DNA of 64,000 nt, from the NCBI GenBank assembly GCA_945882415.1, contig CAMCWC010000001.1, positions 186,001 to 250,000 of the forward strand. Direction: 5' to 3'. Made by a program: the position numbers and the translations under genes. Shown here piece by piece: positions 1 to 64,000 of this stretch. The notes under the pieces are model-generated. The model was not told the DNA's origin. It did not search any database and saw only the letters and a program-made list of their open reading frames with translations. This DNA comes from Chthonomonas calidirosea. GTDB lineage: Bacteria; Armatimonadota; Fimbriimonadia; Fimbriimonadales; Fimbriimonadaceae. How positions within the stretch are numbered: the stretch's first letter is position 1; each line of letters opens with the position of its first letter.

Positions 1-1
1 G

Positions 2-478
2 TCGGCCGACTGGAGCGTTTTGTTCCAGAAAGCTGGATTTGCCAACAAGCACAAGATCGGCTACTACACTGACCTGACGGCTCTTAACCCACAGATCACC
101 TGGGTTCTCGGCGGCGCCTCCTCCGGCTTCCCGACCTCGACCTCGGTCAAGATCAACGGAACCTTTGGCCTTGCTTTCAGCAGCGGCGACAACGCCACGC
201 CATCGACTGTTTACTATAGCGAAACCTGGCGCAACCCAAACAACCAGAACCGAGCGGTTGTTCTTAAGGATCGAGATGCAGCAGGCGTGAAGCCAGCTGG
301 CCTTCTCGTGGCTTGGGAAGATCTTCCAAACCTCGGCGACAAGGACTACAACGACATCGGCTTGAACCTCGGTGGAATCCGCGCGAAGACCACCAACCCA
401 GTCCCAGAGCCAGCTTCGATGCTCGCTCTCGGCGTTGGCGTGCTCGCAATGTTCCGACGACGAAAGCAGTCTGCCTAA
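2..478 (+). CDS. PEP-CTERM sorted exoprotein, DUF4114-like (5' partial)
   Basis: The reading frame is open from base 2, so the N-terminus lies outside the window. The visible part is a secreted domain rich in Gly, Thr and Asn with the signature WEDLPNLGDKDYND, typical of DUF4114-type calcium-associated exoprotein domains. The C-terminus is a PEP-CTERM sorting signal: PVPEPAS, then a hydrophobic helix, then RRRK. In that family the tag is recognised by an exosortase, which processes or anchors the protein at the outer surface, often together with exopolysaccharide. No exosortase gene is seen here. A strong terminator follows at 495-527. The tag is certain; the domain name is by pattern recognition. 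Confidence 0.85.
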   Translation, partial: SADWSVLFQKAGFANKHKIGYYTDLTALNPQITWVLGGASSGFPTSTSVKINGTFGLAFSSGDNATPSTVYYSETWRNPNNQNRAVVLKDRDAAGVKPAGLLVAWEDLPNLGDKDYNDIGLNLGGIRAKTTNPVPEPASMLALGVGVLAMFRRRKQSA

Positions 479-494
479 GACCTAAACATGTAAA

Positions 495-527
495 GGCCAG
501 GTTGAGCAATCAACCTGGCCCTTTTTT
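495..527 (+). terminator. Rho-independent terminator after the PEP-CTERM gene
   Basis: A perfect 10-bp stem (GGCCAGGTTG at 495-504 with CAACCTGGCC at 511-520) has a 6-nt loop and is followed by a run of six T at 522-527. It ends the upstream + strand transcript. Confidence 0.93.
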
Positions 528-539
528 ATGTTTGCGGCT

Positions 540-914
540 TTAGCGATTTGCGGTGCCGCGACGGGATGTGCGTAGAACGCCGACGGTGATTCCGAGTTCG
601 GTGCGGAGATCTTCGGGAGAAAACGGTTCCGCCGTTGCGCGATCGGTGCGGCTCCAAGTTTCCACGGTCTCGCAAACCATGCCGAGTCGCATCATTCCAA
701 GCGCGCGGCAGGAGCCTTTGAGGGAATGGACCGCACGATGAGCATCCGACCAACGATCTTCACGAGTCGCGAGCTCGTAGTCCGAAATCAGATTCGGGGC
801 AGTGCTCATAAAGACCTCAATGAGCTGTTGCTCAAAATCTGCGTCGCCCATGGACGATTCGCTCAGCATGCCCAAGTCCAGGACTTCGTATGATTCCAGT
901 TCCGATTTGTCCAT
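540..914 (-). CDS. Histidine phosphotransfer (Hpt) domain protein
   Basis: A 124-residue single-domain protein. The helix with AHRAVHSLKGSCRALG carries the HSLKG motif of Hpt domains; the His is the phospho-acceptor that relays phosphate between hybrid sensor kinases and response regulators. The following MVCETVE helix also fits the four-helix bundle. The start is taken at the ATG at 914 (MDKSELES), because the longer frame to 1001 begins in low-complexity basic sequence and a purine-rich GGGAAAA lies just upstream of 914. No kinase or receiver gene is adjacent, so its partners are elsewhere. Confidence 0.85.
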   Translation of the reverse strand: MDKSELESYEVLDLGMLSESSMGDADFEQQLIEVFMSTAPNLISDYELATREDRWSDAHRAVHSLKGSCRALGMMRLGMVCETVETWSRTDRATAEPFSPEDLRTELGITVGVLRTSRRGTANR

Positions 915-1038
915 TAAGTTTTCCCAGGCGGGCTTCGAAGATACCGTTAATCTTGCGCGGCAACGGTTATGATCGGACGTAGGCGGGACGTTTCGCACCA
1001 CTTTCTGCGCGAATGACCAAACCTTAACCTGTCAGAAT

Positions 1039-2544
1039 GTGCGGGTGAGTAGCAACCTTGGGATTCCTTCCCGCGCCGATAACTTTAGCGAGTGGTACAA
1101 CGAGCTGGTCCAAAAGGCCGATCTCGCCGACTATTCAGCCGTTCGAGGCTGCATGGTCATCAAGCCGCACGGTTATGCGCTGTGGGAAAATATGCAGCGC
1201 GCCCTTGACGATATGTTCAAGGCCACCGGACACCAAAACGCCTATTTCCCGCTATTCATCCCGAAATCATTTTTTGAAAAGGAAGCCGAGCACGTCGACG
1301 GCTTTGCAAAAGAGTGCGCGGTTGTCACGCACCATCGCCTCAAGGCGAATCCAAACGGCCCTGGCCTGATTCCTGACCCTGACGCTGTCCTCGAAGAGCC
1401 TTTGATCGTGCGGCCGACGAGCGAGACAATCATTTGGAACAGCTACAGCAAGTGGATTCAGAGCTATCGTGACCTGCCGATTTTGATCAACCAGTGGGCA
1501 AACGTTGTGCGCTGGGAAATGCGCACGCGTATGTTCCTTCGAACCACCGAATTCCTCTGGCAGGAGGGACACACCGCCCACGCTACATACGATGAGGCAG
1601 AAGAGGAAACCAAGACGATTCTGGAGTGCTATCGCAGCTTCGCCGAAGACTGGATGGCGGTTCCGGTTCTGGTCGGATTGAAGTCAGAAGGCGAGAAGTT
1701 TAAGGGCGCCGACCACACCTATTGCATCGAAGCGCTGACTCAGGACGGAAAAGCGATCCAGGCCGGAACTTCGCACCACCTCGGCCAGAACTTTGCCAAG
1801 GCTTTCGACTGTAAGTTCCAGTCGGCGGAAGGGAAGCTGGAGTACGTTTACGCCACCTCGTGGGGCGTCTCAACCCGACTCATCGGCACGCTGATCATGG
1901 CGCACTCCGACGACAAGGGCTTCGTTTGCCCTCCTCGCATCGCGCCTATCCAGGTTGTCATCGTTCCGATGGGGAAGGATGCCGAAACCCGCGAGCGCAC
2001 GATCGGGGTGTCTCGCTCCATCGCTGAGTCGCTGCGGGCCAAGGGTCTGCGCGTGAAGATCGACGAGCGCGACAAGGAATCGCCCGGCGCGAAGTACAAC
2101 CACTGGGAGCTTCGTGGCGTACCGGTGCGCATCGAGGTCGGTCCACGCGATCTGGATGCCGGCTCAGTAGTTCTTGCCCGACGAGACACCGGCGAGAAGG
2201 CGACCGTTTTGCTGGACGACGTTCTTGCTTCCGTTGAGGCTAGCCTTCAGGCGGCGCAGAAGGACATCTATCAGAAGGCACTTGCTTTCCGTGAGGCCAA
2301 TACTCGGCGCGTAGACACCTGGGCCGAGTTCCAGGAGATCTTCTCTGGCGAAGGCGGCGCAGGGTTCGTCGTCGCGCACTGGGATGGCACGCAAGAAACG
2401 GAAGACGCGATTTCGGATGCAACCAAAGCCACCATTCGCTGTATTCCATTGGTGCCGCTCCACCCTTCGGACGAAGAGCCTGGCGTTTGCGTGTTCAGCG
2501 GCAAGCCATCGGCCCGCCGAGTTGTGTTCGCGCGGGCTTACTGA
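1039..2544 (+). CDS. proS: Prolyl-tRNA synthetase, archaeal/eukaryotic type
   Basis: Class II aminoacyl-tRNA synthetase charging tRNA-Pro. It shows the RPTSE motif (residues 125-129), motif 2 with [17 protein letters not shown] (about 162-178), the [15 protein letters not shown] segment and a C-terminal domain ending in ARAY. The length of 501 residues and the absence of the editing insertion of the E. coli-type enzyme identify the compact archaeal/eukaryotic-like (ProS type 3) form. The start is GTG at 1039; another GTG lies two codons later. A TAACCT hexamer ends 8 nt before the start with no clear Shine-Dalgarno sequence. hisS follows. Confidence 0.97.
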
Positions 2545-2550
2545 TCGGTT

Positions 2551-2581
2551 GGACGGGAAGGCAAGACTCGCCTTCCCGTCC
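2551..2581. other. 12-bp perfect hairpin between proS and hisS
   Basis: GGACGGGAAGGC at 2551-2562 pairs perfectly with GCCTTCCCGTCC at 2570-2581 around a 7-nt loop. There is no T-run, so it is not a classic terminator. It may be an RNA-processing or 3'-end stabilising hairpin for the proS mRNA, placed just before the apparent hisS promoter. Confidence 0.7.
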
Positions 2582-2598
2582 ACGAACATAATGAACAG

Positions 2599-3849
2599 AT
2601 GAAGTTTCAAGCCCAACGAGGGACGGAGGATGTATTACCGGCACAGGCAGGGAAGTGGCGGCATGTTGAATCGGCTTGGTTGGAACTGACGCATCTTTAC
2701 GGCTACGGCGAAATTCGAACGCCGACCTTCGAGGAAACGCAGCTTTTCATTCGCACTTCGGGCGAGACGAGCGACATCGTGAGCAAGGAGATGTACACCT
2801 TCCGCGACCAGGGCGATCGGAGCATTACCTTGAAGCCGGAAGGAACGGCCCCGGCCATGCGCGCCGTGGTGGAGCACAGCCTTTGCCCGCCTGGCACGGT
2901 GTTGCGGTTAGCTTACGTCACGCCGTTCTTCCGATATGGGCGACCGCAGAAGGGGCGATTGCGGGAAGCACACCAGCTTGGACTTGAGCTTGTCGGGGCA
3001 AATTCGGCCCACGCCGATGCGGAAGTTCTGGAGGTCGTTTCTCGGTTCTTTGCGAAGATTGGGATTCCAGACTCGGTGATTTTGCTGAACTCGATTGGCC
3101 GAACCGAGTGCCGCGAGCGGTACCGAGCGGCGATTCTGGAGCACATCGCGCCGTGGCTCGCCGAGCAAACGACGGAGGAGCAAGAAAAGGCCCAAAAGAA
3201 CCCAATGCGGCTGCTGGATTCAAAGGACGAGAAGGTTCACGCCGTCCTGGCCGGGCTTGCGCCGGTAACCGACTTCTTGGAGGACGACTCGAAGCAGCGG
3301 TTCGAAACCATTCAAGAGTTGCTGACCGAGGCGGGAGTGAAGTATCGCCTTGCGCCAGAAATCGTTCGTGGACTCGACTATTACACCGAAACGGTCTTCG
3401 AAGTTCAGAGCGACAAACTCGGGGCACAGAGCAGCCTTTGCGGTGGTGGACGGTATGACAATCTCATCAGAGAGATCGGCGGGTCGGCAACCCCGAGCGT
3501 TGGCGTCGGCATTGGCGTAGAACGGGTCTTGCTGGCTTTAGAAGCTTACGAAGTTGCGATCCCAGATCCAACGCCCCTCGCATTCGTGGTCAGCGCCGGA
3601 CAAACTGCTGCCGCGAGAAACCTTGTTCGCGAGCTTCGCGATAACGGCATTGCGACGGATTGGGATGTCGAAGCTCGCACGATGAAATCACAAATGCGGC
3701 AGGCCGATAAGAGCGGTGCTCGTTTCGCGCTGGTCATTGGCGACACGGAGGTGCAGGAGTCCGCAGTGCAGGTCAAGGAACTTGCGAAGTCTGAGCAGTT
3801 TCTGCTCCCGCGCGCCGAGGTGGTTAAGTGGTTGCAAGAGCGGGCATAG
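2599..3849 (+). CDS. hisS: Histidyl-tRNA synthetase
   Basis: Class II synthetase charging tRNA-His, 416 residues, normal for bacterial HisRS. Seen: the N-terminal QRGTEDVLP motif, motif 1 region ETQLFIRTSGETSDIV, motif 2 TPFFRYGRPQKGRLREAHQLG with the catalytic Arg, the HisA motif VRGLDYYTETVFEV, the glycine-rich GGGRYDNL and motif 3 GVGIGVERV. A C-terminal anticodon-binding domain follows. The start ATG is 6 nt after a CATAAT hexamer, suggesting a leaderless mRNA. Its 3' end overlaps the next gene by 22 nt. Confidence 0.98.
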   Translation: MKFQAQRGTEDVLPAQAGKWRHVESAWLELTHLYGYGEIRTPTFEETQLFIRTSGETSDIVSKEMYTFRDQGDRSITLKPEGTAPAMRAVVEHSLCPPGTVLRLAYVTPFFRYGRPQKGRLREAHQLGLELVGANSAHADAEVLEVVSRFFAKIGIPDSVILLNSIGRTECRERYRAAILEHIAPWLAEQTTEEQEKAQKNPMRLLDSKDEKVHAVLAGLAPVTDFLEDDSKQRFETIQELLTEAGVKYRLAPEIVRGLDYYTETVFEVQSDKLGAQSSLCGGGRYDNLIREIGGSATPSVGVGIGVERVLLALEAYEVAIPDPTPLAFVVSAGQTAAARNLVRELRDNGIATDWDVEARTMKSQMRQADKSGARFALVIGDTEVQESAVQVKELAKSEQFLLPRAEVVKWLQERA

Positions 3850-4703
3850 CCTTCTGCTTTCTCATCGGTGTGGCTCACGCCCAGGCTCCGGATGTTCGCG
3901 TCAAAGTTGACCTCATAGGTTCTTTGCGCTACGAGCGGGGAGGTTCCTCGTTCCTTCGTGGTTACGACATCTATGGTCGGCCGGGGACGGTAGGACTAAC
4001 GCTTTTTCTCGAGTCGGGACTTCGTGCTTTCGCGTCCCAGCGGATTCAGCGTCCCGATTTCGGCACGGACCGCGAAGTGATTGACGAGATTTACGTTGAA
4101 GACGAAGGGCTCTGGCGCGTCGGGAAGCAGTATCTGCCGTTCGGTTACCGAAGCACCATGGCCGAGAGTGCGGTGGCGGTCCGAGGCGACACGAACCTAA
4201 TCTTTGAGGGGCTTCCGATCGCGATTGCCTTTGCCGATGCGGGGCGTGGCCGGGCAAGTGGCTTTGCGGGACGGATTGGTTCCAGCCAGTTGAACGCTTC
4301 CGTCATGGTCGGGCAAAACTTTGGTGGAGCGGCTTCTTCGCTCGGAATTTTGCGACGGCCCGAACTCGCGCCGGGAAATGGTCGCGGATACGGACTGATT
4401 TACGGCATTGAATCCATCAACCGAATCGGGCAATACACCCTCAAGCTGGAAGGCTTGGTTTTGTCGAGGGGCGAGACTGAGCTCGATGAAGGGCAGACTA
4501 TTTGGGACCTTAGCCTTGCTCGCAGGCTCAATCGGTTCGATCGTGCCGAGATTGGCTTTACCCGCGGCGTGCAATCTGGAACGGAGCTCGTGAGATTTGG
4601 GGCAACTTTCCGCGTGGATGACCGTACAACATTTGAGCCCGTAATCCGATTGCGACGTGGTACGTATCACGACGTCGCCATCCAAATTCGGTTTAGGTTT
4701 TAG
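3828..4703 (+). CDS. Outer-membrane beta-barrel protein (porin-like), function unknown
   Basis: A 291-residue protein starting at GTG 3828 inside the end of hisS. The N-terminus is a signal peptide (hydrophobic core GIAFCFLIG, cleavage after AHA). The mature part alternates polar and hydrophobic residues in short strands with Gly/Tyr/Phe-rich turns, and it ends in RFRF with C-terminal Phe, the recognition signal for BAM-assembled outer-membrane barrels. No specific porin family is recognised. The following coiled-coil gene starts 3 nt downstream, so the two are probably co-transcribed. Barrel topology is inference from pattern. Confidence 0.75.
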   Translation: MVARAGIAFCFLIGVAHAQAPDVRVKVDLIGSLRYERGGSSFLRGYDIYGRPGTVGLTLFLESGLRAFASQRIQRPDFGTDREVIDEIYVEDEGLWRVGKQYLPFGYRSTMAESAVAVRGDTNLIFEGLPIAIAFADAGRGRASGFAGRIGSSQLNASVMVGQNFGGAASSLGILRRPELAPGNGRGYGLIYGIESINRIGQYTLKLEGLVLSRGETELDEGQTIWDLSLARRLNRFDRAEIGFTRGVQSGTELVRFGATFRVDDRTTFEPVIRLRRGTYHDVAIQIRFRF

Positions 4704-4706
4704 TCG

Positions 4707-5357
4707 ATGAATGTTCTCTTAATATTGCTTCTCGTACTAGTGCTGATTATTGGCGGGGTGTTCCTCGGCTCGATCACCAGCCGGAAGACAGGGATCAAAG
4801 AGGATGACCGCGAAGGACTGAACCCGGACAGCCGTTCGATGTACGCAAAGTCTCGGCAGTTGAAGCAGGAAATCGAAAAGCTTGCCGGCGCCGCGCCGAA
4901 AGGATCGCCAACTTACTTTGTAGGTCGCGAGGCGGTTGTCGAAGCCGGCCGCGTGGTATCGCAGTTGAAAGACACGTTGTTGGTTCGACAAAAGCTGAAG
5001 AAGCTCGCGTTCGAAGCCAGCGCGGTAGACATCGAGATTGAAAAGCTCCAGTCACAGGCCAATCAGGCCGAGTCAGAAGGGGAGCGAAGCTCGTTTCTCA
5101 GCGCTGTCGAGGCAAAGCAGGCGGAGCGGGCGCACTACGATGAGATCACCACGCTCGTCGCGACTTTGGACGCCGATATCCGCAAAGCAGAAGCGGGTCT
5201 GAGTGAGATGCGCGCCCGATTGGCGGTCGGGGTTGGGCGAGATAGCACCGCTGGCATGGACACGGAGTCGCTGCGCGAATCGCTGGCCCAACTCAAGGGC
5301 TTAAGCCTGAGCGTCGACGACGCCCAAGCCCTTATGAGCGAAAGGGTGGCATTATAA
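4707..5357 (+). CDS. Membrane-anchored coiled-coil protein, unknown function
   Basis: 216 residues. An N-terminal transmembrane helix (LLILLLVLVLIIGGVFLG, about residues 4-21) is followed by long Ala/Glu/Gln/Lys-rich helices (about 45-175) with heptad spacing, for example in KLKKLAFEASAVDIEIEKLQ. The likely topology is a single N-terminal anchor with a soluble coiled coil. It starts 3 nt after the barrel gene and 4 nt before the J-like gene, so this is a tight operon. No named family is recognised; an envelope scaffold or adaptor role would be a guess. Confidence 0.75.
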   Translation: MNVLLILLLVLVLIIGGVFLGSITSRKTGIKEDDREGLNPDSRSMYAKSRQLKQEIEKLAGAAPKGSPTYFVGREAVVEAGRVVSQLKDTLLVRQKLKKLAFEASAVDIEIEKLQSQANQAESEGERSSFLSAVEAKQAERAHYDEITTLVATLDADIRKAEAGLSEMRARLAVGVGRDSTAGMDTESLRESLAQLKGLSLSVDDAQALMSERVAL

Positions 5358-5361
5358 AAGC

Positions 5362-5751
5362 ATGAGCGAGGCGAAGCGGGCCTACGATATGTTGCGTGGA
5401 TACGTGAATCGCGAATGGGAGCGAATCACGGGAGTAGATGATTCGGCTCAGCGCGAGCTGGATGAACCGGTTTACACGACGACCACGAGAATCGAGACAT
5501 CGGCGACGATGTCGGATCCTGATGGTCGGGCGAGGGGCATCCTTGGCGTTTCCGGTACGGCGGATTTCGAGGCGATCAAGGCGGCCTACGATCGACTGAA
5601 CTTGCGCAGCGATCCCGGCAATTTTCCAGATGGTTCGGTGGAAGCGCGGCACGCGGCCGAAATCAACCAAAAGGTCCAATGGGCGTACCGTCACTTGACG
5701 GAGAAAATGGATTCCACCGAGCGCCGTTTCCGTTCGCTCGAGATTGATTAA
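5362..5751 (+). CDS. J-domain-like protein lacking the HPD motif
   Basis: 129 residues. The C-terminal half (about residues 57-115) has the layout of a DnaJ domain: LGVSGTADFEAIKAAYDRL, then a loop, then a long helix with INQKVQWAYRHLTE. The loop that normally carries His-Pro-Asp reads RSDPGNF, so the DnaK-stimulating HPD motif is absent. It could be a J-like protein that binds without activating Hsp70. It is the last gene of the hisS-barrel-coiled-coil run and overlaps the end of mutY by 4 nt on the opposite strand. Confidence 0.75.
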   Translation: MSEAKRAYDMLRGYVNREWERITGVDDSAQRELDEPVYTTTTRIETSATMSDPDGRARGILGVSGTADFEAIKAAYDRLNLRSDPGNFPDGSVEARHAAEINQKVQWAYRHLTEKMDSTERRFRSLEID

Positions 5752-6758
5752 AGCCGTTTCGCAAGTTCCAGCCCCTTTCTGTGTGGGGCAGGAATGGCAG
5801 CTGCGTTTAGCTCATGTGCGTTGAGCCAAGTGTAGTTGTCGGCGGCGTTTTCAACGGTAACACAGGCGACTTGAAGCGTTATTCGGTGGTGGGTCACGCT
5901 GTGTTTGAAGGTGCCCGCTAGCTTTGGCCATGCCGGGTCAAACGGATTTTCCGTCAGGTCGTGCGTCTGGCTGCGCGGGAAGCTGACCATGCCCTCCCAC
6001 CATTCGCCTTGCGGCACTCGCTCCGTGGCAATTCTGTCCCCGCACCGCGCGATCCAAAGCGTTTGTTGGAGTTGAACGGTGGCGGTTCGCTTTGCCGGAG
6101 TTGGGTAGCTATCCGGCTTTCCGATGGCAAAAGCCGCGCACCGATTCTTGAGCGGGCAGGTTGGGCACTGCGGGTTCTTTGGCGTGCATACGGTCGCGCC
6201 AAGCTCCATCAGGGCTTGGTTCCAGTCCCCGGGGCGATGGTGGTCAAGGTTCAGGTTGGCCCACTTCCATGCGTTTTGGGTGAGCTTGGGCGGCTCCGTT
6301 GCATCGGCCGTGAGACGAGAGTAAACGCGTTCGACATTGCCATCCACGAGAGCGGCAGGTTGGTTTTGGGCGATGCTGGCGATGGCGCCGGCGGTGTAGG
6401 GCCCGATTCCGGGGACTTCTTGCCAGCCCGCCGCGTCGAACGGGATTCCGTTGGCAACCACGTATTGGGCTCCCGCCAGCAGATTTCGACCTCGGCGATA
6501 GTAACCCAACCCTTGCCAGAACTGGAGGACATCATCTTCGCTTGCATTGGCAAGGTCGGCAATAGTTGGGAACCGCGCCATCCAGCGTTCAAAGTAGGGA
6601 ATGACCGTCGCCACTTGGGTTTGTTGCAGCATGATCTCGCTGACCCAGGTTTGGTACGGCTCAGGATTTTTTCGCCAGGGTAAATCGCGAGCATGGCGGT
6701 CGTACCAGCGGAGCAATAGTTGATGCAACTCGTCTCGTTGCGGATTTGGCGGTCTCAT
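5748..6758 (-). CDS. mutY: A/G-specific adenine glycosylase
   Basis: A base-excision repair enzyme that removes adenine opposite 8-oxoguanine. It has the glycosylase fold with LQQTQV, the helix-hairpin-helix VPGIGPYTAGAIASIA, the catalytic Asp in LVDGNVERV, and a [4Fe-4S] cluster motif of C-x6-C-x2-C-x5-C (CTPKNPQCPTCPLKNRC). A C-terminal NUDIX-like region for 8-oxoG recognition follows, with ALWIARCGDR-type strands and a shortened end. At 336 residues it is within the family range. Its start overlaps the stop of the upstream gene by 4 nt (ATGA), so they are translationally coupled. Confidence 0.97.
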   Translation of the reverse strand: MRPPNPQRDELHQLLLRWYDRHARDLPWRKNPEPYQTWVSEIMLQQTQVATVIPYFERWMARFPTIADLANASEDDVLQFWQGLGYYRRGRNLLAGAQYVVANGIPFDAAGWQEVPGIGPYTAGAIASIAQNQPAALVDGNVERVYSRLTADATEPPKLTQNAWKWANLNLDHHRPGDWNQALMELGATVCTPKNPQCPTCPLKNRCAAFAIGKPDSYPTPAKRTATVQLQQTLWIARCGDRIATERVPQGEWWEGMVSFPRSQTHDLTENPFDPAWPKLAGTFKHSVTHHRITLQVACVTVENAADNYTWLNAHELNAAAIPAPHRKGLELAKRL

Positions 6759-7159
6759 TCGGCGAGGATGAGATTACCGACCAGATCGTCGTGCCCGACA
6801 TAGAAGTGCTGGCTTAGGTTGCCGGGTTTCAGCCAAACGAGGGCTGGCGGCACACCGTCCAGAAGAAACGCCGCGACGCTTTGACCCTCTTGGACGGAGA
6901 TTAGCTCTCCCTGAGACTTCGTGACCATGAGGTGCAGCAAGTCCTCTTCGCCTTCGAACTGATAGCGAAAATCGCCGACCTGGCCGGAATATTGGTTGGG
7001 CTCGGCACCGATGTTCACGAGTGCGAACTGGTCGGATGGTCGCGCGAGGGCTAAGTCGAGATCAGGAAGTTTGATGACTCGGTTGATGTTGATGCTTTCG
7101 AGCACCAACTTCATCACTTCTTGGCGTCGGGCTTGCTCTTCGGGGGTCGCAGAGATCAT
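6755..7159 (-). CDS. Conserved hypothetical protein upstream of mutY
   Basis: 134 residues, acidic, no signal peptide or membrane helix. No family recognised. The middle contains ITVSQG-like alternating strands (HLMVTKSQGELISVQEG) suggestive of a small beta-rich fold. It overlaps mutY by 4 nt and is probably transcribed with it. No long gap separates it from tRNA-Ser. Confidence 0.7.
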   Translation of the reverse strand: MISATPEEQARRQEVMKLVLESININRVIKLPDLDLALARPSDQFALVNIGAEPNQYSGQVGDFRYQFEGEEDLLHLMVTKSQGELISVQEGQSVAAFLLDGVPPALVWLKPGNLSQHFYVGHDDLVGNLILAE

Positions 7160-7204
7160 CAGAACGTACTACGAAGACTAGGCTCGTTGGGTCGAAGGGA
7201 AAGC

Positions 7205-7292
7205 TGGCGGAGCGGGAGAGATTCGAACTCTCGATACGTTGCCGTATACGCGATTTCCAGTCGCGCTCCTTCGACCACTCGGACACCACTCC
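7205..7292 (-). tRNA. tRNA-Ser(GGA)
   Basis: Read on the - strand, the acceptor stem GGAGTGG pairs with CCGCTCC, the discriminator is G and CCA is encoded. The anticodon stem CGCGA/TCGCG holds the loop CTGGAAA, giving anticodon GGA (serine, UCC/UCU). A long variable arm (TATACGGCAACGTAT) and the T-loop TTCGAAT are present, as expected for a class II tRNA-Ser of 88 nt. Confidence 0.96.
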
Positions 7293-7318
7293 GCGCCAAA
7301 GTTCATTATGACGGATTC

Positions 7319-8179
7319 TTAACCAGCCGGGAGTGCGGTGGCCGCCGGGAACCTGCCTGCGTGCTCTTCTGGCACGCGAAAAGTGCGCCCCGCCTTCGCC
7401 GCGAGGCGGGCGATTTGGTCCATTCCGCCACCGATTCCAAGATGGACAAAGTCCGTTCGGTGGGCCAAGCTAGCGATGAGCCGATCACGGACTTTATTGT
7501 TTACACCCACAAAATCGGCTTCCGGGCGGAACGGCGTCACCACCAAATCGGTGAGCGGATCGAACTCGTACCGCCACAGTCGAGCAGCGCGAAACGGTTC
7601 ATTTTTGAGATCGTCTCCGAGAACCCGGAAGAGTCCCCGGTCTAGGCAGAGAATGCGAGGAGCACCCCAGCGCAAAGGAACGATGGCACTCCGCTGATAC
7701 TCCGGACGATCGTGACCCGAGACCAAGACTTCGCCGTTTAGCACGCCCTCTTGGGTGAGCGCTTCAATTTGATCAAGCTGGGTTGGCGTGGCGGAGCGGG
7801 AACTGAGAACAGCAAAGGACTTGGATTGAAGGAGCTTTTGGTTCCCATACAAGAAAAGCACCCCAGGCGGATCGGGATCAAACTGCTCGATTCGCTCCGG
7901 GTACTCGGCGTCTTGCATCGTGATGAGATTCACGCCGAGGCCAAGCAGCTTGCGCTCTAGCTCTTCGATTTCTGCTGGGCCCTTAAGGGCTTGGACTTTC
8001 AGGTTGTCCGAGGCTTTCACCGTAAGCCGATACTCTTCCCGCCAGGTTTCCACGCTCAGGCGAAGGAAGTCTTGTGGCGAACGGGCCATGAGCGAGTTTC
8101 TCGTGACGATTCGAGAAACGCTCTTTCCGCCGATTCCGGGCGTGAGGCTAAGCAGCAGGGCAAAGGTTCGCGGTGACAT
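7319..8179 (-). CDS. DprA/Smf-like protein, divergent
   Basis: 286 residues. The N-terminal LLLSLTPGIGGKSVSRIV resembles the helix-hairpin-helix of DprA. The central DAEYPERIEQFDPDPPGVLFLYGNQKLL followed by FAVLSSR matches the start of the DprA Rossmann-like domain, whose job in natural transformation is to protect incoming ssDNA and load RecA. The conserved GSR-x-x-T-x-Y-G segment reads SSRSATPTQ, and the later part diverges strongly with GIGGGMDQIARLAAKAGR replacing the usual GAxxGID signature. It overlaps the phosphorylase gene by 1 nt (TGATG) and is probably co-translated. A true DprA elsewhere in the genome is possible. Confidence 0.65.
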   Translation of the reverse strand: MSPRTFALLLSLTPGIGGKSVSRIVTRNSLMARSPQDFLRLSVETWREEYRLTVKASDNLKVQALKGPAEIEELERKLLGLGVNLITMQDAEYPERIEQFDPDPPGVLFLYGNQKLLQSKSFAVLSSRSATPTQLDQIEALTQEGVLNGEVLVSGHDRPEYQRSAIVPLRWGAPRILCLDRGLFRVLGDDLKNEPFRAARLWRYEFDPLTDLVVTPFRPEADFVGVNNKVRDRLIASLAHRTDFVHLGIGGGMDQIARLAAKAGRTFRVPEEHAGRFPAATALPAG

Positions 8180-8931
8180 CAGCCTCCCATAAGCAACTGC
8201 GCGGAATCCAGCAGAATCTGCACGGCATTCGCACCGGTGCGATTCATTTCGTCGACGACCTCTTGGTGATCCAGGGGAGTTGGCGAGATCCCGCTTGCGT
8301 AGTTGGTAACGATCGCAAGGCAGCCGTACTCAATTTCAGCTTCCCGCATGAGAATGGCCTCGCTGGCGGCAGTCATTCCAACGACTGTGCCACCGAGCGC
8401 TCGATAGGTCTTGATCTCGTGCGGGGTTTCGTAGCGAGGACCATTGACGCAAACGTAGACCGCGTTGTCGTGAACCGTTAAACGTTGCGCCTCACCAGCG
8501 GCGATAAATGCGCGGGAAACGAGTTCTGAAAACGGATTCGTAAAGTCGCGATGAACCACCTGCCGGTGGTGAAGAGTCTGTTGACGATCGCTCACGTCCA
8601 AGAGATCACGGCACGCAAGTAACGTACCGGGCCCTTTCGTCTCGTCTAGGCTGCCTACCGCGGCCGTCGCAAGGCAAAACCGACACTTGAGTTCGTCAAG
8701 TCCCCGCGTCATCGTCTCGTATGGCACGCGGTGCGGGGCGAGCTTGTGGCCCGCAGAATGTCGGCTAAGGAGGGCAATCGAGATGCCTTGGTATTCCGTG
8801 TGGACCGCGCGGAAGATGCCGCTAGGCGTTACGAGTTGGAATGGCGTCCCGCCAAGCTCCAGCAACCGATCGCCGATTCCGGTTCCACCAATGATGCCGA
8901 CATCTATTCGCACTCTCGAACTCTGGCACAC
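8179..8931 (-). CDS. Purine nucleoside / methylthioadenosine phosphorylase family
   Basis: 250 residues of nucleoside phosphorylase family 2 (PNP/MTAP/MTIP). Seen: the N-terminal DVGIIGGTGIGD phosphate loop, LLSRHSAGHKLAPHRVPY (family RHG-x-x-H-x-x-PH motif, Gly replaced by Ser), the NGPRYETPHEI base-binding segment, GMTAASEAILMREAEI and VTNYASGIS. These enzymes cleave purine nucleosides or 5'-methylthioadenosine/inosine with phosphate. The substrate cannot be fixed from sequence by eye; MTA salvage is the usual role. Upstream in a two-gene unit with the DprA-like gene. Confidence 0.85.
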   Translation of the reverse strand: MCQSSRVRIDVGIIGGTGIGDRLLELGGTPFQLVTPSGIFRAVHTEYQGISIALLSRHSAGHKLAPHRVPYETMTRGLDELKCRFCLATAAVGSLDETKGPGTLLACRDLLDVSDRQQTLHHRQVVHRDFTNPFSELVSRAFIAAGEAQRLTVHDNAVYVCVNGPRYETPHEIKTYRALGGTVVGMTAASEAILMREAEIEYGCLAIVTNYASGISPTPLDHQEVVDEMNRTGANAVQILLDSAQLLMGG

Positions 8932-8959
8932 GATGGGCTAGGTGTGCCACCCTTGCCTC

Positions 8960-9355
8960 ATGAAGTTGCGGGAAGTGATGCATACCCACATACCCACGCT
9001 CACGCCGAAAAGCACGGTGCGGGATGCGGTGGACAAGATGGACATCTATCAGTTTCCCGCGCTGGTGGTGCTGAATGACGACCTCGAGCCGCTCGCCGTG
9101 GTAACAGAAGGGGACCTGTGTCGGGCGGTAACGATGGCGGATAGTTTGGTCAGCATTGCGAATTCTCCGGCTATTCACTACGGCACCTCGACGCCAACAA
9201 CCTTGCCCGCGGATCACGAAATTGGTGAGGCGTTCTACATCATGTTAAACAGCCATCTCACCGTGGCACCGGTGATGGACGGAAATCAGATGACCGGAAT
9301 TGTCTTACGCGTCGATTTGATGCAAGCACTTTTGACCGACGCCGACGGCGGCTAA
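8960..9355 (+). CDS. CBS-domain pair protein
   Basis: 131 residues from the ATG at 8960; a GTG at 8942 would add six residues. Two tandem CBS motifs are visible: VMHTHIPTLTPKSTVRDAVDKM...PALVVLNDDLEPLAVVTEGDL, and a second with TLPADHEIGEAFYIM...VAPVMDGNQMTGIVLRVDLMQALL. Such stand-alone Bateman modules bind adenine nucleotides and regulate partner proteins. No partner is adjacent. Divergent from the phosphorylase gene. Confidence 0.88.
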   Translation: MKLREVMHTHIPTLTPKSTVRDAVDKMDIYQFPALVVLNDDLEPLAVVTEGDLCRAVTMADSLVSIANSPAIHYGTSTPTTLPADHEIGEAFYIMLNSHLTVAPVMDGNQMTGIVLRVDLMQALLTDADGG

Positions 9356-9388
9356 CGATTCCCGCCGATTACGGATAGAGTTAGGCGT

Positions 9389-9853
9389 ATGTTGCAGGTT
9401 GGCGACGCGTTTCCAGACTTTTCATTGCTCAATCAAGATGCCGAGACGGTAACCAAAGCAGATCTAGCAGGTGCTCCGGCGGTGATCTACTTCTATCCAA
9501 AAGATGATACGACCGGTTGCACGGCCGAGGCTTGTGAGTTTCAGGAACTGGCCCCAGACTTCTCGGGATCGGAATCCCCAGGTGCTCGGGTCGTTGGCGT
9601 CAGCCCTGATAGCGCAAAGAGCCATCGAAAGTTTGCCGATAAGTACTCTCTTGGATTCACCTTATTGGCAGATACAGAGCAACTTCTTGCCAATGCGTGC
9701 GGCGTTTGGGTGGAAAAGTCGATGTACGGGAAGAAGTACATGGGCGTGGAGAGAACGACCTTCGTGATCAACGCAGAGGGAATCGTTACGGCGGTGTTCA
9801 ACAAGGTAAAGCCCAAGGGCCACGCAAAAGAGGTTTTGGCTTCGCTTAAGTAA
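9389..9853 (+). CDS. bcp: Thiol peroxidase, PrxQ/BCP family
   Basis: 154-residue peroxiredoxin reducing hydroperoxides with thioredoxin. The YFYPKDDTTGCTAEACEF signature shows peroxidatic Cys44 and resolving Cys49, the five-residue spacing of the atypical two-Cys PrxQ type. GVSPDSAKSHRKFADKYSLGFTLLAD and RTTFVINAEG complete the fold. The start ATG is 7 nt after TAGAGT. panB begins 9 nt after the stop. Confidence 0.95.
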   Translation: MLQVGDAFPDFSLLNQDAETVTKADLAGAPAVIYFYPKDDTTGCTAEACEFQELAPDFSGSESPGARVVGVSPDSAKSHRKFADKYSLGFTLLADTEQLLANACGVWVEKSMYGKKYMGVERTTFVINAEGIVTAVFNKVKPKGHAKEVLASLK

Positions 9854-9862
9854 ACTGCCGGT

Positions 9863-10648
9863 ATGGCGGATCGAATTACCGCGCCCAAACTTCGGCTGAT
9901 GAAGGAACGCGGTCAGAGCATCGTATGCGTCACTGCATACGATGTCTTTTTTGCGCAGGCCGCCGATGAAGCGGGCATCGATGTTATCTTAGTTGGCGAT
10001 TCCTTAGGGAATGTCGTGCTTGGGTACGAGACTACGGTTCCCGTGGAGATTGGCGATGTTCTGCATCATCTCCGAGCGGTACGCCGTGGAGTCCAACGGG
10101 CGCACTTGGTTGCGGATCTTCCGTTTGGCTCTTATCACGTTTCGACTGAGCAAGCCATTGAGAACGCAATCCTGCTCATGAAAGCTGGAGCAGACGCGGT
10201 GAAGCTAGAGGGCGACTATCCCGATACGATTCGCGCGATGACAAAGGCAGGCATCCCCGTTTGGGGCCATGTTGGTTTCACGCCTCAAGCGGTGAACACT
10301 TTTGGGGGCTTTAAGGTGCAGGGAAGGGGAGACGCCGGTAGCACCGTACTCGCCGAAGCTCAGTCCATTGACGCGGCTGGGGTTTGCGCGATCGTTCTGG
10401 AACTTATTCCCGCCGCGCTGTCGGCACAAATTACTCAGTCTGTGGCTTCACCAACGATTGGCATCGGAGGTGGGATTGAATGCGACGGTCAAATTCAAGT
10501 AATGCACGACATCTTAGGACTAACAAATAAAATTCACAAGCATGCTAAGCCGTATATCGACGGTCGGAGCTTGGTCCTAGACGCCTTTAAGACTTACACC
10601 CAAGAAGTCCGCGAGCGAAAGTTTCCAACGGAAGAGAACAGCTTTTGA
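9863..10648 (+). CDS. panB: 3-methyl-2-oxobutanoate hydroxymethyltransferase
   Basis: First step of pantothenate synthesis: transfers a hydroxymethyl group from methylene-tetrahydrofolate to alpha-ketoisovalerate, giving ketopantoate. Seen: VTAYDVFFAQAADEAGIDVILVGDSLGNVVLGYETTVPV-type TIM-barrel start with the metal Asp in GDS, DLPFGSYHVS, GADAVKLEGD and VWGHVGFTPQ. 261 residues, normal. A TAAACT hexamer ends 6 nt before ATG. Its stop overlaps the panC TTG start by 4 nt. Confidence 0.97.
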   Translation: MADRITAPKLRLMKERGQSIVCVTAYDVFFAQAADEAGIDVILVGDSLGNVVLGYETTVPVEIGDVLHHLRAVRRGVQRAHLVADLPFGSYHVSTEQAIENAILLMKAGADAVKLEGDYPDTIRAMTKAGIPVWGHVGFTPQAVNTFGGFKVQGRGDAGSTVLAEAQSIDAAGVCAIVLELIPAALSAQITQSVASPTIGIGGGIECDGQIQVMHDILGLTNKIHKHAKPYIDGRSLVLDAFKTYTQEVRERKFPTEENSF

Positions 10649-11463
10649 GAGTTGTTCAACGGATTTCTGAGATTGGAACTCGAGGGCAAAGCTCGGTTGG
10701 TTTTGTGCCTACAATGGGAGCCTTGCATGAGGGCCATGCGGCGCTGCTTCGCCAAAGCCGGGCAGAGAACGAGATATCCGTACTGTCCATCTTTGTCAAT
10801 CCAACTCAATTCGGACCGAACGAAGATTATTCTCGCTATCCAAGGACGTTGGAGGCAGACCTCGCCATCGCCGAGCGTTGCGGTGTAGACATTGTGTTTC
10901 TTCCTGAGGTGGAAGAAATGTATCCCGATCACCACATAAAGCTACAGGTCTTTGGGGTCACAGAAAGGTGGGAAGGAGCGAAACGCCCCGGGCATTTTGA
11001 TGGAGTTGCGACGGTTGTCGCGAAGCTGTTTGGGGCAGTTTTACCAACGAGAGCCTACTTCGGCCAGAAGGATCTGCAGCAATGCCAAGTAGTCCGCACA
11101 ATGGTAACGGGATTGAATTTACCAATTGCACTTGTAATTTGCGAAACGGTTAGGGAGGCTGACGGTTTAGCAATGTCAAGCCGAAATCGCTATCTTTCAC
11201 CTACGGAACGGGAACTGGCACCACAACTTTATCGGAAACTATCCGAGGCGAAGTCGATGATATCGCAAGGGAGTTCGGTACGGGAAACACTAGCTGATGC
11301 GATTACGGAACTCTCATCGAATGGCTTTGTGGTGGACTACTTTGACTACGTAGATTTACCGGCCATGCTGCCCCTTGTCACTCTTCAACAAGACTCGGCA
11401 CTCATTTGTGCGGCGAAGCTCGGGACAACACGATTGATCGATAATGTGGTATTCCTTTCCTGA
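10645..11463 (+). CDS. panC: Pantoate-beta-alanine ligase
   Basis: ATP-dependent joining of pantoate and beta-alanine to form pantothenate. The motif VPTMGALHEGHAALL has the HxGH-type ATP site; FVNPTQFGPNEDYSRYPR, YFGQKDLQQCQVVR and the KMSKS-like MSSRNRYLS are present. The start is TTG at 10645 overlapping the panB stop in TTGA, so translation is coupled. 272 residues, normal. The 3' third is somewhat more AT-rich than panB by eye. Confidence 0.97.
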   Translation: MRVVQRISEIGTRGQSSVGFVPTMGALHEGHAALLRQSRAENEISVLSIFVNPTQFGPNEDYSRYPRTLEADLAIAERCGVDIVFLPEVEEMYPDHHIKLQVFGVTERWEGAKRPGHFDGVATVVAKLFGAVLPTRAYFGQKDLQQCQVVRTMVTGLNLPIALVICETVREADGLAMSSRNRYLSPTERELAPQLYRKLSEAKSMISQGSSVRETLADAITELSSNGFVVDYFDYVDLPAMLPLVTLQQDSALICAAKLGTTRLIDNVVFLS

Positions 11464-11465
11464 CG

Positions 11466-11494
11466 TTGTAATGGCGACAACTCGTTGCCATAAT
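11466..11494 (+). promoter_or_regulatory. Sigma-70-like promoter for the small basic protein
   Basis: TTGTAA at 11466-11471, a 17-nt spacer and CATAAT at 11489-11494. The -10 ends 11 nt before the ATG at 11506, so the leader is only a few nucleotides. Confidence 0.6.
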
Positions 11495-11505
11495 TAAAGA
11501 GCAAA

Positions 11506-11919
11506 ATGAAAACCGTTCAGAACGTAAAGAACAGCCTTAAGTTTAAGGCAGCAGAGAAAGACGGCGTGTTGTCGATCAAGATCGGAGTCAAGAAGTACAC
11601 CGTACCTATTAAGGCTCGAATGATTGCCGGCGAAGGCTACCTCTTCCTCTCCTTCCCAGCTTCGAGTGAACTCTATCAGGTAGACAAGAAGCAACTGGTT
11701 GCGATGGGCAAAGAAGACGATGCGAGCGAAGCATTCGATCGACTGAACTCGGTTAAGCCTAAGGCCCGAGGACGACGAGCAGGCGGCGGAGCAGCCCTTT
11801 CGGACGATCTTGCCAAGGCACTCGCTGGTTTGCCAGCTGGATTCAAGATCGGCTACGGCGCAGACGGAGTTCCACGACTCGTCAAGACCCGAGTCCGAAA
11901 GAAGCGCGGCGAAAAGTAA
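11506..11919 (+). CDS. Small basic protein, unknown function
   Basis: 137 residues with an N-terminal beta-rich part (VLSIKIGVKKYTVPIKARMIAGEGYLFLSFP split over strands), a KPKARGRRAGGG linker and a C-terminal KTRVRKKRGEK tail. The high Lys/Arg content at both ends suggests nucleic-acid or ribosome association, but no family is recognised. It has its own promoter and a very strong terminator, which fits an abundant independent transcript. Confidence 0.75.
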   Translation: MKTVQNVKNSLKFKAAEKDGVLSIKIGVKKYTVPIKARMIAGEGYLFLSFPASSELYQVDKKQLVAMGKEDDASEAFDRLNSVKPKARGRRAGGGAALSDDLAKALAGLPAGFKIGYGADGVPRLVKTRVRKKRGEK

Positions 11920-11930
11920 GACTACTTTCG

Positions 11931-11980
11931 TAAACAAGAAAGCGGCTGGTCGATCAATCGACCAGCCGCTTTCTTGTTTA
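11931..11980. terminator. Bidirectional terminator with 23-bp perfect stem
   Basis: Bases 11931-11953 pair without mismatch with 11958-11980 around the loop TCAA. The outer arms are A-rich and T-rich, so a U-tract is produced in both directions. It serves the small basic protein gene (+) and the converging DUF1552 gene (-). Confidence 0.9.
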
Positions 11981-11991
11981 ACCGGGGAAGC

Positions 11992-13338
11992 TCAGAAGAG
12001 TCCCTGAAGTTTGCCGGTGCTATCTCCCAGCTTGTCCATGCGGACGCCGACCTTGTCCAGCATCGAAAGGAACAGGTTGGTCATCGGCGTCTCGTTTGGA
12101 TAAACGATGTGCTGACCAGTCTTGAGCCGTCCGCCCGCTTTACCGGCCATGAGGATAGGGAGGTTGTCATGGTTGTGGCGATCACCATCGCTGATGCCGC
12201 CTCCGTAGACGAGCATGGTGTTATCCAGCAGGCTTGCATCACCGTCCTTCGTTTCTTTCATCTTTCGAAGAATGTATGCAAGTTGCTCGGTATGGAATCG
12301 GTCGATCTGACGCTTCTTTTCGAGCTTCTTCGGATCGCGGCCGTGGTGGCTCACGTCGTGGTGGCCCTCCGAAACTCCTATCTGGTGATAGCTACGATTG
12401 CTACCGTCGTTTGCAAACATGAAGGTGCAAACGCGGGTCAGGTCCGCCTGGAAGGCTAGGACCATCATGTCGCCCATCAGACGAATGTGCTCGCCGTAAT
12501 CTGCGGGGATTCCGTTTGGTTTTCCAACTCCCGCAGCTATAAGCGCGGCCTGGCTGTTCTCGAATTTCTGCAAGCGCTTCTCGATTTCTCGAACGCCCTC
12601 AAAGTATTCGTCAAGCTTGCGCAAATCTCGAGTGCCGAGCTGTGCTTTAAGTCGAGATGCGTCTTCGGAAACGAGGTCTAGGATGCTTTGGCGGAAGAGA
12701 TCACGCCGTGTTTGGGCTTCCTTTTCTTCTCCGGCCTGGCCGTTGCCAAACAGCCGCTCAAACACGAGCCGTGGGTTTACTTCTTTTGCGACGGGTGTGT
12801 TCTCCGAGCGCCATGAAACGTTGCTGGAGTATGCGCAGGAGTAACCGCTATCACAGTCACCGCTCACGCCGCCGCGCTCGCAGCCAATTTCTAGACTTGC
12901 GAACTTCGTGTTTCGGCCGATCTCGCGGGCCGCGACCTGGTCTGCAGATACGCCATTGCGAATGTCCGATCCGGCCGTTTTCTTTGCCTGCACGCCGGTG
13001 AGCCAGCAAGCGGTTGAGCGAGCATGGTCGCCTGGGCCATCGCCGTTAGCGCGTGCGTGGTGCTGAGTGAGCCCGGTTAGGATATTGAAGTCGTTGCGGA
13101 GTTCTGAGAGCGGCTGCAGAATATTTGGCAATTCTCCCGAGAGTGCGCCAGCAGCCTTCGGCGTCCAGTGGTTGATCTCTACACCGTTTGGAACGAACAG
13201 AAATGCCATGCGCACGGGCTTTGCCTGGGCAGGCAGGCTCGATGCCAGGGCCGTCATCGGGAACATCTTTTCGAGTACCGGGAGAGCCATGGCGGTGCCT
13301 ACGCCGCGCAAGAATGTTTTTCTATCGATGTGGTTCAT
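11992..13338 (-). CDS. DUF1552 exported protein
   Basis: 448 residues. The N-terminus DRKTFLRGVGTAMALPVLEKM is a Tat-like export signal with RK in place of RR. The body matches the DUF1552 family common in Planctomycetes and related bacteria: FLFVPNGVEINHWTPK, DFNILTGLTQHHA, GDHARSTACWLTG, SLEIGCE and VYGGGISDGDRHNHDNLPILMAG. The biochemical role is not known; these genes are almost always paired with a DUF1587/1592/1588 cytochrome, as here, where the stop of the cytochrome gene overlaps this start by 4 nt. Confidence 0.9.
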   Translation of the reverse strand: MNHIDRKTFLRGVGTAMALPVLEKMFPMTALASSLPAQAKPVRMAFLFVPNGVEINHWTPKAAGALSGELPNILQPLSELRNDFNILTGLTQHHARANGDGPGDHARSTACWLTGVQAKKTAGSDIRNGVSADQVAAREIGRNTKFASLEIGCERGGVSGDCDSGYSCAYSSNVSWRSENTPVAKEVNPRLVFERLFGNGQAGEEKEAQTRRDLFRQSILDLVSEDASRLKAQLGTRDLRKLDEYFEGVREIEKRLQKFENSQAALIAAGVGKPNGIPADYGEHIRLMGDMMVLAFQADLTRVCTFMFANDGSNRSYHQIGVSEGHHDVSHHGRDPKKLEKKRQIDRFHTEQLAYILRKMKETKDGDASLLDNTMLVYGGGISDGDRHNHDNLPILMAGKAGGRLKTGQHIVYPNETPMTNLFLSMLDKVGVRMDKLGDSTGKLQGLF

Positions 13339-15701
13339 GGGTTTGCACTCCTCTTTCGGAACGGATCACTTTGGGTGATTGCGATGATCATTGATGCGAA
13401 ACGGTAATTCGTGTTTTTGGCGGTGAGCACGATCTCGTCCAAGTGACATTGGTCCTTGGGCTCCATGCCTCGGCCCGTTGCATAAGTTAACAGTCGATCC
13501 GCCAAAGTGCGGGTGAATTGGTCCTTGTTCTGGAGCAGGATCTTTTTGAGCTGGTCTGGCCCCGTGAACTTCCGACCATCGGGAAGCACGCCGGAGCTAT
13601 CGATCTTGTTGTTCTGATCTTCGGTTCTCCAGCGACCAACGGCGTCGTAATTTTCCATACCAAAGCCGATGGGGTCCATTCGGCTGTGGCAGCTGAAGCA
13701 ATCGGGCTTCTTCCGGTGTTGTTCTAGGCGTTCGCGAAGATTGGCCGACGTAAGTATTTGTCCATCGTCTCCGAGGTCGCCGACGTCAGGCGGTGGTGGT
13801 GGTGGCGGGGTTCCAAGGATGTTCTCCAGAACCCATTTTCCACGCTTCACGGGGGAGGTTCGGGTTGGGTTGCTGGTGATGCTCAGGATGCTAGCTTGCG
13901 AGAGCACTCCGCCCCGCTGGGTTCCAGCTAGATTCACCAATCGAAGATCGTCGCCCGTGATATTGGGAATCCCGTAGTGCTTTGCGAGTCGAGCGTTGAG
14001 ATACGTGTACTTGCCGTCGAGAAAGTCGGTAACGGGCAGGTTCTGATTGAGCACGTGCATGAAGAACGATTTCGTTTCGCTCGCCATCAGATGCTTCATT
14101 TCGGTGTCGACGCCAGGGAACTGTTCCGGATTCGGCTGGAAGTTCTCGAGTCGTCGAAGTTGGAGCCACTGTTCGGCAAAGTTATCGGCAAGTCCCTGCG
14201 CCTTCGGGTCTTGCAGCATGCGCAGTACTTCTGCTTTCAGGGTTGCGGGGTTGCCAAGCTTCTTTTCGCCCGCAAGCTGTAGCAGCCGCGAGTCTGGAGT
14301 GCTGCTCCAAAGGAAGTAGGAGAGTCGAGTCGCAAGTTCGAAATCTGTTAGTGCTCGATCGCCTTTGGCTCCGGGTTTGTCGGTTTCGACTTTGAAGAGA
14401 AAGTGAGGGGACACGAGCACCGCCTGAAGACAAATCTGGATTCGCTTCTCATATGGCTCCTTCGCTTGCGCGGTCAGGTCATAGAGTTTGAGTAGAGCAT
14501 TGACCTCTTCTTGAGTTGCCGGTCGACGATAAGCCCGGGTGGATAGATCGCGCAAAGTCTTTTCGGCGGCGGCTCGTTCCTTGCCGGGTTCCGGGGGCTC
14601 AGGAATCAAGCGCAAGTGGCTCTCCGGGAACGGTGCGGCGTCTAGGAGTGAGAGGGTCACTGACTTGATGGTGACGTTTCGGTCGCGCTGATTCGCCGGA
14701 AGCTTGGCATCGAAGAAGTCGTTTAGGAACGTGATGCCGACGGTGTGCTTACCTTTTGCGAACTTGAACGGTAACGAGAAGGTGCCAGCTTTTTCGCGGG
14801 TTTCGGCAATCGTGAATTCTGAGACCGCGGTTCCGTCAACATCAACCGCGACCTTCGCGTTATCCGGACCGGCTTTATATTGGTATCCAGAAATTGAAAT
14901 CGAATACCGCCCGGGTCGGGCGATATTGAAAGTAGCGATGGCCGTACCAAAGGACGCAAGGTCAGCACTGTCGTCATCAATCGTTACGGCACCTTTGCCG
15001 GTCATGTTGGAGCCCGGAACCAGAATCGGAGCTCGCTTTTCGGTGGAGATGGCCCGGTTCGCGATTTGCTCGGCGGCATCGAGGTACTTCTCCATGAGCA
15101 GCGGCGATAGGCTCAATACATCGCCGATGTTGTCAAAACCGTAACCGACGTCGTCGGAAGGGAAGTCATCGGCGGGCCGGTAGTCGACTCCAATCAGATC
15201 TCGGATCGTGTTGTTGTATTCCGCTCGGTTCAAACGGCGGAGGGTAACTCGGCCCGGGGAAGTGACGCCGCAGTCCTCGTTCACCAAGCGCTTGACGGCG
15301 TCCACAAACTTCTGGCGCTCAGCGGTGGTGGGCATTTTCATGCCTTTCGGCGGCATGTGGCTGTTTGAAACGTTGCTGGCCGCCCGTTGCCAGATCTCAG
15401 CCGCGGCTTTCGCCTCCGCGAGGGATTTGTATTTCGTGAGTGAGAGTCCGGCGACCTGGGAGGTCTTTCCGTGGCAACTGGCACAGTACTTGTTGACGAA
15501 GGGGGAAAGGTCTGCCTGGAGCAAATCTCCGGTCGCGCTCTTTACCGGCGCAATCTTCTTTGCGGTGTTCTTCTGAGCGCCGACCTTGGTGCCTTTGGTT
15601 TGCGGCACGGTTAGAATCACGACGCCGAGCAGAGAACTGCTTGCGGCGAGGCCAGCCAGCTTTAAGATTTCGATATAACCGCTGTTTCGCTTTGACCGCA
15701 T
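13335..15701 (-). CDS. Planctomycete-type cytochrome c, DUF1587/1595/1592/1588/1585
   Basis: 788 residues. An N-terminal hydrophobic helix (about 12-33) is followed by a haem c motif YCASCHG (about 73-79) in a cytochrome domain with MPPKGMKMP as the distal Met region. Then come the PSD-type domains: VTLRRLNRAEYNNTIRDLIG (DUF1587), a PA14/carbohydrate-binding-like sandwich, RAYRRPATQEEV (DUF1595), LATRLSYFLWSSTPD (DUF1592), GVLSQASILSITSNPTRTSPVKRGKW with PPPPPPDV (DUF1588) and a C-terminal FSCHSRMDP (DUF1585). A periplasmic redox role with the DUF1552 partner is inferred. TAGACT lies 10 nt before the ATG. Confidence 0.93.
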   Translation of the reverse strand: MRSKRNSGYIEILKLAGLAASSSLLGVVILTVPQTKGTKVGAQKNTAKKIAPVKSATGDLLQADLSPFVNKYCASCHGKTSQVAGLSLTKYKSLAEAKAAAEIWQRAASNVSNSHMPPKGMKMPTTAERQKFVDAVKRLVNEDCGVTSPGRVTLRRLNRAEYNNTIRDLIGVDYRPADDFPSDDVGYGFDNIGDVLSLSPLLMEKYLDAAEQIANRAISTEKRAPILVPGSNMTGKGAVTIDDDSADLASFGTAIATFNIARPGRYSISISGYQYKAGPDNAKVAVDVDGTAVSEFTIAETREKAGTFSLPFKFAKGKHTVGITFLNDFFDAKLPANQRDRNVTIKSVTLSLLDAAPFPESHLRLIPEPPEPGKERAAAEKTLRDLSTRAYRRPATQEEVNALLKLYDLTAQAKEPYEKRIQICLQAVLVSPHFLFKVETDKPGAKGDRALTDFELATRLSYFLWSSTPDSRLLQLAGEKKLGNPATLKAEVLRMLQDPKAQGLADNFAEQWLQLRRLENFQPNPEQFPGVDTEMKHLMASETKSFFMHVLNQNLPVTDFLDGKYTYLNARLAKHYGIPNITGDDLRLVNLAGTQRGGVLSQASILSITSNPTRTSPVKRGKWVLENILGTPPPPPPPDVGDLGDDGQILTSANLRERLEQHRKKPDCFSCHSRMDPIGFGMENYDAVGRWRTEDQNNKIDSSGVLPDGRKFTGPDQLKKILLQNKDQFTRTLADRLLTYATGRGMEPKDQCHLDEIVLTAKNTNYRFASMIIAITQSDPFRKRSANP

Positions 15702-15812
15702 CGTCCCTTAAAGTCTACGCAACTTTTAAGGTACAGACGGTCCGATCCGGAAAAAACGTTGACAATCTTCCTAGATCGAACCGCACTTCCGGCCGATTGC
15801 CGGGATGGAGCC

Positions 15813-16166
15813 TTATTTCAGCGAATTGAGAGCGTCGATGAACTTCTTTCGCTCTTCGTCTTTTGGCATCGCAGAACCCTGCGGAGGCATCTTCTTGGCA
15901 AGAACTTCTCGGCCGGCCTTCTTCCACATCTTGGCGGCTTTTTTGACGTCGGCATCGGTCTTGAGGCCGGTGAGGTTCACGCCGTCGGCTGGGTCTTTTG
16001 CTCCGTGGCAACTGACGCAGTACTTCTTGACGAATGGGTTAACGGTCGTTTTGACGACCTCTGGCTTCTTCTGCTGCTTGGCTTGGGCGGTTGGACTGAA
16101 TGCGACAATGCCGATGATTAGAGCGGCGGTGAAGCCTAGGGCGGAGAGTTTTACGGAGCCATTCAT
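15813..16166 (-). CDS. Small exported c-type cytochrome
   Basis: 117 residues: signal peptide (FTAALIIGIVAF, cleavage near AQA), then a single haem motif YCVSCHG (about residues 49-55) and the distal KMPPQGSAMP methionine region. It is a stand-alone copy of the N-terminal cytochrome domain of the neighbouring DUF1592 protein, with the same KMWKKAGREV / IWQRAASNV spacing. It lies directly upstream on the same strand and could be its electron-transfer partner. Confidence 0.88.
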   Translation of the reverse strand: MNGSVKLSALGFTAALIIGIVAFSPTAQAKQQKKPEVVKTTVNPFVKKYCVSCHGAKDPADGVNLTGLKTDADVKKAAKMWKKAGREVLAKKMPPQGSAMPKDEERKKFIDALNSLK

Positions 16167-16227
16167 AGCGTGCGTCTACTTTACAGCAGGCGAGTGGATT
16201 GTGTGATGTTTCCAGTACGGAATTTCG

Positions 16228-16271
16228 GCAGATGTTGTTGGGCCGACCTTTCGATGGGCCCAAACACATCT
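16228..16271. other. 16-bp imperfect inverted repeat downstream of the SnoaL-like gene
   Basis: 16228-16243 and 16256-16271 are reverse complements at 14 of 16 positions, around a 12-nt loop. No T-run follows on either strand, so it is a 3'-end hairpin rather than a textbook terminator. Confidence 0.55.
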
Positions 16272-16282
16272 GTAGTTGCGGA

Positions 16283-16639
16283 TCAATGACCAGCGTTGTA
16301 GAAAAATCGCTCTCGAATGATTTGGCCATCCTTCCATTCTTGAACCGCCACTTGGTGGTATTTGACTCGTGTGCCATCGATACCGGTGAACTCCAGATCC
16401 CACTCAATCGCGGCGAGGTCACCTTCAACGATGACTTTGGCTGCCTCGTTCTTATGAACTTCCTTGACGTAGCCAACAAACTGCTCTTCTCGAACTCGGT
16501 TGGCTGCCTTACCAACGGTTGGTAGGTTTGAGTTCTCGCTCATCTCGACTTCTTCGGAATAGAATTTTTCAAAGGCTTCGAGGATTCGGCCAGTGGTGAC
16601 CAAAGTGACGAGTTCTTGTACGCTTTCTCGGGTTGACAT
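16283..16639 (-). CDS. SnoaL-like / NTF2-fold protein
   Basis: 118 residues with the cone-shaped NTF2/SnoaL pattern: an N-terminal helix (ESVQELVTLVTTGRILEAFEKFYSEEVEM), a central IVEGDLAAIEWDLEFTG strand pair and YHQVAVQEWKDGQIIRERFFYN at the end. Such proteins can be small isomerases, hydratases or ligand binders. It is transcribed divergently from a MarR gene across an intergenic region with palindromes, so it is likely under that regulator's control. Confidence 0.85.
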   Translation of the reverse strand: MSTRESVQELVTLVTTGRILEAFEKFYSEEVEMSENSNLPTVGKAANRVREEQFVGYVKEVHKNEAAKVIVEGDLAAIEWDLEFTGIDGTRVKYHQVAVQEWKDGQIIRERFFYNAGH

Positions 16640-16653
16640 GATTTAATTGCCTT

Positions 16654-16669
16654 GTCAATCATTGTTGAC
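16654..16669. promoter_or_regulatory. Inverted repeat GTCAA-6-TTGAC near the SnoaL-like start
   Basis: GTCAA at 16654-16658 and TTGAC at 16665-16669 are perfect inverted arms located 15-30 bp upstream of the SnoaL-like start codon. The half site recurs in the second palindrome at 16692-16717. Confidence 0.45.
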
Positions 16670-16691
16670 GCAATCATTATGGCACGTTTTG

Positions 16692-16717
16692 TTGACGGTG
16701 CAACTACCGTGTGTCAA
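16692..16717. promoter_or_regulatory. Palindrome in the MarR promoter, candidate operator
   Basis: TTGAC(16692)-ACGGT ... ACCGT-GTCAA(16717) forms an interrupted palindrome: arms ACGGT/ACCGT around GCAACT, flanked by TTGAC and GTCAA. TTGACG at 16692-16697 can be the -35 of the marR gene, with CAAACT 17 nt later and 6 nt before the ATG. A regulator bound here would block both divergent promoters. Confidence 0.5.
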
Positions 16718-16726
16718 ACTTAAGCA

Positions 16727-17182
16727 ATGAACTCCGATGGCCTTCGAAAGCGGGCCTTTTCTAACTTCTTCATGGCGCATGGCCGAATCACGAAAGAGCT
16801 TGAGCGGCGCATGTCGGCAGATGGGGTTGTCTCTCTTGAGGTCTACGATGTACTGCTTGCCCTTGAAGATGCGCCGGATCAGCGTCTTCGAATGAGTGAA
16901 TTAGCGGACAAGATCATTTATTCGCGGAGTGGGCTCACTCGCCTCGCCGACCGACTCGAGCAAAAGGGGCTGATCCGCCGGGTGGCATGCCCAAACGACC
17001 GCCGTGCAATGCACGTTGAGATCACCGAGCTGGGCCTTTCCGAGCGGCTCCGGGCCTGGCCAACGCTTGAGCGAGGGATCCAAGAGCTTTTTGGAGAGCG
17101 CATTTCCGACGATGAAGCGAGTTCGATTGAGCTCGCTTTCGCAAAAATTCTGGACCCTGCAGACACTGAACCTACCGCTTAG
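16727..17182 (+). CDS. MarR-family transcriptional regulator
   Basis: 151 residues. A winged helix-turn-helix is clear: LRMSELADKIIYSRSGLTRLADRLEQKGLIRRVACPNDRRAMHVEITELG (split here into recognition helix SRSGLTRLADRLEQKGLI and wing PNDRRA). These dimeric repressors respond to small phenolic or oxidising ligands. The divergent SnoaL-like gene and the shared palindromes suggest local control. Confidence 0.93.
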   Translation: MNSDGLRKRAFSNFFMAHGRITKELERRMSADGVVSLEVYDVLLALEDAPDQRLRMSELADKIIYSRSGLTRLADRLEQKGLIRRVACPNDRRAMHVEITELGLSERLRAWPTLERGIQELFGERISDDEASSIELAFAKILDPADTEPTA

Positions 17183-17891
17183 TCGGTCGGAAGATCGCCA
17201 GAGTGTTTTCCCCTCGGGAGAGCACGAGCTGACCCTCTTCTAACGTGGCGCGGTTAGTTTGGAAGAGAACTTGAACAAATCGCCTTTCTCGTTCCATCGC
17301 CTCCGGAGACCCTGCCATGAGGGTCATCGGACCAGGATCGAGCTGAATGGTTGGTGCCGCATACACAAACGTGCCGCGGATCGAATTCACGCCACTGCGC
17401 GCAGTGAGTTGGTCCTTGCCTTGCAGGTTGAGTGTGATCTTGCTTGTAGCTGGCACAGTTTTGCCTTCAAGCCACACTAGCGTCCACTCACGGTTCAAAA
17501 TCGTTGTGTACGCATCGGCCGGCACGCGATTGACCGTGAGGTTCGCGTTCGTTTTCTTGTTTGCGATCACCATGCTATGCGATGGCGATTGCCAGCGTAG
17601 GGTGCCGTTCACGAAGATCTCAGCTCGAACACCGTAGGTCTCCCCGGCTTTGATACTTTCGGGCAGATACGGAATAACAAATGGAATTGGCACTTGCTTC
17701 GTGCCAAGTTGCAGCCTCACACGGCTGAGATTCGTTTGCGTGCCGTCTTTCGTAAAACGATCTAGATCCACGACGAGCTCAGTCCGGCCCGACAGCGCGA
17801 TCCGCTCTCGGTAGGCCACCGTTCCGGAGATGTACTCAACCGAAGAGACCGGGAAACTAAAAGCAACGGAAGCGAGAAGCGCCAGCGACAT
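17172..17891 (-). CDS. YbaY-META domain fusion, exported
   Basis: 239 residues. A signal peptide (LALLASVAFSFPVSS) precedes a YbaY-type domain (about 20-120; SGTVAYRERIALSGRTELVV, PFVIPYLPESIKAGETYGVRAEI) and a META/HslJ-type domain (about 130-236; REWTLVWLEGK, SGVNSIRGTFVY, and PMTLMAGSPEAMERERRFVQVL). META domains occur in heat-shock or antibiotic-tolerance lipoproteins. TAAGAT lies 6 nt before the ATG. Its 3' end overlaps the marR 3' end by 11 nt. Confidence 0.85.
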   Translation of the reverse strand: MSLALLASVAFSFPVSSVEYISGTVAYRERIALSGRTELVVDLDRFTKDGTQTNLSRVRLQLGTKQVPIPFVIPYLPESIKAGETYGVRAEIFVNGTLRWQSPSHSMVIANKKTNANLTVNRVPADAYTTILNREWTLVWLEGKTVPATSKITLNLQGKDQLTARSGVNSIRGTFVYAAPTIQLDPGPMTLMAGSPEAMERERRFVQVLFQTNRATLEEGQLVLSRGENTLAIFRPTKR

Positions 17892-17941
17892 GCCTAAATC
17901 TTACAGCGCAACGTATAGTCTTGTAGTCTGGAATTGACCTT

Positions 17942-18400
17942 ATGCACACCAATCCTTTAACCCATCGCGAGTTTGCCGTTTCAACCTACAACGGATCCTG
18001 GAACTTGCTAGATCGTGCTGAGTTGTCGGCTGAAGAGCAAATTGAACTTGAACGGATGGCGTGTGCATCTCTGTATCACTGGTCCGTGATTGGCGGAGCG
18101 CAGGAACTGGCGACCGGCGAATGGCTCTTGGCCCGGGTGTATATTAGGCTCGGGTTTGGGCACGAAGCCTTGCGCCATGCAAGCATGGCCGCGGAGCTCG
18201 CTTCCAAAAACGAAGTTGCCGACTATCTGAAAGCAAGCACTTTGGAAGGTCTTGCCCGTGCGCACGCGATGATGGGCATGGTTGATGATGCAATCGCGCT
18301 CCGCGCGGCGGCCGTTTCGGCCCTAGATGAAATCGTCGATCCCGAGGATCGTGAGCTGATCGAGAGTCAGATTTCCGAAGGTCCGTGGTTTGGGATCTAG
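17942..18400 (+). CDS. TPR-like alpha-helical protein
   Basis: 152 residues, all-helical, with tetratricopeptide-like pairs such as GEWLLARVYIRLGFGHEALRHASMAAELA and STLEGLARAHAMMGMVDDAIALRAAAVSAL. No signal peptide. A TATAGT hexamer lies 22 nt before ATG. Probably a protein-interaction module; no specific family recognised. Confidence 0.75.
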   Translation: MHTNPLTHREFAVSTYNGSWNLLDRAELSAEEQIELERMACASLYHWSVIGGAQELATGEWLLARVYIRLGFGHEALRHASMAAELASKNEVADYLKASTLEGLARAHAMMGMVDDAIALRAAAVSALDEIVDPEDRELIESQISEGPWFGI

Positions 18401-18419
18401 GGACAGTCAGAAAAGACGA

Positions 18420-18734
18420 CTACTTGTACTCTGCGGCTGATTCCGCCACCATAAGTTGCTGTTCGCTTCTTTCAGCTAGGCTCTGGGCGGGCACTTCACC
18501 GAGATGGAGCGTGATCGTTTCCTTGAACTTGTCATTGATCTGCATGTCAAGTTCGGCGAGCTGCCTGTATATTCCGATCTCTAGGCTTGTGCCAGCTTGT
18601 AAATCAAGGTCACAGTGCCAGTAGCCATTCCGCATGTACGGGCCATGCGAAGACATTTTGAAACTGCCGCCCGAACTCGTATCGAGTAACTCAAGCAACT
18701 TTTCACGAATCTGGTTTCGATTGGTTCTGGCCAT
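18420..18734 (-). CDS. Small hypothetical protein paired with a HEPN gene
   Basis: 104 residues, no signal peptide. The centre has GPYMRNGYWHCDLDLQAGTSLEIG; the ends are helical. No family recognised, and it lacks the nucleotidyltransferase signature (GS-x9-DxD) expected of a classical MNT antitoxin. It starts 4 nt after the HEPN gene stop and must be co-transcribed, so it could be an antitoxin or effector partner. Confidence 0.6.
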   Translation of the reverse strand: MARTNRNQIREKLLELLDTSSGGSFKMSSHGPYMRNGYWHCDLDLQAGTSLEIGIYRQLAELDMQINDKFKETITLHLGEVPAQSLAERSEQQLMVAESAAEYK

Positions 18735-18738
18735 TGTT

Positions 18739-19116
18739 CTAGAGTCCGAGATCCTTCAGAACCTTGGACGCTTCCATCAGCGCGTTGGTTGCGATGGAAG
18801 CCGAAACTGTTACGGCGGGACGGTAGTCGGCATTAACTCTCAGTTCGCGCAGTAGGGTGATGCTTGATAGGGTACTGCTGGATGGCCTGAGCCTTGCATC
18901 GAGTGCCTTTAGCAACACCTTTAACTGCTCGTGAGTTGGGTTGTTCCAGTTGTTTCCGAACGTAGTCTTTGGAAGGTGACTGAGAATGTAGTACGTCGCC
19001 GCGCAGTACACGGCGTAATACGCCCTGGAAACCACGCTACGATGAGCGTGATTTCCAGAGCGTTGGAGATCCTTGGCCGACTGCAACGAATCCCGAGCAA
19101 GTTGGTCCCACGACAT
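18739..19116 (-). CDS. HEPN-domain protein
   Basis: 125 residues of a four-helix bundle: WDQLARDSLQSAKDLQ, then VVSRAYYAVYCAATYYILSHL, then THEQLKVLLKALDARL and LLRELRVNADYRP, the layout of the HEPN family (SRAYYA and R-x-x-ADY signatures). HEPN proteins are often RNases of toxin-antitoxin or defence systems, but many are inert. The gene starts 7 nt after the end of the E2 gene on the same strand, with its partner 4 nt further on. Confidence 0.75.
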   Translation of the reverse strand: MSWDQLARDSLQSAKDLQRSGNHAHRSVVSRAYYAVYCAATYYILSHLPKTTFGNNWNNPTHEQLKVLLKALDARLRPSSSTLSSITLLRELRVNADYRPAVTVSASIATNALMEASKVLKDLGL

Positions 19117-19123
19117 CGTGGGA

Positions 19124-20353
19124 TTAACTCAGCAAGCGGCTTGGATTCTCGAGGTACTTCTTGACCGCATTGATGAACTTCGCCCCAACGGCACCATCAA
19201 GTGCGCGGTGGTCGAAGCTGCCGGTGATGTTCATTCGGCTTCGTACTTCGATCTCATCCTGATCGTTGACTACGACTTTCTTTCGAGCCGAAGCGATCGC
19301 GATGATCGCGCTGTTTGGCTGGTTGATAATAGCGAGGAAGTTGTCAACATCCAGCATGCCCATGTTCGAAATGCTGAAGGTTGATCCGGAAAGCTCATCA
19401 AGTCCGAGCTTGTTCTCTCGTGCCTTCTTAGCTAGTTCCTTGCTTCGTGCGGAGATCTGGCGCAGCGAGAGTTGGTCGGCGTTCTTGATTACCGGGACGG
19501 TAAGACCATCGGCGATAGCAACGGCCATTCCGACGTGGACGCCGCCAAAAATGGTGACTTGGTCGCCCTGATAAACGGCGTTCACTTCTGGCATGTCTCG
19601 GAGCGCGAGGGCGCAAGCCTTGATAACGAAATCGTTAACGCTGACCTTTCCGCTCTCTTCTCGCTCGAACATCGCCCGAAGCTCACCGATGGCTTCGACA
19701 TCAACTTCCACCGTGACATAGAAGTGCGGAACCTGCTGCTTGCTGTCGGTTGTGCGCTTCGCGGTGATCTGGCGAAGGCGGGGAAGTTTGATGACCTGAT
19801 CCTCGGCCGAAGCAACGATCGGTGCTGGGGCGGATACTGCAACAGGAGCAGCAGCGGCTGGAGCAGACGGCGCGGCGAGAACGTCCTTCTCGGTAATGCG
19901 TCCTCCAGGTCCCGTGCCCTGAATCGTCGACAAGTCGATTCCCTTATCGGCAGCAACTTTCTTAGCCAGCGGACTCGCCTTGATTCGAGTTTCTGGAGCC
20001 GGAGCGGCGGCCGGTGCTTCGACGGGCGTGGCGGTTTCGGCTACCGCTGGCGCGGCTTCTGCCGGCGCGGCGCTAGCGCCCGGAGCACCCGATCCCCAAC
20101 CAGCCGGGATGGATTCACCGGGCTTCAGGATTAGCGCAATCGGTCGTCCAACGGGAACCGCATTTCCGGCTTCAAGAATAATTCCGGTGAGCGTTCCGGT
20201 GGCAGGTGATTCAAGCTCAAGCGTTGCCTTGTCGGTCTGGATGTTGCCGATGACTTCGCCCGATTTGACGGCGTCGCCGTCCTTCTTTAGCCACTCGAGA
20301 AGGGTTCCCTCCTCCATTCCGTCGCCCATCTTAGGCATGATTACTTCCGTCAT
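19124..20353 (-). CDS. pdhC: Dihydrolipoamide acetyltransferase, 2-oxoacid dehydrogenase E2
   Basis: 409 residues. Domain order: N-terminal lipoyl domain (PKMGDGMEEGTLLEWLKKDGD with the lipoylated Lys in QTDKATLELESP), an Ala/Pro-rich linker, a peripheral-subunit-binding domain (KASPLAKKVAADKGIDLSTI), a second linker, and the CAT domain ending in DHRALDGAVGAKFI, which contains the catalytic HxxxDG. It transfers acyl groups to CoA within the pyruvate or a related dehydrogenase complex. The ATG at 20353 is chosen because it starts the lipoyl domain and has GGAGGA upstream. E1 and E3 genes are not in the window. Confidence 0.95.
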   Translation of the reverse strand: MTEVIMPKMGDGMEEGTLLEWLKKDGDAVKSGEVIGNIQTDKATLELESPATGTLTGIILEAGNAVPVGRPIALILKPGESIPAGWGSGAPGASAAPAEAAPAVAETATPVEAPAAAPAPETRIKASPLAKKVAADKGIDLSTIQGTGPGGRITEKDVLAAPSAPAAAAPVAVSAPAPIVASAEDQVIKLPRLRQITAKRTTDSKQQVPHFYVTVEVDVEAIGELRAMFEREESGKVSVNDFVIKACALALRDMPEVNAVYQGDQVTIFGGVHVGMAVAIADGLTVPVIKNADQLSLRQISARSKELAKKARENKLGLDELSGSTFSISNMGMLDVDNFLAIINQPNSAIIAIASARKKVVVNDQDEIEVRSRMNITGSFDHRALDGAVGAKFINAVKKYLENPSRLLS

Positions 20354-20388
20354 TTTAGGTTCAAATCCTCCTCGAGTACGTTGTGAGA

Positions 20389-21423
20389 TTACCCGCTGGC
20401 ACGTAGCCATCGGTTGGCTTCAAAGGCAAGTGCAGCAGCTCCAAGCATCCCGGCGTCTTCAACTTGCTCTGCCAAGCCGATCTTGCAATCATCAAACAGG
20501 GAAGTGACCGCACAGTTTTGTGCAGAGGCAATTGCCGGTTGCAGCAGAAAATCGCCCGCTTTCGCAATCTGTCCGCCGATCGGGAAGACGTCTGGTGCGA
20601 AAACGTTGATCAATGTACCGATGCCGATCCCGAGCATCTCTCCGACCTCTCGCCAAACTTCAATGCACATCACGTCGCCATGCGACGCGCCTTCGGAAAT
20701 CAGCCGAGGCGTGACGCGAGAAAAATCACCTTCCACAAGTTCATCGAGCAAACTCTTTCGGCCACGCCGGAGCCGGTGAACGGCGCGCTGTACGATCGAG
20801 TCTCGTTGGCAATAGGCTTCCAGCGATCCATACGATCCAGCGTTACAGTCCAGGCCGTTCGCCTGGATCACGATGTGCCCGAGCTCGGCCCCACCCTGGT
20901 TGCTTCCGACCAATACAAGCGGTCCTTTGGCTTCGCCGAGCACGCTCTGCGGCGCCATGACCACGCCACCGCCGATACCCGTGCCTACGGTGAGCATCAC
21001 GAGACACTTCGCTGTTCCTTTTCCGGAACCGTATCGGTACTCGCCTAGGGCGGCCAAATTAGCGTCGTTGCCCATCACGAGAGGGAGGTTTAGCCGATGC
21101 TCTAGTGGCTCACGAATAGGGACATCACGCCAGCTTTCGAAGACTCCGTTTACGTAGCGGCCGAAGTTTGGTGCCCAGCGAACGATGCCGCGGTCGTTAT
21201 CGACATGTCCCGGAATGGCAAGGCCGACATATACCGCCTGTCCATTCGCGGTACCGATCGCTTGATGGATCGTGCTACTTAGCGCCTCGATGATTGCATC
21301 GGTGCCTTCCTGAGCTCGACTCGAATTTTCATAATCCGGTCCGGCAGGAGTTCCATCTTCAAAAAAAGCGCCAGCACGAACATTGGTTCCGCCAAGATCT
21401 ACACCGATGACGACATTTGCCAC
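20389..21423 (-). CDS. ROK-family sugar kinase, zinc motif degraded
   Basis: 344 residues with the ASKHA fold: GVDLGGTNVRAGAF phosphate loop, GNDANLAALGEYRYG, and LTVGTGIGGGVV. The family normally has an E-x-G-H followed by C-x-C-G-x-x-G-C that binds zinc; here GGAELGHIVIQANGLDCNAGSYGSLE keeps the His and one Cys only. It is probably a glucokinase-like kinase, with zinc binding doubtful. Start GTG 21423 lies inside a 14-bp palindrome and 6 nt after CATAAT. The 3' end precedes the E2 gene, and the two are probably linked. Confidence 0.87.
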   Translation of the reverse strand: MANVVIGVDLGGTNVRAGAFFEDGTPAGPDYENSSRAQEGTDAIIEALSSTIHQAIGTANGQAVYVGLAIPGHVDNDRGIVRWAPNFGRYVNGVFESWRDVPIREPLEHRLNLPLVMGNDANLAALGEYRYGSGKGTAKCLVMLTVGTGIGGGVVMAPQSVLGEAKGPLVLVGSNQGGAELGHIVIQANGLDCNAGSYGSLEAYCQRDSIVQRAVHRLRRGRKSLLDELVEGDFSRVTPRLISEGASHGDVMCIEVWREVGEMLGIGIGTLINVFAPDVFPIGGQIAKAGDFLLQPAIASAQNCAVTSLFDDCKIGLAEQVEDAGMLGAAALAFEANRWLRASG

Positions 21424-21430
21424 GTGGCAA
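21417..21430. promoter_or_regulatory. 14-bp perfect palindrome over the ROK kinase start
   Basis: TTGCCACGTGGCAA is perfectly self-complementary. It covers the GTG start codon and abuts CATAAT (21430-21435, - strand), so a dimeric protein bound here would block both transcription and initiation. Confidence 0.55.
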
Positions 21431-21468
21431 TTATGCGATGTTTGTCAATTCCAAGCGGAGGGGCCGGA

Positions 21469-21509
21469 CAAAAAAATAGCGGCGGAATCTCGAGGATTCC
21501 GCCGCTATT
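21469..21509 (-). terminator. Terminator after the TPR-like membrane gene
   Basis: On the - strand a 15-bp perfect stem (21509-21495 with 21489-21475) with a 5-nt loop is followed by a run of seven T. It separates the ABC cluster from the ROK gene. Confidence 0.93.
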
Positions 21510-21519
21510 GGTGATCACC

Positions 21520-23007
21520 TTAGTTCGCTCGGAGCGAAGGAAGATCAATCGTGACTTGGTCGGCTTGGTTGTATGCCTTGCCATCCTTGTCGAGGTAGTT
21601 GGCGGTTTTGATAACCGGCACTTTCTCTCGCCAGTCGCCACGCCGAAGAAGTTGATCCTTCGAGATTTTGACCGAGGTGTACATGACTCGCTGCCCTTCT
21701 CGTACCTGTGTGTTCAAGAAGTTCTTGTCGGTGAATCCTTCACCGTTCCACGAGAATTTATCCTGAATATGAGGCGGAGCCGAACGCGGGTTGTAGTAGA
21801 ACTCGATCACGTAATCCTTCGAAGTGAAGGGGTACATGGTCGGGTCCTTACTCATGTCGACTTTCTTGTTGAAGCGCTGGTTTCGAACAAACAGCTGCTC
21901 CTGCATGAAGGTCTTGTCTCGCGGCGGATCGAGGTTCACGTCGTTCGAGAAGTCCCATTCCATGCCTGCTGGCTTGGCGTTAGGGAAGTCCGCGTCACGA
22001 AGTACGGCTCGAATTCGCGTTCCAACGGGAAGCACGTTCCAAGTTCCTTCGAATCGGAGCACGCGTGCTTCGGTAACCGTGACCTTCGCACTGAATCCAG
22101 TATCGAAAGGCGGATTGACGTCATAGCCGGTGAGAGGTCGCCCGTCTTTTCCAGCAAACCAACCACGCTGAACCATTCGGACCAGCGTCGTGTCGAGCTT
22201 GTTTTCCAAGGTGTCTCGGTTCTGTTTGTTACCAAACGCCGCATCTTCCTTGGCTTTCTTTCCGGCCGTTTCGTACAGCTTAAAGAGGGTATCCAGCGAC
22301 TTGTCAACCTTGCCATCACGCTCGTAAGCGTTGGTGATCAGGTTTCGACGAGCCGGGATCATGTCTGGTCGCTCTTGAGCGAGTTCGAACCACTTGACCG
22401 CATTGCTGTAGTCGTCGTCGATCTTGTGGTACCACATCCAACCCGTTTCGAAGAACATTTCGTAGGTCAGGGAGTTGTTTCGAGCCCCTTCCTTTCCGAG
22501 CGCCAAAGCCGATGGAATGTACCGTCGGTCGGACCGCTGCTCTTCGTCCGTGAAGTTATAGCCAATGTGCCACATTCCCGTGGCGTAAACGTCAATCTGC
22601 TTTGGGTCCAAGACGGTAACGAGCCGAATGATCGGCAAGATCGCGTCATAGTTGCCACTATCGAAGAACGAGTCGGCGCGAACCCAGAGGATTCCCGCGA
22701 TCATTTCTCGGAAGCCAGCAAGGGCAAACAGCAGCTGGTCGGGCGATAGACCCTGAGTCTCCACCGTTCCCTGGTTGAAATCTCGCTGCCATGAAGAAGA
22801 AATGCCTTGGAAGGCCGGGGTGGCCACTCCTGCTTTCAGCTTCTTTACGGTTCGCGTATTGCCGTTCTTGAGGGTCTCGGTGACGGACTCGTACTGCTTT
22901 CCGGTCGGCTGTGTGCCGATACCGTTTTGCAGTACGAAGACTCCAAGTGCGCACCCAACGATCGCTCCAAGGAGCGGCGTTCGGTTGATTCCGGAGGTCA
23001 TTGACAT
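21520..23007 (-). CDS. Membrane-anchored TPR-like protein of the ABC cluster
   Basis: 495 residues. An N-terminal anchor helix (PLLGAIVGCALGVFVLQNG) is followed by helical repeats (for example DSFFDSGNYDAILPIIRLVTVLDPKQIDVYATG, WFELAQERPDMIPARRNL) and a C-terminal beta-rich domain with VLPVGTRIRAVLRDADFP. No named family recognised. It lies 14 nt after the permease gene on the same strand, so it probably acts with the exporter, for example as a periplasmic accessory. Confidence 0.75.
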   Translation of the reverse strand: MSMTSGINRTPLLGAIVGCALGVFVLQNGIGTQPTGKQYESVTETLKNGNTRTVKKLKAGVATPAFQGISSSWQRDFNQGTVETQGLSPDQLLFALAGFREMIAGILWVRADSFFDSGNYDAILPIIRLVTVLDPKQIDVYATGMWHIGYNFTDEEQRSDRRYIPSALALGKEGARNNSLTYEMFFETGWMWYHKIDDDYSNAVKWFELAQERPDMIPARRNLITNAYERDGKVDKSLDTLFKLYETAGKKAKEDAAFGNKQNRDTLENKLDTTLVRMVQRGWFAGKDGRPLTGYDVNPPFDTGFSAKVTVTEARVLRFEGTWNVLPVGTRIRAVLRDADFPNAKPAGMEWDFSNDVNLDPPRDKTFMQEQLFVRNQRFNKKVDMSKDPTMYPFTSKDYVIEFYYNPRSAPPHIQDKFSWNGEGFTDKNFLNTQVREGQRVMYTSVKISKDQLLRRGDWREKVPVIKTANYLDKDGKAYNQADQVTIDLPSLRAN

Positions 23008-23021
23008 TAGATCAAGCCTCC

Positions 23022-23810
23022 TTAAACTTCACGTCGGTCAAAGACGATCGTTCCGGCAACCAGCAAACCAGCGATGTACAGAACTCCGTACACGGTGACC
23101 TGAAGGTAGTAGGAGCTTTCGTTTTGAATCTGCTGACCCGGGTTGATGATTGGGTTCTGGATGTTGTAGTTCGCAAAGTTTGGCAAGATGGTGTTGACCA
23201 ACTGCGCAAAGATCTTTGCCGCCTGTGGCGTGCCCTGGCTTTCCTGCAACGTTTGGAAAAACGGAGCAAAGAGCGAGCCGAGCAGGTACAGACCGCCAGA
23301 AAGGAAGAAGTTAACCAGTGGCGAAACGAACGTCGAGAAGAAGATCGCGACGGCGGCCAGAAGGCTCATCTGCACGAAGTACATCACCGGGGCTTTGATC
23401 AGGTCAGGAATCGCCGAAGCGTCTCGCTGCTGAAGCCAGAAGGTGAAGACAAGGACAGACGTCATCAACGTCATCATCATCAAGAGAGCGGAAACGGCAC
23501 CGAAGTACTTGCCGACCAAGAACTGCCATCGCTGAACTGGCTTGGACAGAATCGTGTAGATCGTTCGTCGCTCAATCTCGTTCGGGATCATGTAGACCGT
23601 GAGAACGATCGCGATGACCGCACTCGTGAGCTGAATGATTCCGAGCATCATTCCTCGCAAAACTGTCGTCTCAGATCGAGCCGAGAGCATTCCGAGGCCG
23701 GGTGCGACGACGAGGAAGAGCACTCCGATCAACAAGATGATCAAGAGTACTTTTCGTCGAATCGCTTCTCCAACGGTGGTAGCAGCAATTGAAGCAATGG
23801 GTTTAAACAC
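23022..23810 (-). CDS. ABC-2 type transporter permease
   Basis: 262 residues with six predicted membrane helices, beginning KVLLIILLIGVLFLVVAPGLG and ending VYGVLYIAGLLVAGTIVF. The segment ERRTIYTILSKPVQRWQFLVGKYFGA is the typical cytoplasmic coupling signature of ABC-2 permeases (ERRxGTxxxLLxxPvxRxxxllgK). It pairs with the ATPase encoded just upstream, which it overlaps by 8 nt. The substrate is unknown; such pairs export drugs, lipids or polymers. Confidence 0.92.
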   Translation of the reverse strand: MFKPIASIAATTVGEAIRRKVLLIILLIGVLFLVVAPGLGMLSARSETTVLRGMMLGIIQLTSAVIAIVLTVYMIPNEIERRTIYTILSKPVQRWQFLVGKYFGAVSALLMMMTLMTSVLVFTFWLQQRDASAIPDLIKAPVMYFVQMSLLAAVAIFFSTFVSPLVNFFLSGGLYLLGSLFAPFFQTLQESQGTPQAAKIFAQLVNTILPNFANYNIQNPIINPGQQIQNESSYYLQVTVYGVLYIAGLLVAGTIVFDRREV

Positions 23811-24762
23811 TGGTTGACTCCTCTACCGTGATGGTTTTCTTTGCCGCCGCGGCAGGAGCGTCGGTGACCGTCTGAATAAACAGGTCTTCCAGTCGCTTTC
23901 GGCGCGGCACGATGCTAACGATTCGGCCCGAATTGGAGCGAGCGGCATCGATAAGAGCGTTAATATCCTCTTCTTCCGTGGTGTCGAGCAGAACTCCGCC
24001 CGCAATGGTGCGGACGTGGGAATCTCGCATTCCCTTGTCTTTCAGCCACTGCTCAGTTACACCCTCGAAAGTGACCTCAACACGACCGCCTCGCAGCAAG
24101 TCGGTGAGCTTTCCTTGGCGGGCAATAACGCCCTTGTTGATGATGGCGACACGGTCGCAAATCAATTCGACTTCGCTCAACTCGTGAGAAGAAATGAAGA
24201 CAGTTCTGCCTTCTTCTCGGAACGAGAGAATGAGGTCGCGGATTTCGCGGTGTGCGATCGGGTCCAAACCACCCGTTGGTTCATCCAGAAACATGAGCTT
24301 CGGATCGTTCAACAGAGCCTGGGCCAAGCCAACTCGCTGTTGCATACCTTTTGAGTACTGCGAGATGGTCTTGCTCATATCTCGGTGAAGGTTGACCTTC
24401 TCCAAGAGCCGAACAAACAGGGCCTGGTCGTTGATGCCGAAGAGCGATGCATAGAACTTGAGCAGCTCAAGTCCCGTCATGTGCTCGTAATAATACGGGC
24501 GCTCCGGAACGTAGCTGATCAGTCGGTGCACCGACATGTCCCCAATCTCCTTACCGAGAACGTAGCCTTCGCCAGCGTCTGGGTAAATGATGCTGAGGAG
24601 CATCTTGATGGTTGTGGTCTTACCAGCGCCGTTCGGGCCGAGAAATCCGAAGATTTCGCCTTCTTCGACGTGGAGGTCGAGCGAGTCGACAACGTTGATT
24701 TTTCCGTGGATACGGGACTTATAAGTCTTTGTGAGCTGCTTGGTCTCGATGGCGGCGGCCAA
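23803..24762 (-). CDS. ABC transporter ATP-binding protein
   Basis: About 319 residues. Walker A GPNGAGKTTT (about 43-52), Q-loop region SYVPERPYYYEHMTGLE, signature YSKGMQQRVGLAQAL (ABC motif with YSKGM), Walker B LMFLDEPTGGLDP and the switch His in SSHELSE. The C-terminal extension resembles regulatory tails of drug-export ATPases. The TTG at 24762 is preferred because AGGGGG lies 8 nt upstream; GTG at 24771 is the alternative but abuts that sequence. Confidence 0.94.
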   Translation of the reverse strand: MAAAIETKQLTKTYKSRIHGKINVVDSLDLHVEEGEIFGFLGPNGAGKTTTIKMLLSIIYPDAGEGYVLGKEIGDMSVHRLISYVPERPYYYEHMTGLELLKFYASLFGINDQALFVRLLEKVNLHRDMSKTISQYSKGMQQRVGLAQALLNDPKLMFLDEPTGGLDPIAHREIRDLILSFREEGRTVFISSHELSEVELICDRVAIINKGVIARQGKLTDLLRGGRVEVTFEGVTEQWLKDKGMRDSHVRTIAGGVLLDTTEEEDINALIDAARSNSGRIVSIVPRRKRLEDLFIQTVTDAPAAAAKKTITVEESTSV

Positions 24763-24790
24763 AGGTCGCACCCCCTATTAGTGCTTCGGC

Positions 24791-24796
24791 ATTATA
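24791..24796 (-). promoter_or_regulatory. -10 element of the ABC cluster
   Basis: TATAAT on the - strand, about 30 nt before the start codon; no good -35 is seen at 17 nt. It would give a leader of about 22 nt containing AGGGGG. Confidence 0.5.
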
Positions 24797-24894
24797 CCTA
24801 CCGGTGCTTCAACCGAAGTCCCTCGGGTTGAGTTCCTGAGTTTTGCGAAATCGAGCGAACTTTAACGATCCGTGCAAAAAACCGCAGTTTTGAC

Positions 24895-24923
24895 TTGGAA
24901 GAATCGACTTCTTTCGCTATACT
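24895..24923 (+). promoter_or_regulatory. Promoter of a putative small RNA
   Basis: TTGGAA at 24895-24900, an exact 17-nt spacer and TATACT at 24918-24923. TTGACT at 24890-24895 is an alternative -35 but with a 22-nt spacer. No gene on the + strand follows. Confidence 0.6.
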
Positions 24924-24929
24924 CAGCCG

Positions 24930-25034
24930 TACAGCCAAGGGACTGAGGCGACTCCGAAAATGGAAGCCGTCCGGTCTTGGTGGAAGCCTAGCGGGGTCGT
25001 CATTTGCTCTCCTTTCGAGGACCCCGCATTTTTT
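24930..25034 (+). ncRNA. Putative small non-coding RNA with its own promoter and terminator
   Basis: A transcript from about 24930 would fold into a long hairpin at 24935-24980: CCAAG/CTTGG, GGAC/GTCC, GGC/GCC and TCC/GGA pair in order with small bulges. It would end at a terminator, GCGGGGTC (24991-24998) pairing with GACCCCGC (25020-25027), followed by T6 (25029-25034). No convincing ORF with a start site fits. It lies between two - strand units (ABC cluster and trp genes) and is antisense to neither, ending 19 nt short of the trpF stop. It does not match the SRP, 6S or tmRNA patterns I know. Confidence 0.65.
24991..25034 (+). terminator. Terminator of the putative small RNA
   Basis: An 8-bp GC-rich stem, a 21-nt loop and six T on the + strand. 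It has no T-run in the other direction, so it does not serve trpF. Confidence 0.8.
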
Positions 25035-25052
25035 CGAAAAAGTTCCGGCTGA

Positions 25053-25649
25053 CTACGCTGACTTCGCGAGTTCGATGAATGTTCGCATTTTTTCGAGATT
25101 TTTAATTCCGGGGGCAGATTCGATTCCACTGCTCACATCCACCGCGTATGGGCGCACCCTTCGAATCGCATCCTGAATGTTGTCTGGCGTTAGCCCACCG
25201 GCTAAGATGACCGGCCGTTGCGAGCGCTGAACAATCTCGGCTGCAATGTCCCAATCCACCTTGTGCCCCGTTCCGCCATATGCGTCCGCCCGGTACGCGT
25301 CGAGCAGAATCGCGGCCGCGTTGATCGTTTGGTCCGTGTGGTCCTGAGCCGTTTGACCCTGTAGTAGCCGGATGACGCGAATCCGCTTTGTCGCCGGCTC
25401 CGGGAAGAGTTCCCAGTCCACGCCTTGCACAAAATCGAAATAGGTTTTGCCGGGGACGCGGTTGACGTTCCCAAAGACTGCGACTTTCAGCACGAACGGA
25501 TCGAGGTCGGCAACCCACTTCGGCTCGTCGTTGCCGATAAATCTTGGACTGTTTGGCTCATGCACGAAGCCCAACGCGTCGGCGCCAAAGTTCGCGGCTG
25601 CCCTCGCGTCTTCGAGGCGTGTTAGTCCGCAAATCTTTACTTTGGTCAT
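25053..25649 (-). CDS. trpF: Phosphoribosylanthranilate isomerase
   Basis: 198 residues; the Amadori isomerisation step of tryptophan synthesis. KICGLTRLEDARAAANFGADALGFVH carries the catalytic Cys; LLDAYRADAYGGTGHKVDW holds the general-acid Asp; VILAGGLTPDNIQDAI and AVDVSSGIESAPGIKN form the phosphate site. It overlaps trpC by 4 nt. Confidence 0.97.
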   Translation of the reverse strand: MTKVKICGLTRLEDARAAANFGADALGFVHEPNSPRFIGNDEPKWVADLDPFVLKVAVFGNVNRVPGKTYFDFVQGVDWELFPEPATKRIRVIRLLQGQTAQDHTDQTINAAAILLDAYRADAYGGTGHKVDWDIAAEIVQRSQRPVILAGGLTPDNIQDAIRRVRPYAVDVSSGIESAPGIKNLEKMRTFIELAKSA

Positions 25650-26425
25650 CGCCCCAGGACCTCACTTACTTTCCCTGCAATGTCCGGTGATCGGGTGAAG
25701 GTTGTTCCAATGAGGACCGCTTTGGCTCCGGCGGCTGCCATTCGGGCAAGATCGGCGTGCGTCTCCAGGGCGCTTTCGCTGACTGCGGTTGCATGCGGAG
25801 TGATGAGTGGAAGAAGGCTCTCACTGATCGAAAGGTCTGTCTTGAAGGTCGAGAGGTCGCGATTGTTGACGCCGATCAAACTCGCCCCTGAAGCTAACGC
25901 ACTCTCGACTTCGGGCTCGTTATGGACCTCGACAAGCGCATCCATTCCAAGCAGCTCCGCGAGTTCTCGTAATTCGCGCATCTGTCCCGTGCTCAGGCTC
26001 GCGGCGATAAGCAAAACCGCGTCGGCATGCCAAGCACGGGCTTCATAAATTTGGTAAGGGTCGTACAGAAAGTCTTTGCGAAGGCAGGGAAGACTCACCG
26101 CCGCGCGGGCCGCGGTCAGGAATTCTGGCGAACCCTGAAAGTACGGCGTATCCGTGAGGATAGATAAGCACTGCGCGGCTGCACCTTCATAAGTCTTCGC
26201 AATCTCAACCGGATCGAAGTCGGCTCGGATGACCCCTTGCGATGGACTCGCCTTTTTGACCTCCGCGATCAGGGCTAGGCCGTCGAAGTTCTGCAATGCC
26301 GACTTGAACCCGCGGGTTGGCGGAGCGAGCTTGGCCAGCGCCTCGAGTTCCGAGAGCGGAACCTTCGTCTTGGCTGCCTCAACTTCCTCTCGCTTGGTGG
26401 CGAAAATCTTCTCGAGTACTGACAT
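25646..26425 (-). CDS. trpC: Indole-3-glycerol phosphate synthase
   Basis: 259 residues; closes the indole ring in tryptophan synthesis. The TIM barrel has LIAEVKKASPSQGVIRADFDP with the catalytic Lys, LSILTDTPYFQGS, LRKDFLYDPYQIYEAR, GVNNRDLSTFKTDL and VSESALETHADLARMAAAGAKAVLIGT. Two nt separate it from trpD and it overlaps trpF by 4 nt. Confidence 0.97.
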   Translation of the reverse strand: MSVLEKIFATKREEVEAAKTKVPLSELEALAKLAPPTRGFKSALQNFDGLALIAEVKKASPSQGVIRADFDPVEIAKTYEGAAAQCLSILTDTPYFQGSPEFLTAARAAVSLPCLRKDFLYDPYQIYEARAWHADAVLLIAASLSTGQMRELRELAELLGMDALVEVHNEPEVESALASGASLIGVNNRDLSTFKTDLSISESLLPLITPHATAVSESALETHADLARMAAAGAKAVLIGTTFTRSPDIAGKVSEVLGR

Positions 26426-26427
26426 GA

Positions 26428-27438
26428 TTACTGTGCGTCCGCCCGTTGAAGTGCTCGGAGTTTTTCTTCGGCATCTCCCGTCGCAATGGCGGCCCTTGCT
26501 CGCTCTACGCCGTCAGGCAAGGTTTCGGCCACTCCGCCGAGCCAAAGGGCCGCCGCCACGTTTGGCAAGATTGCCTTTGCTCGCAACGAGTTCACATCGG
26601 AAACTGCCTCAATCAGCATCTCCGCGCTTTCAGCCGCTGTCTGACCGGGTATCAACGCCCTAGGATCCACCGGCTCCAGACCGAAATCATGAGGGGTGAG
26701 CGTTCCAGTTGAAACCTTTCCGTCCCATAGCTTAACGAACTCGGTGGGGGCGACCGGAGAAATTTCGTCTAGGTCGTCGAGCCCGTGGACCAACAACGCT
26801 CTATCCGCGCCAAGCGCTCTAAGGGCCTCTCCCATACTGCGCATGAGCCCAGCGTCGTAAACACCGATCAGCTGCCGGCGTGCCCCGGCCGGATTCGCGA
26901 GCGGTCCAAGCTGATTAAAGACAGTGCGAATTCCCAAGTCTCGTCGAGCCTGCCCTACGACACGCATGGCTGAGTGGTGCGCTGGTGCAAAGAGGAAAAC
27001 CAAGTTGAAGTCGGTCAGCTTGCGGAGAAGTTCGCTACTCTCGCCGCCCAGCTGAATGCCGAGTGCTTCCAGGACATCCGCCATGCCGCACTTGCTGGTG
27101 ACCGCGCGGTTTCCGTGCTTTGCAATCCGGGCTCCCGCCGCCGCGGCAACAATCGCCGCTGCCGTGGACATGTTGAAGGAAGGGGAGCCACCGCCGGTGC
27201 CGCAGGTGTCGACCAAATCAGTAAAAGGATGTTCGAGCTGGACCGCTTTGTTTCGGAGCACCGTGGCAAAGGCAGCAAGTTCCTGGGTGGTGCAGCCTTT
27301 AACTCGAAGCGCGAGTAGCGCACCGCCAATCTGTGCGTCGGGGGAAGCACCGCTGAGCAAGTGCTCCATCAATTGGGTTGCCCCTTCAGAAGTCAGGTCC
27401 CGGCGCTCAAGGACCGGCTGGATGAGTTCAGCGAACAC
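26428..27438 (-). CDS. trpD: Anthranilate phosphoribosyltransferase
   Basis: 336 residues; adds PRPP to anthranilate. DTCGTGGGSPSFNMSTAAAIVAAAAG with the PRPP loop, KHGNRAVTSKCGMADVLEALG and FAPAHHSAMRVVGQARRDLGIRTVFNQLGPLANP are typical. First gene of trpD-trpC-trpF. No trpE, trpG, trpA or trpB is in the window, so the pathway is split across the genome. Confidence 0.97.
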   Translation of the reverse strand: MFAELIQPVLERRDLTSEGATQLMEHLLSGASPDAQIGGALLALRVKGCTTQELAAFATVLRNKAVQLEHPFTDLVDTCGTGGGSPSFNMSTAAAIVAAAAGARIAKHGNRAVTSKCGMADVLEALGIQLGGESSELLRKLTDFNLVFLFAPAHHSAMRVVGQARRDLGIRTVFNQLGPLANPAGARRQLIGVYDAGLMRSMGEALRALGADRALLVHGLDDLDEISPVAPTEFVKLWDGKVSTGTLTPHDFGLEPVDPRALIPGQTAAESAEMLIEAVSDVNSLRAKAILPNVAAALWLGGVAETLPDGVERARAAIATGDAEEKLRALQRADAQ

Positions 27439-27447
27439 GCCGCTAGG

Positions 27448-27879
27448 TTACTCGGGCGAGTCGCCGTTAGTGATGGCGTGTAGCCTCAACTTTGAATCTA
27501 CAAATCGCTTCGAGCGCGCCTTCGCCGGATCTCTTTGTCGCCATCTCTTGAGAGGTGTCACGCATTCCTGAGTTCGATCCAGCGACCTTTTTATGGGCTC
27601 AAAAGTGTGAACGGCCGCAGAAAGAGGACGGTGGCCGGAGAATATGCGCAGCGTGTAAACGAACCGGTCACCAGTAATCTTGCCGGTGTAGGTTCCTTTG
27701 TCTGAAGCTGTCAAACCGTGCACAGGATTCTTGGCCGCGACCTCAATGTCGCGTCTGATCATGTCTTTCTCTTCCGCCGTCAGGTCCATGAGCTTGACTG
27801 CGAAAGGGTTTGTATTGCCGACAATGCGGACAGTAACTCTTCGCTTTGGCTTGATACCTTTACTGATCTGAGCGTTCAT
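27448..27879 (-). CDS. Hypothetical basic protein upstream of trpD
   Basis: 143 residues, strongly basic, beginning KGIKPKRRVTVRIVGNTNPF. A central block GTYTGKITGDRFVYTLRIFSGH looks beta-rich. No family recognised. It lies 9 nt before trpD on the same strand and 52 nt after the cyclase-like gene, so it belongs to one or the other transcript. Confidence 0.6.
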   Translation of the reverse strand: MNAQISKGIKPKRRVTVRIVGNTNPFAVKLMDLTAEEKDMIRRDIEVAAKNPVHGLTASDKGTYTGKITGDRFVYTLRIFSGHRPLSAAVHTFEPIKRSLDRTQECVTPLKRWRQRDPAKARSKRFVDSKLRLHAITNGDSPE

Positions 27880-27931
27880 GCGTGGCTTCTAGTTTGCGAG
27901 ACGTGGCATCTTATCCATTCGCATCTCTAAT

Positions 27932-28687
27932 TTAAGAAAATACCTTGTCAAGCATTTGCTCAAGAAACCGCTCGGTATTCGTGGCCTTGATCATCACGCG
28001 TAAGTCAGAAGACCGAAACGCCGACATCGAATTTTCGATCCATTTCTCAGCCTCACGCTTGGATTTCCCGGAAATGATGGATAGCGGATTCAAGACTAAA
28101 GTTTCAAAGGATTTGCCATCCGCCAAAGGCACATCGTAGTTACGCAAAAGGGCCCGAAGGGACGGAGGTGTGATTTCTTTGCGTCTTGGGTTCGCCGTAC
28201 CACCTTCTGATGCGATGCTAGCCAGGAGCTGAATTACCGATGGACCAGCGAATATGAAGGCTCCGTCAGCGGTCTCATGAAGTGCAGCGGCTTCATTTAT
28301 GGCAGCACCTACCAAAAAGGTCTTGCGAATGGCGACCTCGCCATAGCTCAGAGCGCCCCGGAAATTCAAAACATCTGAAGAGGAAGTAGTGCGACTTTGA
28401 GAAAGATCGGCCATTGCGTATAGGAACTTCGCAGCTGCCGTACAGACGTTTTCGATCGAATCAACGGCCGATTGGAAGTCAGCCGCTTCTGCTCCGCAGC
28501 TGGCAAAAATCACCGTATCTGACAGAAACGTGACCGTAACGGTTTCGGGCACGTACGTTTCTGCGAGCTCAAACGCAGCCTCCATGAACTCCAATATCTG
28601 ATTCGCGGGCTTGCCACGCGCATATTCCTTGAAACCCAAGGCGTCCATCATGATGACCGCGCCTTTGCCCTGAGTTTCCGACATCAA
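27932..28687 (-). CDS. Class III nucleotide-cyclase-like protein
   Basis: 251 residues. The fold markers of class III cyclases are visible: GAVIMMDALGFKEYA with the first metal Asp (D15), TFLSDTVIFA with the second (D57), FRGALSYGEVAI, and FLVGAAINEAAALHE, which aligns with G-x-x-V-N-x-A-A-R-L with Asn131 kept but the transition-state Arg replaced by Ala. No membrane, HAMP or receiver domain is attached. It may be an inactive homologue or a divergent enzyme of the type found in pyrimidine-cyclase (Pycsar) defence, but no effector with a TIR or membrane domain lies next to it. Confidence 0.6.
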   Translation of the reverse strand: MMSETQGKGAVIMMDALGFKEYARGKPANQILEFMEAAFELAETYVPETVTVTFLSDTVIFASCGAEAADFQSAVDSIENVCTAAAKFLYAMADLSQSRTTSSSDVLNFRGALSYGEVAIRKTFLVGAAINEAAALHETADGAFIFAGPSVIQLLASIASEGGTANPRRKEITPPSLRALLRNYDVPLADGKSFETLVLNPLSIISGKSKREAEKWIENSMSAFRSSDLRVMIKATNTERFLEQMLDKVFS

Positions 28688-28763
28688 CCATTCTTACCCC
28701 GGCGACTTGACGGATCAAACCCGCACATTTGCTTGGTTGACGAAACTCCGATTTCTCTAGAAT

Positions 28764-28785
28764 ATAGTAAACACTTGTCTACTAT
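28764..28785. promoter_or_regulatory. Inverted repeat in the promoter of the sigma-4-like gene
   Basis: ATAGTA (28764-28769) and TACTAT (28780-28785) are perfect inverted arms 10 nt apart, overlapping a TAGAATATAGT -10 region preceded by TTGACG at 28737-28742. It is a candidate operator, possibly autoregulatory. Confidence 0.45.
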
Positions 28786-28796
28786 TCGAGAAGAAA

Positions 28797-29213
28797 ATGA
28801 ACCAAGAAGATCTGAAATTTGTCGCCGAAGCCCTTATGGCCATGTGCGAAGGGGAAGCCAAAACTCGCCCCCTTGACGAGAAAACCCTTGACCGAAAGCT
28901 CAAGGAAAGCCGGATGCGTGACCCGGTGTGGGCACTTGCCCAACTCAAGGCTCCCGGGGACCACCTATTCGAATCGGAGTGTCGCGAGATCGTGAGAAAG
29001 GCTGCTTTGACCGACCGGCAAGAAGTCGTCCTATCGTTACGAGTTGCCGGAATCCTGTTTGAAGATATCGGAAACCGGTTTGGTGGCACGAAACAAGGTG
29101 CCCGCGTGGTTTTTATTCAGGCTTTGAAGAAAATTACGCGTGCTTGCCGCGTCTATCCTTACAGAGGGTTATCCGAGGTTTACCGGTGGGAGACTCGACG
29201 GGGTCGAGCGTGA
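28797..29213 (+). CDS. Sigma-70 region 4-like DNA-binding protein
   Basis: 138 residues. The C-terminal half ALTDRQEVVLSLRVAGILFEDIGNRF followed by TKQGARVVFIQALKKI has the region 4 helix-turn-helix pattern of sigma factors (LT-x-x-Q-x-x-V/I-L ... A-x-x-F/L), with no region 2 in front. The N-terminal half is acidic-helical. It may be a stand-alone region-4 protein modulating RNA polymerase or a DNA-binding regulator. The following zinc-ribbon TPR gene starts 45 nt later. Confidence 0.7.
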   Translation: MNQEDLKFVAEALMAMCEGEAKTRPLDEKTLDRKLKESRMRDPVWALAQLKAPGDHLFESECREIVRKAALTDRQEVVLSLRVAGILFEDIGNRFGGTKQGARVVFIQALKKITRACRVYPYRGLSEVYRWETRRGRA

Positions 29214-29258
29214 TGGTTTCGGTAGACTCGGCGGACCCTCTGGGGTAGGGAGTTCCGA

Positions 29259-30533
29259 ATGGTTTCTTGTATAAATTGCGCGACGCTCAACACGCTGGAC
29301 AGCGCGTTTTGCCGTAAGTGTGGGGCCGCAGTGTCAACTCTAGAGGTTGAAGAAGCACAGGCAAAACTAGATCGCCTCGCCTCAGAAGGCGCAAAGGCAC
29401 TATCAGAGGCTCGGTACGCCGACGCTGTGATGAGCGCCGAGACGTGCCTGGAAGCCAATCCAACGATGTTGTCGGCGCTCACCCTCCTAAGCGACGCACG
29501 AGCGCGACAGGGGGACATTGCCGGAGCGCTTGACGTTGCCGACCGCATTGTCGATCTCAACCCTGATTCCGAACTCGATCGCATCAAGCGCAACAAACTC
29601 CGAACCCAGCTTCAAGAGTCGATCCGGGTTCCGGAAAGCGGGAATCGTGGACTGGCGATCACGGCCGCAGTTGCAGCAGTTGTTTTGGTCGGCACGATCG
29701 GCATTCTCGGAGCTAAGTTGGCTCTCGGAAACGGAACCGTCGCGGCAAAGGATAAGCCGGACGTATCCACTCCCCTGGGCACGGAGACCGGAAACGGTGC
29801 GACGGTAAACCAGACCACTCCTGTCCAGCAAAATGCCGCCGGTCAACTGCAGACGAATCCGCAAACTGCAAACACTCCGAAACCCGGAGAAGTCGGAGCC
29901 ATCTCAACTCAGCCAACTACAGATCAGCGGGCATCGGAAACTCCAATGCGAGAACCCGAAAGTCGCGGTAATCGGAGTGCCATGAACCTTCCGAAGTTCG
30001 ATGGAACCCGGCTCCCTTCGGCGGATGAAACCATCTCCGTCCAGCCGGTTCGGCCACCAGAAATTCCTGTAAACAATGGCGCAAACCGACCAAGGCCCGG
30101 CGGGGACCCCGATCCTACAACCCCTCCTACCAGCGACGATCGAAATGCTCCGCCCGCAGAACCCGATCCAGGCGAGATTGAGATCAAGATTCGTGACGGC
30201 GGCCCTAAAACCCAGGGCGGCGGTACTCGGACCGATGGCGGCGCGCAAGCCATGATGGACACGGCTCGCCAACAACAGCTTACGAACAACTCCACCGGAG
30301 CAGCCGGTAGCTATGAGAAAGCGCTCCAAGCCGGCGCGGACCCCGTGTTCACCAACCAGCGACTCGGTCTGACTTACGCTCGGGCAGGAAAGAAAGATCA
30401 GGCAATCGACGCCTACCAGAAGGCCATTTCTGCCGGTGAGTCAGCAATGGCTTCCGGTCGCGGTGACAAAGCTCGAATCCAGAAGGCCGTTGACGTTTGC
30501 CGACAGGCTCTGAAAGTGCTGCAGGGTGGTTAG
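29259..30533 (+). CDS. Zinc-ribbon, TPR and transmembrane protein
   Basis: 424 residues. An N-terminal zinc ribbon CINCATLN...FCRKCG (two CxxC pairs, residues 4-21) is followed by TPR-like helices (ALSEARYADAVMSAETCLEANPT, ADRIVDLNPDSELDRI), one membrane helix (AITAAVAAVVLVGTIGILGAKLA, about 130-152), a long Pro/Thr/Asn-rich linker and a C-terminal TPR block (GSYEKALQAGADPVFTNQRLGLTYARAG...). Such proteins are probably membrane scaffolds. The next gene starts 8 nt before its stop. Confidence 0.8.
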   Translation: MVSCINCATLNTLDSAFCRKCGAAVSTLEVEEAQAKLDRLASEGAKALSEARYADAVMSAETCLEANPTMLSALTLLSDARARQGDIAGALDVADRIVDLNPDSELDRIKRNKLRTQLQESIRVPESGNRGLAITAAVAAVVLVGTIGILGAKLALGNGTVAAKDKPDVSTPLGTETGNGATVNQTTPVQQNAAGQLQTNPQTANTPKPGEVGAISTQPTTDQRASETPMREPESRGNRSAMNLPKFDGTRLPSADETISVQPVRPPEIPVNNGANRPRPGGDPDPTTPPTSDDRNAPPAEPDPGEIEIKIRDGGPKTQGGGTRTDGGAQAMMDTARQQQLTNNSTGAAGSYEKALQAGADPVFTNQRLGLTYARAGKKDQAIDAYQKAISAGESAMASGRGDKARIQKAVDVCRQALKVLQGG

Positions 30534-32028
30534 GCTTCGTTCGCTCCTCGTTCTGGCGGCAGCCTTCTCCCCGCTGGCAGCGTTGGCCGAAGTGCCACGA
30601 ATTTTGATTGCGTACCAAACGGTGACGGATCAACTGCCAGACGCAACCGGTTTCCTGGACGATCCGTACGCAACCACCGCAAACTATCTTGCGGGCTACC
30701 TCGATGAGTCGGGCCGCGTCAGTTCGATTCTTTGGGGCATGACCGACGCCAAATTCCGGCAAGCGGTTCTCGATGGAAAGTTGGATGTCGAGGTTGAGAC
30801 GATCTCGGACAAAAACGTAAACAAGGCCGCCGACGTTTTGAAAGCAAGCTACGTCCTCCGAATTCGAACGATCACGAAAGCCGGGCGGACTTTAGCGGAG
30901 GCAGAGTTGCTCAAGGCCGGTCGAAAGGTCTGGAGTGATCGCGGAGAAGTGCAAGTTACGATTGGCGGATCCATTAGCACGTCCGATGCGTGCCGCAGCC
31001 TTGCGAACACCTGGCAATCAAAGCTTTTCTTGGGACCGCTAAAGGAACTCAATAGTGCTCCCGTGGTTCCAACGCCAACCCTTGACCCCGGTCAAGTTCG
31101 ACCTCCGGTGGATGGCTTAGCCGAGGAACCGTTACTCAACAACGCAGATCTTCTTGCCGCAGTCAAGGGCTTCCGAGAAGAAAAGAAACTCGGTTATGCG
31201 ATTGCCGCGCTTCGGGATGCGGTGGACCAAGCTCCGTTTGACCCGGAGCGACGATTGCTACTCGTCGACGTTCTGGTTGAATCTGGGCAATTCGTAGCGG
31301 CTGCCGAATGTGCGAATGGCGGGGCGGCCCTTGTTCCGAAGGAAACGCGTTTCCGAGATGCCGCGATCTCGGCTTGGATTGCCGCTGGTTCGCCCGAGAA
31401 AGCTCAAGACTTGTTGAACCTTGCGCTGACCAAAACGCCGGAAGATCCTAAACTTCGCTTGCTTGTGGCAGATATGTCCCTGAGTCAAGGAAAGCCAGAA
31501 GCGGCGATTCCGCACCTTGAGTCGGCGGCCGTTGCGTCAGACTCGGGCGAGATTCGTTTACGGCTTGCGCAGGCTTTTGCCATGACCGGAAACGCCGAGG
31601 TTGCCCAATCGCACCTGCTCGCAGCGCGAAAGCTGAATGCGGCCGAGGCGGTTCGCTATCCCATCGTTTTTGATCAACTCGATGCTGCCACCACGGCGGA
31701 GATGATCTCCCTGCGCGACCTGATCCCTCGCCTCATTGTCTCCAACCAACAGGCATCGGCTCGGGCCGAATTGAAGGCGATTGCGGGTCGAAACGACGCA
31801 CGAGTCGGTCTGCTTGAAGCCTGGAAAACGGCTCCAGAACTCGCGAAAGTGAACGAGATGGCGCTACTTGCCTACAAGCTGTTTGCCCTTGCGATTGATG
31901 GACTTGCGTCCTACTCAGCGACAAAAACAGAGGCGACCCTTTTGGATGCACGCATCGATCTTGCGGAAGCTCTCAAGCTGGCTCGCGAAGCTCGAGAGGC
32001 GTTTATCGCCGCTCGACAAGCCAGCTGA
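30526..32028 (+). CDS. Exported TPR-repeat protein
   Basis: 500 residues from GTG 30526. A cleavable signal peptide (SLLVLAAAFSPLAALA, cut before EVPRILIA) precedes a beta-rich N-terminal domain (about 21-165) and four or more TPRs (DQAPFDPERRLLLVDVLVESGQFVAAAECANGGAALVPKET, ALTKTPEDPKLRLLVADMSLSQGKPEAAIPHL). The overlap with the zinc-ribbon/TPR gene implies a shared transcript and probably a shared complex across the membrane. Confidence 0.8.
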   Translation: MVRLRSLLVLAAAFSPLAALAEVPRILIAYQTVTDQLPDATGFLDDPYATTANYLAGYLDESGRVSSILWGMTDAKFRQAVLDGKLDVEVETISDKNVNKAADVLKASYVLRIRTITKAGRTLAEAELLKAGRKVWSDRGEVQVTIGGSISTSDACRSLANTWQSKLFLGPLKELNSAPVVPTPTLDPGQVRPPVDGLAEEPLLNNADLLAAVKGFREEKKLGYAIAALRDAVDQAPFDPERRLLLVDVLVESGQFVAAAECANGGAALVPKETRFRDAAISAWIAAGSPEKAQDLLNLALTKTPEDPKLRLLVADMSLSQGKPEAAIPHLESAAVASDSGEIRLRLAQAFAMTGNAEVAQSHLLAARKLNAAEAVRYPIVFDQLDAATTAEMISLRDLIPRLIVSNQQASARAELKAIAGRNDARVGLLEAWKTAPELAKVNEMALLAYKLFALAIDGLASYSATKTEATLLDARIDLAEALKLAREAREAFIAARQAS

Positions 32029-32201
32029 GGAGGAAAGGGGTCCGGCCCCGGAGAGGGAGTCGAGGCCGGTGACTATGCTCAACACTTGCGTGCTAAGCAC
32101 TCCTTGGGGGAAGGAGGATGTTGCGTCATCTGTTTCAACGAGCGAAATATGGGTCCGGTTCCTTTTTGCCCTTCCTGCTGGATTTGCTGGGACTTTTGGG
32201 T
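32029..32201. other. Short intergenic region, nothing convincing
   Basis: Between the exported TPR gene and the converging amidohydrolase gene. A 6-bp CCGGCC/GGCCGG stem (32042-32047, 32064-32069) has no T-run. No coding or RNA signal supported. Confidence 0.5.
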
Positions 32202-33683
32202 CTAGAGCAGGTCGTCGACCAGAACGTACCGGGCATCAGACCCCGGTTGTAAAGTGCCAAATCTTCCCGTATCCCCGAGGCAGTTCGCTGCTTCTACGGT
32301 GTGCGCGAAGATCGCTTCGGTTGGCGTCAAATTCTCTGTCGCGTCGAATCCGGCTGGGCGATGACTCGCCGTCCGGATCGCCAGGCGCGGATCTCCGGGA
32401 ACAATCGGCCGGTCCGAACTAAGGCTCAACGGAATGCCAGCATCGAGCACCGAACGGAACCGCTTCAGCTTTGCCGTCCGCTCGGCCCCAAGGTTCCGCA
32501 AATAGGCATGACCGAACCGGTGCAGGAACTCAGGCTGCATCGTAGCAGCGCAGCCAATCTTGGAGAGCCGCTCGATTTGGGCGTCCGACATCAGCATGAT
32601 GTGCTCGATCCGGTGCCGACTCGGCTCACCCGTCGCCTCGAAGGCATCCATGACAAGGTCAGCCGCGTAGTCGCCAATCGCGTGGACCGACACCGCGTAG
32701 CCTGCATCGTGGGCGGTCAGCGTCATTGCTTTGAGCTTTTCTGGTGCATACATCAACTGCCCAGACCAGGTTCCGTGCTCAGGTTCTGCGCCTTCATATG
32801 CCCCGTAGATCGCGGCGGTCGCACTTCCGATTGCGCCATCCGCGAAGATTTTGATTCCAACAACGCGGCCACGGCCGGTGGCCTCAAAAGCGGCGATGTG
32901 CTCTTGAATGACCTCGGGTGCGGCCGCCCGGCGACCAAACATTGCCCCCCACTGGATCACCAGGCGGAGATCAATCGGGCAGCCGTTTTCTAGTGCCAAG
33001 GTGTATGCCTTCAGCTCTGAAAGCAGATCGGGGCGACCGGTTTGCATATCGCACGCGATCGTGATCCCGTAGCCTGCCATGCTCTCTCCGGCCCGGATAA
33101 TGGCGTCGGCCATCCCTTCGACCGACGGATCTGGAACAAAGCCCCAAACGCGTTCGTGGGCCGCTTCTAGGAGCACGCCGTCCGGCGCGCCGCTGGCGTC
33201 TCGGCGGTAAGCGCCACCTTCCGGGTCTGGCGTTTCCGCCGTGACGTTTGCGATTTCCAAGGCGGCAGAATTCGCAACGCTGGCATGGCCGTTAAAGTGC
33301 CGGAGCAAGATCGGGCGGGCGGAAGAAATTTGGTCTAGCTCCGCCCGCGTCAAGTGACCACCGGCATACCGGTTCTGGTCGTATTGCACCGCCAGCAGCC
33401 AGCCGTCAGGTTCGCTCAGGTTGCGATCGCGGAGCGCAGCTAGAACGGCTTCATGTGAATCCAGGCCAGTTAGGTTTAAGCGGCCAAGATCGATGCCGCT
33501 TGCGATGATATGGCAGTGATTATCGATGAAGCCTGGGGCAATCGTTGCGCCGTTCAGGCTCTTCGCAAGAGTTGCCGTCGGTCCCGTGCCGCTGGCGCCG
33601 CGCCAAACGACCTTGCCACCGGCGATGACCATGTCCTGCACTTCGCCGTTTTCAAACCATCGAAAATTCTGAACTAACTCCAT
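32202..33683 (-). CDS. Amidohydrolase, YtcJ-type (amidohydrolase family 3)
   Basis: 493 residues. APGFIDNHCHIIASG contains the metal-binding HxH after an N-terminal beta sandwich; the interior has GWLLAVQYDQNRYAGG, LLRHFNGHASVANSAAL, GDYAADLVMDAFE with VSVHAIGD, HRIEHIMLMSD and PLSLSSDRPIVPGDP, a full set of metal ligands for this family. The substrate is unknown; family members hydrolyse amides, formamides or imidazolones. It overlaps the amine oxidase gene by 10 nt. Confidence 0.9.
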   Translation of the reverse strand: MELVQNFRWFENGEVQDMVIAGGKVVWRGASGTGPTATLAKSLNGATIAPGFIDNHCHIIASGIDLGRLNLTGLDSHEAVLAALRDRNLSEPDGWLLAVQYDQNRYAGGHLTRAELDQISSARPILLRHFNGHASVANSAALEIANVTAETPDPEGGAYRRDASGAPDGVLLEAAHERVWGFVPDPSVEGMADAIIRAGESMAGYGITIACDMQTGRPDLLSELKAYTLALENGCPIDLRLVIQWGAMFGRRAAAPEVIQEHIAAFEATGRGRVVGIKIFADGAIGSATAAIYGAYEGAEPEHGTWSGQLMYAPEKLKAMTLTAHDAGYAVSVHAIGDYAADLVMDAFEATGEPSRHRIEHIMLMSDAQIERLSKIGCAATMQPEFLHRFGHAYLRNLGAERTAKLKRFRSVLDAGIPLSLSSDRPIVPGDPRLAIRTASHRPAGFDATENLTPTEAIFAHTVEAANCLGDTGRFGTLQPGSDARYVLVDDLL

Positions 33684-34939
33684 GTCTCGTGAATCTCCTG
33701 CGCGACGCGCTCACCGCTCTCAAGCGCCCCCTCAATGAACCCCGTCCACTTTGCGGTGTGCTCACCGGCAAAATACACGCGGCCGACCGGCTCGGCGATG
33801 TACTGCATTCCGCCAAAAACGTATCCCGGGGCAAGGTGGGAAAAGGCTCCTTTGGCAAAGGGGTCATGGATCCAGTCGCTGACCCAACCCTTCACAAACT
33901 CACCGCGCGCGGTTGGGAAAATCTGCTCCAATTCGGCGAGGCCAACCTCGAGCGGATCACCGGAGGCAAGAATATCAAGCGCTTCCTGTCCGCAAATGTA
34001 GGCGCTTAGGATCGGAGCCGATCCTAGCCCGGCATCCCAGATCTGTTGCAACTTGCCGTCCCAATGCAGGTTCCCGTTTCCAAGCGTTCCGTTCCAAAAG
34101 TTGTTCTTGAACTGCCAGGTCAGCTTGATCGCCCGACTCATTTCGCATCGCTCCTGGCTAAGGTGAGCGGTATCCGGCAAGCCTGGCTTGAACCTGATTT
34201 GCCGGGTCACGCTCGGAGGGACCGTGATGACGACGAGGTCAAAAGGGTGACCATCAACGGTAACACCGTCAATGTCTTGGTGGATTTCGGAAACTTTGGT
34301 GTTAAGTCGGATACCCAGCCCAACTGCCATTTGTTCGGCCAAAGCGCTCGCGCCGTTTTCGAATCGAAAAGCCGACATCTCCGCGCCTTCCCGGTCGAGA
34401 TAGAGTCGATAACCTAATAGCCAACCCAGAAGGCCGATGCGCTCAGGATCGTCACCTTCGTCGCTCCGTAACTGGGCCGATACCCACCATTTGCCAACTT
34501 CCGACTGACAGATCTGCGCGACGAGGCCCTCTAGAGTTTCGTCATCCAGGTCATAAAATCCTTCGTTTTCCCAGCCAGGGAAAACCAATTTCCCGGAGAG
34601 TGAAACGGCGTTGTTCTCAAGATCAACCGCATCCGATTCTGCCGCCTCCCATAGGTTGTCTTCAGAAATCCATTCGCCTTTATAGATAATTCCGCGAGGC
34701 TCTTCCGGGGCGGGCAACAGGTTCTGGCTGAACTCCAGCATTCGCTTGAGCACGCGGTCATGATCCGCATCGATCCATTCGCCGCCGGCTTCGAAGACGG
34801 CGTCTCCCTCGCGGACGGTGTGGCATCGGCCACCTACGCGATCCCGCGCTTCAAAAATTGTTGTCTCATGACCGAGGTCATTCAACCGATGCGCCGCTTC
34901 TAAGCCGGAGAACCCGGCGCCAACAATTGCGATCTTCAT
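33674..34939 (-). CDS. Flavin-dependent amine oxidase
   Basis: 421 residues. The N-terminal FAD motif IAIVGAGFSGLEAAHRLNDLGHETTIFEARDRVGGRCHT and C-terminal GRVYFAGEHTAKWTGFIEGALESGERVA mark the monoamine oxidase family; DLVVITVPPSV lies before the substrate domain. It oxidises a primary or secondary amine to an imine with O2. Overlaps by 4 nt with the membrane protein gene and by 10 nt with the amidohydrolase, so a small catabolic operon is likely. Confidence 0.92.
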   Translation of the reverse strand: MKIAIVGAGFSGLEAAHRLNDLGHETTIFEARDRVGGRCHTVREGDAVFEAGGEWIDADHDRVLKRMLEFSQNLLPAPEEPRGIIYKGEWISEDNLWEAAESDAVDLENNAVSLSGKLVFPGWENEGFYDLDDETLEGLVAQICQSEVGKWWVSAQLRSDEGDDPERIGLLGWLLGYRLYLDREGAEMSAFRFENGASALAEQMAVGLGIRLNTKVSEIHQDIDGVTVDGHPFDLVVITVPPSVTRQIRFKPGLPDTAHLSQERCEMSRAIKLTWQFKNNFWNGTLGNGNLHWDGKLQQIWDAGLGSAPILSAYICGQEALDILASGDPLEVGLAELEQIFPTARGEFVKGWVSDWIHDPFAKGAFSHLAPGYVFGGMQYIAEPVGRVYFAGEHTAKWTGFIEGALESGERVAQEIHETWS

Positions 34940-35193
34940 TTGCGTTGTGCTGCCTCGGCCTGTCGCTGAAAATTAAAGATCAGCGCCAGTAAGGTTCCGG
35001 CGCCAAAAATGCCGACTGCCCAATTCGGAGCTTTCTGACCGTAAAGCAAGATTGCCGCTGCCATACAGCCAAAGGCAACCGCCATCAACTTTGCTCCCGG
35101 AAATGTTTTTAAGCGGGCGAGGTTCACAATCGCCATCAAGCCGCAAAGCCCCGCCGCGTAGTTGAGAAAGAGAGTGAGTTCAGAAGCCGTCAC
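34936..35193 (-). CDS. Small three-helix membrane protein
   Basis: 85 residues with three hydrophobic segments (FLNYAAGLCGLMAIVNLA, LMAVAFGCMAAAILLYG, VGIFGAGTLLALIFNF) and a charged C-terminus. Starts the operon with the amine oxidase, which it overlaps by 4 nt. No family recognised. Confidence 0.75.
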   Translation of the reverse strand: MTASELTLFLNYAAGLCGLMAIVNLARLKTFPGAKLMAVAFGCMAAAILLYGQKAPNWAVGIFGAGTLLALIFNFQRQAEAAQRK

Positions 35194-35218
35194 GAGAGAT
35201 GACTTCAGTATGTCGCGC

Positions 35219-36589
35219 TTACTTCTGGATCGTCATCCGATCGACTTCGGTTCCCGTCCGGCTGATCTGCTTGAGCACAAGCCTCTTGCCCTTCACCGTG
35301 ACGTGACTGAAGTTGTGATCGGCAATGTAGGTGGCCTGGAACGGCTTCCATTTCTCGGGCGCGCCGTTGAAATCCACGTTGTAAAGGCCGCGTCCGCCCG
35401 CGCCGTCGACGATGTGAATGACGCCGTTCGGCTTCAGATTCTTCACCCCGTCGAACTGCTTGTCCACTGCCCAGTCGTCCTTCACAAGCTCTTCACGTGT
35501 GGCGCCCTTCTTCGCACCCATTTGGATCGGGAAGGTCCGTTGGTAGTTGTGAACGTGGCCGCAGAAGACGATGTCCACTTTGCCCTCCTCAAAGATTTCC
35601 TGGATCAGGCGCATTTGCTTCTCGCCTTGGTGCGTCGTGCTGCTGTGGAAGCTCGGCTGGTGGTAGCTCACGAACCGCCACGTCTTCTTCGCCGCCTTCG
35701 CAAGGTCGTCCTTTAGCCACTGGCGGAGCTTTGGATTGGTCCAATCGACGTACGGATTTGCGTCGAGGCAAGTCCAGTGGGCATTGCCGTAGTCAAAGCT
35801 AAAGTTCGCGCCGCGTGGATAGTTCGGTCCCGCTGCCTTTTGGAACGCCGCCAGTCTCTCTGGGGTGCCGGTAAGCACCGTCGATCCCGGCTCGCCCACT
35901 TGCGTGATAGGTCCGTTAAGCGGTTGGTGCCAGTAGTAGAAAAATGCTTGGGCATCCGGGAAGCGATTCAGATCCCGCATCAAGATATCGTGGTTGCCCG
36001 GAATCCCGACCGTAAGCGTCTGGGTGAGAAGGGGAGAACCCTTGCTCGGCCAAGCGTCCGAACGCGTGTGATAGGGCCAAAACTCCGACTTGTATTCCGA
36101 AACCCGACCGTTGTCGTACACGATGTCTCCGGTAAGAACCAACAAATCTGGGTTCGTGCGGCTGGCTTGATACGAGATCTGCGCCTGGACAAGTGAGGCG
36201 GTGCCACAGTCGCCGAAGACGGCAAATGTGTGGTCCTGTCGATCTGACTTTGGCGCGATTGCGGTTCCCGTGTAAACCACGCTGCCAGATTCTCGAAGCT
36301 CGTATTGAATCTTGTCCCCGGGCTTCAGACCGGTAAGCGCGGCGGAGTAAACGCGGTGCGGCTCAACCGTTTCGGGCGAAATGGTCTTGAAGTCGAGCTT
36401 GGCCGTTTTCGTGGAGGTGCCCTGTTGGTACTTCAGCTCAAACGTATAGGGGTTGTTCGGCGTATGCCAAACGAGCGCCAGCGAATATCGGCCGTTTGCC
36501 GCCTGATTGCCAAGTTGAATGCACGGCGGAACGGTGAGGATGTTTGCCGGTGCAATCGCCACAGAGCAAAGAAGGGAGAGCGAAGTCAC
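35219..36589 (-). CDS. Purple acid phosphatase-like metallophosphoesterase, exported
   Basis: 456 residues. A signal peptide (SLSLLCSVAIAPANIL) and an N-terminal Fn3-like domain (about 30-110) precede the metallophosphatase domain with a complete ligand set: FGDCG, GDIVYDNG (GDxxY), GNHDI, VSYHQPSF (VxxH) and GHVHNYQR (GHxHxxxR). The Tyr and paired ligands give the binuclear Fe/Mn or Fe/Zn site. Periplasmic phosphate release is likely. Confidence 0.93.
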   Translation of the reverse strand: MTSLSLLCSVAIAPANILTVPPCIQLGNQAANGRYSLALVWHTPNNPYTFELKYQQGTSTKTAKLDFKTISPETVEPHRVYSAALTGLKPGDKIQYELRESGSVVYTGTAIAPKSDRQDHTFAVFGDCGTASLVQAQISYQASRTNPDLLVLTGDIVYDNGRVSEYKSEFWPYHTRSDAWPSKGSPLLTQTLTVGIPGNHDILMRDLNRFPDAQAFFYYWHQPLNGPITQVGEPGSTVLTGTPERLAAFQKAAGPNYPRGANFSFDYGNAHWTCLDANPYVDWTNPKLRQWLKDDLAKAAKKTWRFVSYHQPSFHSSTTHQGEKQMRLIQEIFEEGKVDIVFCGHVHNYQRTFPIQMGAKKGATREELVKDDWAVDKQFDGVKNLKPNGVIHIVDGAGGRGLYNVDFNGAPEKWKPFQATYIADHNFSHVTVKGKRLVLKQISRTGTEVDRMTIQK

Positions 36590-36629
36590 GCTATGTTATG
36601 ACCGTTTTTGGTTAAGCGATGGTAAAGAC

Positions 36630-37274
36630 TTATTGCGCAGCGGCGAGGTCCAGAATCTCTTGCGCGGTCCGAACGGGCCAAAGTACCGGCGAACCATCTT
36701 CCGAAGCCTGGTTGCCGATCTGGATCACTCCCACTCGCCGCGATCGTGCGGTGGGAATCAACGTTTCCTTCGCATCCTCGTCTGACTGGGAGAGTGCAAT
36801 GACTTCGAACGCATCGTGAAACTGCCAAGTACCGAGAGTCGCCAACGCCGGTCCTTCGGAGACCAGCCCGAGATATCTCAAGTGTCCCTCTTGCCGAGCA
36901 GATTCAAGCGCTTCCAAGGCTCCGGAGATTTGATACTCCTCCACCGCACGGCGCACCGGGATCAGATAGAAGTCCAGATAGTCCCGCCCCATACAACTCA
37001 GCGTCTCGATGAGATGGCTCTGGACCAAGTCCGTCGCGTGGGTGTGGTCGCTGGAGCGCTCATAGTCCGTCGTTCCGCGGGCAATCACGACCCCGCTATG
37101 AGAGCGCATCAAACCGCCCCACAGAATCGGTCGGCTCGAAATGTCCAACGGCAGACCTGAATCTCGCGCCGCCTCCACCATCAGAGGAATCTCCGTAAGG
37201 TCCGCCGGAACCTCCAGCTTCAACCAAACGGCAGGGAAAGCCTGATTCGTGCGACCGAGAAGTGGTGTCGACAT
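36630..37274 (-). CDS. Aldo-keto reductase-like protein, catalytic residues lost
   Basis: 214 residues, about two thirds of a normal AKR. HLIETLSCMGRDYLDFYLIPV corresponds to the family SL-x-x-L-x-x-DYIDLYLIH segment, with the catalytic His region changed to Pro, and the usual active-site Tyr and Lys regions read ILWGG and VVIARG. LEALESARQEGHLRYLGLVSEG matches the next helix and strand. It is likely a pseudo-enzyme. Its start overlaps the gmd stop by 1 nt. Confidence 0.65.
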   Translation of the reverse strand: MSTPLLGRTNQAFPAVWLKLEVPADLTEIPLMVEAARDSGLPLDISSRPILWGGLMRSHSGVVIARGTTDYERSSDHTHATDLVQSHLIETLSCMGRDYLDFYLIPVRRAVEEYQISGALEALESARQEGHLRYLGLVSEGPALATLGTWQFHDAFEVIALSQSDEDAKETLIPTARSRRVGVIQIGNQASEDGSPVLWPVRTAQEILDLAAAQ

Positions 37275-38305
37275 CAGACCCGGAGGATCCCTCGGGCAGC
37301 ACGGTCGAGGTCGGCCGTCATCATCATTTCGACCAACTCTTGGAAGGTTGTGGTCGGCTTCCAGCCGAGCTGAGTGCGGGCCTTCGTCGAATCGCCAAGC
37401 AAGGTGTCGACTTCTGCGGGTCGGTAGAACTCACTCTTGATTTGTACGATGGTCTTGCCGTCGTCGTCTTTCGCAAACTCGCTCGCGCCTTCACCTTCCC
37501 AGTGAAGTCGGAACCCAGCCACCTCGGCCGCGCGATTCACGAACTCTCGCACGGTATGCATTTCGCCAGTGCTGAGCACAAAATCGTCCGCCTGATCGGC
37601 CTGCACCATCTGAATCATGCCTTCAACGTAGTCCCCGGCAAATCCCCAATCTCGATGAGCGTCGAGATTCCCAAGCTCCAACGGAGCCGTGCGGCCGTGT
37701 TTGATGAGTGCGAGATGGCTCGTAATTTTTCTCGTCACAAACTCGGTGCCACGCAGCGGCGATTCGTGATTGAAAAGAATCCCGCTTGTCGCGTGCAGGT
37801 TGTAGCTCTCGCGATAGTTGACGGTGATCCAGTGGGCGTAAAGCTTGGCCACGCCGTACGGACTTCGGGGATAGAACGGCGTCGACTCCTTCTGCGGCGT
37901 CTCTTGCACCTTGCCAAACATCTCGCTGGTGCTGGCCTGATAGAACCGGATCGATGGGTCTACCGTCCGAATGGCTTCAAGAATGCGAAGCGGGCCGAGG
38001 GCGTCGGCGTCGGTCGTGTAAATCGGTTGCTCGAAGCTGAGGGCGACGAAGCTCTGCGCGGCGAGGTTGTAAATCTCATCCGGCCGAACCTTGTCGATCG
38101 CCCGCAGAATGTTGCTCGGCTCCAGCAAATCGAACGGAACGCGCTTCACTTGGTCGGCAATTCCTAAGTAATCCAGCCGCCAAAAATCGGAACTCGCGCT
38201 GCGGCGGTACGCGCCATGGACCTCGTATCCACGTTCAATCAGGCGTTTGCAGAGGTATGCCCCGTCTTGCCCGGTAACCCCCGTAACCAGCGCACGTTTC
38301 GTCAT
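37274..38305 (-). CDS. gmd: GDP-mannose 4,6-dehydratase
   Basis: 343 residues; converts GDP-mannose to GDP-4-keto-6-deoxymannose for fucose, rhamnose or perosamine in surface polysaccharides. ALVTGVTGQDGAYLCKRLIERGYEVHGAYRRSAS is the NADP-binding start; STSEMFGKVQETPQKE, the YxxxK in SPYGVAKLYAHW, and FNHESPLRGTEFVTRKI are diagnostic. No fucose synthase gene is adjacent; the degenerate AKR gene follows immediately. Confidence 0.96.
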   Translation of the reverse strand: MTKRALVTGVTGQDGAYLCKRLIERGYEVHGAYRRSASSDFWRLDYLGIADQVKRVPFDLLEPSNILRAIDKVRPDEIYNLAAQSFVALSFEQPIYTTDADALGPLRILEAIRTVDPSIRFYQASTSEMFGKVQETPQKESTPFYPRSPYGVAKLYAHWITVNYRESYNLHATSGILFNHESPLRGTEFVTRKITSHLALIKHGRTAPLELGNLDAHRDWGFAGDYVEGMIQMVQADQADDFVLSTGEMHTVREFVNRAAEVAGFRLHWEGEGASEFAKDDDGKTIVQIKSEFYRPAEVDTLLGDSTKARTQLGWKPTTTFQELVEMMMTADLDRAARGILRV

Positions 38306-38368
38306 TGCCGAGAGTGTTCCACATCGATTTCCATTCGTGGGTTTGAGCGTGTACGATAGGAGTCAGCA

Positions 38369-41300
38369 ATGGCGCAACAACTTCGGCTTTTCGGACTAGG
38401 ATTTCTTCCGGTCGTTTGGGTTGCTTTCACCATGGGGCAGTCCAAACCAGTCTCGTTTGAGAAAGACCTTCAGCCGCTGGTGAAACAGAAGTGCCTTCGC
38501 TGTCACACGGGCGAAAAGTCGCAGGGCGGACTCGACCTATCCACGATCGCTGGCTGGAAGAAAGGCGGCGTTTCGGGGCCATTACTGAACCTAAAGAACC
38601 CGGCCCAGTCATTGCTCATGGTCCGAATCCTCGGTACCGACGGCAAGATGAAAATGCCGATGGGCGACACCATGTCCACCGCCGAAATCGGAAAGTTTCA
38701 GGCATGGGTCGATCAAGGGGCAAAACTGCCGCTCCCAGAGCCCAGTTTTAACGAGGTCCAAGCGATTTTCCAAGCCCATTGCAGCGGTTGCCACGGCGCG
38801 GAATCGCCAAAGGCTGGCCTAAACCTTTTCACCAAGGCCGGAATTCTAAAGGCCATCAAACCCGGCAAGCCCGACGAATCTCTGCTAATGCGCCGAGTTC
38901 TCGGTCTCGACGGCAAGCCGCAAATGCCGATGGGCTTTGCCCCGCTTTCGGCCGCGAAGCTCGACACCCTGAAGCGATGGATCGCCGCCGGTGCAAAGAC
39001 GGAAACAAAGAGTGCCGGACTCTGGTCGTTTGGCCCCGTAACAAAGCCGGTGCCACCAACGGTCGGTGGAACTTGGGCGAGAAATGGCGTTGACAAATTC
39101 GTCTTCGCAAAGCTCCAAGAACAAGGGCTAAAACCAAGCCCGCCCGCGCCACAAGAGACGCTTCTGAGACGCCTCTATCTCGACCTCGTTGGCCTTCCGC
39201 CTTCGCCTGCCGAAGTTGACGCTTACCTAGCCGACAAGAGCGCCGACCGCTATGAAAGAAAAGTCGACGAACTCCTGAAGTCCCCGCATTACGGAGAACG
39301 GCAAGCCCGAATCTGGCTCGACTTATCGCGTTATGCCGACACCAACGGCTTCGAGAAAGACGGCATCCGAACCGCCTGGCGCTATCGAGACTGGGTGATC
39401 AATGCCTTCAATCGAAACATGCCGTTCGATCAGTTCACCACGGAGCAGGTCGCCGGAGACATGCTTCCGAAGGCGAATCAAGATCAGCTCATTGCCACCG
39501 GATTCCTGCGAAATTCCATGCAGAACATGGAGGGCGGCGTCGACCAGGCCGAGGCGTACCACTACGTGATCGTCGATCGCGTGAACACCACAAGCTCGGT
39601 CTTCATGGGGGCCACCGTCGCCTGCGCCCGCTGCCACGACCACAAGTTCGACCCAATCTCCCAGAAGGACTATTACGGCCTCTATGCTCTCATGGGCAAC
39701 ACGAAGTACGAGGTCACCGGCGACAACAACGTGGGCGGCCAGCTTTGGATGGAGCCCGTGCTGAACGTAATCCCAGAAAGCACCCGAAAGGAACTGGACG
39801 AGATCGCGGCCTCAGAAAAAGTAGCGAGCGCCGAGGTTGCCAAAAAGAAGGCCGAAATTCTTGCTGAGCACAAATCGCAAGCGCCCCTTGTGGAAACGCC
39901 AGAACCGGGGAAGGTTGAGCTCTCCGCGCCAACTCTCACGGCATCCAAATCTGGCGAATTCTTCCTCGTAAAAGGCAGTGCCGGAACCGCGGACTACAAA
40001 GTCTCCGTCAGCAATCGAAACTCAAGCCCAACGCTCTTTGTCTACGCTGAGCCAGATGCTGCGCTTCCAGCGAAAGGGCCAGGGACGGCATCGAGCGGCA
40101 ACTTCATCCTAAGCGAGGTGTTCCTCGAGATTGGTGGAAAGATGTACTCACCGGTTGCGGCGACGGCAAACATCACGCAATCGGGATACAGTGTCCATGA
40201 CGTCAACGACGGCAACGTCGAAACCGGTTGGGCGGCTTACAACGGCGTGGGCAAGTCGCTTGCGGCGGGCTTCCGATTTGAGGGGCTGCCGAGTAGCGGC
40301 GAACGCAAGCTGGTTCTGCGGTTCGGCAGCACGGAATGGCTCGAGCATCGGCTCGGCAAATTCCGAGTCACCAGTTCGAACCAGCCAACCGCGCTTTGGA
40401 CCGCATTGCCGCCGAAGGCCAGCGAAGACGAAATCCTCTTTGCCCACCCTGGGCTGAACAAGCAGAACGAGCAACTTCGCGCGCTGCAGCGCCGAAAGCG
40501 AGCCATTGATCGAACCATCGAGGATTCAACCGCGCTGATCGTTCGCGAAAAGCCAACCACCGAACCCCTGACGGCATGGCTCCTCACCCGGGGCGAATTC
40601 ATGGGCCGCAAGGAGAAAGTCCCGGCCGGAGTCCCGGGTCAACTTCCAAAGCTCCGCCCCGGCGAGCGCGCCGATCGTCTGAGTTTTGCTAAGTGGCTCG
40701 TTCGCAAGGACAATCCGCTCACCGCGCGCGTGTTCGTGAACCGCGTCTGGCAGCAGTACTTCGGACGTGGCATTGTGGAAACCGTGGAGGACTTCGGCAC
40801 GCAAGGCTCGCCGCCCACGCACCCAGAACTCCTCGATTGGCTTGCAAATGAATTCGTGACCAGCGGCTGGAACCAGAAGGCACTGCACCGCAAGATCGTT
40901 CTCAGCAGCACCTATCGGCAATCGAGCACGGTGTCCCAAGCGGCATTGGCCAAGGACCCCAAAAACGAATGGCTAGCAAGAGGCCCGCGCGTTCGACTCG
41001 AAGCCGAGTTGATCCGCGACTCCGTGCTCTCCGCTTCTGGGTTGCTGAGCCGAAAGGTCGGTGGCCCGAGCGTTTTTCCTAGCCAACCTGCGGGCGTCTG
41101 GAACAGTCCTTACAGCGGGGAACGATGGATTCCGAGCCAAGGCGAAGACGCGTACCGCCGCGGCATTTACACCTTCATCAAGCGGACCTCGCCTTATCCG
41201 AACTTTGCCGCCTTCGATGCTCCAAGCCGCGAAGAGTGCACCGTTCGGCGCAGCCAAACAAACACTCCGCTCCAAGCCCTGGCGATGATGAACGATGCAA

Positions 41301-41521
41301 CCGTCATCGAAGCCGCGGAAGCGCTGAGCAAGCGGATGACCCGCGAAGGTGGGGCAGACCTTGCCAGCCGACTGAAATACGGCTTCCGACTTTGCACCGG
41401 ACGCCGACCGACGGCCGCCGAACTCAATCGCCTCCTCGCGCTCGCCAAGAAACGCAAAAACTCGCTTGACCTAGCCGCCATGGCGCTGCTTAACCTCGAC
41501 GAGACGATCACTAAGGAGTAA
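38369..41521 (+). CDS. Planctomycete-type cytochrome c, DUF1549/DUF1553, two N-terminal haem motifs
   Basis: 1050 residues, exported by an N-terminal helix ([12 protein letters not shown]). CLRCHTG (about residue 45) and CSGCHG (about 137) are two haem c motifs in tandem domains, each followed by MPMG. A third CxxCH, CARCHD, lies further on in the DUF1549 domain ([44 protein letters not shown]). Then a coiled stretch, a discoidin-like sandwich, and DUF1553 ([55 protein letters not shown]). SD AGGAG precedes ATG. The Tat partner DUF1501 gene follows 6 nt later. Confidence 0.95.
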
Positions 41522-41527
41522 CCCGGG

Positions 41528-42988
41528 ATGAACTACAAAGAAGAACAAGACAAAATCGCCCTGCGCGAAATCACCCGCCGCACGTTGCTCCGCGAAACCG
41601 GATACGGGGTCGGTGGACTCGCCCTCGCCAGCATGCTCGGCGGCAACGCCTTTGGTGCCCAGCAAAAGCGGACGGACCCGATGGCGGTCAAACCGCCGCA
41701 CTTTGCTCCGAAAGCGAAGAGCGTCATTTACCTCTTCATGGCCGGCGCGCCTTCGCAGTTCGAGCTCTTCGATCTCAAGCCGACCTTGACCAAATTCGAC
41801 GGTCAAGAGTGTCCGGACGACCTTCTGAACGGCGAGCGATTCGCGTTCATCCGAGGCAAGCCCAAGCTCCTCGGCTCACCCTACAAGTTCCGCCAAGCGG
41901 GGAAGTCGGGTCAGTGGGTGAGCGAACTGATGCCGCACTTCGATGGCATTGCCGATGACGTCGCGGTGATCCGCAGCATGGTCACCGACCAGTTCAACCA
42001 CGCTCCCGCGCAGTTGTTCATGAATACGGGTTTCCAACTCCCCGGCCGCCCGAGCCTCGGTAGCTGGCTCACCTACGGCCTCGGTTCCGAGCGAGAAGAC
42101 CTGCCTGGTTTTGTAGTCCTGCTCAGCGGAGAAAACAACCCGGATGGCGGCAAGGCTTGCTATGGCAGCGGCTTCTTGCCGACCTCCTATCAGGGCGTAG
42201 AGTTCCGCTCGGAAGGCGATCCCGTTTTGTTCTTGCAGGATCCGAAAGGCATGGATCGCGGCACGCGTCGCGAAATGCTAGATGCCGTCCGCGACCTGAA
42301 CCGGCTGAAGTTCCAGCAGGTTCTTGACCCCGAAATCGAGTCGAGAATCGCCCAGTACGAGCTCGCCTTCCGAATGCAAACGAGCGTCCCGGAACTCGCC
42401 GACCTGTCGAAGGAAACGCCAGAGACGATCGAGTTGTACGGAGCAGAACCCGGCAAGCGGTCATTTGCCAATAACTGCATCCTCGCCCGGCGACTCGTCG
42501 AGCGCGGAGTTCGGTTCGTGCAGCTTTACCACCGAGGCTGGGACAACCACGGCACCGGCCCCGGCGACGACATCATGACGCGCTTGCCAAAGCTGTGTAA
42601 GGAAGTCGATCAAGCGGCCGCCGCCCTTGTCATGGACCTCAAGCGAAACGGATTGCTAGATGAAACCCTCGTCATCTGGGGCGGTGAATTCGGCCGAACG
42701 CCGATGAACGAAGGCCGCGGCGGCTCGCCGTTCAAAGGCCGAGACCACCACCCGCGCGCCTTCACCATCTGGGCCGCCGGCGGCGGAATCAAGCCCGGAA
42801 TCTCCCTCGGCGCAACCGACGAACTCGGCTACAACCCCACCGAAGACCCCGTCCACGTCCACGACCTCCACGCCACCATCCTTCACCAAATGGGCCTAGA
42901 CCACACCCGCCTGACCTACCGATACCAAGGCCGAGATTTCCGGCTGACGGACGTTCACGGCAACGTCGTAAAGAAGCTGCTCGCCTAG
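41528..42988 (+). CDS. DUF1501 protein, Tat-exported
   Basis: 486 residues. The N-terminus [25 protein letters not shown] is a twin-arginine signal. The domain is alkaline-phosphatase-like DUF1501: [81 protein letters not shown] in short pieces, and [15 protein letters not shown]. These genes nearly always follow a DUF1549/DUF1553 gene, as here. Activity unproven in the family as far as I know. Confidence 0.95.
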
Positions 42989-42990
42989 CG

Positions 42991-43377
42991 CTACTGGCCG
43001 GAGTTCGCTCCGGCCACCGGCTTCCGACCCCCGCTCCAAAGCCACGTTCCCGCAGCAAAGTTGAGGATTGAAATGACGGTTAGCGTCAGAACTTCCGTAC
43101 TTGGCAGAAAGGCGGTCGACTGCGAATACGCTGCCACTCCGGCGGTCACCGTGCTGAGCATGAGCAGATCGTAAGCATCAAACCGTTTCCGCTCCTCAAG
43201 GGTGCCGGTTGGAGCGTTGACGAACCGGAATCCAAGATAAACCGGAATCGCAAGGAGCTTCAGCGCGAATCGAATCATCCCTAGATCGATCAAAAGGTTG
43301 TGCGCCAAGACCACAAGCGCAACGAGGATGGCGGGGAGGAGCAAGAGTCTCCAACGGTATTCGGAATAGACAGACAT
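42991..43377 (-). CDS. Small membrane protein, four helices
   Basis: 128 residues with helices LLLLPAILVALVVLAHNLL, FALKLLAIPVYLGFRF, LLMLSTVTAGVAAY and VLTLTVISILNFAAGTWLW. No family recognised. TAAAAT lies 8 nt before ATG. It converges with the DUF1501 gene with no room for a terminator (2 nt apart). Confidence 0.75.
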   Translation of the reverse strand: MSVYSEYRWRLLLLPAILVALVVLAHNLLIDLGMIRFALKLLAIPVYLGFRFVNAPTGTLEERKRFDAYDLLMLSTVTAGVAAYSQSTAFLPSTEVLTLTVISILNFAAGTWLWSGGRKPVAGANSGQ

Positions 43378-43441
43378 AGTTGATTATTTTAGGAAAATTG
43401 CCCTTAGAATCATTGGCGATTCTGACCAAATGCTGAGGTCT

Positions 43442-43492
43442 CTACGCCACGATCCCGAATCGTGGGGATGCCGATGGAGCGGTTCGGCGTAG
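43442..43492. repeat. Nested palindrome, REP-like cruciform
   Basis: Outer arms CTACGCC (43442-43448) and GGCGTAG (43486-43492) enclose CCACGAT (43447-43453), CCCGA and ATCGTGG (43459-43465). It ends 7 nt before the STAND gene stop. It may be an extragenic palindromic element or a transcript end; no second copy was noticed in the window. Confidence 0.45.
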
Positions 43493-43498
43493 CGTGGA

Positions 43499-46400
43499 TC
43501 ATCCGCGAGGCGGGTTGATGGCGGCTTCCGCGTCTTCGAGTTCGGGCAGACGGCGGCCATAACCGTGTTTCTCGATCAGGCGCCTTGCGTCCGCAAGGTC
43601 CTGCTGTGGAGTGCGCGGGGTGCCGTCAGGATCGGTGAAAGGATAATTGGTTTCGCGGAAGAAGAGGCGGGAGCGATACAAATGAATGTCCGCCAGGTAG
43701 AGCGGCATCGGCCCGCGGGCGGCGATTTCCCAGGCTTCATCGAGGTCGCTCTGCGCGCTCTCGAGGCCGGTGCGCTGGCCGGTGAGACTCCGTTGCCAGG
43801 CGCGGGTAAGCAGGGCGGGGACTAGGAGTTCCTGGTGCCCGGCGCTGCGGATGCCGGAGACAGCGACGGCAATTTCCTTGGTTGCGGCTTGCAGCGCGGC
43901 CGTAAGGCCGGTTCGGCCAGCGCGGTCAATCGTGTCCCCCTGGTCGTTCCGGGGGCGAAGCGGAGAAAACTCCGCGCTCTGTTCCAGGATCGCTGTGTAG
44001 AGCGCGGCGCGCCCCAGGGTGAGGTGGGAAAGCGCGATATCGAGGAGCCAGTTGTTGCTCTTGGCAATCGGGAGCATCTGCGTCGCGCGCCGGGAGGCTG
44101 CGCGGCACTGCTCCAGCCATCCGTCATTCGGCGTTCGGCCGCCGACCTTCCCACTGGCCCGCTCCGCCTGCATCATGAGCAGGTCGCAATACCTGAAGCT
44201 CGAAACCGAGTACAGTCGCGGGAAGTTTGGCCGGCGCTCGGCCTGCATCCGCTCGGCCTCGCGGAAGAGTGCCTCCGATTCGGCTCGGCCGCCCGCCTGG
44301 CTGAGGGCATTGGCAAGGGACGCGCGCTTGCTCGACCGCTGAAAAGCATCGCCGCTCAGGTCTGCATAGATCACGGTCTGCTTGAAGTCCCGCACTGCCT
44401 CGGCGACGTCGCCCAGCAACAGCTCCAGATCGCTCAGGTTACTGTAGCCGATGGACGCACTTAGCCAATCCTCTGCTTTGACGGCCATCTCGAAAGACAC
44501 GCGCAACGGATCGAGGGCCTCGGTCAACCGCCCCAAGGCGCGCAGGCAGAAGGCTGCTTCGCCCAGCAACCAAGATTGGGCTGCTTCCGTGAGTGCCGGC
44601 GAGATGCGGCTCCACGGAGTCTCGAAGAAGCAGGCGATGGCGCCCAAGTCGGAACCGTATGCGCCGAGTTTCCTCGTGCTGTAAATTTCTTTTCCACGCC
44701 GAACGCGGTAGGAGAAAACCGTGTCACACGCGTGTTGCTGCAAGCCCGCCTGGCAACCGTGGGCTACGGCTTGGTAGAGCGGCTGGAGGTCTTCGAGGGT
44801 GGCGTCGGGCTTGTCCTCCGTTCTCGCGCAGAGGTGTTCGTAGAGCCGACGGTGCGCCGCCTTCCAGGCCTCGGGCTGCTGCGTACGGAGCTTCGTCGCG
44901 AAGTATTCCCGCAGCAGCGGATGGGCATCCAGCCCGCCGTCGGCCTGCACGGTAACGAGATTGATTTCCGCTAGTCGGTTCGTGATGACCTTCCAATCAC
45001 GTTGTTCAAGCCCGACGAGTGGCCCGGTCAGTTCGTCGATGGCGGGCGCTTTGACCAGGGCGTCGAGGCAATCCTTTGAGGCGGGTCGATCGAAGAGCCC
45101 GAGCAACCGCAAGATCGCTAGATGGCGTTGGCCCCGCTCGTCCTCGCGCTGGAACCAATTCTCGTAGGCTTCGATTGCTTTGAAGGCGTGACCGTAGGGG
45201 CGGGTGGCGTCGTTTTTGTACTCGTGGTCTGCATCGGCCAGGCGCACGGTGTCGCGCTTACGAATGTCGCCGTCTTCCGCGAGCCACAGATATTGTCCGA
45301 GTAATTGCAGGGTGAGGCCGTGGCCGCGTACTTCGCGGCTTGCGGTTTGGAGTTCCTTGTCGTCCTTTGCAATGGCGCTGGCCCCAGCGCGCGTCGCTCC
45401 GTGATGATGCAACAGGGCCGCGCCGGCGAGGTCAGTGAGCGCGGTGAGTGCCAGGTCGGCGGCGGTGCGTCCGTAGTGCTGCTGGATGTCCGGGACTTTT
45501 TCCCGCGTGGTCACGACGCACAGCCCGGCGTTCTGGGCGGCGAGTCCTTTAAGCAGGGCTTCGATGGCCGGGTCCTTGAGCTTGCCCTCCATCGGTCCGG
45601 GCGGATATTGTAGCGGTTCCAGGCCATCAAGCACGAGCAAACAGCGCACTTGACCAACCAGCCGAGCCAGGCGCGCCCCGCGATCCCACGCGGAGCCAAG
45701 CACGGGATCGGGATCGCCAAAAGCCGTGAGCGCGGCGGCGATGAAGCTTTCGGCAGAAGCGGCACTCTGGTCGTTGGTTCCCTGGCTATAGAAAGACCAA
45801 TCGAAGATGCGCTCGGCACCACGCCAGTTTTTCAGCGCGAGCTCGGCCATCCAGGTGGCGACGACGGAAGTCTTCCCCATGCCGCCGAAGGCGCGTATGA
45901 TGACGACGTTGTTGTGCGAATCATTCCACGCGGCATCGAGCCGGGCGAGGTCTTCGTCGCGACCGATCAACCGCTCGGCGGCGTGGGGGAGCTTGGTTGC
46001 GGAGACGTCGATGGTTGTCTCCAGTCGAGGCAGGATCTCCACGAGGTCACGGAGAACGGCGGAGCTGAGACGCTCCTCGTTAAGGAACGGGCCGCGGTCG
46101 TGACCAAGCGCGCTGATGCGCGCGTAGTGCTCCTTTTGCGATTTCTCCTCGTCCGCACTGAAGACGAACCGATGTGCGCGCGGGACATCTAGCACAGCTA
46201 GATCGAAGTCCGTGGGGCGATACACGAAGAGCTTACGCTGGTGATAGATGGCTAAGTAGGCTTCCCATTGCGTGTAAGAAAAGCCGGGCTGCGGCTCCGC
46301 GAGAAGCGGTGCGAGCGGCGGGAGTTTTTCGGCAAAGTCGGGATATCTTGTCAGCAACGCGGCGACCGCATGCTCTTCTGCCACAGCTCCGGTTGCCTTG

Positions 46401-46597
46401 CCGATGAGGTGGATGATGCCATCGCAGGCCCGGATGTAGTCGTCAAGCTTCTCCAACGTGCTTGCGCCGGTGACGATGAAGTCTTCCTGCACGGCGACAT
46501 CTAAGGTGGGACGCTTGAGGTCCTTCGTCAGCAATTCGCGGTAGGCGAGGAATTCGCTGCTGACCGTAGACAGGAAAAGTTTCTTGTTACCAGTCAT
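43499..46597 (-). CDS. DUF4062 - STAND NTPase - TPR protein (NLR-like)
   Basis: 1032 residues from the ATG at 46597; a TTG at 46624 would add nine. The N-terminal KKLFLSTVSSEF...DGIIHLIGKATG matches DUF4062, a TIR-like flavodoxin fold. The STAND NTPase has Walker A FGGMGKTS (238-243), Walker B CLLVLDGLEP (about 320-328), sensor VVTTREKVP and a GLTLQLLG motif as in NB-ARC (GLPLAL). The C-terminal 450 residues are TPR-like helices (ALRALGRLTEALDPLRVSFEMA, LSQAGGRAESEALFREAERM). The architecture fits an oligomerising sensor-effector. The gene is visibly richer in GC at third positions than its neighbours, suggesting transfer. Confidence 0.88.
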   Translation of the reverse strand: MTGNKKLFLSTVSSEFLAYRELLTKDLKRPTLDVAVQEDFIVTGASTLEKLDDYIRACDGIIHLIGKATGAVAEEHAVAALLTRYPDFAEKLPPLAPLLAEPQPGFSYTQWEAYLAIYHQRKLFVYRPTDFDLAVLDVPRAHRFVFSADEEKSQKEHYARISALGHDRGPFLNEERLSSAVLRDLVEILPRLETTIDVSATKLPHAAERLIGRDEDLARLDAAWNDSHNNVVIIRAFGGMGKTSVVATWMAELALKNWRGAERIFDWSFYSQGTNDQSAASAESFIAAALTAFGDPDPVLGSAWDRGARLARLVGQVRCLLVLDGLEPLQYPPGPMEGKLKDPAIEALLKGLAAQNAGLCVVTTREKVPDIQQHYGRTAADLALTALTDLAGAALLHHHGATRAGASAIAKDDKELQTASREVRGHGLTLQLLGQYLWLAEDGDIRKRDTVRLADADHEYKNDATRPYGHAFKAIEAYENWFQREDERGQRHLAILRLLGLFDRPASKDCLDALVKAPAIDELTGPLVGLEQRDWKVITNRLAEINLVTVQADGGLDAHPLLREYFATKLRTQQPEAWKAAHRRLYEHLCARTEDKPDATLEDLQPLYQAVAHGCQAGLQQHACDTVFSYRVRRGKEIYSTRKLGAYGSDLGAIACFFETPWSRISPALTEAAQSWLLGEAAFCLRALGRLTEALDPLRVSFEMAVKAEDWLSASIGYSNLSDLELLLGDVAEAVRDFKQTVIYADLSGDAFQRSSKRASLANALSQAGGRAESEALFREAERMQAERRPNFPRLYSVSSFRYCDLLMMQAERASGKVGGRTPNDGWLEQCRAASRRATQMLPIAKSNNWLLDIALSHLTLGRAALYTAILEQSAEFSPLRPRNDQGDTIDRAGRTGLTAALQAATKEIAVAVSGIRSAGHQELLVPALLTRAWQRSLTGQRTGLESAQSDLDEAWEIAARGPMPLYLADIHLYRSRLFFRETNYPFTDPDGTPRTPQQDLADARRLIEKHGYGRRLPELEDAEAAINPPRG

Positions 46598-46624
46598 CGC
46601 CGTGGTGCTGGATTGCCCGCTCAA

Positions 46625-47081
46625 TGCCAGGCAACCCGTTGCATGAGATTATCCTATGAAGATGCCTGGACGATGGCAGTTTTGTCCTTTTGCATGTTGC
46701 CATGCTAAACGCCCTGGACGAACTTTCAAACTAGATCAATTTGTGCGCCACTTCACGTTGCTTTGCTCGACTCCTGATGTTCACGGAATCGAAGAGTGTA
46801 CGATTGGCAAAATCGAGGCGTTTCTTCGCTTTAGGCTTTGGTCATACCGACAAATGGGTAACGCTTTCCTTCTGAAGGGAGGGAGGAATCCCATGGAAAG
46901 AGTTTTCTTTGCTTTGAGTTCGGAAAATCCCGCAAGACGGACTACAGGGCACGATCCGTTGGAAGATTGCGGTTCAGAGGTGCTTTCAGCTTAGTCCCGG
47001 CGGCTTTTCGCTGAAGCGGACCTTCTCGAACGGACCGTGAGTGGGTGTAACCCATGTGTCCAATATGGACACACTAAATGC
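46625..47081. other. 457-nt region without a supported gene
   Basis: Lies between the STAND gene and tRNA-Thr. One 112-codon frame (46656-46994, +) lacks a ribosome site and recognisable domains and has an unusual composition, so it is not called. A 7-bp hairpin TGTGTCC/GGACACA at 47055-47073 lies just downstream of the tRNA. It could be the remnant of an older insertion. Confidence 0.5.
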
Positions 47082-47156
47082 TGGAGCCGGCGACAGGACT
47101 TGAACCCGCGACCCGCTGTTTACAAAACAGCTGCTCTACCACTGAGCTACGCCGGC
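47082..47156 (-). tRNA. tRNA-Thr(TGT)
   Basis: Acceptor GCCGGCG/CGCCGGC, discriminator T, encoded CCA. Anticodon stem GCTGT/ACAGC with loop TTTGTAA gives anticodon TGT (Thr, ACA). D-arm GTAGCTCAGTGGTAGAGC and T-loop TTCAAGT are canonical. 75 nt. Confidence 0.97.
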
Positions 47157-47211
47157 GAACGGTCTATTGTACCGAGTACGGATAGACCGTTCAACCGCAG
47201 GTGTCCGAGAA

Positions 47212-47958
47212 TCAGATTCCGTTCTTGCGCTGTCGCAGCTTGGCGTTGATCGTGCCGTCGGTGGTCCAAATTCGCGGGAAGAACTGTCCGGTGGCGTTAT
47301 CTCGTCGAGCGCCGGTGATGTAAATCTTGCCTTCGAACGCGAAAGCGACAAACATGCTGTAATCCCAAGATACGTTGGAGTCTCTCGCTTCCCACAGAAT
47401 GGCGCCGGTGTTCTGGTGCCGAATCGTCAGGCTCGGATAGCTTCCGGACTGAGAGTAGTCTTTGACGCGGTTGTGCTCCACATAAACTGGAACTCGGCGG
47501 TCTCGCTTCGTCGCATAAAACGAGCCAGCCTGAAACACATCGGTTTCCTGCGCTTCATTGATGTAGTCAAACTGGGCGGCAGACTGTTCTAGGATCGAAG
47601 TTGTTGTCGAGCGCCAGACCCGGCCGACACTGCGGGAAAAATCGGTGGCGTCTTTGATGCCGATGACCACTGCTTGTCCGTTCTCAAAGAAGGCGGCAAC
47701 CGGGTTGTAATCCCATGCGGCGTTGTTATCTCGGCTCGAGAGAAGGCGAAGGGTCATCGACTTATCCGACCAGACTTCGAGTCCCGGATTGTTGCCCGTA
47801 CCCGTCGCGTCCATATCCGAATCGAAGGTAATGATCGCGTACGGGTAAGTCATGCCGTTGTGCTTGAGCGAGCCAGAAGCAATGGTTTTCGGAACTGCCA
47901 TAGCAACGGCGGATACTAGACAAAACATCGGTAAAAGAAGGGCTCGCATTAGGTTCAC
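47212..47958 (-). CDS. Secreted tandem paralogue A with internal duplication
   Basis: 248 residues. Signal peptide (LLLPMFCLVSAVAMA). The mature protein holds two related units: SRDNNAAWDYNPVAAFFENGQAVVIG and ARDSNVSWDYSMFVAFAFEGKIYITG, each D-N-x-x-W-D-Y-x4-A-F. The C-terminus GARRDNATGQFFPRIWTT is almost identical to that of the second copy. No known family. A 12-nt sequence and a hairpin upstream are shared with the second copy. Confidence 0.8.
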   Translation of the reverse strand: MNLMRALLLPMFCLVSAVAMAVPKTIASGSLKHNGMTYPYAIITFDSDMDATGTGNNPGLEVWSDKSMTLRLLSSRDNNAAWDYNPVAAFFENGQAVVIGIKDATDFSRSVGRVWRSTTTSILEQSAAQFDYINEAQETDVFQAGSFYATKRDRRVPVYVEHNRVKDYSQSGSYPSLTIRHQNTGAILWEARDSNVSWDYSMFVAFAFEGKIYITGARRDNATGQFFPRIWTTDGTINAKLRQRKNGI

Positions 47959-47988
47959 TCCGTTCGAGCAATTTGCTCAAAACTCACG

Positions 47989-48000
47989 GTGATGATCGGC
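47989..48000. repeat. Shared upstream motif GTGATGATCGGC, copy 1
   Basis: Lies 31 nt upstream of the start of paralogue A (on the - strand GCCGATCATCAC), with a GAGCAAATTGCTC hairpin between it and the gene. An identical 12-mer lies upstream of paralogue B. Confidence 0.6.
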
Positions 48001-48074
48001 AGATACTTCTGGAACCTGCAACCGATCTGGAGAAAATCGCCATGGTTGGCCGATTCATTCTGAAAATTCACTCA

Positions 48075-48104
48075 TTATCAGAAGAATTTTCACTTTATCA
48101 GAAG
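48075..48104. repeat. Direct repeat TTATCAGAAG x2 upstream of paralogue A
   Basis: TTATCAGAAG occurs at 48075-48084 and 48095-48104, and the nine-mer TTATCAGAA at 49157-49165 upstream of paralogue B. On the - strand these read TTCTGATAA, where GATAAT or GATAAA could be -10 elements. Confidence 0.55.
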
Positions 48105-48293
48105 GTTCCTACCGGATCACCTTCATTCGGCTTTCGTAAGGTCAGATCAGCTTGGCCGCTCCGTCACTTGAAAGATTCGATTGATCGAACTTACGAAGCG
48201 AAACAGCCAGTGAGTCGTGTTCGGAAATCCGAATGGGGGCGGCACTTCATGTCCACCGCCCCCATTAGTTGGTTTCCGCGTCGTCCGAGAGGA

Positions 48294-49031
48294 CTAACCG
48301 TTCTTCCGCTGCCGAAGGCGACTTCCGACCGCACCTTCGGTGGTCCAGATGCGAGGGAAGAACTGCCCGGTCGCGTTGTCTCTCCGAGCACCCGTAATGT
48401 ACAGTTTTCCTTCGAAAGCAAAAGCTACGAATGCACTGTAATCCCATGTTGCATTGTCGTCCCGAGCCTCAAAGAGAATGGCCCCCGTGACTTCTTCCCG
48501 GACCGTTAGACCAGGGAACGGCCCAACTTGCGCGTAGTCGTCGTTGCGATTGTGCTCAACGTAAGCCGAGAAGCGATCACATCGTTTGTCAACCGGGAAG
48601 AGACCAGCCTGAAAAACGCCGGGTGTCTGCGAGTCATTGAGAAATCCATAATGGGCGGGCGATTGCTTTAGAATGGATCCTCGACTCGAACGCCACACCC
48701 GGCCAGCGCTGACCGAGCCGTCAGCCGCATCGCGAAAGCCAAGCACGACGGCTTGACCGTCTTCGAAGAATGCCGCCTCAGGGAAGTAGTTCCACTGGGC
48801 ATTGTCATCCTTGCTACTCATAAGGCGCTTTTTCAGGGACTTATCGGCCCAGACTTCGATTCCAGGGTTTGTGCCGACCGCAGAATCGTCGAGCTCGAAG
48901 TCATAAGTGATGACCGCGCGCTCGTACGTCTTTCCGCCGAACTCCAGCTCACCTTTCGCAATGATCTCCGGAGCCGCCATGGCCGCCGACGAAACGACGC
49001 TTAACAACACTAAAAGAACTGGTCTCTTCAT
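48294..49031 (-). CDS. Secreted tandem paralogue B with internal duplication
   Basis: 245 residues. Signal peptide (VLLVLLSVVSSAAMAA) then the same two-unit arrangement as paralogue A: SKDDNAQWNYFPEAAFFEDGQAVVLG and ARDDNATWDYSAFVAFAFEGKLYITG. C-terminus GARRDNATGQFFPRIWTTEG. About half identical to paralogue A by eye over the whole length and higher at the end. Distance between copies is 335 nt, with no shared gene, so this is a duplication. Confidence 0.8.
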   Translation of the reverse strand: MKRPVLLVLLSVVSSAAMAAPEIIAKGELEFGGKTYERAVITYDFELDDSAVGTNPGIEVWADKSLKKRLMSSKDDNAQWNYFPEAAFFEDGQAVVLGFRDAADGSVSAGRVWRSSRGSILKQSPAHYGFLNDSQTPGVFQAGLFPVDKRCDRFSAYVEHNRNDDYAQVGPFPGLTVREEVTGAILFEARDDNATWDYSAFVAFAFEGKLYITGARRDNATGQFFPRIWTTEGAVGSRLRQRKNG

Positions 49032-49068
49032 AACTCACCGGACCCAGGCCATTGCCCTGGGAACCACC

Positions 49069-49080
49069 GTGATGATCGGC
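49069..49080. repeat. Shared upstream motif GTGATGATCGGC, copy 2
   Basis: Identical 12-mer to 47989-48000, here 38 nt upstream of paralogue B, with a CCCAGG/CCTGGG hairpin between it and the gene. Confidence 0.6.
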
Positions 49081-49195
49081 GCGCCTCGAACAAATTTGCA
49101 GGGGTGATGTAGGCTTTTCTGTGCAGATTCATAGTCACGGCTCTCCGTTACGTGCTTTATCAGAATTTGAACCTAAATTCACCCCAGCGAGCGGC

Positions 49196-50269
49196 TTACA
49201 ATGCCCCTAACGCAAAGGCATCAAGCTGCGTTTCGGAGAAACGATAGCGGGGAATATCCCCCGGTCCAAAGTTGAGCTCAACCAACGGACGAATAACCTG
49301 CTCCGTCACCACCGAGTCCGCTAGCTCCTTCCGAAGAGAGGCCATCTGCAGCAGCATCACCTGCAAGTGCACCTTTCCCAGGGCCAGCGATCCCACCCGC
49401 CGGCCTTCATCCGTCGTCAACGTTTGGCCAAGGATGCAGCGAGCAATTTCGCGGTTGTGAAAATCAATCGCGTCGATAAAGCCGGTCGAAGCGGTTGTAT
49501 CACCCCCAATCGCCGAGACCTCGAACTCCTTTGGAAACACCATCGCTCCCGAATTCGCCAGTTGAGAAAGGCTTCGAAACAGGGAGTCCGTCTCGTCTGC
49601 GGAGACCGTCCGGTCAAATCGCCCCAGCATGGTGGGCGAAGCAAACCGCTCCAAGTGCACTCGCCAGCCTTCAATCAGACCCCGCTTAGCCTGCCAGTGC
49701 GTCCGAGCCGCCTCAAGGTCGGACCGTCCTTTCGGCATTGCCGGCGAGGTCCGGTAGCGGTAGATCACAAACTTTTCCTTTGGCAAATCTTGCTCGGGCT
49801 CGCCCGGAAACTGAAGGTGAAGTCCGTCCAAGCGACCGAAAGAATCCATGTTCAGACCAAACAAGCTTGCGTTCTTCGGCCGCACCGCGTCGAGCCAAAC
49901 CCCATCTGCATCCGTGGAGAACACTAACTCCTGCACGCTCCAGCCTTTGGCGAACGCATCCATCGCGGCGTAAAGAACCTGCTCCACGCTGCCCTCCATT
50001 CGTTCAAAAGCCCGCTGAACAAACTCCAGAATCCGCGCCGCGCGAGCCGAATTGTTGGCTGGAACAAGTTCTGCCGGAGCGGCCAGGACTCCCAATTTCT
50101 TGACTTGCAGCGCGGTTTGCACCATCGAGTCCAATTCCATTTGGTCATAAACCAAGGTGCTCGGTAGACCCGGCATCTTAGCGATCCTTCGGTCGCTCAG
50201 GGTGAGTTGAGCCGCGACTTCGGCGGGCGTTGACGATTTCGAAACGAGATTTTTGAGCCAGTTAAGCAT
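49196..50269 (-). CDS. Phage Mu-type portal protein (DUF935-like)
   Basis: 357 residues from the ATG at 50269. LDSMVQTALQVKKLGVLAAPAELVPANN, VEQVLYAAMDAFAKGWSVQELVF, and GWRVHLERFASPTMLGRFD are characteristic of DUF935 portal proteins, the dodecameric DNA gate of the capsid. TGQTLTTDEGRRVGSLALG-like core includes LGQTLTTDEGRRVGS. It overlaps the terminase by 8 nt. No head or tail genes follow within the window. Confidence 0.88.
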   Translation of the reverse strand: MLNWLKNLVSKSSTPAEVAAQLTLSDRRIAKMPGLPSTLVYDQMELDSMVQTALQVKKLGVLAAPAELVPANNSARAARILEFVQRAFERMEGSVEQVLYAAMDAFAKGWSVQELVFSTDADGVWLDAVRPKNASLFGLNMDSFGRLDGLHLQFPGEPEQDLPKEKFVIYRYRTSPAMPKGRSDLEAARTHWQAKRGLIEGWRVHLERFASPTMLGRFDRTVSADETDSLFRSLSQLANSGAMVFPKEFEVSAIGGDTTASTGFIDAIDFHNREIARCILGQTLTTDEGRRVGSLALGKVHLQVMLLQMASLRKELADSVVTEQVIRPLVELNFGPGDIPRYRFSETQLDAFALGAL

Positions 50270-51539
50270 AGGAAAATTGGATCTTTGGAGCAAGGCGGAT
50301 GCAGCCGCTGAGTCGGGAAGGGAGGTGGCGCGCCGCGAGCATCACGGCGGTCACGAGGTCGTCGTGCTCCGACCCTTTGGCGCCGTAGCGGATGTTTCCC
50401 GCGGAGGTTTCGGAGGAAACATAACTCGCGAGTTCGCGTTCTAGGACCGGGTTTGGCTGCATTCGCAGGAGCTTGTTGCCCAGCAGCCGCGCCAAAGCGC
50501 AAACCATCTCCTCCTTTCCGCCCGAAGTGAAGGTGATGTCGGTGATCGAGAAGCGGGGCAGTTGACTTCGCAAAAGCTCGGCGGCAATAACGCCAAGCCC
50601 CGTGCTGTCCTGAAAGATGCGCGCTCCGGGATACCGCCGAATCACTTCGACCACTTGCGCACAAATGTCCTGAAAGTGCGGACCGTGAAAGCGCGCTAGG
50701 CCGACCAGCCAACATTCGTCCCTTGTGCCCGAAACGATCGCGACCGCGGTGAAGTCCTTCGTCTTCGCCCAGTCCACTCCAATCGTGAATGGACCAGAAA
50801 ACGAGCTTGGCCACTCGTAACAACGGGCATCGTCGATGCTCTCCTGAGTAAAAACCGCCCCCGCCGCCTCGCGAAACACTGCTTCGTACTCGACTTCAAA
50901 ACTGCGCGGCGAAGACTCGTTCTTCTTTGCCGCCAGAAAGTGACGAGAAACCCGAGGGTTCTCCGAGCTTGGCGATCGTCGAGACCAAATTCCGTCCTCG
51001 CCTCTCTCGCCGCGGTCGAAAAGTCGCCAAAACCAGTTGAACCCGTTCGGCGTGCTGATGCAAGTCAGGTACCCGTCGGTCGTCGAGAGCATCGGCGTCA
51101 ACACCTCCGTCACCAAGGCTTCGGGGACGAAAGCTGCTTCATCCACGATCACATGGTCCGCTTCGTCGCCGCGCAAACTGTCTGGCGCATGGCCCGACCG
51201 CGCGGTAACCACGTGCCCCTCAAACTCCAGCACCGGAAACGGCGTGTTCTTGGGGCGGTACTTCGTGATGTCCTTGGTGACTTTTCGCTGGTAATCATCG
51301 AGCAATCGGCAAACCCGTCGAAACAGGATTTTCGCCTGCTCCAGGGTTGGTGCGACCATCAGCTGCCGGCTCGGCGGTGACCGGAGAATTCGGTGCAGCA
51401 CGTCCACCGCACAAGCCTCCGTTTTGCCCCACCTTCGCCCGCAGGCCAGGGCACGAGTCTTTGCATGGGCAAGGAGAAATTCACGCTGCCCAACGTGCGG
51501 TTGCCAAATGCCGGCAATCCGCTGAAGAAACTGTTCCAT
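50262..51539 (-). CDS. Phage terminase large subunit
   Basis: 425 residues from the ATG at 51539, preceded by TAGGAG. The ATPase part has Walker A GRRWGKTE (34-41) and Walker B HVIVDEAAF; the nuclease part has IGVDWAKTKDFTA with the metal Asp, QDSTGLGV and GSEHDDLVTAVMLA. This is the motor that packages DNA. The only phage-like companion in the window is the portal gene. All key motifs are intact, which argues for conservation rather than decay. Confidence 0.92.
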   Translation of the reverse strand: MEQFLQRIAGIWQPHVGQREFLLAHAKTRALACGRRWGKTEACAVDVLHRILRSPPSRQLMVAPTLEQAKILFRRVCRLLDDYQRKVTKDITKYRPKNTPFPVLEFEGHVVTARSGHAPDSLRGDEADHVIVDEAAFVPEALVTEVLTPMLSTTDGYLTCISTPNGFNWFWRLFDRGERGEDGIWSRRSPSSENPRVSRHFLAAKKNESSPRSFEVEYEAVFREAAGAVFTQESIDDARCYEWPSSFSGPFTIGVDWAKTKDFTAVAIVSGTRDECWLVGLARFHGPHFQDICAQVVEVIRRYPGARIFQDSTGLGVIAAELLRSQLPRFSITDITFTSGGKEEMVCALARLLGNKLLRMQPNPVLERELASYVSSETSAGNIRYGAKGSEHDDLVTAVMLAARHLPSRLSGCIRLAPKIQFSYA

Positions 51540-51572
51540 ATCTCCTAGCGAAAGAAGATCGAAAAAGGTCAA

Positions 51573-51717
51573 CCATCTGTGATAGAATTTTGTCGGCGAT
51601 CAGGTCGCCTCCGGGTCTGCGGAAAGGGATGATCCCTCCTGAGTTGAATTGAGTGAAAGAGACAGCACCTTCGTGCAAGTCGGCTCGCAGACCGCCGAAA
51701 TCACGCACCGAGGTCAT
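51573..51717. other. Terminase to ankyrin intergenic region
   Basis: Holds the divergent 5' ends. GAGGT at 51710-51714 is the ribosome site of the ankyrin gene. No terminator or RNA feature seen. Confidence 0.4.
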
Positions 51718-53145
51718 ATGTCCAACTCATTACCGAATCAAGCCAACCTTGAACACCTAAAGGCGCAAGCCTCCGATCTGCTCAACGCGCATCGCGCAAG
51801 CGACCACAGCGCGACCCAAAGGCTCCAAGCCTTTTTCCCCGAAGTCACCGAGTTCGCGCTGCATCACGCCCAACTCACCGTCGCTCGCGAGTACGGTTTC
51901 GACAGCTGGCCCGCCATGAAGGCGAGTCTTGAGGAAACCGCGCTCCGACAGTTCGTCCAGGCCGCCACCGATGGTCGACTCGAACAAGCCGATCAGTGGC
52001 TAGTTCGAGAGCCAAGCCTTCGCAACCAACCCGCCGTCCGACTGATGCTCGGCGAAGCAGTCGAGGATCTGACTGCCCCGGTTCCCCCGTTAGATCGGGT
52101 CCCGCTGCTGTACATCGCGTTCTCCAAATACGCCTCCCGAGCGCAGAATCGAGCGGGATTGCTGGCGCTGGCCCAGAAGTGTCTGGACGCCGGAGCGGAC
52201 GCGAACGCTTACTGGCAGGGCGATGAGCTGGAAGAAACCGCCCTCTACGGATCCGCCGGGCACAACAACTTCCCTGAACTCACCAAGCTCCTCCTCGATC
52301 GCGGAGCAGAACCGACCGATCCCGAAGCCCTGTACCATTCCACCGAGTTCGCCGATGGAGAATGTCTTCGCTTACTTCTCGAAGCCGGGGGAGATCCAGA
52401 AGGGAAGAATGTCCTCGCGCGATCGCTGGACTTCGACCATCCGATCTGCACCGAGTTAGTGGTCCGACATGGCCTAAAACAGACGGATTCCGTGGCAATT
52501 CACCATGCCATTTGGAGAGGTCGCAAGCTGCCGACAATCAGAGTTTTGGTTGAGCACGGTCTCGACCCTGGCATGGTGGCGCCGATGTTCAACGTCAACG
52601 CGCTAGACGTTGCCGCGATGACCGGAGACTTTGCGATCCTAGAGTGGCTAGAGGACCAGGGTCACTTACTCACCGTGCCAAGTCTTGAGCCCGTCTGGCG
52701 TTCTCTTTGGGACGGCGATGCCGTACCCGGAGACTATCCGGAAGTCATGCACCTTGCGCTGTTTCCGGCGGTGGCCAAAGGGAACGCCCGAGCGATTCGG
52801 GCAATGGTCGCTTCCGGCTTCAGCGTGGACACGCCGGAACCGTTCAACGGCGGATTCCCGATCCACGACGCCTGTTTCCACGGCCAGCCGGAATCACTCC
52901 AGACCCTGTTCGACCTCGGCGCGTCTTGGGACGTCACCGATCGGCAATACAGCGGCCATCCGCTCGGCTGGCTCCTTGTAGGTTCAGAGCACACCGACCG
53001 CCCGGCCGATTTCCTGCGATGCGCTGAAATTTTGGTCGAGAACGGACACACCTTCAAAACGACCGAGCGAGAAGGGGCGAACGCCTTCTGGACCGGCCAC
53101 CCCATGATTCACGACTACTTCCGCAGTCTCGGCGCAATCGCTTAG
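51718..53145 (+). CDS. Ankyrin-repeat protein
   Basis: 475 residues from the ATG at 51718. The N-terminus NLEHLKAQASDLLNAHR...FALHHAQLTVAREYGFDSWPAM is the helical leader seen in many bacterial ankyrin proteins. Degenerate ankyrin repeats follow: TALYGSAGHNNFPELTKLLLDRGAEP, AVAIHHAIWRGRKLPTIRVLVEHGLDPG-like, and GFPIHDACFHGQPESLQTLFDLGASWD. Probably a cytoplasmic protein-binding module. It converges with the exported protein gene. Confidence 0.9.
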   Translation: MSNSLPNQANLEHLKAQASDLLNAHRASDHSATQRLQAFFPEVTEFALHHAQLTVAREYGFDSWPAMKASLEETALRQFVQAATDGRLEQADQWLVREPSLRNQPAVRLMLGEAVEDLTAPVPPLDRVPLLYIAFSKYASRAQNRAGLLALAQKCLDAGADANAYWQGDELEETALYGSAGHNNFPELTKLLLDRGAEPTDPEALYHSTEFADGECLRLLLEAGGDPEGKNVLARSLDFDHPICTELVVRHGLKQTDSVAIHHAIWRGRKLPTIRVLVEHGLDPGMVAPMFNVNALDVAAMTGDFAILEWLEDQGHLLTVPSLEPVWRSLWDGDAVPGDYPEVMHLALFPAVAKGNARAIRAMVASGFSVDTPEPFNGGFPIHDACFHGQPESLQTLFDLGASWDVTDRQYSGHPLGWLLVGSEHTDRPADFLRCAEILVENGHTFKTTEREGANAFWTGHPMIHDYFRSLGAIA

Positions 53146-53148
53146 CGA

Positions 53149-55341
53149 CTACGGAGGCGGCCCGCCCTGACCGAAGTTGAAGGCGCCGGCGGTGGACATC
53201 ATCTGTCCAAACGGCGTCTTCTTCAACTTCTCCGCTCGTGCCGTAACCTGCGCCTTAACGTTCGCGGGAAGGCTTCCAAACGGCACGGGCGCCGCGTTCT
53301 TGTCCAGGCTATCGTCGAACAAACTTCCGACCACTTCCGCATTCGAAGAAACGCGGAACCGGAAGGTGTACTTCGCTCGATTTCCGACACGAACATTTTT
53401 CGGCAGCGAGCTGGACATGACCGTCATCTGCTTCTTGCCTTCTTCGGTGGACGCAAACATTTCAAACATTGCAAGCTCGTCGATGCCCATGACCGAGATC
53501 CCGCCAAAGCCGCCCATGTCTTTTTTCTCGGCTGGCACAACAAAGTACTCGCGCTCCGTGGTGACCGTGAGGGTCCCGGCCGCTGGCACACCGGCCGGCA
53601 TGACTTCCGTAGGTTCGGATGAGTAATCCCCAGAACCAGCCCCCGGCATGATGCGACTCATCATGGAGCTCATGAAGTCCGTTTCCGTGCCGAGCGGACT
53701 CGGAAGGGCCTCCGAACTGTAGAGAAATTCTGAAGTCGGGCCAGACGGAATCGCCGCCAGGTTCACCGGGGTTCCAGTGAGGATACGACCCCGCGCTCCG
53801 CCATCAAGGCTTCCGTACCATCGAAGCAGTCCCCAGTTCGAAGTGCCCATCATGATGTAGGACATCGTGCTCGGAACCATGTTCAGAAGGTATTTGCCAC
53901 TCACCGACGTGAGTTCTGGCTTTGCCGCGCGCGATGCATAGCTTGCAAGTTCTTTCAGGCTCGGCGCACCGTCGTTTTGAGAGGCTTGAATCAGCTGAGC
54001 GAGCGCAGTTCGATCCGAGCGATCTCGTCGAGCAAAGTATCGCTTCAGTGGCCGAATTCGAACCAAGTCTGCTTCTTCAACCACTTCGTGGGTCGCGGCC
54101 AACTGCTTTCGGATTTCGCTTGGTAGCAGCACCGCGATGTCAGAGGCGGAGTCAGCTAGCCGCGCAACCACGGAGCGGTTCGGCTTTGGGAACGCTCCAA
54201 GCACCAACTCTGAAGTCTGAAAACTCAATGGGTCAAATTGATCCGGCTGCGCCAACATGCGCATCACTTCTTCACTAGGCGGCGTTGGAGTCGAGCTGTC
54301 CGTCCGCGCAAACGACATCATGCTGAGGACTCGGGCGATTTCCTTTGACTGCGGCGAGAGCTTCACCTCGACTTCCGGTTCTTTATTCTCCGGTTCTTCG
54401 CCGTTCAGCGCATCGCCAAGCGTTTCGGCAACGGCTTCCATCGCCTCACTCATTGCGCCCATCATTCCGCCAAACATGCCGCCAATTCCGACCATGTCGT
54501 TTTCCACCAGCACGACCTCACCCTTGGCGTTGTAAACGGTGAGCGTTGCTTGCGAACCGCCAAGAAAACCAGCATTTGCAATCACAAGGTTTGCTTTCGT
54601 GTAGGCAGTGATCGGGCGTCGCTGTAGCCGCATCATCCGTTTCATGGATTCCGGCATCATCGCCATTGCCGCGATCTCTTCGGCAGATTGTGGTTCATCG
54701 GAATTTCCAACCCGCTGGTTGTGGCGTTCAACGAGTTTTGCTACCGCTCCTCGAGCAGAATCGGGCAGCGGGAGTTGCATTCGTGTCGGCGACGTGGAAT
54801 AAACGAGTCGCTCCTCCGGGCGCATATTGGCGACCCGAGTCAGGTCCAGCCCTACCAAAATTTTTGCGATCTCGCTTCCTTCGGTTTCACTCGCCATGCG
54901 GCCGTCCTCAGATCCCTTGGCCGTTGGTTTTGGCGGATTTGCCCGGTTCGCAATCTGTGCCCGCATGTCTTTCGCCGCCGAAGCCTGATCCTCGCGCTGA
55001 TCTTTCTGCCATTGCGAAACATCTGGGATCAGTCTCAGCCCGGCGGGAGACTTCTCCCACTTTCCACCGACAACGTACGCAATCTCGTTTAAGAGTGCCT
55101 CTTGGGAGAGTCCACGAATATCGAGAAGCACCACGTCGTTTTCAAAAACGGGCAAACACTCGAGAACCGTTCCCACTTCGCCACTCAGCCGCTGAAGAAC
55201 GACCGGAACGCGGCTCGCCTTCATACTGATCCGAATCGGCTTCGTAGCCACCGCCGTTGCGGGATCTTGCAAGCGAGCAGAAACTGGCCCTGAATGGAGT
55301 GCCATAACGGCGAGGACGGCTGAAAACATCAAGGTCAGCAT
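53149..55341 (-). CDS. Large exported protein with N-terminal STN-like domain
   Basis: 730 residues from the ATG at 55341; upstream in-frame starts (55407, 55446) would add a basic extension. A signal peptide (MLTLMFSAVLAVMALHSGPVSA) precedes a region (SMKASRVPVVLQRLSGEVGTVLECLPVF...NEIAYVVGGKWEKSPAGLRLIP) resembling the short N-terminal domain of secretins and TonB receptors. The rest is a long, Met- and Pro-rich unknown region with a GIGGMFGGMMGAMSEAME stretch. No transporter barrel is visible. Probably periplasmic or surface; family unknown. Confidence 0.7.
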   Translation of the reverse strand: MLTLMFSAVLAVMALHSGPVSARLQDPATAVATKPIRISMKASRVPVVLQRLSGEVGTVLECLPVFENDVVLLDIRGLSQEALLNEIAYVVGGKWEKSPAGLRLIPDVSQWQKDQREDQASAAKDMRAQIANRANPPKPTAKGSEDGRMASETEGSEIAKILVGLDLTRVANMRPEERLVYSTSPTRMQLPLPDSARGAVAKLVERHNQRVGNSDEPQSAEEIAAMAMMPESMKRMMRLQRRPITAYTKANLVIANAGFLGGSQATLTVYNAKGEVVLVENDMVGIGGMFGGMMGAMSEAMEAVAETLGDALNGEEPENKEPEVEVKLSPQSKEIARVLSMMSFARTDSSTPTPPSEEVMRMLAQPDQFDPLSFQTSELVLGAFPKPNRSVVARLADSASDIAVLLPSEIRKQLAATHEVVEEADLVRIRPLKRYFARRDRSDRTALAQLIQASQNDGAPSLKELASYASRAAKPELTSVSGKYLLNMVPSTMSYIMMGTSNWGLLRWYGSLDGGARGRILTGTPVNLAAIPSGPTSEFLYSSEALPSPLGTETDFMSSMMSRIMPGAGSGDYSSEPTEVMPAGVPAAGTLTVTTEREYFVVPAEKKDMGGFGGISVMGIDELAMFEMFASTEEGKKQMTVMSSSLPKNVRVGNRAKYTFRFRVSSNAEVVGSLFDDSLDKNAAPVPFGSLPANVKAQVTARAEKLKKTPFGQMMSTAGAFNFGQGGPPP

Positions 55342-55520
55342 ACGCCTATTTCCGCGCGCATTGGTTCTTTTGACCGTCCCTGCACGGCTCAATCGTGCGC
55401 TGACCATCCGAGACGTATTTGTGCGACCACTGAACTCGGGACTCATGATTGGTCTCGCTATGCTTTATCTTGTTCATGGTGATCCCGCCTTTTTCCGTTC
55501 AAATATCGGAGCAGCACAGC

Positions 55521-55748
55521 ATGCAGATCGAAGCATCTGCCGGCGGCCACCTCGTGCGCGTTCTCTCCGGCGCAACCGAAATGGCTTCTTGCGACGTTTC
55601 GGACCTCCATCGACTCTTGAAGCGACCTGGCACAATCATCGCCGCCTCGCCCCTAGAATTGAGGAACGAGCACCGCACAATCACCATCCGAATTCGCGGC
55701 CGAATGGTTGGCCAAGTCGAAAAGCACCTGATCACGCCACATATGTGA
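55521..55748 (+). CDS. Small hypothetical protein
   Basis: 75 residues (MQIEASAGGHLVRVLSGATE...). The ATG at 55521 has GGAG 9 nt upstream; the frame is open further up to 55449. A basic C-terminus with RTITIRIRGRMVGQVEKHL. No family recognised; it fills the gap between two - strand genes. It could be an anti-adaptor or DNA-binding protein. Confidence 0.55.
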   Translation: MQIEASAGGHLVRVLSGATEMASCDVSDLHRLLKRPGTIIAASPLELRNEHRTITIRIRGRMVGQVEKHLITPHM

Positions 55749-55795
55749 TGGATTTGGGGATGCTTGATCGCACCCCCGACCTGTTCAGTCAATCA

Positions 55796-56644
55796 TCAGC
55801 ATCCGCACCAGATTCGTTCCCATCGAGTCTGCGTCATGATCGTGTTGTTCAGCCGTCGCCGAGTTCGAATTTGAAACTCGAATGTGCCTTCCTGACAGTG
55901 GTTCACGCAAAGCCACGCGTACTTGCAGTCAGTCGAACCAGTGCCCGTCCAAGGTCCCCATAAAAGGCCCTGAGCATCTGAGCTGTTTGTATCCGATAGC
56001 ATCCCGGCCGATTCAGAGGTGCTGCAACCGTCTCCTTCTGGGGAAAGGATGGATTCGACCGCTGCTTCGTCCAATTCCCCGTCGTTCACTTCGTTAGATC
56101 GGCGAGCCGCATTCGGCATCGGGACATTGAGCAGAATGGCTCCAGGATTTGTGTTCGCGTACTTGGCCGGCAGCGCCTTTGTTCCACGATATGTGCCCAC
56201 CCCTTGGCCAATCACGACACACAAATATCCAACGGCTCTGCCGTCCTTTGTCTTCTGAACGAGGTACGAGTCTCTAGCGGCTGTCTTGCTTCCCGATCGC
56301 GATACGGCGGGCAGAATCTTGACCATTCCGCTAGGTTTGATCTCGTAATCAATGGCTCCTTCATCATTCGCGAAGGCTTGAATTGTCCGCGCCGATCGGT
56401 TGTATTCGAGCCCATCGCCAGACTGGGTAAGGATGACTTCGTTGATCCGGTCAACTGTGCGCTCATCGACTGGGCCGATTTTAGTGGCAATCGTCTCTCG
56501 TGCGGCCATGTCTTGTTGTTTTACAAAAGATTGCAGGCTTCCTCCATCACGCCCCTGCTTGACAGGATTCGCAATCACGATCCCTGCCACTGCAATAATG
56601 CCGAAAACGGCCGTTCCCAAAGTCAACCCAAGATGGTTTTTCAT
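55796..56644 (-). CDS. Exported/membrane-anchored hypothetical protein with cysteine-rich end
   Basis: 282 residues from the ATG at 56644. A hydrophobic N-terminal helix (LGLTLGTAVFGIIAVAGIVIA) is a signal or anchor. The C-terminal third contains several cysteines (KYAWLCVNHCQEG, WERIWCGC), likely disulphides. No family recognised. Confidence 0.7.
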   Translation of the reverse strand: MKNHLGLTLGTAVFGIIAVAGIVIANPVKQGRDGGSLQSFVKQQDMAARETIATKIGPVDERTVDRINEVILTQSGDGLEYNRSARTIQAFANDEGAIDYEIKPSGMVKILPAVSRSGSKTAARDSYLVQKTKDGRAVGYLCVVIGQGVGTYRGTKALPAKYANTNPGAILLNVPMPNAARRSNEVNDGELDEAAVESILSPEGDGCSTSESAGMLSDTNSSDAQGLLWGPWTGTGSTDCKYAWLCVNHCQEGTFEFQIRTRRRLNNTIMTQTRWERIWCGC

Positions 56645-56814
56645 TAGCTGAATTGCGGGCGAGCCCACCAGCCCAACATATCACACGGCAGACATAAATG
56701 TTAGTTCGCCAATTTTGTTTGAAATTTCGACAACACAAGTTGGCATTGCCTCGGCCAGCAAGACAGCCCGATGGAGCATAAAAACATGACGGATCGTAAA
56801 TTCACGAGAAACGT

Positions 56815-56820
56815 TATAGT
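56815..56820 (+). promoter_or_regulatory. -10 element TATAGT before the SIMPL gene
   Basis: TATAGT ends 11 nt before the ATG at 56832. The leader would be only about 5 nt and no Shine-Dalgarno sequence is seen. Confidence 0.5.
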
Positions 56821-56831
56821 AAGCGGATACG

Positions 56832-57584
56832 ATGTCAAATTCCGCGAATCCATTTAATGTCGCCGCCGCCGCTGTCGTCGCCGTGGGCGTGGTGATTTCC
56901 TTCAATCTCCTTAGCGGAGCCATCGTTCGCTCTCGCGGGGCCGATGAGATGATCCGCGTCACGGGGTCTGCCCGAAAGGACATCGAAAGCGACTTCATCA
57001 TCTGGTCTGGAAACGTCAGCTACCGAGGCAAGACCGTGACCGACGCATACGGCGCCGTAAAGCGGGGCATGGATCAAGTGGTTGCCTATCTCAAGAAGAA
57101 GGGCGTTAAAGACACTGAGATCATCACCATGGCCATCACGACCTCGCCGGTGTACATCAACGTGAAGAATGTCGGCGGCGGGGAAGAGACCACTAGCAGT
57201 CGTATCGATGGTTACGAACTGACTCAGGTCATCGAAGTCCGAAGTAGCAACGTGGACCTCGTAGAGAAAGTTTCGCGCGAGACAACCGACCTCATTGCCA
57301 CGGGCGTCTCGTTCAACTCAAACTCGCCACAGTTCCTCTACACCAAGATTCAGGAAGAGAAGGTGCAGATCCTCGCCGAAGCCGCCAAGGACGCGCGGCG
57401 AAGAGCAGAAGAGATTGCCAAGAGTGCCGGCGGAAGCCTGGGTGAAGTGCGATTTGCACGAATGAGCCCGTTGCAGATCACTCCGCGCTTCAGCACGGAA
57501 GTGACCTACGATGGGCAGAACGACACCACATCAAAAGACAAGGCGATTACCGCTATCGTCTCGATGGGCTTCGGCGTTCGTTAA
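56832..57584 (+). CDS. SIMPL-domain (DUF541) exported protein
   Basis: 250 residues. An N-terminal anchor (VAAAAVVAVGVVISFNLLSGA) is followed by the SIMPL fold: RVTGSARKDIESDFIIWSGNVSYRGKT, YGAVKRGMDQVVAYLKKKGVKDTEI, VEVRSSNVD-like IEVRSSNVDLVEKVS, and LAEAAKDARRRAEEIAKSAG with GEVRFAR. SIMPL proteins are periplasmic and in some bacteria linked to oxidative stress. Its 3' end overlaps the ECF sigma gene by 4 nt on the other strand. Confidence 0.92.
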   Translation: MSNSANPFNVAAAAVVAVGVVISFNLLSGAIVRSRGADEMIRVTGSARKDIESDFIIWSGNVSYRGKTVTDAYGAVKRGMDQVVAYLKKKGVKDTEIITMAITTSPVYINVKNVGGGEETTSSRIDGYELTQVIEVRSSNVDLVEKVSRETTDLIATGVSFNSNSPQFLYTKIQEEKVQILAEAAKDARRRAEEIAKSAGGSLGEVRFARMSPLQITPRFSTEVTYDGQNDTTSKDKAITAIVSMGFGVR

Positions 57585-58198
57585 CCGACCGGAACCAAAC
57601 GGCCCGACATCAGAATGCTCGGCTTCTTAGATGCGAAGCGCTTCTCAAGTCGGGCCTTGATCAGCTTGTGGGTGCGGTGCAGGCGACTGCGAATCGTGCC
57701 CACCGGCTTACCCATCATTTCCGCAATTTCCTGATACGGCACGCTCTGGACGTCTGCAAGTTCCACGAGCATCTTTTGTTCTGGGGTCAAGGTTGCCAGG
57801 ACCTCCTGCAGGTCTTCGTTCAATTCCATTTGCAGCAGCTGATCCTCGGGGGTCGCTTTGCCGTCGGCGACATCGAAGTGAATCGAGTCATCTCCGGCAG
57901 AACCGAGTAATGGGGCATCGTAGCTCACGGTCTTAACCCGTCTTCGTCGACTTCTGAGCAGGTCCAAAAAGAGCCGAGTGACAATCCGGAAAATCCAGTT
58001 CTCAAACGGACGGTCGCCTTCGTACTCTTTGTAGCTACGATAGGCTCGGAAAAAGGCTTCCTGAGTCAAGTCTTCCGCATCGGTGCGGTTACCGGAAAGT
58101 CGGAATGCCATGTTGTAGACCTTGCGATACGTCGCCGACATCAATTCGTTGAAGCGAGCTTCTTCTCCGGCCGACAAGTTTTGTTGGGTTTGGGTCAT
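57581..58198 (-). CDS. ECF RNA polymerase sigma factor
   Basis: 205 residues. Region 2 (YRKVYNMAFRLSGNRTDAEDLTQEAFFRAYRSYKEYEGDRPFENWIFRIVTRLFLD split in helices, with DAEDLTQEAF) and region 4 (PEQKMLVELADVQSVPYQEIAEMMGKPVGTIRSRLHRTHKLI) are separated by an acidic linker, the RpoE/SigW pattern. A clear AAGGAA lies upstream of the ATG. No anti-sigma gene is adjacent. GGAACC at 58272-58277 (- strand) could be an ECF -35, suggesting autoregulation, which is inference. Confidence 0.95.
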   Translation of the reverse strand: MTQTQQNLSAGEEARFNELMSATYRKVYNMAFRLSGNRTDAEDLTQEAFFRAYRSYKEYEGDRPFENWIFRIVTRLFLDLLRSRRRRVKTVSYDAPLLGSAGDDSIHFDVADGKATPEDQLLQMELNEDLQEVLATLTPEQKMLVELADVQSVPYQEIAEMMGKPVGTIRSRLHRTHKLIKARLEKRFASKKPSILMSGRLVPVG

Positions 58199-58427
58199 TT
58201 TTTAGCGTTCCTTGTTTATTATGCGCTTCACGTCGCAATAACTCAGAACACCTAGGTCTTCAAGTAGGTTCCAAAGGAAACCATCAAATAGGTCCAAAAG
58301 CTAAAAAAAGTCCGGATAGTGTCCGACACCCTGGTATTTCTACGCTGTTTCAAACGGGCATGATCGTTGTATAGTGAGCACAGCGCTGGCCGGTTGCGGC
58401 ACTTTGGCGTTTCGTGTAGGGCAAAAA

Positions 58428-59318
58428 ATGAACCGAATGTATAGAGCTTTCACCCTGATTGAGCTATTGGTCGTTATCGCGATCATCGCAATCTTGGCGG
58501 CTATCCTCTTCCCTGTCTTTGCACAAGCAAAGGACGCAGCGAAGAAGACCCAGTCGTTGAGCAACGTAAAGCAGATCGCGCTTGCGCACCTGATCTACTC
58601 CGCAGACTACGAAGACGTGTTCGTACCGGTTGTGAGTGAGCACCTCACCGATACGATTCCTTACGATGCGTCTTGGATCCTCGGAATTCAGCCATACGTC
58701 AAGAACTTCCGAATGTTCTACTCGCCAAACGCGACTGACCAGAAGGACCCAGTTTTGACCGGTACGGCACGAAGTTCTGGCGGCATCATCTCCTCGTACG
58801 CAATGCTCCCACAGTGGCGCGTTTACTCGGGTACCGGACCTAGCGCTTCGAGCCTTTGGTCAACGGGTTACGCAACCGGCGGCGCGTTGATGAACGGCGT
58901 TGCAGGTTACGGCTTCGAGCCAGGCGCGGCTTACATCGGCAACAACAACGGTTGCACCGGCGTTAGCGCAGACCAGATCGCAACCCCATCGCTCTCGCAA
59001 ACCGCGATCGCTCGAGTTGCAGAAACGGCCCTCGTTTACGATGCCCGCGGATTTGAAGGCGGATTCTTCTGCTTCTACAACACTCCATCGCCACTCGACG
59101 CTCGAGACAACGCTAGCGCAACCTACGGAGTTAACTTCGATGGTCGATACACGTTCCAGGGCGAGAGACTCGTTCAAGGCGTGCGATACCGAGTTGGAAA
59201 CGGCGGTGTAGGATTTGCAGACGGTCACGCAGCGATGCTCCAGACCGACAAGTTCTTCTCCATCCAGCAGGTTTCGGGCGGCCTCAACGCTTACCGATAC
59301 CAGTACAGCCTCGAATAG
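58428..59318 (+). CDS. Type IV pilin-like prepilin with DGH C-terminal motif
   Basis: 296 residues from the ATG at 58428, chosen because GGG precedes it by 7 nt and because [19 protein letters not shown] is the prepilin leader and cleavage site (before F; FTLIE). The helix ends in [12 protein letters not shown]...[12 protein letters not shown], a group-typical continuation. The soluble part is large, with the C-terminal [14 protein letters not shown] of the DUF1559-like pilins. A TATAGT at 58370 is a probable -10. Such proteins form pili or pseudopili. Confidence 0.93.
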
Positions 59319-59324
59319 GATCGC

Positions 59325-59477
59325 ATGAAGCGATTTCTAAATGTAGGTATCGCTTCGCTTCTTCTGGTTGTGCTTGTGGCCTGCGATAAAGCAGCACCAG
59401 CACCTCCAGAAGCCAGCAAGTCCCCAGACACGACGGTCCGCGGCGGCAAAGAAGCTCCACCTCGACCGAAGAACTGA
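59325..59477 (+). CDS. 50-residue lipoprotein downstream of the prepilin
   Basis: A small gene starting 7 nt after the prepilin stop. Translation gives MKRFLNVGIASLLLVVLVAC followed by DKAAPAPPEASK and an acidic, Pro-rich tail ending RPKN. LVAC is a lipobox, so it is a lipidated outer- or inner-membrane protein. The gene lies between the prepilin and the terminator at 59482-59519, so it is co-transcribed. Probably an accessory of the pilin system. Confidence 0.8.
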   Translation: MKRFLNVGIASLLLVVLVACDKAAPAPPEASKSPDTTVRGGKEAPPRPKN

Positions 59478-59481
59478 AAAC

Positions 59482-59519
59482 AAAAAAGCCCTTGCTCAAA
59501 TGAGAGCAAGGGCTTTTTT
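59482..59519. terminator. Bidirectional terminator after the prepilin-lipoprotein pair
   Basis: GCCCTTGCTC (59488-59497) pairs perfectly with GAGCAAGGGC (59504-59513), flanked by A6 and T6 so that the stem can be extended to 16 bp and a U-tract is produced in both directions. It also serves the converging beta-lactamase-like gene. Confidence 0.95.
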
Positions 59520-59539
59520 GTGCCTGGCGTTAGGTTGGG

Positions 59540-60493
59540 TTAGGTGTTCTCGACTCCGCCACCAGTGGGCAGAAACTTCTCAAATCCCCTAGGCGGCGTG
59601 TATTTCTGCTGTTGAAGTCGGTTCCAAATCAGGCTCGCCATCTTCCGAATCGCAACATCACCTTCGTTTTCGACCACCCAGCGGCGGTCCTTCTGCGAAT
59701 CGGTGTAGATCGTCACCACATAAGGCACTGGTGCGTACACAATCGCGGTGTCGGACCGACTCCGACTAATCGCGCCTGACTTACTTGCCACCGCGATTCC
59801 CGGCGGAACGCTTGCCCCGATCCAGTCATCCCAATACTGGTGACTCAAGATGCGTTGCATCTTCTCGCAACCCGCCGGACCGGCCGCCTTCTTCTGATAG
59901 ACCATCTCCAACAGCCGAGCCATCTCGTTCGGAGTGGTCATCCCCATTCCAAATTGCCTCCCAAGGTTTCGCAGGCGCGTCTCATTTGCCGGAGCGCTCG
60001 CGAGCAGAAGCGTGTCCCTTAGCCCAAGCCCTGTCAGAGTCTCGTTCACCTTAACCGTGCCCAGCCATTCGCGCAGGACCCTTGTGGCAAGGTTGTCGCT
60101 CACCGTGATCATCAAGTTCACGTACCCGTCCAGGTCCAGCTTCATATCGTCCTGAAGGTAGTAGGACCACTCGCTCACGTCGTACTCAAGGCGCTGCGCT
60201 TTGTTTGGTAATGCCCGCTTGTCGGTCCAATTCATCCGCCCTGCTTCGACCTCACGAATGGCGTGCAGCGCCACCGCCGTCTTGATCGTGCTGGCCGTAG
60301 GAAACCGCTCGTTCCCGCGAAAAGAAATCTGCTCGCCGGTATCCAGCCGCTTCAAGGAGTAACCGATTCGGCCATGGAAACCAGCGCAAATCTGATTGAG
60401 CTCAATTTGCAGCCGATCGAGATTGGAAACACCAGACTTTTGAACGAGCGTAACGGCGAATAGGCACCCGGCTAACACCCCATGATCGTACAT
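59540..60493 (-). CDS. Class A beta-lactamase-like serine hydrolase, exported
   Basis: 317 residues. A hydrophobic N-terminus (GVLAGCLFAVTLV) precedes the serine hydrolase domain: SxxK as STIK (68-71), SDN as VSDNLA (132-134) and KSG as SKSGAIS (about 240), the last a KTG variant. The order and spacing fit class A beta-lactamases and related transpeptidases; a glutamate like Glu166 is not obvious. Resistance is not established from sequence; a housekeeping peptidase is equally possible. Confidence 0.9.
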   Translation of the reverse strand: MYDHGVLAGCLFAVTLVQKSGVSNLDRLQIELNQICAGFHGRIGYSLKRLDTGEQISFRGNERFPTASTIKTAVALHAIREVEAGRMNWTDKRALPNKAQRLEYDVSEWSYYLQDDMKLDLDGYVNLMITVSDNLATRVLREWLGTVKVNETLTGLGLRDTLLLASAPANETRLRNLGRQFGMGMTTPNEMARLLEMVYQKKAAGPAGCEKMQRILSHQYWDDWIGASVPPGIAVASKSGAISRSRSDTAIVYAPVPYVVTIYTDSQKDRRWVVENEGDVAIRKMASLIWNRLQQQKYTPPRGFEKFLPTGGGVENT

Positions 60494-60821
60494 AAAAACG
60501 CCCCGGTCCGCAATGCGAATCCGAGGCGTGGATGGCGGAAGCGACGATCAGTCCTTCCAGGTTTTGAACAAAAGCTCCGTCTGGTGTTCCAGAACGCGAT
60601 TCCAAGATTTCAACATTCCAAGGCTTTGAAGCTTCGGGAGCTGAAAGCTGGTTCGCGAAGCGCGGATCCAGTTGAGCCGAACGAGTCGCAATGGCGACCA
60701 GTTTTGTAACGATACGATCAAGATTGACCTCCTTTTTCCAAAGGGCACCGAAGTTGGTGCGGTCTGGACAAATGCATTGTCCGGTTTCGAGGTTCTTCTC
60801 TGAACATAGTGATGGTACCAC
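60402..60821 (-). CDS. Possible small protein overlapping the beta-lactamase-like start
   Basis: A 139-codon frame from GTG 60821. Codon usage looks natural over CPDRTNFGALWKKEVNLDRI and VEILESRSGTPDGAFVQNLE, unlike a shadow. It overlaps the next gene by 92 nt. No ribosome site fits well and no family is recognised, so this is a weak call; another frame (60548-60883) is less likely. Confidence 0.35.
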   Translation of the reverse strand: MVPSLCSEKNLETGQCICPDRTNFGALWKKEVNLDRIVTKLVAIATRSAQLDPRFANQLSAPEASKPWNVEILESRSGTPDGAFVQNLEGLIVASAIHASDSHCGPGRFYVRSWGVSRVPIRRYARSKVWCFQSRSAAN

Positions 60822-60853
60822 AAGGAAACCATGCCTCGGCCTTTAGTCCCGCG

Positions 60854-60859
60854 TATACT
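60854..60859 (+). promoter_or_regulatory. -10 element TATACT before fba
   Basis: TATACT ends 8 nt before the ATG at 60868, which would make the transcript leaderless. Confidence 0.5.
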
Positions 60860-60867
60860 GTGCGGCG

Positions 60868-61896
60868 ATGCCTGTCCCGTCACCTTCCCAGTTCGGCCAG
60901 ATTCTTGATGCAGCGCAGAAGGGCGATTACGCTCTCGCGAGCATCAACGTCACCTCCAGCAACACGATTAACGCGGCGCTGTACGCTTTCGCCGAAACTA
61001 AAACCGACGGCATCATCCAGTTCAGTACCGGCGGCGGCGAGCATGCCAGCGGTCCCGTCAAGAACGGCGCTCTCGGTGCGATCGCCCTAGCCGAGTACGT
61101 CCATCGACTCGCTGCTGAGCTAGGCGTCTTCGTTGCCCTCACGACCGACCACTGCGTTCCCGGAAAAGTCGAGCCATTCCTGAATCCGCTCCTTGTAGAA
61201 GCCGAACGACGCCATGCAGCCGGCCTCCCTAACCTGTTTAACGGTCACATGTTCGACGGCTCTGAGCTCAGCATGAAGGCGAACATCGAAGTCTCCCAGG
61301 GCTTGCTCAAGCGAATGGCTCCCCTCGGCATCGTTCTCGAAGTGGAATCTGGTGTCGTTGGTGGAGAAGAGGATGGCATCGACAACTCCGACGCCGACCA
61401 CTCCAAGCTCTTTACGACCCCCGAGGACATGCTCATGGTTTACGAAAACCTGCACGAGCTTGGCCGATTCACCCTCGCGGCCACCTTCGGTAACGTCCAC
61501 GGCGTCTACAAGCCCGGAAACGTCAAGCTTGAGCCAACCATCCTGCGCGATGGCCAAGCCGCCGTCATCGCAAAGCATGGTGAAGGCGCAAAGATGGATC
61601 TTGTGTTCCACGGCGGAAGCGGATCGCTCCTTTCTGAAATTCACGAGACCCTGAATTACGGCGTCATCAAGATGAACGTCGACACCGACTGCCAGTACAC
61701 CTTCACGCGCCCGATTGCGGACCACATGATGAAGCACTACGACGGCGTGCTTCGACTGGACGGAGAAATGGGCGACAAGAAGGTCTACGACCCACGCAGC
61801 TATCTGAAGAAAGCTGAGCAAAGCATGAAGCAGCGCGTCATTCAGGCCGCCGAAGACCTAAAGAGCACCGGAAAGACTCTGTTCGGCCAGATTTAA
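60868..61896 (+). CDS. fba: Fructose-bisphosphate aldolase, class II
   Basis: 342 residues; cleaves or forms fructose 1,6-bisphosphate in glycolysis and gluconeogenesis, with Zn. LTTDHCVPGK holds the first His ligands, GIVLEVESGVVGGEEDG the loop with the catalytic Glu, FGNVHGVYKPGN and FHGGSGS the second and third ligands and phosphate site, NYGVIKMNVDTDCQYTFTRPIADHM the sugar-phosphate side. Class IIA features fit the longer E. coli-type enzyme. A small gene starts 18 nt downstream. Confidence 0.97.
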   Translation: MPVPSPSQFGQILDAAQKGDYALASINVTSSNTINAALYAFAETKTDGIIQFSTGGGEHASGPVKNGALGAIALAEYVHRLAAELGVFVALTTDHCVPGKVEPFLNPLLVEAERRHAAGLPNLFNGHMFDGSELSMKANIEVSQGLLKRMAPLGIVLEVESGVVGGEEDGIDNSDADHSKLFTTPEDMLMVYENLHELGRFTLAATFGNVHGVYKPGNVKLEPTILRDGQAAVIAKHGEGAKMDLVFHGGSGSLLSEIHETLNYGVIKMNVDTDCQYTFTRPIADHMMKHYDGVLRLDGEMGDKKVYDPRSYLKKAEQSMKQRVIQAAEDLKSTGKTLFGQI

Positions 61897-61914
61897 ACGG
61901 GTTACACTCATCAC

Positions 61915-62109
61915 ATGGAGCTTTTGCAGCCGCTCATCGGCAAGAAAATCACGATCGTCACCGTTCTTGGCGGCGGTCAGGAAAAACAGGAAGTGGGCAC
62001 CCTAGAAGCCGCCGCCGGAGACTGGCTGCAGCTGCGAAAGGGTGAGCACGAAGTCCACATATATCCGCTATCGCACATTCGGATGATCAAGCCGTTCGAA
62101 CCGTTGTAA
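61915..62109 (+). CDS. Small Sm/SH3-like protein
   Basis: 64 residues: IGKKITIVTVLGG...VGTLEAAAGDWLQLRK...VHIYPLSHIRMIKP, the five-strand pattern of a Sm/LSm or SH3-like barrel. It may bind RNA or metal, but this is pattern only. TACACT ends 6 nt before ATG. It is between fba and the membrane-protein gene. Confidence 0.7.
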   Translation: MELLQPLIGKKITIVTVLGGGQEKQEVGTLEAAAGDWLQLRKGEHEVHIYPLSHIRMIKPFEPL

Positions 62110-62121
62110 AGTATTTACATT

Positions 62122-62649
62122 ATGGAAAGCGGGCTAGCCTTTTCACCTGAGCAATCGGCTCAGGTGATTGCCCTCGCCGCTCGAATGCAGGAAGCGGACG
62201 CCGAAAAAATTCCGGTCGCCCAGCTTCGGCAGGCCGCATTGGAAGCAGGCATCGAAGATCGTTACATCGAAGCCGCAATTCAGCAAGTCGGCGACGGACA
62301 GACGTCGATCGTTGAATTCGCAAAGCCGGCAACTACCGACAATTCGCCCTGGACAACGGGACTCGTACTCCTAAACGTATGCATCCTTTTGAAGCTGTCG
62401 ATGGACTTCAGCCTCACAAGCCCAAGCGAAGTCCCAGTTATTGCAGCGGCGGTGATGCTCCTCGCTAACGGAATCCTATTGCCCAGCCGAAAGGCCCTCG
62501 GGGTGATTGGAGTAATCGCATGGGGTTGGTCGGCCGGCGTACATCTGAGCAAAAGGGATGAGTTCGGCAGCATCCTTCTTTGCATCGCGATTGGCTATCT
62601 GATCTACACGGCTGGAAAAGGACTTTCGCCTTATCGCAAGTCGAAGTAA
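62122..62649 (+). CDS. Membrane protein with N-terminal helical domain, copy 1
   Basis: 175 residues. About 50 N-terminal residues form a helical domain (FSPEQSAQVIALAARMQEADAEKIPVAQLRQAALEAGIEDRYIEAAIQQV, E-x-Q-x-x-V-x-x-L-A ... G-I), then four membrane helices. The N-terminal module resembles the helical tails seen before membrane parts in other bacterial proteins. Related to the gene at 62717. TAAAGT ends 9 nt before ATG. Confidence 0.75.
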   Translation: MESGLAFSPEQSAQVIALAARMQEADAEKIPVAQLRQAALEAGIEDRYIEAAIQQVGDGQTSIVEFAKPATTDNSPWTTGLVLLNVCILLKLSMDFSLTSPSEVPVIAAAVMLLANGILLPSRKALGVIGVIAWGWSAGVHLSKRDEFGSILLCIAIGYLIYTAGKGLSPYRKSK

Positions 62650-62716
62650 TACCTAGCACCTCTTTGCAAGCAGATACTAAGAACTTCCGTAACCGGAGAA
62701 CAGGGAGCCGGGTAGA

Positions 62717-63274
62717 TTGAACGAGTTCAGACCACTCAACAACGAAGAGCAAGATAGGGTCATGAAGCTGGCGTTGGAATACCAGCGGCAAGAACTCGAG
62801 CTCCGAGACCTTCGCGATCTTCAGGCCATCGGGGAGCAAATCGGGGTCAAACCCGAACATGTTGAGCGCGCATATGCGGCCGTCCTTACCAATACCGATC
62901 CGCTTCCTCAGGTGAAGACGCGATTTCGGCCCGATGTTCGCATCACGGACATCGCAATGACGACACTCAACATCGTCATTACGGCTCTCATGGCATCCAA
63001 TTACGCCGCAGTGAACGGTGCGGAACCGGTCTACATTGGTCTCGCGGTCGTTGCGGTCACAAGCTCCGTCATTCGATCGCGCTGGGTGAGTGCGCTCATC
63101 GCCATCGCTTGGACCATCGGCCTCGCTTTCACTCTGCCGCGCGGAATTGCGGCAGAAATCGCCTACCAACCGATCGTTGCCTTCGCAACCATCCTCTTCT
63201 TCACATCGCTGGGGATGCGGGACCTCGGCGACCGGTCGAGGCAATGGCTCGCACGGCATCAGCGAACTCGATAA
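62717..63274 (+). CDS. Membrane protein with N-terminal helical domain, copy 2
   Basis: 185 residues from TTG 62717. N-terminal LNNEEQDRVMKLALEYQRQELELRDLRDLQAIGEQIGVKPEHVERAYAAV is the counterpart of the domain in the previous gene, followed by four hydrophobic helices (IAMTTLNIVITALMAS, VYIGLAVVAVTSSVI, VSALIAIAWTIGLAFTL, IVAFATILFFTSLG). GGGAG upstream may serve as a ribosome site. Tandem paralogue; function unknown. Confidence 0.75.
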   Translation: MNEFRPLNNEEQDRVMKLALEYQRQELELRDLRDLQAIGEQIGVKPEHVERAYAAVLTNTDPLPQVKTRFRPDVRITDIAMTTLNIVITALMASNYAAVNGAEPVYIGLAVVAVTSSVIRSRWVSALIAIAWTIGLAFTLPRGIAAEIAYQPIVAFATILFFTSLGMRDLGDRSRQWLARHQRTR

Positions 63275-63307
63275 CTCCAATCGATCCGGCGGTCGGTAGA
63301 ATCAGCC

Positions 63308-64000
63308 GTGCGCATCCTCATCACCAACGACGATGGAATCCACGCTCCCGGCCTAAAATCAATTGCCTCGGTGGCCGCCGAGTTTGGTGAAGTCATCATC
63401 GTCGCCCCCGACCGCGAACGCAGTGCCTGCGCCCACGCGATGACCATGCGCGAGCCACTCCGCGTAAACGAGGTCAAGTATCTAGCCGCGCGGGTGAAGG
63501 CTTTTGAAGTGAACGGCCTTCCCGTAGATTGCGTCAATGTTGGCCTAACTATCGGCTGGCCCGACGGTTGCGACCTCGTGCTGAGCGGCATCAACAACGG
63601 CCCCAACCTCGGCTTCGACGTCACCTACAGCGGCACCGTCGCCGGCGCCATGGAAGGCACCATCAACGGCATCCGCAGCATTGCTATCTCAATGGCGATC
63701 CTGAACTCCTCCGAAACGATCAACTACGACCTCGGCGCCGATTGGCTACGCGAGAACTGGGACGACCTGACCCACGCCGAACTGCCGCCCCTGGTCTTCT
63801 TGAACGTCAATGTACCGAATCACCCCGCCAAAGGCACACGCTACGTCGGTATGGGCCAGCGGGTCTACAAAGACCGCGTCGAGATGCGCGAAGATCCCTG
63901 GGGTCGCCCTTACTACTGGCAGGGCGGCGTCGCAGTATTGGACGGAGCCGCGCCGGAAACGGACATTCATGCCGTGAAAGAAGGCTACGCCGCAGTGACC
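63308..64000 (+). CDS. surE: 5'/3'-nucleotidase SurE (3' partial)
   Basis: The first 231 codons, with the frame still open at the window end. MRILITNDDGIHAPGL is the SurE metal-binding start; VIIVAPDRERSACAHAMT, FEVNGLPVDCVNVGLT, LVLSGINNGPNLGFDVTYSGTVAGAMEGTI are strongly diagnostic. SurE hydrolyses nucleoside monophosphates. The start is GTG 63308, 5 nt after TAGAAT. Confidence 0.96.
   Translation, partial: MRILITNDDGIHAPGLKSIASVAAEFGEVIIVAPDRERSACAHAMTMREPLRVNEVKYLAARVKAFEVNGLPVDCVNVGLTIGWPDGCDLVLSGINNGPNLGFDVTYSGTVAGAMEGTINGIRSIAISMAILNSSETINYDLGADWLRENWDDLTHAELPPLVFLNVNVPNHPAKGTRYVGMGQRVYKDRVEMREDPWGRPYYWQGGVAVLDGAAPETDIHAVKEGYAAVT

What the first reader, a model, noticed from the sequence alone, without database searches (positions are those of the whole stretch)
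43499..46597. NLR-like protein: DUF4062 effector-type domain, STAND NTPase and TPR sensor in a single gene
The layout (N-terminal TIR-like DUF4062 domain, Walker A FGGMGKTS, Walker B LLVLDGLEP, a GLTLQLLG motif, then about 450 residues of TPR-like helices) matches STAND sensor proteins, a group that includes antiphage Avs-type and other NLR-like systems. The gene stands alone, is flanked by gene-poor sequence on one side and a nested palindrome on the other, and appears richer in GC than its neighbours. What DUF4062 does as an effector is not established to my knowledge.
Basis: partly seen in the sequence, partly recalled or inferred. Interest (0 to 1): 0.72.

Follow-up and report, generated by a model that had tools for sequence, protein, structure and literature searches.

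The report
Bacterial NLR-like suicide receptor with TIR-like effector
This single bacterial gene encodes a three-part alarm protein (a TIR-like NAD-destroying domain, an ATP-driven switch and a helical sensor) that has spread sideways between distant phyla and probably kills the infected cell to stop a virus, in the same layout as human TEP1 and NPHP3.

Summary
In detail: one intact 1032-codon gene (43499-46597, minus) with a diverged DUF4062 domain, a STAND NTPase and a TPR superhelix. AlphaFold2/Foldseek give a TIR/NDT-like fold for residues 1-190 and PH0952/Apaf-1/MalT as nearest folds for the whole chain. The putative catalytic Glu (E112, SYTQWE) is invariant in all eight DUF4062-bearing relatives and aligns with the invariant Glu of undisputed DUF4062 domains. 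Relatives at 60-74% identity lie in five other phyla; none of 290 other genomes of the window's own phylum has one above 46%. Across 54 related loci the NTPase-TPR core is kept while the N-terminus is exchanged for TIR, SEFIR, nuclease, cyclase or HNH domains; DUF4062 was recruited at least twice (AU p=3e-6). The sensors are reshuffled independently of the NTPases (AU p=0.0009) and evolve faster. In the sister species the same interval, from the upstream gene's stop to the tRNA-Thr 3' end, holds a TaqI/Eco57I-type methyltransferase. Best explanation: an NLR-like abortive-infection receptor that depletes NAD+. The trigger is unknown and no activity was tested.

The parts
43499..46597 (-). complete gene, 1032 aa: DUF4062-like domain, STAND NTPase, TPR sensor
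46028..46597 (-). residues 1-190: diverged DUF4062 / TIR-like effector domain
   Evidence: Pfam DUF4062 E=0.0012, below cut-off; hhalign to 11 clear DUF4062 domains prob 97.6, E 3.9e-12; AF2 model pLDDT 78.8, Foldseek TIR and nucleoside N-glycosidase folds
46262..46264 (-). E112, putative catalytic Glu of the NADase (motif SYTQWE)
   Evidence: invariant in 8 of 8 DUF4062-bearing relatives; aligned with the invariant Glu of clear DUF4062 domains; the solved KpSwz chain reads SFTEKA at the equivalent motif, consistent with its E97A mutation (numbering inferred)
44879..45985 (-). residues 205-573: STAND nucleotide-binding, helical and winged-helix region
45866..45889 (-). Walker A FGGMGKTS (residues 237-244)
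   Evidence: G239, G241, K242 invariant in 37 sequences
45617..45640 (-). Walker B LLVLDGLE (residues 320-327)
   Evidence: D324 and E327 invariant in 37 sequences
45296..45319 (-). GLTLQLLG motif (residues 427-434), position of the GxP/GLPLAL motif of STAND proteins
   Evidence: H426 and G434 invariant; motif identity from general knowledge of STAND proteins
44900..44923 (-). HPLLREYF (residues 559-566) in the winged-helix region, possible MHD-like histidine
   Evidence: H559, P560, R563 invariant in 37 sequences; MHD equivalence is inference
43517..44875 (-). residues 575-1027: TPR-like superhelix, putative sensor
   Evidence: AF2 helices at pLDDT about 90; pairwise dN/dS about 0.29-0.53 against about 0.09-0.17 for the nucleotide-binding domain
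42989..47081 (.). variable interval between the DUF1501 stop codon and the tRNA-Thr 3' end; in the sister genome it holds a TaqI/Eco57I-type methyltransferase and a neighbouring PD-(D/E)XK-like ORF

Best explanation
A one-gene, NLR-like immune receptor acting by abortive infection. At rest the TPR superhelix holds the STAND NTPase closed and monomeric. When the TPR arm binds an invader product, most likely a phage structural or packaging protein, the NTPase exchanges nucleotide and oligomerises. That clusters the N-terminal DUF4062 (TIR-like) domains, which then hydrolyse NAD+ (predicted catalytic Glu E112), and the cell stops growing or dies before phage release. Shown here: architecture, motifs, predicted folds, effector exchange in relatives, sensor reshuffling, horizontal spread and replacement in the sister genome. 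Inferred: NADase activity of this protein, oligomerisation, phage as the trigger, death as the outcome.
For: Residues 1-190 match clear DUF4062 domains by profile (prob 97.6, E 3.9e-12) and take a TIR / nucleoside N-glycosidase fold, with the Glu conserved. DUF4062 is an experimentally shown TIR-like NADase that drives antiphage abortive infection in Swarozyc and is active in human TEP1, next to a NACHT domain (PMC13174449). The whole-chain model is nearest to STAND-TPR PH0952 (E 3.7e-11), Apaf-1, plant NRC resistosomes, CED-4 and MalT. In 54 related loci the core is kept and the N-terminus exchanged: of 38 N-termini scanned, 20 match TIR_2, 8 SEFIR, 5 ThsB and 2 CAP12-TIR (overlapping hits), plus cyclase, HNH and SMEK; several match PADLOC effectors of CBASS, Thoeris and bSEFIR systems. 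At least 12 effector changes on the core tree, with DUF4062 recruited at least twice (AU p=3.3e-6). Horizontal transfer: 60-74% identity in Verrucomicrobiota, Myxococcota, Planctomycetota, Acidobacteriota and Pseudomonadota, but none above 46% among the other genomes of the own phylum. The sister species carries a methyltransferase/nuclease-like pair in the same interval. The sensor evolves faster than the NTPase and is recombined between family members.
Against: No activity or phage phenotype was tested. Pfam scores for DUF4062 and NACHT are below curated cut-offs. Three human DUF4062-NACHT proteins (NWD1, NWD2, NPHP3) showed no NADase activity (PMC13174449), so a conserved fold does not guarantee catalysis. 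Neighbours of the seven closest relatives are not clearly enriched in defence genes (no control set was run). No relatives were found in phage records or viral contigs and only one weak plasmid match. Some relatives carry nucleotide cyclase domains, which also fit signalling.
Confidence: 0.68

Rival explanations
1. A STAND signalling or transcription-type regulator (as MalT or AfsR) that senses a metabolite or stress through its TPRs, with the DUF4062 domain making a nucleotide signal or binding a partner instead of killing the cell.
For: MalT (8bob) and AfsR are among the structural or sequence neighbours; three relatives carry adenylate/guanylate-cyclase-like N-termini.
Against: Most exchanged N-termini are TIR/SEFIR or nuclease-like domains shared with CBASS, Thoeris and bSEFIR systems; no DNA-binding output domain was found; the gene is patchy and horizontally acquired, unlike a core regulator.
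Confidence: 0.13
2. NLR-like defence receptor whose DUF4062 domain is catalytically silent or makes a signal molecule, acting as an adaptor that recruits another effector (compare human NWD1, NWD2 and NPHP3, which lacked activity).
For: Three of four human DUF4062-NACHT proteins lacked NADase activity (PMC13174449); this DUF4062 domain is diverged, with an insert of about 28 residues before the Glu motif compared with clear DUF4062 domains.
Against: The SYTxxE motif is invariant in all eight DUF4062-bearing relatives, and the domain is under strong purifying selection (dN/dS about 0.06-0.16 where estimable). No conserved partner gene is evident beside the window gene.
Confidence: 0.13
3. A decaying, non-functional horizontally acquired gene.
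For: It occurs in one genome only in its genus, and no phenotype is known.
Against: Intact 1032-codon ORF, all catalytic and switch motifs retained, low dN/dS in the effector and NTPase parts.
Confidence: 0.04

Closest known systems
Swarozyc (KpSwz; PMC13174449)
   Same: N-terminal DUF4062 TIR-like domain with the conserved Glu; single gene; horizontally spread
   Different: Swarozyc has a short HTH/winged AUX domain that binds the phage portal directly (solved chain 326 residues); here the sensor side is a STAND NTPase plus a TPR superhelix, so activation should be nucleotide-gated oligomerisation
Human TEP1, NWD1/2, NPHP3 (DUF4062-NACHT; PMC13174449)
   Same: DUF4062 next to a STAND/NACHT NTPase followed by a helical or repeat C-terminus
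   Different: Bacterial stand-alone gene; TPR rather than WD40 repeats (TEP1, NWD1/2); direct sequence relationship of the NTPases was not tested
Avs / AVAST and bNACHT antiviral STAND systems
   Same: Tripartite effector - STAND - C-terminal sensor layout; Avs sensors bind conserved phage proteins (as summarised in PMC10907252)
   Different: No PADLOC model matches this protein; the effector is a DUF4062-like domain; NACHT score just below cut-off
STAND-TPR protein PH0952 (6mfv)
   Same: Best fold match of the whole chain (E 3.7e-11): STAND module with TPR sensor
   Different: 12% identity; its chain of 641 residues is much shorter than the 1032 here
FxSxx-COOH system TPR protein FxsT (Methylobacterium plasmid)
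   Same: 34.7% identity over residues 6-249, the only plasmid match
   Different: Match ends in the nucleotide-binding domain; the sensor is not related at this sensitivity

Membership tests
STAND NTPase | Walker A and hhhhDxxE-type Walker B | tested here: met
   FGGMGKTS and LLVLDGLE, key residues invariant in 37 sequences
STAND NTPase | NB - helical - winged-helix module followed by superstructure-forming repeats | tested here: met
   AF2 model pLDDT 84.5; Foldseek PH0952, Apaf-1, CED-4, MalT
STAND NTPase | nucleotide-gated oligomerisation | not testable with these tools
   no biochemistry
DUF4062 (PF13271) | score at or above Pfam gathering cut-off 24.7 | tested here: not met
   19.4 bits whole protein; 23.6 bits in the genome scan. 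Closest relative L002 scores 23.7. Described here as a diverged relative of DUF4062, not as a curated member
DUF4062 (PF13271) | profile similarity to clear members with the conserved S-x-T-x-x-E motif | tested here: met
   hhalign prob 97.6, E 3.9e-12, motif aligned
TIR-like fold | five-stranded parallel beta-alpha fold | tested here: met
   model mbc07d605d7ed; BcmB TMt 0.74, IL-1RAcPb TIR TMt 0.60, RPS4/RRS1 TIR TMt 0.56, Foldseek prob 1.00. E-values are modest (about 1e-3) and TM-scores normalised to the query are at most about 0.5
NADase of TIR type | NAD+ hydrolysis dependent on the Glu | not testable with these tools
   E112 conserved
Swarozyc | DUF4062 plus HTH/winged portal-binding AUX domain | tested here: not met
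   C-terminal 830 residues are STAND-TPR
Avs (AVAST) | match to a PADLOC model of known defence proteins, Avs included | tested here: not met
   no PADLOC family at E up to 10
bNACHT | Pfam NACHT above cut-off | tested here: not met
   24.8 bits against 26.7; NACHT-like STAND only
antiphage defence gene | reduces phage plating | not testable with these tools
   none

The most novel reading that the evidence does not exclude
A previously undescribed, two-way modular family of bacterial NLR-like receptors in which one STAND switch is recombined at both ends. At the front, effectors are swapped (DUF4062/TEP1-type NADase, TIR, SEFIR, nucleases, cyclases); at the back, fast-evolving TPR sensors are reshuffled between members, including between tandem copies. 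The window protein would be a bacterial counterpart of the DUF4062-NACHT layout of TEP1 and NPHP3, with DUF4062 recruited at least twice in place of other effectors.
Probability: 0.5. Interest if true: 0.74.

Novelty: new variant of a known kind. Interest (0 to 1): 0.62.

Why it matters
DUF4062 has just been identified as a NADase in a small bacterial system and in the human vault protein TEP1, where activation through the NACHT switch is only speculated. A bacterial protein of about 115 kDa that joins a DUF4062-like domain with its Glu to a STAND switch and a TPR sensor offers a tractable way to test that activation step. The family also shows natural exchange of effectors and reshuffling of sensors, which would let one ask whether one sensor can drive many effectors.

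Tried and rejected
Foreign origin by GC3: rejected, GC3 lies within the range of neighbours. Integrated island at the tRNA: the variable interval ends exactly at the tRNA-Thr 3' end, but no att-like repeat was found and no integrase was noticed, and family members are not generally near tRNAs (7 tRNAs in 772 kb of loci). Phage or viral carriage: none in phages, none in viral contigs with two queries, one weak plasmid match. Defence-island context of the seven closest relatives: only weak PADLOC hits. Partner gene: the 128-aa ORF downstream (42991-43377) has a degraded relative in the sister genome next to the methyltransferase and none in the relatives' loci, so it is not part of the system. 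Hairpin after the stop: single copy in the genome, probably local. Synteny in other species of the genus: only the sister genome shares the locus, so no true empty site was available.

Full report
1. The gene. Window 43499-46597 (minus) encodes one uninterrupted protein of 1032 aa. The listed ORF could start at a TTG nine codons upstream, but close relatives begin at the ATG at 46597. Pfam finds NACHT (2.3e-5), AAA_16 (4.6e-5), TPR_10 (5.5e-5), TPR_12 (4.5e-4) and DUF4062 (1.2e-3), each below its curated cut-off. PADLOC, NCBIfam and PHROGs find nothing.

2. Effector domain. A profile of residues 1-200 from eight relatives (A3) matches a profile of eleven clear DUF4062 domains from the same phylum with 97.6% probability, E 3.9e-12. 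The SYTQWE motif falls on the invariant S-x-T-x-x-E of DUF4062. An AlphaFold2 model from eight sequences has mean pLDDT 78.8 and a beta-alpha fold of five strands. Foldseek against the PDB ranks TIR domains, TIR-STING, a CMP N-glycosidase (BcmB, TMt 0.74), plant TIR-NLR proteins and a nucleoside deoxyribosyltransferase among its matches; probabilities are near 1, E-values only about 1e-3. The matches are therefore to a fold class. In the solved KpSwz chain the equivalent motif reads SFTEKA, consistent with the published E97A mutant; the residue numbering is inferred and the sequence match to KpSwz is weak, E 1.3. The preprint PMC13174449 shows that DUF4062 hydrolyses NAD+, that this requires the Glu, that it protects E. 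coli by abortive infection and that human TEP1 is an active NADase while NWD1, NWD2 and NPHP3 were not. E112 is invariant in all eight DUF4062-bearing relatives.

3. Switch and sensor. The 1032-residue model built on 37 sequences has mean pLDDT 84.5. Its best solved neighbours are the STAND-TPR protein PH0952 (3.7e-11), Apaf-1, plant NRC proteins, CED-4 and MalT (TMt 0.69). Walker A, Walker B, R365 of the TTR motif, H426/G434 around GLTLQLLG and H559 of HPLLREYF are invariant in 37 sequences. Residues 575-1027 are a run of helical hairpins.

4. Relatives. One scan of 84,980 genomes gave 54 loci. Six share the whole length at about 60-74% identity in Verrucomicrobiota, Myxococcota (two), Planctomycetota, Acidobacteriota and Pseudomonadota; a seventh (L012) shares it at 49% with a different DUF4062 (24% in that domain). 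In the window's own genus one genome of 19 others has even a distant homologue (36%, TIR-like N-terminus), and in 290 other genomes of the phylum the best is 46%, core only. This is a horizontal distribution. The own genome is probably a Fimbriimonas-like member of Armatimonadota; that is my inference from the size of the complete genus member G007 and the gene content, not a tool result.

5. Effectors are exchanged. Of 38 N-termini of core relatives, 20 match TIR_2, 8 SEFIR, 5 ThsB, 2 CAP12-TIR, 2 guanylate cyclase, 1 SMEK and 1 HNH (hits overlap). Single scans confirm TIR, HNH and cyclase cases. PADLOC identifies CBASS-type endonuclease and HNH effectors, bSEFIR and ThsB-type domains among them. 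On a tree of the core, at least 12 changes of effector are needed; DUF4062 appears twice, L012 being sister to a SMEK-fused protein, and a single DUF4062 clade is rejected (p-AU 3.3e-6). Effector labels such as 'SEFIR', 'short' and 'restriction-endonuclease-like' were assigned by me.

6. Sensors are reshuffled. The NTPase parts of the seven closest proteins form one clade (support 99.9), yet their TPR parts do not (p-AU 0.0009). In locus L007 two tandem genes have NTPases from distant clades but sister TPRs (support 99). Pairwise dN/dS is about 0.06-0.16 for the effector (where dS is not saturated), 0.09-0.17 for the nucleotide-binding part and 0.29-0.53 for the TPR part in the six close comparisons. 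dS in the effector part is near saturation and the TPR tree contains long branches, so the exact values are soft; the direction is the same in every pair where it can be computed. Locus L025 has an extra TPR-only ORF beside a complete gene, and L023 has TPR fragments upstream of one.

7. Genomic place. The sister genome G015 (DUF1501 99%, portal 96%, terminase 94% identical proteins) keeps both flanks. Homology stops at the DUF1501 stop codon and resumes at the tRNA-Thr 3' end. In between it has a TaqI/Eco57I-type DNA methyltransferase and an adjacent 243-aa ORF with no Pfam match whose sequence contains a YDLWLDGIRIEVKAS stretch of PD-(D/E)XK type (my reading). So the interval exchanges what look like defence genes. 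No att repeat was found. Next to it lie phage-type portal and terminase genes (49196-51572), conserved in the sister genome.

8. Mechanism. Fold, motifs and family behaviour fit an NLR-like receptor: the TPR arm binds an invader product, the STAND module exchanges nucleotide and oligomerises, and clustered DUF4062 domains hydrolyse NAD+. Steps shown: architecture, conservation, exchange, transfer. Steps inferred: catalysis by this protein, trigger, oligomer, cell death. Rivals are a signalling regulator and a catalytically silent adaptor.

9. Novelty. DUF4062 as an antiphage NADase, STAND receptors with exchangeable effectors (PMC8195603, PMC10907252) and DUF4062-NACHT proteins in animals are known. 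A bacterial DUF4062-STAND-TPR receptor, and a family recombined at both effector and sensor ends, were not found described: the library holds nine papers that mention DUF4062, judged by titles and abstracts apart from the Swarozyc preprint, which was read. Subscription papers and supplements could not be searched. I therefore rate it a new variant of a known kind.

Noticed in passing
window 49196-51572: Mu-type portal (PF06074, 2e-61) and terminase large subunit stand side by side beyond tRNA-Thr and are 94-96% identical in the sister genome, while terminase relatives occur in 9 of 20 genus genomes (own included): a fixed prophage remnant or a domesticated packaging module. Portal proteins trigger Swarozyc, so an interplay is imaginable but untested.
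   Followed up: partly
window 47212-49031: Two paralogous proteins of 248 and 245 aa with signal-peptide-like N-termini and no Pfam or PHROGs match, both present in the sister genome; they share a C-terminal motif (TGQFFPRIWTT.G).
   Followed up: no
L090:3352-5719: Methyltransferase (TaqI_C, Eco57I) plus a 243-aa ORF with a PD-(D/E)XK-like stretch occupy the interval that holds the STAND gene in the window genome.
   Followed up: yes
L007:2752-10850: Tandem family genes whose NTPases belong to distant clades but whose TPR sensors are sisters; one carries a C-terminal cyclase-like stretch, the other a C-terminal glycosyltransferase-like stretch (by eye).
   Followed up: partly
L025:10486-11511: TPR-only ORF related to residues 739-1027 just downstream of a complete family gene with a very diverged TPR, as if a spare sensor segment.
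   Followed up: partly
L022:7344-11708: Family member with an additional C-terminal WD40-like repeat region after the TPRs (by eye), recalling TEP1/NWD1 architectures.
   Followed up: no
G259 (several contigs): One genome of the phylum has 13 DUF4062 matches, many in ORFs of 900-1700 aa: an expanded set of large DUF4062 proteins.
   Followed up: no

Follow-up and report, generated by a model that had tools for sequence, protein, structure and literature searches.

Terminase and portal genes of a probable gene-transfer-agent-like head system in Fimbriimonadales chromosomes

A terminase and a Mu-type portal gene that stand among ordinary genes in Chthonomonas calidirosea probably (we put it at about 0.76, judging from sequence) encode the packaging motor and the portal of a phage-head system that its bacterial hosts have domesticated and carry as a fixed part of their chromosomes, a gene-transfer-agent-like viriform of the order Fimbriimonadales (Armatimonadota). 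The pair lies in a window of 64,000 nucleotides (G000:C1:186001-250000) of a 3.36-Mb genome, G000, which comprises 38 contigs and is 99 % complete. In this genome the system is split into two loci: terminase and portal on the one hand and, about 26 kb away, protease, decoration and capsid genes with a putative adaptor and a likely stopper on the other. Comparison of genomes establishes its gene content, its unity, its vertical inheritance, purifying selection and the loss of synteny.

The name “gene-transfer-agent-like” is used because three of the six features by which gene transfer agents (GTAs) are defined, a list that also includes the packaging of mostly random host DNA and its delivery to other cells (PMC9662315), are found in the genomes. 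One is the use of proteins that descend from those of tailed phages (terminase, portal, Mu gpT capsid, decoration, neck folds), another the endogenisation of the genes, often in several loci (two in G000, three in G041), and the third a mostly vertical inheritance (congruence with rpoB, all-or-none presence, a conserved site).

The packaging pair and its head module

The terminase frame is intact and matches Pfam Terminase_6N (2e-12) and Terminase_6C (2.7e-9) as well as a PHROG terminase family (1e-46). The four motifs on which the sequence-only reading had relied (GRRWGKTE, HVIVDEAAF, VDWAKTKDF and GSEHDDL) are all present, and the catalytic residues of both the ATPase and the nuclease are invariant in the nine aligned members of the order (9/9). 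The portal, which had rightly been called Mu-type and intact, matches Portal_Mu (2.2e-61) and a PHROG portal family (8.1e-60). The longest terminase frame opens at TTG 51572 and that of the portal at TTG 50293, while the starts that agree with those of relatives (11 order members aligned for the portal) are ATG 51539 and ATG 50269, respectively. The portal start thus lies over the terminase stop in an 8-bp overlap, the two genes forming a coupled pair. Among phage records the best matches of both proteins are just about 25–30 % identical, those of the terminase being Thermus, Meiothermus and haloarchaeal phages.

The flanks are ordinary genes, as had been described: an ankyrin-repeat gene upstream and, downstream of the pair, two exported paralogues without clear family match. 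At this site they are common only to G014, a 94–97 % relative, and are for this reason left out of the unit; as candidates for additional members, none of the flanking genes is kept across genera. In a PADLOC search the head proteins had no defence-family match and the ankyrin protein gave a single weak one. A tRNA-Thr gene about 2 kb past the portal end is a candidate old integration site.

Features of the system and of related loci (positions without prefix are those of the window)
Feature	Location	Strand	Basis
Terminase large subunit (ATPase + nuclease)	50262..51539	minus	Terminase_6N/Terminase_6C/PHROG matches, motifs
Mu-type portal protein	49196..50269	minus	Portal_Mu and PHROG portal matches, order alignment
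Head module (protease, decoration, capsid, putative adaptor, likely stopper)	G000:C1:262742-265652	minus	profile and fold searches
Mu gpT-type capsid protein	G000:C1:263498-264424	minus	order profile; PF10124 3.4e-55
Head protease	G000:C1:264879-265613	minus	order profile 1.6e-57
Exported paralogue	47212-47958		
Exported paralogue	48294-49031		
tRNA-Thr	47082-47156		
Second terminase, L033	G018:C1:1389756-1390994		39 % identical to the window's
Second terminase, L037	G015:C29:81-1376		39 % identical to the window's
Chthonomonadaceae portal-protease-decoration-capsid locus, L173	L173:363-5344		
Chthonomonadaceae portal-protease-decoration-capsid locus, L174	L174:3773-9398		

That no other head or tail gene accompanies the pair holds for the window but not for the genome. 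The suggestion that head genes lie elsewhere proved correct, capsid, protease, decoration and neck genes being located on the window's own contig, with capsid and protease about 13 kb past its right edge, in a module that adjoins rseP/dxr. The search for genes of the same type in the rest of the genome, which had been proposed as a check, thus yielded the head genes and the protease but no tail. Its starting point was the observation that Chthonomonadaceae and Sumerlaeota portals adjoin a protease and a capsid gene. The capsid family from Chthonomonadaceae (PHROG 1005) was tried as the capsid of the order and has no match there; following the protease then uncovered, in several Fimbriimonadales, a module of protease, decoration and capsid (PHROG 976, 1731 and 371), and it was the protease with its surrounding genes that gave the correct capsid family. 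The G000 protease itself scores weakly against PHROG 976 (0.06), its identity being assigned via relatives through the order profile.

Downstream of the capsid gene, much of the order has two small genes, whose AlphaFold models reach pLDDT 86 and 83. In Foldseek comparisons with solved structures the second resembles the lambda neck, the T4 neck, the R4C stopper and SPP1 gp16 (probability 0.84–1.00, with E-values of 0.009 or higher) and is likely to be the stopper. The first matches phage necks weakly, the SPP1 connector best (probability 0.44 and lower), and is tentatively taken for the adaptor.

Distribution, inheritance and selection in the order

A search of 60 relatives, which brings the set to 61 Fimbriimonadales genomes in all, found the terminase in about 40 genomes and a strong portal match in about 41, mostly in single copy; profile searches placed the capsid in about 39 and a strong protease in about 40. 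When the portal was searched against named genomes, high-identity matches came almost all from Fimbriimonadales/Armatimonadota, the nearest (97 %) being a pond metagenome genome. In the 52 genomes that are at least 90 % complete, terminase, portal, capsid and protease occur all together in 30, three of the four are found in five, none in 17, and one or two in no genome (0/52). The four genes behave as one unit across the order. Two genomes, G018 and G015, additionally hold a second terminase with no portal beside it.

The arrangement of the unit varies widely, from markers that neighbour one another in certain species to markers separated by about 1 Mb in others. In G034, nine genes (protease, decoration, capsid, two small membrane genes, adaptor, stopper, terminase and portal, the two neck assignments being those proposed above) are contiguous on one strand within about 6 kb, near trpS. 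Terminase and portal normally sit side by side in family f1, to which G000 belongs, and in family f5; in family f2 they are apart, as in the single-contig genome G041, where the terminase is at 2.27 Mb and the portal at 1.23 Mb. A check for the pair in syntenic position had been proposed; its flanks are not common between genera. The distance from head module to terminase-portal is about 26 kb in G000 and G014, about 20 kb in G029 and about 755 kb in G026. The three loci of G041 lie far apart on its single contig and span about 1 Mb, a distance that no one head-sized fragment would be expected to cover. Since the unit is contiguous in G034 and dispersed in single-contig G041, misassembly of a complete prophage, which had been named as a possible refutation, is excluded.

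The head module comes after rseP in a TrpS-M50-LysA-DXR-RseP block in G000, G014, G011 and G029, and the same block is present without it in genomes that lack the unit, among them G008, G017, G004, G013, G019 and G025. Across the 61 genomes, those bearing the unit are smaller (2.2–3.7 Mb) than those lacking it (2.5–6.5 Mb), with Mann-Whitney p of about 1e-5, and 6e-4 within family, in a test that ignores phylogeny.

The unit is inherited vertically, co-diversifies with its hosts and is under strong purifying selection. All five gene trees follow the rpoB tree (Mantel r 0.73–0.88) and have 11–15 of 24–27 splits in common with it, versus 0.1–0.2 in label shuffles; the capsid evolves even slower than rpoB (slope 0.75). 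Between G000 and G014, dN/dS is 0.053 for the terminase, 0.029 for the portal, 0.030 for capsid and decoration, 0.042 for the protease and 0.030 for rpoB. The range of 0.029–0.053 spanned by portal and terminase gives no sign, in this closest pair, of the relaxed selection that the sequence-only reading had named as a refutation. Other genome pairs reach about 0.26; dS is saturated or nearly so in some of them and the ratios can thus be read closely for the nearest pairs only. Disrupted terminase copies are found in G050 (an internal TAG), G009 and G043. Apparent stops in G015 and G018 were discarded as disruptions, both preceding the start codon. The idea of a domesticated function or a GTA locus split in pieces, put forward for the pair, is hence supported at the genome level by all-or-none co-occurrence, host-following trees and purifying selection.

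Tail genes and alternative readings

Tape-measure, tail-tip and contractile-sheath models (PF10145, PF13550 and PF04984) have no match in G000, and across the order they link no tail gene to it: strong tape-measure and tail-tip matches occur in few genomes, mostly where a second, prophage-type portal or protease sits, and sheath matches in nine genomes, most of them without the unit. When about 84 kb surrounding the unit in G000 and 60 kb in G034 were scanned with PHROG, no tail or integrase family appeared among the best 25 of 32 and the best 25 of 35 families, respectively. No small terminase or regulator was recognised with the unit, and holin and endolysin genes adjoin it in one distant relative only (L165). 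All of this, like the few disrupted terminase copies, weighs against the GTA-like reading. Either genes that escape recognition encode the tail, or it is taken from a resident phage, or there is none.

These results bear on what the head may be for. A domesticated head could serve a role other than transfer, as a protein or DNA compartment, in the release of DNA as a public good, or as an anti-phage capsid decoy. The lack of a tail gene in both the model searches and the flank scans would fit, as would the strong conservation, which denotes a useful function and leaves its kind unspecified. However, the terminase ATPase and nuclease, the portal and the probable stopper have been kept, and these are needed for packaging DNA and not for a plain compartment, nor do the head genes match any defence family; such a role is therefore judged unlikely.

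Capsid-forming satellites (cfPICI) possess their own head and packaging genes and no tail. The unit could be a relic or descendant of such an element that borrowed the tails of helper phages, all the more as its head, neck and packaging genes resemble their structural content and true prophages with tails exist in the order. Satellites, a family named in PMC11389934, are mobile, however, whereas the unit is fixed, dispersed, in single copy and vertically inherited, co-diversifies with its hosts order-wide and has no integrase family among the flank matches listed. In its present form it is not the mobile, sporadic, integrase-bearing island that a satellite would be, and even descent from one appears improbable.

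Ordinary prophage remnants in decay, as might be supposed from the few genes, the lack of tail or integrase nearby and a hot-spring survey in which comparable regions of Fimbriimonadales are classed as incomplete prophages (PMC8597652), are refuted by selection and phylogeny and retain next to no credibility: the frames are intact, the closest pair has dN/dS values close to the rpoB value, and the genes are co-inherited throughout the order with congruent trees. A prophage proper, with its tail and integration genes in one continuous genome, was likewise rejected: tape-measure and tail-tip models have no match in G000, and the flank families listed in the PHROG scans include neither a tail nor an integrase family.

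A probable gene-transfer-agent-like element and its relatives

In the GTA-like reading, protease/scaffold and capsid protein would assemble a small procapsid on the portal, and the terminase, which is without evident specificity because no small subunit is recognised, would cut chromosomal DNA and pump it in. Adaptor and stopper would then seal the neck, and particles released through lysis of a few cells may deliver their DNA to kin, whose ComEC could import it. ComEC is encoded in 60 of the 61 genomes; uptake is thus possible, but near-universal presence says nothing specific to the unit. A narrower version, offered tentatively as one possibility, is a head-only GTA, in which a capsid with closed neck and no self-encoded tail would package chromosomal DNA and pass it to kin via borrowed tails or via release and competence uptake. 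If true, this arrangement is without report in the searched literature, with possible parallels in Sumerlaeota and Chthonomonadaceae.

The 2022 classification knows functional GTAs of alphaproteobacteria and of one deltaproteobacterium, one spirochete and one methanogen (PMC9662315). The open-licence papers searched contain no report of a GTA in Armatimonadota. Like those of Rhodogtaviriformidae, Bartogtaviriformidae and Brachygtaviriformidae, the head genes of the unit derive from tailed phages, are chromosomally fixed at more than one locus, and are passed on vertically while co-diversifying with their hosts. In layout the unit resembles the Brachyspira GTA, whose terminase lies outside the structural cluster and which has no synteny between species (PMC9662315). 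In contrast, most structural genes of RcGTA are in one 14-kb cluster (PMC9836097), whereas the Fimbriimonadales unit is dispersed over up to three loci about 1 Mb apart (G041). It further differs from established GTAs by its occurrence in Armatimonadota, by its Mu gpT-type head and Mu-type portal, by the lack of recognised tail genes and in being known from genome sequence.

Among phages with Mu-like heads, Mu and P23-45 are portal/terminase relatives, and the IMG/VR contigs L276 and L278 carry the same capsid type (51 % identical), L278 also having portal, protease and decoration of the unit's types. Unlike the chromosomal unit, both have a PHROG 195 adaptor and are followed by what look like tail genes; L276 has a PHROG 290 tail protein. 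Two short IMG/VR contigs filed as viral, L121 and L277, hold pieces of such a unit and are probably bacterial chromosome; L121 also has an aldo/keto reductase gene.

Comparable loci occur elsewhere. The Sumerlaeota contigs L176, L183, L184 and L185 have loci in which portal, protease and decoration genes accompany a capsid gene of the PHROG 1005 type; several of these loci pass directly into ordinary genes and could be a parallel head-only element of another phylum; L180, by contrast, goes on into apparent tail genes. The two Chthonomonadaceae loci have a different capsid family, and a DNA polymerase IV-type gene follows that of L173.

Conserved throughout an order of Armatimonadota, a GTA-like set would represent a further, independent case of domestication, built on another type of head. 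The pattern of 30 genomes with all markers and 17 with none, together with the empty sites, offers a natural comparison for the effect of such agents on their hosts. Dispersal can conceal these systems from prophage finders, and single “stray” terminases merit a whole-genome check.
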